This document shows positions 1 to 11,316 of a DNA stretch of 11,316 nt, piece by piece. Both the position numbers and the translations under genes were made by a program. Numbering within the stretch: the stretch's first letter is position 1; every line of letters begins with the position of its first letter. Under the pieces are notes generated by a model. The model worked only from the letters and a program-made list of their open reading frames with translations. It ran no database searches and had not been told where the DNA came from. The DNA comes from Nitrospinota bacterium (GTDB lineage: Bacteria > Tectomicrobia > Entotheonellia > J063): NCBI GenBank assembly GCA_003696125.1, contig RFHZ01000001.1, positions 1 to 11,316 of the forward strand, in the 5' to 3' direction.

Positions 1-34
1 CGAGTAATGAGTAACGAGTAATGAGTAACGAGTA
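1..34. repeat. Short tandem repeat, 14-bp unit
   Basis: The unit CGAGTAATGAGTAA occurs twice in full (1-14, 15-28), followed by a partial third copy (29-34). The unit is itself made of GAGTAA-like subunits. The array begins at the window edge, so its full length is unknown. It lies in noncoding DNA upstream of the response regulator. There are no spacers, so it is not a CRISPR array. Confidence 0.8.
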
Positions 35-38
35 GATC

Positions 39-153
39 CTTTGTGCCTGGTTTATTATAGTCAAGTGTTCAGTGCGTAGGGGCGCAGCGCGCTGCGCCCC
101 TACCAATGCCTGTGGCTTCTTTGTGCCTTGTATTTAGTGCCTTTGTGCCTGGT
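39..153. repeat. Three dispersed CTTTGTGCCT repeats
   Basis: CTTTGTGCCTGGT occurs at 39-51 and 141-153, and a shorter related copy, CTTTGTGCCTTG, at 119-130. The copies surround the palindrome at 76-103. The whole 1-160 stretch is low-complexity and looks like an intergenic repeat cluster. A weak -10-like TATTAT lies at 53-58, but I see no convincing -35, so the promoter of the two-component operon cannot be placed with confidence. Confidence 0.6.
76..103. repeat. Perfect 28-bp palindrome, copy 1 of a dispersed element
   Basis: GTAGGGGCGCAGCG (76-89) is followed immediately by its exact reverse complement (90-103). A degenerate second copy lies at 10332-10357, so this looks like a REP- or MITE-like dispersed palindrome and not a gene-specific operator. 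As RNA it would form a very stable GC-rich hairpin on either strand. No U-tract follows, so I do not call it an intrinsic terminator. Confidence 0.8.
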
Positions 154-178
154 ATTTTAGGAGTAGAGAAAGAGTGGT

Positions 179-853
179 ATGCGTATCCTGGTGGTAGAAG
201 ATGAAAAGAAGCTGGCCAGTTTCCTCAAACGAGGCCTGGAAGAGGAGCATTACGCGGTTGATGTCGCCTATGACGGGGAAGAGGGATGGTATCTGAGCCA
301 GGTCAACGATTACGACCTGATTATCCTCGATATCATGCTTCCCCAGATGGATGGCTTTACCTTCTGTCGAAAACTGCGCAGCCAGCAGCGTGATACCCCC
401 CTGATCCTCCTGACCGCCCGGGATGCGGTCGAAGATCGGGTCACCGGCCTCAACCTGGGAGCAGACGATTACCTGGTAAAACCCTTTGCCTTTGCCGAAC
501 TCCTGGCCCGTATCCGTGCCCTGCTCCGGCGGAAGGATAGCCGGTTTGCGGTCCGGCTCCAGGTGGCCGATCTGATCCTCGACCCGGTCAGCCACCGGGT
601 CAGCCGGGCCGGAAAACCGATCGAGTTGACGGCCAAAGAGTACGCGCTGCTGGAGTTTCTCATGCGTCACGCCGGGGAGGTGGTCACACGAACGCAGATC
701 GCCGAGCATGTCTGGAACCAGGATTTTGACAGCGATACCAACGTTATCGATGTCTATATCAGCTATCTCAGGCAGAAGATCGATCGCGACTTCGAGCCGA
801 AGCTCCTGCACACGGTACGCGGGGTCGGGTATGTCTTGCGAGAGGAGCCATGA
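179..853 (+). CDS. OmpR/PhoB-family response regulator
   Basis: A DNA-binding response regulator of 224 aa, the usual length for this family. The receiver domain (about 1-118) has the acidic pair E7/D8, the phosphoacceptor D51 in ILDIMLP, the switch T79 in LLTAR and K101 in LVKPF. A linker leads to a winged-helix Trans_reg_C domain (about 126-222), with a recognition helix near 186-202 and the typical HTVRGVGYVL ending. ATG179 follows AGGAG (159-163) at a long spacing of 15 nt, so the ribosome site is weak. The stop overlaps the start of the sensor kinase gene (ATGA), which marks a translationally coupled pair. The sequence resembles the QseB/PmrA/CusR branch; the subgroup is inferred. Its likely targets are the 11-bp-phased TTTAAT repeats at 2282-2309 and 3128-3167. 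No such repeats are seen upstream of this gene, so autoregulation is not apparent. Confidence 0.95.
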   Translation: MRILVVEDEKKLASFLKRGLEEEHYAVDVAYDGEEGWYLSQVNDYDLIILDIMLPQMDGFTFCRKLRSQQRDTPLILLTARDAVEDRVTGLNLGADDYLVKPFAFAELLARIRALLRRKDSRFAVRLQVADLILDPVSHRVSRAGKPIELTAKEYALLEFLMRHAGEVVTRTQIAEHVWNQDFDSDTNVIDVYISYLRQKIDRDFEPKLLHTVRGVGYVLREEP

Positions 854-2286
854 GGTTTTACCAGACCTTCCGCTTTCGCCTGACGGTACAGTACATCCTG
901 GTGCTGAGCTTCATCCTCTGCCTCTTCAGCCTCGGGGTGTACTTCGGACTGCAGGAGGTCCTGTACCGCAACCTGGATGCTTCCCTCTGGTCGATTGCCG
1001 AGAGTGAGGTGGCCTCGGCGTTTGATGCTCCTGATGCCAGCATCCACTTTCACGAGCTGGAAGAAAACCCGCTGGTACGCAAGGAGACTCGTTTCGATAA
1101 GTTCGTGCAGATCCGCACCTTCCCCACCGGGCGTCTCGTCGGCAAGAGCCAGAACCTGGGGAGTGGAGAATTACCCCTCAACCCTCAGACCAAGGTCCAG
1201 CTCGCCCTGGGAGAGGTGATCCTGGAGACCATCCAGACCCCTTCCTCTCCCCCCATTCGCCTGATCTCGCTCCCGGTTTTGATGGAGGGTGAGGTGCAGT
1301 ATATCATGCAGGTCGGTGCATCACTGGCCCCGATTCAGACCACGCTTGCCCGCCTGTTCTGGCTGCTGCTGGTCATGGACGGGAGTGCCCTGTTATTCAC
1401 CGGTCTGGGAGGAGCTTTCTTGGCCCGCAGAGCGCTGCAGCCGATCCATCGCATTGTCCATACGGTGGAACAGATCGAGAGCAAGAATCTGGATCAACGC
1501 CTGAAAGTGGAGAATCCTGCCGATGAGATCGGTCGGCTGGCCGGGGTATTGAATCGTATGCTCGACCGGTTAGAGCGGAGTTTTCGCAGCCAGCAGCGCT
1601 TCATCGCCGATGCCTCGCATGAGCTCCGCTCTCCCCTGGCCAACCTGCGTATGGCGCTTGAGCTCACCCTGCGCCGGCCTCGTCAGGAGTCGGAATACCG
1701 TGAAACCCTGCACAGTGCATTAGAGGAAGTGGATCGCCTGGTACGGCTGGTCAATGGCCTGCTCACCCTGAGCCGGGCAGACAGCGATCGCCTGGAGGTT
1801 TCACGCGATCCGGTCCCCCTGCAACCCCTCCTCCAGCAGGTGCTGGTAGACTATCAGCTCCGGGCTAAAGACAAGGGGATCGCTCTCTCCTGGTCCCTTC
1901 CCCAGGTGGCGGTCAGGGGGAACAGAGAACGGCTCTACCAGCTCTTTGCCAACCTCCTGGATAATGCCCTGCGCTATACGCCGGAAGGAGGGGAGGTCAC
2001 CGTTTGCGGGGAGGAAGAGGGAGAGAGGGTCCTGATCCGGGTGGTGGATACGGGTATCGGGATTGCTCCAGAACATCTTCCCCATATCTTTGAACGCTTT
2101 TACCGGGTCGATAAGGAACGCTCGCGGGCAGAAGGGGGGAGCGGGTTGGGACTCGCCATATGCCAGGAGATCGTGCGGGCGCATGGAGGTTCTCTGCATG
2201 TAGAAAGTAGCCCGGGAAAGGGGAGCACCTTTACCGTTGCCCTTCCCCTCTTCCAAACGGGTCCTGCCATGATGAGAGAATTTTAA
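850..2286 (+). CDS. Membrane sensor histidine kinase (HAMP-HisKA-HATPase)
   Basis: A 478-aa sensor kinase, partner of the preceding regulator. Order of parts: short cytoplasmic N-terminus, TM1 about 11-32, extracytoplasmic sensor about 33-168 (no recognised fold, acidic stretch ELEEN at 69-73), TM2 about 169-192, HAMP about 192-245 (with DEIGRLAGVLNRML), HisKA with phosphoacceptor H257 in FIADASHELRSPL, and HATPase_c with the N box at 368-380 (NLLDNALRYTPEG), G1 DTGIGI 400-405, F box FERFYR 414-419 and G2 GGSGLGLAI 429-437. All catalytic motifs are intact. The HAMP-HisKA junction resembles the QseC/CusS group of kinases that sense metals or cationic conditions; the signal itself cannot be read from the sequence. 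GAGGAG (842-847) lies very close to ATG850, consistent with coupling to the upstream gene. The stop codon (2284-2286) lies inside the first TTTAAT half-site of the next promoter. Confidence 0.95.
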   Translation: MRFYQTFRFRLTVQYILVLSFILCLFSLGVYFGLQEVLYRNLDASLWSIAESEVASAFDAPDASIHFHELEENPLVRKETRFDKFVQIRTFPTGRLVGKSQNLGSGELPLNPQTKVQLALGEVILETIQTPSSPPIRLISLPVLMEGEVQYIMQVGASLAPIQTTLARLFWLLLVMDGSALLFTGLGGAFLARRALQPIHRIVHTVEQIESKNLDQRLKVENPADEIGRLAGVLNRMLDRLERSFRSQQRFIADASHELRSPLANLRMALELTLRRPRQESEYRETLHSALEEVDRLVRLVNGLLTLSRADSDRLEVSRDPVPLQPLLQQVLVDYQLRAKDKGIALSWSLPQVAVRGNRERLYQLFANLLDNALRYTPEGGEVTVCGEEEGERVLIRVVDTGIGIAPEHLPHIFERFYRVDKERSRAEGGSGLGLAICQEIVRAHGGSLHVESSPGKGSTFTVALPLFQTGPAMMREF

Positions 2287-2309
2287 TCTTTTTTTAATCT
2301 TCCTTTAAT
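2282..2309 (+). promoter_or_regulatory. Triple TTTAAT direct repeat, putative response-regulator box
   Basis: Three exact TTTAAT copies at 2282-2287, 2293-2298 and 2304-2309 are separated by 5 bp each, giving a perfect 11-bp period; each copy is followed by C. One helical turn between direct half-sites is how OmpR/PhoB-family dimers bind, and the motif matches the published PmrA/QseB box YTTAAK-N5-YTTAAK. The first copy overlaps the stop codon of the sensor kinase gene. The array lies 14-41 bp upstream of a TACTAT -10 candidate, suiting an activator. That the neighbouring regulator binds here is inference. Confidence 0.72.
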
Positions 2310-2322
2310 CTTCTCCAGGCCA

Positions 2323-2328
2323 TACTAT
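2323..2328 (+). promoter_or_regulatory. -10 element (TACTAT) for the secreted acidic protein gene
   Basis: TACTAT matches TATAAT at 4 of 6 positions and is followed by C, as is TGCTAT in front of the PepSY gene (shared TRCTATC). There is no good -35 hexamer, and the TTTAAT array occupies that region, as at activator-dependent promoters. Transcription would start near 2335, leaving a leader of about 120 nt. Confidence 0.5.
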
Positions 2329-2332
2329 CTGA

Positions 2333-2392
2333 TGAGGGGAAGTGGGTAAGCTGCCGGTGTGCATAGTACCTCCTCCACGCCCTTTCCCCTCA
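2333..2392 (+). other. Leader inverted repeat, 9-bp arms
   Basis: TGAGGGGAA (2333-2341) is complementary to TTCCCCTCA (2384-2392), with a 42-nt interior. It falls at the predicted 5' end of the transcript for the gene at 2454, where it could stabilise the leader or affect translation. It matches no known riboswitch that I recognise. Confidence 0.3.
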
Positions 2393-2453
2393 CTCCCACC
2401 TTTATGGATGAAAAAAGGCGAGGGCATCCCGTTTCAAGAGAGGAGGGGGAACG

Positions 2454-2975
2454 ATGAGGAGAAAAACCCCGCCTTTACTGCTCCTGAGTCTCCTGGCTTT
2501 GGCCCTGGCCGTAACACCGGTCTGGGCTGAATTGGAGGGGATCGAGCAGAGCACCAAGACGAAAGGAGCCACCACCATCACCTGGGATTCCAGCTTTGCC
2601 GATTTCGACTATACCCTGGGAGAAGCGATTATTCTGCACGTGGACTGGACCGTGGATGCGGGGGCAGCTTTGTTTTCCGGTGTGGAGTTGAAGCGGTTTA
2701 CTCCCCGTTCTAAGAAAGATCCGGCTGAGGGGACCATGGATAGTGTAACGCTGATTGATGACTCCGATGACGACGATAACGACGATGGTATCTACGAAGG
2801 TACAGTTGAGATCGAACTTACCTTCACCGCCCTCCACCTGGACAAACGGCGAAATGTGGAGATCGGCAATGCACACCTGAAGCTCTACCTGGCGATCGAC
2901 ACGGATGGAGATGGGGAAGTTGATAGTGTGGCCGGTTACGGGGTGAACGTCCATGTAGAGGACCCGCAAGATTAG
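2454..2975 (+). CDS. Small secreted acidic protein with calcium-loop-like motifs
   Basis: A 173-aa exported protein of a family I do not recognise. It has a clear Sec signal peptide: RRK, a leucine-rich core at about 7-20, and probable cleavage after VWA (residue 25). The mature part (about 148 aa) looks mostly beta-strand. It carries an aspartate-rich run at 102-111 (DDSDDDDNDD) and DTDGDGEVD at 149-157. The latter resembles the first nine positions of an EF-hand or thrombospondin-type calcium loop but lacks the usual Glu at position 12. Calcium or other cation binding is therefore plausible, not shown. AGGAGG (2441-2446) lies 7 nt before ATG2454 and fixes the start. The gene sits behind the TTTAAT array at 2282-2309, so it is probably an output of the adjacent two-component system. 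No cysteine follows the signal, so it should be soluble in the periplasm or outside. Confidence 0.85.
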   Translation: MRRKTPPLLLLSLLALALAVTPVWAELEGIEQSTKTKGATTITWDSSFADFDYTLGEAIILHVDWTVDAGAALFSGVELKRFTPRSKKDPAEGTMDSVTLIDDSDDDDNDDGIYEGTVEIELTFTALHLDKRRNVEIGNAHLKLYLAIDTDGDGEVDSVAGYGVNVHVEDPQD

Positions 2976-3053
2976 GATGCGGTAAACCCGGGGAGGAGAG
3001 ATTACGAACAGAAAGAGAGTGCAGGCCTTACCTGGTGATTTGCCGCCTGCCAG

Positions 3054-3107
3054 GACACCAACCGTATAGATTCCCTCTGGGATGCCCTTGCCACAGCGGT
3101 TGGTGTC
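3054..3107. repeat. 11-bp inverted repeat around a small internal hairpin
   Basis: GACACCAACCG (3054-3064) is exactly complementary to CGGTTGGTGTC (3097-3107), 32 nt apart. Inside, TCCC (3072-3075) pairs with GGGA (3079-3082) across a 3-nt loop. Just upstream, GCAGGC (3021-3026) pairs with GCCTGC (3045-3050) and CCTGG (3031-3035) with CCAGG (3050-3054). No U-tract follows. It may end or stabilise the upstream message, be a structured RNA, or be a remnant of an inserted element. Confidence 0.5.
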
Positions 3108-3127
3108 AAAGATCTCTGGAAATACCG

Positions 3128-3167
3128 ATTAAGAAACTTTTAATCCCGCTTTAACCTTCTTCTTAAC
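3128..3167 (+). promoter_or_regulatory. Four TTAA half-sites, putative response-regulator box
   Basis: ATTAAG (3128-3133), TTTAAT (3139-3144) and TTTAAC (3150-3155) are each 11 bp apart; CTTAAC (3162-3167) follows 12 bp on. The motif and phasing match the array at 2282-2309 and the PmrA/QseB-type box. The fourth site ends 7 bp before the -10 candidate TGCTAT. The copies are more degenerate than in the first array, which could mean weaker binding. Use by the adjacent regulator is inferred. Confidence 0.65.
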
Positions 3168-3174
3168 CTCCCTG

Positions 3175-3180
3175 TGCTAT
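3175..3180 (+). promoter_or_regulatory. -10 element (TGCTAT) for the PepSY-lipoprotein unit
   Basis: TGCTATC mirrors TACTATC at the first promoter. No consensus -35 is present; the TTAA half-sites take its place. Transcription would begin near 3187, giving a leader of about 93 nt. Spacing from the half-sites differs from the first promoter by 6 bp, which weakens the parallel. Confidence 0.42.
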
Positions 3181-3279
3181 CCTTATTTTCCAGACAGCGG
3201 CGTCAAGGGAAAGGCAGGGGCAAAAAGAGGACTTATCCCCTGCAAGTTCAACGGTATTTTCTGGAAAAGGAGAGAGCAT

Positions 3280-3822
3280 ATGCAGCGGAGAAAACGAGTC
3301 GTTGCCGGTATCTTACTCCTCTGCGGTATCCTCACCTCTTCCGCCCTGGCGGATGAGAAGGAGGAACGATGGGAATTCTGGGGACACAAAGGATACGCTG
3401 TTCCCCAGGTCTCGGCAGCCGACGCCCGGAAAGCGGTCCAGGAGTCACAAAAGACCTGGCAGGTGGCCACGGTGCGCCAGAAATGGGAACGAGGGGGAGC
3501 CGAGGTGTCGGTATTGGTCCGGGATAGAGAAGGGATCATCGCCAAAATAGGTATTGACCCGCAAACCGGAGAGCTCCTCCCCTATTCGGTGGAGGCGTAT
3601 AGCAGGGAGGTAAAGGTTTCCCCGCAAGAAGTGCAGCAGAAGGTGGAAACCCTGCTCCCACAGATCGAAGTGGGTAATAGAGCCTGGTTGGGAGAGCATG
3701 GCCGGTACTGGCGCATTCCCCTCTTCTGGAAAGGGATGCTGGTCAGTACGGTAAAGGTCGACGCGCTTAGTGGAAGGCTGCTGCCCCGGCGGTACGGGCA
3801 TGATGAGGAAGAAGAGGATTAA
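3280..3822 (+). CDS. Secreted protein with two PepSY-like repeats
   Basis: A 180-aa exported protein. The signal peptide (RRKR, hydrophobic 7-22) probably ends at SALA, residue 24. The mature part contains two similar units: a helix beginning VSAADARKAV (44-53) or VSPQEVQQKV (113-122), then beta strands ending in KIGIDPQTGELLP (89-101) or VKVDALSGRLLP (158-169). This helix-then-V.VD..TG.LLP pattern is the PepSY signature, so the protein is probably a tandem PepSY pair. PepSY domains occur as inhibitor or binding modules in secreted and envelope proteins, and small PepSY genes often lie next to QseBC/PmrAB-like systems. The C-terminus is strongly acidic (DEEEED). AGGAG (3268-3272) lies 7 nt before ATG3280. 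The lipoprotein gene follows on the same strand with a 70-nt gap and no terminator, so the two are probably cotranscribed from the promoter at 3128-3180. Confidence 0.8.
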   Translation: MQRRKRVVAGILLLCGILTSSALADEKEERWEFWGHKGYAVPQVSAADARKAVQESQKTWQVATVRQKWERGGAEVSVLVRDREGIIAKIGIDPQTGELLPYSVEAYSREVKVSPQEVQQKVETLLPQIEVGNRAWLGEHGRYWRIPLFWKGMLVSTVKVDALSGRLLPRRYGHDEEEED

Positions 3823-3892
3823 AATGATTGTTTCTATGGGAAAGCTGGTGTGATAGGCAATGGAGAGAGATTGTGGAAAGGAGGAAACAGTG

Positions 3893-5611
3893 ATGTTACC
3901 ACGAATACGAACCGGGCTCTGGAGTATCGGACTCCTCCTCTTGCCCCTTTTCCTCTGGTCGTGTGGAGGAGGGGGAGGCGGTGGCTCGTCCCAACCCCAG
4001 GCCTCTACTCCCCCTGCTCAGGTTGCGACCTCTCTGTTCGTGACCGATCGCAGTGCGGATGAGTTTGCCCAGGTCTTTGTTACCGTGAAACGCGTCGCCT
4101 TAAAGAGGGCTGATCAGACCCATCTCCTCTTCGATGATGCCAGCGGAATCCCGCTCAATCTGCTGGAACTGGCAGGAGAGAAGCGCCTGCTCGGGGTTGC
4201 CCCTCTTCCCCCGGGCAGGTACGAGGTGGTTATCACCGTGGATAACATGGTGACCCTGGTGGAGAAGGATGGTACCACTCGAGAGGGACATTTCACGCAA
4301 GATGGCGATTTCTCCTTTAATGGAAATGGAGAGGTCACCGTGGCCGAGGATTCTCCTGAAGTCGTTCTCGATTTTGATACCCGCTCTTTTGACTTTGATC
4401 CGGATAGCGGTGTAATCACCCCGGCCGTCACCGTCTCCCCTCCTGCCAGCGCCACCCTCCCTTTCAGCGGGAAACTGGAAGGGGTAGTCATGGAGGTTAC
4501 AGACGCTACGAACTTCTCCCTGCAACTCGAACACAGCACCCAGACCGTTACCGCCACCCTCCTCCCTGGGGCAACGGTGCTGGACGAGGCAAGCGGCCAG
4601 ACCAGCACCACCACCGATCTGCTGGAAGCAGGGCAGAAGGTAGAGGTGCGAGGCGACTACCAGCCGGCCACCCTCCACATCGATGCCTTCACGGTCAAGA
4701 TCGACTCCCACCGCGCTGCTCCCCCTCCTTCTGATTACGTTAAGGTCGAGGGAAACATCATCAGCATGGGAGAGAACAGCTTTACCCTGGGTATCCACGA
4801 GGCCAAGGGATTCATCCCTACCGGTGGGAGCATCGAGGTCCAGGTCGATACCAGCACCTTTATCCATGAAGATCATACCCATACTCCCCTCACCTTTGCC
4901 GACCTGCAGCCCAACCAGATGGTGGAAGTGAAAGGTACGCTGGAGGGGGGAAGCATCCTGGCCGACGTGATCGAGGTAAAGCGGGCCACCGTTTTGCCTC
5001 CTCCCCCACCGGCAGGAACCTGTACCACCACCCCGTCTCAACAATGGACGGATTTCTTCGGCACCACCTTTCCCCTCTTCAGCGAGCTGGAGGGGACACT
5101 TTCTGAGGTCAGCGGAGAGACGATTACGGTCAACGGGATAGAGGTGGTGCTGGTGCAGGAGACGATCCTTCATATTGATGATAACGGGAACATCTGCCCG
5201 GAAGACCTGCCAGATTTCCAGGGGAACCGGGTCGAGGTGAAGGTCGCCTTTGCCGGGGATACGGCGGTGGCGCATAAGGTGGAAATCAAGGATGCTGGAA
5301 CCCCTGCTCCTCCCCCTCCTCCACCCCCCTCTGCAGGCGGGGAGATCACGGAAATCGTCCTGGATCATGAAGGGGAGCATCCGCTGGTCCATGTGACCGG
5401 GACCGGCTGGGTTAAGGTGGAGGACAAGGCGGTCATCACCGATGCCCAGGGAAACTTCATCCCGCCTTTTACCCTGTTCACCGACCAGGCCGATTTTGTG
5501 GGGAAAGAGTTTGTGATCACGGTGGGAGAAGCGGAGAATAAGAGTGAAAAGACCAGCGATGGACGCACCGTGACCATCGTCCTTGAGGTCAAACAGGGAC
5601 AGGTGTTGTAA
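3893..5611 (+). CDS. DUF4382/DUF5666-type multidomain lipoprotein
   Basis: A 572-aa lipoprotein. ATG3893 is chosen because AGGAGG (3879-3884) lies 8 nt upstream and because it puts the lipobox LWSC at a normal place (Cys24); an ATG at 3860 would add 11 residues and has a poorer ribosome site. After a glycine run, residues about 45-165 resemble DUF4382 (ATSLFVTDRSADEFAQVFV, L.PGRYE at 105-111). Then come three DUF5666-like beta units, about 192-270, 282-364 and 396-467, each with an opening (V/L)EG strand, a VLVDE- or FIHED-like middle and a closing VEVKG-like strand. A fourth, more divergent unit spans about 483-567. Proline linkers at 276-279, 369-373 and 471-479 separate the units. Two cysteines after the lipobox (377, 435) might pair. 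The function of these families is unknown; OB-fold-like binding modules are a reasonable guess. Anchored at the cell surface or outer membrane, it ends the + strand gene group. Confidence 0.82.
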   Translation: MLPRIRTGLWSIGLLLLPLFLWSCGGGGGGGSSQPQASTPPAQVATSLFVTDRSADEFAQVFVTVKRVALKRADQTHLLFDDASGIPLNLLELAGEKRLLGVAPLPPGRYEVVITVDNMVTLVEKDGTTREGHFTQDGDFSFNGNGEVTVAEDSPEVVLDFDTRSFDFDPDSGVITPAVTVSPPASATLPFSGKLEGVVMEVTDATNFSLQLEHSTQTVTATLLPGATVLDEASGQTSTTTDLLEAGQKVEVRGDYQPATLHIDAFTVKIDSHRAAPPPSDYVKVEGNIISMGENSFTLGIHEAKGFIPTGGSIEVQVDTSTFIHEDHTHTPLTFADLQPNQMVEVKGTLEGGSILADVIEVKRATVLPPPPPAGTCTTTPSQQWTDFFGTTFPLFSELEGTLSEVSGETITVNGIEVVLVQETILHIDDNGNICPEDLPDFQGNRVEVKVAFAGDTAVAHKVEIKDAGTPAPPPPPPPSAGGEITEIVLDHEGEHPLVHVTGTGWVKVEDKAVITDAQGNFIPPFTLFTDQADFVGKEFVITVGEAENKSEKTSDGRTVTIVLEVKQGQVL

Positions 5612-5613
5612 GC

Positions 5614-5645
5614 AGCAGGGGGGCAGGGATCCCTGTCCCCCTGCT
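5614..5645. terminator. Shared hairpin between convergent genes
   Basis: A nearly perfect inverted repeat centred on GGATCC: 5614-5629 pairs with 5630-5645 over 16 positions, with one G-T pair at 5623/5636 (A-C mismatch in the opposite transcript). It fills the 33-bp gap between the convergent lipoprotein and dehydrogenase genes and even includes the first base of the - strand stop codon. There is no T-run on either side, so it is either a bidirectional hairpin that protects 3' ends or an atypical terminator. Confidence 0.6.
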
Positions 5646-7024
5646 TATCCGAGTACCCCGCTCTCGCTTAACACCTCCTCGCACAGCCCTTCCAGTACCC
5701 CGAGGTCATGGGCAAAATCGAGCACGGTATAGCGTCCCCGGATGTCCTTGGCATGCAGAAAGGCGGTACGCAACTCCTCTGCCCCGATGCCCAGCTCACG
5801 CATGGTAGTAGGAGCCCCGGCCGCCAGCAGGATCTCCCGGATCCGGGCTGCCGGGACGAGAATGGGAGAGAGTTCTTGCCAGATGGTGTCCCAGTTTTCC
5901 CGGATCCATTGCCATTCCTTCTCCTTTTCCGGCAGGGGCAGGTATTTCTTCCTGGCCTCGGCGATCACCTCGACGGCCAGGGGACCGTGGATCTTGTGTA
6001 GCGATTGCTCCAGCTCTTCCCAGTCCGGGTATTGACGACGCAACGCGGTCCAGTCGATGGCCTGCGGATCGAGTCGTTGCAGCTTTTCGTAAAGGGTAGC
6101 AGAGACCAGGGTGGCGACCCCGACCTGGGCCCCGTGGAAGTTCTCTTCCCTCCCATGCCAGTGGGCGGTCATGTCCCAGTAGTGGGAGAGGAGGTGTTCT
6201 CCACCCGAGGCCGGGCTGGACGAACCGGCCACGACCATAGAGAAACCGGAGAGGATCAGGGCTTCGGTCAGGATCCCTATGGCCCCTTTTTCCCCCTGCC
6301 CGATCGCTGCAGCATTAGCCCGGCAGGCCTGTTCTGCTTCCTCCACGATGCGTAAGGGGACCTCGCAATAGTACCCCCCTTTGATCAACTGCGTAAGCTT
6401 CCAGTCTGCGTTGGAGACCGGCTTGGAGATCATGTCTCCCAGACCAGCCCGGATCATGGCCGGAGGGGCGGTGGAGAGGATATTGAGATCGGCCACCACC
6501 GCCACCGGGGTATGGGCAGGGATGGTCCGTTTCACTCCCCGGCTCAAGATGGCGGCGATTCCTGAGGTAAAGCCGTTCATGGAAGGGGCGGTGGGGCAGA
6601 CCAGATAGGGACGTTCTGCCTGGTAACTGGCCAGCTTGGCGACATCGTTGACCGTACCCGCCCCTACCGCCACCAGGAAATCGATGGCATCCCGGATCCG
6701 GGTCCGCACATGGGCAACATTCTCGTCGTCTGCCACCACTCTGCCGTCGGCACGGGTGCGCAGGAAGAGCGGTTCGACCGCATAGCCTGCGTCGGCAAGG
6801 TACTTCTGTACCCGCTCCCCGGCGATCCGGTAGGTGACCTCATCCACCACCAGCAGGACCTGTTTTCCAGGAAGGTAGCGGGTGCAGCAGGAAGGGACCT
6901 GCTCTAGAGCCCCTTCAGCTATTATTACCGCCTGCGTAGGAATGGTATGCTCGACTCCACAGGTACAGGAGAGGGTCTTTCCCAGGAGTTGCTGGATGGA
7001 AAACGGCGGTGTCGGTGTGGACAT
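5645..7024 (-). CDS. sn-Glycerol-1-phosphate dehydrogenase (AraM/EgsA type)
   Basis: A 459-aa cytoplasmic dehydrogenase that interconverts dihydroxyacetone phosphate and sn-glycerol-1-phosphate with NAD(P)H. It belongs to the metal-dependent glycerol dehydrogenase-like group. The nucleotide-binding loop is GAGTVND (121-127), followed by CPTAPSMNGFTS (143-154). Likely metal ligands are D197 (LGDMISK), H277 (SGGEHLLSH) and H297 (FHGAQVGVAT). It is longer than B. subtilis AraM (about 394) and archaeal EgsA (about 350), with additional sequence around 335-390 and a long C-terminal helical part. The start at 7024 is 1 nt past the ugpE stop, with GAGGAG 7 nt upstream inside ugpE. An open frame runs 59 codons further upstream, but that stretch is Cys/Ser/Arg-rich and lies over ugpE, so I reject it. 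Last gene of the ugpBAE operon; no prenyltransferase (PcrB/GGGPS) gene is nearby to show that it serves ether-lipid synthesis. Confidence 0.88.
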   Translation of the reverse strand: MSTPTPPFSIQQLLGKTLSCTCGVEHTIPTQAVIIAEGALEQVPSCCTRYLPGKQVLLVVDEVTYRIAGERVQKYLADAGYAVEPLFLRTRADGRVVADDENVAHVRTRIRDAIDFLVAVGAGTVNDVAKLASYQAERPYLVCPTAPSMNGFTSGIAAILSRGVKRTIPAHTPVAVVADLNILSTAPPAMIRAGLGDMISKPVSNADWKLTQLIKGGYYCEVPLRIVEEAEQACRANAAAIGQGEKGAIGILTEALILSGFSMVVAGSSSPASGGEHLLSHYWDMTAHWHGREENFHGAQVGVATLVSATLYEKLQRLDPQAIDWTALRRQYPDWEELEQSLHKIHGPLAVEVIAEARKKYLPLPEKEKEWQWIRENWDTIWQELSPILVPAARIREILLAAGAPTTMRELGIGAEELRTAFLHAKDIRGRYTVLDFAHDLGVLEGLCEEVLSESGVLG

Positions 7025-7025
7025 G

Positions 7026-7850
7026 TTACTTCTCCTCTTGCATGGCGAATCCCTGGACAAAGCTCTTCTGCAGGAGAAAGAGGACGATGAGCGGGGGGAG
7101 CATGGCAATGATCGTTCCGGCCATGATGACATTCCACTCGGCTGCCTGCGCTTGCTGCAGCAAGAGCATCTTGATCCCGATCTGCACCACCCGCATCTCA
7201 TCCGAGTTGGTCACCACGAGCGGCCAGAGGTATTGATTCCACATGTAGATGAATTCGATCATGAAAAGGGCAGCGATATTGGTACGGGCCAGGGGCACCA
7301 GGATACGCACCAGGAAGCTGATCGGTCCGGCTCCATCGATCCGTGCCGCATCGGACAGGGAGAGGGGAACGGTGAGGAAGAGCTGGCGGAAGAGGAGGGT
7401 GCCGGTGGCACTGGCAAAGAAGGGGATGGTGAGGGCATAGTAGGTATTGACCCAGTTGAAATCCTGCATCAGCTCAAAGGTGGGCACGATACGGATGGGA
7501 AGGGGGAGCATGTGCGTGATCAGGATGATCACGAAGAAGAATCCCTTGCCCCGGAAATCCCCGAAATAGGTGAAGGCAAAGGCAGCCATCAGCGAGAGCA
7601 CGATTTTGCCCAGGGAAACGGCAACAGAGATCAGGGTGCTGTTCCAGAGGAGGCGTCCCATGTTCACCTGTTTCCAGGCCTGCGTGTAGTTCTCCCACAG
7701 ATACCTTCCCAAAGAGAACCTGGGGGGAAAGACATCCTGGTAGGCGTGCGTGCTGACGATAAAGGCGAAGATGACCGGAAAGGCGATCAGGAGGATCGCG
7801 ATGATGAGGATGGCATGGATCAGGAACTGAAAAGAGAGTCGTTTTTTCAT
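7026..7850 (-). CDS. ugpE: UgpE-like ABC transporter permease
   Basis: A 274-aa inner-membrane permease of the MalG/UgpE branch of the carbohydrate-uptake (CUT1) family. It has about six membrane segments: near 11-32, 70-95, 104-121, 138-158, 188-210 and 241-262. The cytoplasmic EAA loop, which contacts the ATPase, is at about 164-187 (SLSDAARIDGAG then VRILVPLA). It would pair with UgpA to form the channel for glycerol phosphate delivered by UgpB. The start lies 10 nt after the ugpA stop with only a weak GTAGAGAA ribosome site, so coupled translation is likely. Assignment to the glycerol-phosphate branch rests mostly on the strong UgpB match. Confidence 0.88.
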   Translation of the reverse strand: MKKRLSFQFLIHAILIIAILLIAFPVIFAFIVSTHAYQDVFPPRFSLGRYLWENYTQAWKQVNMGRLLWNSTLISVAVSLGKIVLSLMAAFAFTYFGDFRGKGFFFVIILITHMLPLPIRIVPTFELMQDFNWVNTYYALTIPFFASATGTLLFRQLFLTVPLSLSDAARIDGAGPISFLVRILVPLARTNIAALFMIEFIYMWNQYLWPLVVTNSDEMRVVQIGIKMLLLQQAQAAEWNVIMAGTIIAMLPPLIVLFLLQKSFVQGFAMQEEK

Positions 7851-7860
7851 CGGCTATTCT

Positions 7861-8742
7861 CTACTGATAGAAGACCCATCGTCTGGCAAAGCGAAACTGG
7901 GCAAGAGTCAAAATAGCGACCACCACGAAGAGGACGATCGACTGGGCCGAGGCGTACCCGGTGCGTAGGCTGGCAAACCCATCATAGTAGAGCTTGTACA
8001 CCAGCACTTCGGTGGCGCGTCCCGGTCCTCCCGAGGTCATTACATCGATGAGACCAAAGACTTCGAAGAATCCATAGAGGACATTCATGATGAGGAGGAA
8101 GAAGGTGGTGGGGGAGAGGAGCGGGAGGGTGATCTTCCAGAAACGCTGCCAGGCTCCGGCGCCATCGATCTGGGCAGCTTCCAGTAACTCCTCCGGGATG
8201 ATCTGTAATCCGGCCAGGAAGAAGATGATGTTGTAGCCGAGCATCTTCCAGGTTGCCGCTCCGGTCACCACCACCAGGGCCAGGGTCCCGTTCGTCCTCC
8301 AATCCGGCGTGTACCCGAAAAGGGAAGAGAAGAAGTAAGAGAGCACCCCGGTGGCAGGATCAAAGACGAGTGCCCAGATGGTGCCGGCCACGGCCGGGGA
8401 GAGGGCGTAGGGCCAGATCAGGGCGATACGGTACACGCCGATTCCCCGGATCTTTTGATTGGCCGTCACCGCCAATCCCAGGGAGACCACGAGTCCTACA
8501 ACCACTAAAGCCAGGGTAAAGAGAAAGGTGATCCAGAGGCTGTGGAGGTAAGCGGCAGAGGAGAAGAGTTTGATGAAGTTATCGAATTGCACATAGATGC
8601 GACGATTGCCAAAGGGAGCCATGCGGAAAAAGCTTAAATAGAGCGACTGGAAGGAGGGATAGATGAGGAAGATGAACACGACGATTACCGAAGGTGCGAG
8701 CAACAGATAGGGGAGTACCTTATGCGGAAATCTGCTCTCCAT
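7861..8742 (-). CDS. ugpA: UgpA-like ABC transporter permease
   Basis: A 293-aa inner-membrane permease of the MalF/UgpA branch. Membrane segments are seen near 10-30, 71-95, 105-125, 153-178, 207-229 and 263-283. The EAA loop is at about 184-208 (EELLEAAQIDGAG, then FWKITLPLL). It lacks the large periplasmic insertion of MalF, as is normal for UgpA. The 56-nt gap after ugpB contains interleaved hairpins, and no good ribosome site is visible directly before ATG8742 (only AAAAAAGA), so expression may be lower than that of the binding protein. No ugpC-type ATPase gene follows in the operon. Confidence 0.88.
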   Translation of the reverse strand: MESRFPHKVLPYLLLAPSVIVVFIFLIYPSFQSLYLSFFRMAPFGNRRIYVQFDNFIKLFSSAAYLHSLWITFLFTLALVVVGLVVSLGLAVTANQKIRGIGVYRIALIWPYALSPAVAGTIWALVFDPATGVLSYFFSSLFGYTPDWRTNGTLALVVVTGAATWKMLGYNIIFFLAGLQIIPEELLEAAQIDGAGAWQRFWKITLPLLSPTTFFLLIMNVLYGFFEVFGLIDVMTSGGPGRATEVLVYKLYYDGFASLRTGYASAQSIVLFVVVAILTLAQFRFARRWVFYQ

Positions 8743-8756
8743 GATCTTTTTTAGGT

Positions 8757-8796
8757 GGGGGAGAGAGGAGGTCCTGCCCTCCCCCTGTTGACCTCC
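8757..8796 (-). other. Two interleaved hairpins between ugpB and ugpA
   Basis: GGGGGAG (8757-8763) is complementary to CTCCCCC (8779-8785), and GGAGGTC (8767-8773) to GACCTCC (8790-8796). The arms alternate, so the stems either exclude each other or form a pseudoknot. Stem-loops after the binding-protein gene of ABC operons commonly protect the upstream message and cut down expression of the permeases; that role here is inferred. Confidence 0.45.
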
Positions 8797-8798
8797 CT

Positions 8799-10118
8799 TT
8801 ATTGATAGAGTTCGTTGTATTCGCTGAGCAGTCGATTCGCCTCGGCTGCCGCTTCGTCCAGCGCTTCTTTGGGAGAGAGAGTCCCCTGGATGGCCTTTTC
8901 TAACGCCGAGCGGAAGGCTTTGCGGATGGCGACAAAGGGACCCAGGCGAACCCCCTGTGAGGCCGGGGTCTTGACCCCGGTCAAGATCTGGAGAAAGGCG
9001 GTCAGATGGTTGGGATGCTGGGAAAACCAGCCCTCATCCAGGAGGAGCTTGACCGCGCTGTTGGTCGCCGGGAAATAGCCGGTGTCTTTGTGCCACTGGG
9101 CCGTAACTTCTGGCCGGATCATCCATTTCAGAAACTCCTTGATGGCATCGTACTCTTTCTGAGAGTGACCTTTCAGCACCCAGATGGTGGCGCCACCGAC
9201 CACCGAATTCCCCCGTTCATACCCTTGAAAGCGGGGCAGAAAACTCGTTCCCACCTCAAACTTCGCCGCCTTGGTGATGGAACCGACCGAGGAGGTGGAC
9301 TGGAAGAGCATGGCGATCTTCCCGGCCAGGAAAGCGTCGTTGGCCCGGTACTCTTCACCCCCGTAGATCAAGATCTTCTTCCTGGCCAGATCGACCCATT
9401 TCTCCACCACCTTGACCCCGAAGTCCCCGTTGATAAGGACCTTGGTGGCCCGTCCTGCCCTTCCGTTTTTGTTATTGGCGTAAAACTGGTTGTGGAGGGT
9501 ATGCATCTGCTCAAACTGCCAGCCAGGCCAGCCAAAGCTCAGGGCGTGGGGAACCACACCACTCTCCACCAGCCGCTTCCCGACCTTTTCCACCTCTTCC
9601 CAGGTGCTGGGTGGTTTATTCGGGTTCAACCCGGCTTTGCGGAACAGGTCTTTGTTGTAATAGAGAATGGAGGTGGAGGAGTTGAAAGGCATGGAGTAGA
9701 GTTTGCCATCAACCGCATAGTAGTCATGGATGGGACCGATCACATCCCCCCAATCGACCTCTCCCGGCTTAAAGAGCTCGAACACCGGAACGATCGCCCC
9801 GCTGTCCAGCATGGTCTGGGTTCCCACCTCGTAGATCTGGGCCAGGTGGGGAGGTGTTCCGGCCTTGACCGCAGCGATGGTCTTGGCCAGCACCTCTTTA
9901 TACTTCCCGGTGAATTGCGGCTCCACCTGGATCCCGGGATGGGCCTTGTTGAATCCCTCCACTATCCGGTTGACCGCCGGCATTCGCCTGGCGCTCATGG
10001 CATGCCAGAAGGTGATCTTGATCGGCTCCTGGGCCGCAAGGGGAAGAGGATTCCACCAGAGGGTAAGCGTAAACAATCCGATGAGTACCGCTATGAGAGA
10101 AAACCTGGACTTTACCAT
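8799..10118 (-). CDS. ugpB: UgpB-like glycerol-phosphate binding protein
   Basis: A 439-aa periplasmic substrate-binding protein (bacterial extracellular family 1). A Sec signal peptide with hydrophobic core 7-22 probably ends near LAA (residue 29); there is no lipobox. Landmarks match E. coli UgpB closely: FWHAM (37-41), YEVGT (96-100), PFNSSTSILYYNKD (144-157), GWPGW (196-200), GGATIWV (308-314), TGYFP (346-350), GVRLG (389-393). From memory of the E. coli protein, its glycerol-3-phosphate ligands correspond here to Y73, E97, S147/S148, S276/S277, G308/G309, Y348 and R391, all present. Substrate is thus likely a glycerol phosphate or a glycerophosphodiester; whether the site tells G3P from G1P cannot be read from the sequence. 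AAGGAGGG (10125-10132) lies 6-7 nt before ATG10118, the strongest ribosome site of the operon. Transcription probably starts from 10250-10278. Confidence 0.92.
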   Translation of the reverse strand: MVKSRFSLIAVLIGLFTLTLWWNPLPLAAQEPIKITFWHAMSARRMPAVNRIVEGFNKAHPGIQVEPQFTGKYKEVLAKTIAAVKAGTPPHLAQIYEVGTQTMLDSGAIVPVFELFKPGEVDWGDVIGPIHDYYAVDGKLYSMPFNSSTSILYYNKDLFRKAGLNPNKPPSTWEEVEKVGKRLVESGVVPHALSFGWPGWQFEQMHTLHNQFYANNKNGRAGRATKVLINGDFGVKVVEKWVDLARKKILIYGGEEYRANDAFLAGKIAMLFQSTSSVGSITKAAKFEVGTSFLPRFQGYERGNSVVGGATIWVLKGHSQKEYDAIKEFLKWMIRPEVTAQWHKDTGYFPATNSAVKLLLDEGWFSQHPNHLTAFLQILTGVKTPASQGVRLGPFVAIRKAFRSALEKAIQGTLSPKEALDEAAAEANRLLSEYNELYQ

Positions 10119-10166
10119 CTTGCTCCCTCCTTTCTTACACGGTAAGCGATCACCTATCAGCCACCT

Positions 10167-10186
10167 GTTCTCAGAGCAGGGAGAAC
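10167..10186 (-). promoter_or_regulatory. Inverted repeat in the ugpB leader
   Basis: GTTCTC (10167-10172) and GAGAAC (10181-10186) form 6-bp arms around 8 nt, about 57-76 nt downstream of the predicted transcription start and 49-68 nt upstream of ugpB. It could be a repressor operator or an RNA hairpin. No known regulator motif is recognised. Confidence 0.35.
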
Positions 10187-10249
10187 GCTCTCCTCTCCCT
10201 CTCGAAAGCAGCAGAAAGGTCTACAAGCTTTCCAAAGCCCGCTAGTCTC

Positions 10250-10278
10250 TTTCTAGAGCAATTGACAGAAAAAGTCAA
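10250..10278 (-). promoter_or_regulatory. Sigma-70-type promoter of the ugpBAE-dehydrogenase operon
   Basis: On the - strand, TTGACT (10278-10273) matches the -35 consensus at 5 of 6 positions. After exactly 17 bp comes TAGAAA (10255-10250), 4 of 6 against TATAAT. Transcription would begin near 10243, about 125 nt before ugpB. Confidence 0.65.
10262..10278 (-). promoter_or_regulatory. TTGAC-N7-GTCAA inverted repeat over the -35
   Basis: The -35 hexamer is part of an inverted repeat, TTGAC and GTCAA 7 bp apart (17 bp in all). A protein bound here would cover the -35 and part of the spacer, so this is a candidate repressor operator for the operon. The five-base arms are short enough to arise by chance. 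Confidence 0.35.
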
Positions 10279-10331
10279 GTAAAGAATGGAGGGGATTCTT
10301 CGCCCCCTGGTGCTCTTCTCTCCATCCCCAG

Positions 10332-10357
10332 GTAGGGGCGCAGCGTGCTGCGCCCAC
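10332..10357. repeat. Degenerate palindrome, copy 2 of the dispersed element
   Basis: It shares GTAGGGGCGCAGCG with the element at 76-103, then one substitution at the centre and GCTGCGCCC, and lacks two bases near its right end. GGGCGCAGC (10336-10344) still pairs with GCTGCGCCC (10347-10355). It lies downstream of the DUF255 gene and upstream of the ugpB promoter, in noncoding DNA like copy 1. Confidence 0.75.
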
Positions 10358-10438
10358 AGGCTCAAGCCGATTACAAACCAGGATAGCCAAAGCCTCATCT
10401 GTTGAGTATACCAGGGGAAAAGCGTCTGAGCATAAGGT

Positions 10439-11316
10439 TCATAGATCAGTATCCTGCCGCCCTATCCTGTGGAGCAGAGAGGCCATCTGTTCCGCATCGC
10501 CGGTAGGAGGAGCGCAGACGTTGCCGGCACAGACATAGGCGAGCGGTTGTCGCTCAGGTGGAGTGGCCTTCAGGATATCGGCAACGACAGGAGGGGGAGA
10601 GAGCAGGCTGGTGTCTTTCTCATACAGGAGAACCAGCTTTCCGGGTCGGTACAGGGAGAGCGCCTTTTTCCAAAGCGCCTGGGTCTGCGGATCCTCTTTC
10701 TGCCCGACGATGACGACCTGGGCCGGGTGGTAGAGATGGTAGAAGAGGGCCTGGACCAGGCCGGCTGCGTACAGCCCATAGTCGGGAATCCCCCCGGCAA
10801 AGGCCTGCAGGGTTGCTTCCGCCTTTTCCCGGTATTCCTCCTTGAAGGTCAGGTAGTAGAGACGATCCAAAACCATAGCCGCTACCGCATTGGGAGCGGC
10901 GATCGGGTGGTCAAGGATCTGTTTGGGCGACTGTTGCCAGAGCGCCTGGTCCTGCGCTGGGGGGAGGGTGTCAAAGAATCCACCTGCCTGCCGATCCCAG
11001 AACCGCTCCAGGGCAAAGCGGATCAACTGCTCTGCCCGCTGCAGGTGGTGGATCTCGCCGGTGATCTCGAAGGCGTCGAGAAAGGCTCTGGCCAGGTAGA
11101 CCTGGTCCTCGAAGAGGTAGAGTTGCTGGGGCTTTTCACTGGTGAGGGCATGGAGCACCCCACCGGCCGGAGTGGAAAGATGGGTCCAGACAAACTCCAG
11201 CGTTTTCAGGGCAAAGGCGCGGAGCTCCTCTTTTCCCAGGACCCGGTACCCTTCGAGATAGCTCGAGACCATCAGCCCGTTCCAGCCGCTGTAGATCGTG
11301 GTATCGACCGGGGGAG
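10439..11316 (-). CDS. DUF255/YyaL (SPATA20-like) protein, C-terminal part
   Basis: The 5' end lies beyond the window. The frame stays open to the last base, and the ATG at 11272 is internal because conserved sequence (TIYSGWNGLMVSSYL) runs through it. The visible 291 residues cover the C-terminal alpha/alpha-barrel-like part of the family: WNGLM near the start, FEDQVYLARAFLDAFEITGE (a helix pair of the barrel), IAAPNAVAAMVLDRLYYLT, and the end motif YVCAGNVCAPP with two cysteines 6 residues apart. Whole proteins are about 670-700 aa with an N-terminal thioredoxin-like domain that is not seen here. The fold of this part resembles N-acylglucosamine 2-epimerase and glycoside hydrolase helical barrels; no reaction is established. 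It is separated from ugpB by 320 bp and a palindrome, so it is probably a separate unit. Confidence 0.85.
   Translation of the reverse strand, partial: PPVDTTIYSGWNGLMVSSYLEGYRVLGKEELRAFALKTLEFVWTHLSTPAGGVLHALTSEKPQQLYLFEDQVYLARAFLDAFEITGEIHHLQRAEQLIRFALERFWDRQAGGFFDTLPPAQDQALWQQSPKQILDHPIAAPNAVAAMVLDRLYYLTFKEEYREKAEATLQAFAGGIPDYGLYAAGLVQALFYHLYHPAQVVIVGQKEDPQTQALWKKALSLYRPGKLVLLYEKDTSLLSPPPVVADILKATPPERQPLAYVCAGNVCAPPTGDAEQMASLLHRIGRQDTDL

Follow-up and report, generated by a model that had tools for sequence, protein, structure and literature searches.

Regulator, kinase and neighbouring genes

The analysed stretch of DNA (the window; 11,316 nt, to whose numbering all positions without a prefix refer) belongs to G000, the source genome of an uncultured bacterium and a fragmented assembly of 4.18 Mb with 8% estimated contamination. 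The contig begins 178 bp before a gene (179-853, plus strand) encoding a response regulator with a receiver domain (PF00072, E 1.4e-31) and a Trans_reg_C winged helix (PF00486, E 8e-31), which placed it in the OmpR/PhoB family. A score of 304.1 bits against TIGR01387, above the cut-off of 279.2, assigned it to the heavy-metal (CopR/CusR/SilR) subfamily, and the orthologue in the relative G003 scored 289 bits. The recognition helix is NVIDVYISYLRQKID. An initial annotation of the window had cited PmrA and QseB boxes for comparison with the arrays. A PmrA or QseB identity for the regulator was rejected, since its scores fell short of both equivalog cut-offs (PmrA, NF007928, 213 vs 330 bits; QseB, NF007663, 188.2 vs 345 bits). 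The next gene (850-2286, plus strand) encodes a sensor histidine kinase with HAMP, HisKA and HATPase_c domains. Its TIGR01386 score of 290.6 bits was just below the cut-off of 292.55, and it was not assigned to the heavy-metal sensor kinases. Two further features lie upstream of the regulator gene. At the edge of the contig (1-35) are about 2.5 copies of a tandemly repeated 14-bp unit, CGAGTAATGAGTAA, and about 80 bp before the gene is a G+C-rich palindrome (GGGGCGCAGCGCGCTGCGCCCC, 79-101).

Three plus-strand genes downstream of the kinase are predicted targets. The first (2454-2975) encodes a secreted acidic protein which had no Pfam match and was present only in G000 among the five genomes of the phylum. 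The second (3280-3822) encodes a secreted PepSY-like protein with a weak match, below the cut-off, to PF03413 (E=0.073). The third (3893-5611), in the same operon as the second, encodes a lipoprotein with DUF4382 and DUF5666 domains. The minus strand at 5645-10118 appeared by eye to encode a glycerol-1-phosphate dehydrogenase-type enzyme and a glycerol-phosphate/sugar ABC transporter with two permeases and one binding protein.

Three Trans_reg_C domains were found in the genome: in the window regulator, in a regulator on contig C585 and within a 1271-aa frame. Only the first two belong to OmpR-type regulators. The recognition helix of the C585 regulator (VIEVMIYNIRKKF / NVIEVMIYNIRKKF) is unlike that of the window regulator (VIDVYISYLRQKI). 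Comparison with G003 showed 84% identity for the window regulator, with an unchanged recognition helix (VIDVYISYLRQKID in G003), and 64% identity for the kinase.

Repeat arrays and the putative promoter element

A nine-base identical unit, TTTAATCTT, occurs in three copies at exact 11-bp steps from 2282. The three plus-strand TTTAAT hexamers reported in the initial annotation were confirmed at 2282-2287, 2293-2298 and 2304-2309 (site W1), and the first covers the kinase stop codon (TAA, 2284-2286), as had also been described. A second set, W2, comprises ATTAAG (3128), TTTAAT (3139-3144), TTTAAC (3150-3155) and CTTAAC (3162-3167) with steps of 11, 11 and 12 bp, the last three being plus-strand direct half-sites. 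In the window, TTTAAT-N5-TTTAAT with up to two mismatches was observed four times vs 0.13 expected, and YTTAAK-N5-YTTAAK with up to one mismatch four times vs 0.14 expected. Of 300 shuffles, 4 gave an identical hexamer triple at any single spacing of 8-16 bp, and one gave such a triple at a spacing of 11. The raw lag-11 self-similarity of the window was undistinctive alone, as lag 15 scored equally high.

When anchored at the first direct half-site, W1 and W2 could be aligned across about 60 bp. A purine-rich block precedes the array in both (ATGAGAGAAT in W1, TTAAGAAACT in W2). Next come TTTAAT at position 0 and TTTAAY at +11. The third half-site stands at +22 or +23, and in both sites a -10-like hexamer is found at +39. 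The putative -10 hexamers, in register with the other sites, are CATACT at 2321-2326 (alternatively TACTAT at 2323-2328), 11 bp past the third half-site of W1, and TATCCT at 3178-3183, 10 bp past that of W2, all on the plus strand. No conventional sigma-70 -35/-10 pair was found in 2200-3300. The heptamer TRCTATC, noted initially downstream of each array, is present at 2323 and 3175. Its distance from the first tandem half-site is unequal (41 vs 36 bp) and it was discarded as a common promoter motif because it is out of register.

A scan with leave-one-out matrices over all offsets and both strands (220 offset/strand combinations) ranked the three direct positions first to third and offset -10 on the minus strand fourth, with a leave-one-out mean of 3.6 bits vs an all-offset mean of -7.1 (sd 3.6). 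This pointed to a likely inverted half-site that the original description of the arrays had omitted. In W1 it is ATGAGA (2272-2277, minus strand; reverse complement TCTCAT), and 4 bp separate it from the first direct half-site. In W2 the inverted half-site is weak at this spacing and a 5-bp spacing fits better: ATTAAG at 3128-3133 (minus strand; reverse complement CTTAAT) scored 6.8 bits at offset -11. The steps of the four-repeat set were upheld; its first member is most likely an inverted half-site and not a fourth direct repeat. An inverted half-site also occurs in the relatives G001 and G002, both outside the matrix. At offset -10 it would form a 6-4-6 inverted pair with the first direct half-site, which is the layout of CopR/PcoR/AgrR boxes. 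It is graded as a likely component and no more firmly because W2 prefers the 5-bp spacing. Overall, W1 and W2 represent one putative promoter element of about 60 bp, in which a probable inverted half-site is followed by two to three half-sites in tandem and, 10-11 bp further on, by a -10-like hexamer.

Occurrence of the element in the genome and in relatives

A search of the 4.18-Mb genome with YTTAAY-N5-YTTAAY found the window sites and one site each on contigs C907 and C990. The C990 site has every other feature of the element. The C907 site (C907:571, TTTAACTATAGCTTAAT) does not; it failed the full model and was dropped. A search with the -10 hexamer added found a further site on C509, and a matrix of these four sites found one site in G003. 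In order to avoid circularity, a model was then built from W1 and W2 only and run over the five whole genomes of the phylum. Beyond its two source sites, it returned C990 (E 2.8e-6), G003:C11:74283 (E 2.6e-5) and C509 (E 2.8e-5), with no further match up to E=10 in the five genomes. Each of the three shares its orientation with a gene whose product is an exported or membrane protein. The gene downstream of C990 encodes a secreted protein with a weak match to DUF5666 (E 0.17), a domain that the window lipoprotein also has, and that downstream of C509 encodes a small DUF2231-related membrane protein. In G003 the element is predicted to drive two genes, the first homologous to the C509 gene (51%) and the second, directly behind it, to gene 3280 (51% identical, E 5e-50). 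The two genes have separate copies of the element in G000, and their homologues share a single copy in G003. Alignment of C509 with the G003 locus showed that the element stands out against poorly aligned flanks. No homologues of genes 2454 and 3893 were found in G003. An apparent decayed DUF5666 coding remnant was noted by eye 3' of the G003 homologue of gene 3280 (L037:11456-11650).

Both checks proposed in the initial annotation, scanning the genome and comparing relatives, supported its operator claim. Since the promoters at C990 and C509 lie elsewhere in the genome, the proposed regulon was retained as a set of operators but is not solely local, having at least two further promoters. The presence of the element before two more genes for envelope proteins, and before one operon in a relative, is taken to mark a small, otherwise ordinary bacterial stress regulon, as predicted here. 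Several points were counted against the operator reading. The element was not found in G004 despite a regulator of 67% identity with a similar helix, no copy was found before the regulator gene in G003, a TTTCAT-type 11-bp pair lies near the C585 regulator gene, and the assembly is fragmented and partly contaminated by estimate. The 178 bp available before the regulator gene in the window also contained no copy, and no array was found after the kinase gene in G003. None of 80 loci with members of the DUF2231-like family, drawn from many phyla, matched the full element (best score 8.6 bits, E 1.8), indicating that the exact element is confined to G000 and G003 among the sequences searched.

Arrays with 11-bp steps were found beside the regulator genes of related systems in the same class and in Saprospiraceae. 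In G001 and G002 (regulator 57%), 11-bp arrays of TCTAAG/TCTCAT/TCTTAA/TCTCAT (TCTMAK type; L040:4871-4930 and, on the minus strand, L039 near 5985) lie directly after the kinase gene and precede a degP-like protease gene (named by eye). At two Saprospiraceae loci (regulator 49%), TTTAAG-N5-TTTAAG-N5-ATTAAG (L101:2231-2258 and L097:750-777) lies just before the DUF2231-like gene which heads an operon with the regulator and kinase genes. At an acidobacterial locus (L063), a C509-type gene adjoins a gene for heavy-metal RND-type efflux (by eye) and a related regulator/kinase pair. A TTTAAC/CTTAAT/TTTAAT array in G019 (TTTAACATAACCTTAATTTTCATTTAAT, L042:2580, minus strand) was rejected as kin. 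It lies before genes for a porin and a PstS-like protein, a PhoR-like kinase is encoded nearby, and it is therefore probably a Pho box unrelated to the window element.

The sites could instead belong to, or be shared with, the C585 regulator, their nearness to the window system then being due to chance or cross-talk. An 11-bp pair, TTTTTCATCTA-TTTTTCATCTT, does lie upstream of a secreted-protein gene at the C585 locus (L152:3956-3979), and its TTTCAT half-site also occurs at C509 and in G003, so that half-sites of the two regulators could overlap. This pair scored only 5.7 bits against the model, though, and is possibly the operator of the C585 system itself. The differing C585 helix, the retention of the window regulator's helix in G003, where the element is also kept, and the position of W1 against the window kinase gene make this explanation very unlikely.

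Predicted regulation and comparison with known systems

Most likely the neighbouring regulator docks at the repeated TTTAAT motifs. The central claim of the initial annotation, that both arrays serve the adjacent two-component system as operators, gained strong comparative support. In its favour were the matches of the two-site model, the conservation in G003, the presence of only two OmpR-type regulators in the genome and the 11-bp arrays of G001, G002 and the Saprospiraceae loci. We consider it highly probable that W1 and W2 are operators of the regulator at 179-853, acting by class II activation on envelope genes that include those of the C990 and C509 promoters. From the element, its rarity, its conserved spacing, its place before co-directional envelope genes and its co-conservation with the regulator, all seen in the sequence, we infer a course of signalling, phosphorylation, binding and activation. 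The kinase would sense an envelope or metal signal and phosphorylate the regulator, whose protomers would then line up along a single face of the DNA, occupying an inverted ATGAGA-type half-site and two to three TTTAAY-type half-sites that follow in tandem at intervals of one helical turn. Standing in for the absent -35 box, the bound regulators would bring RNA polymerase to the -10 hexamer, 10-11 bp downstream. Predicted targets are gene 2454, the PepSY-like/DUF5666 pair 3280/3893 and the two promoters elsewhere in the genome. Class II activation is proposed because a gap of 10-11 bp separates the last half-site from the -10 hexamer, as in CiaR, whose sites are predicted with the -10 at ten bp (PMC3091779), and in PhoP, with 11-12 bp to the -10 in architecture I (PMC3335776).

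The window regulator might bind these sites and repress, rather than activate, the promoters, as the element overlaps the -35 region that RNA polymerase would cover. The distance of 10-11 bp and the lack of a recognisable -35 box are instead the class II layout known for PhoP (PMC3335776), CiaR (PMC3091779) and AgrR (PMC7380067), and repression is judged very unlikely. A chance or low-complexity origin with no regulatory role, for which the T-rich units and the hexamer triples at spacing 8-16 in 4 of 300 shuffles could speak, is largely refuted already and hardly credible, as composition alone would yield many matches in five genomes and the two-site model added only three, all before functionally related genes.

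Within the preferred reading of W1 and W2 as activating operators, a hybrid form is conceivable, although doubtful, in which a head-to-head 6-4-6 pair, as is typical of metal regulators, and two further head-to-tail half-sites would be occupied by three to four protomers assembling cooperatively. If true, the series of G000/G003, G001/G002 and Saprospiraceae would show one lineage moving between inverted and tandem recognition, a natural series of heavy-metal-type regulators shifting from inverted to tandem sites. More generally, for a phylum represented by the genomes of five species, the analysis describes a two-component system together with its regulator, a candidate binding element and four predicted promoters. 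In addition, it ties the DUF5666, DUF4382, DUF2231-like and PepSY-like families of unknown function into one predicted envelope regulon.

AgrR sites have the core ATKACA-N4-TGTMAT, built as a 6-4-6 inverted repeat; direct half-sites may be added in phase, and the sites are placed as for class II activation (PMC7380067). The window regulator belongs to the same subfamily as AgrR, CopR and PcoR, and its element may likewise combine a 6-4-6 inverted pair with direct repeats. The half-site differs (TTTAAY/TCTMAK here vs TGTMAT), direct repeats dominate here, and ATKACA-N4-TGTMAT itself was not clearly above chance. The helix positions also differ from PcoR (VAVRRLR vs VYISYLR in the window regulator), the window helix being closer to that of CiaR (VVEVYVSKVRKKL), which it resembles, than to that of PcoR (VIDVAVRRLRSKI).

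PmrA binds the half-sites CTTAAT and CCTAAG head-to-tail (PMC3973317) and has the consensus YTTAAK-N5-YTTAAK (PMC10729948). The initial annotation had ascribed this box to both PmrA and QseB. The PmrA consensus occurs exactly twice at W1 and with one mismatch at W2, a resemblance of sites only, whereas one cited QseB consensus has another form (PMC10729948). Besides the regulator score, W2 differs from the PmrA box in that most of its half-sites lack the final K. For HP1043 (HsrA), a Helicobacter pylori regulator, the -35 box is replaced by direct repeats of TTTAAG with an 11-bp spacing (PMC5253667), but HP1043 is an orphan, essential and phosphorylation-independent regulator.

CiaR of streptococci recognises TTTAAG-N5-TTTAAG direct repeats with the -10 ten bp downstream (PMC3091779). 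The CiaR form NTTAAG-N5-TTTAAG, with an invariant final G said to be essential, was absent from the direct half-sites of the window, where this position is T or C in six of six. Furthermore, CiaR boxes have two half-sites and not three plus one inverted, and CiaR belongs to another phylum and has other targets. By analogy, the window system appears to work like CiaR without being a member of that group. Overall, the system makes no claim to be of a new kind and, as read here, belongs among the known two-component regulons.
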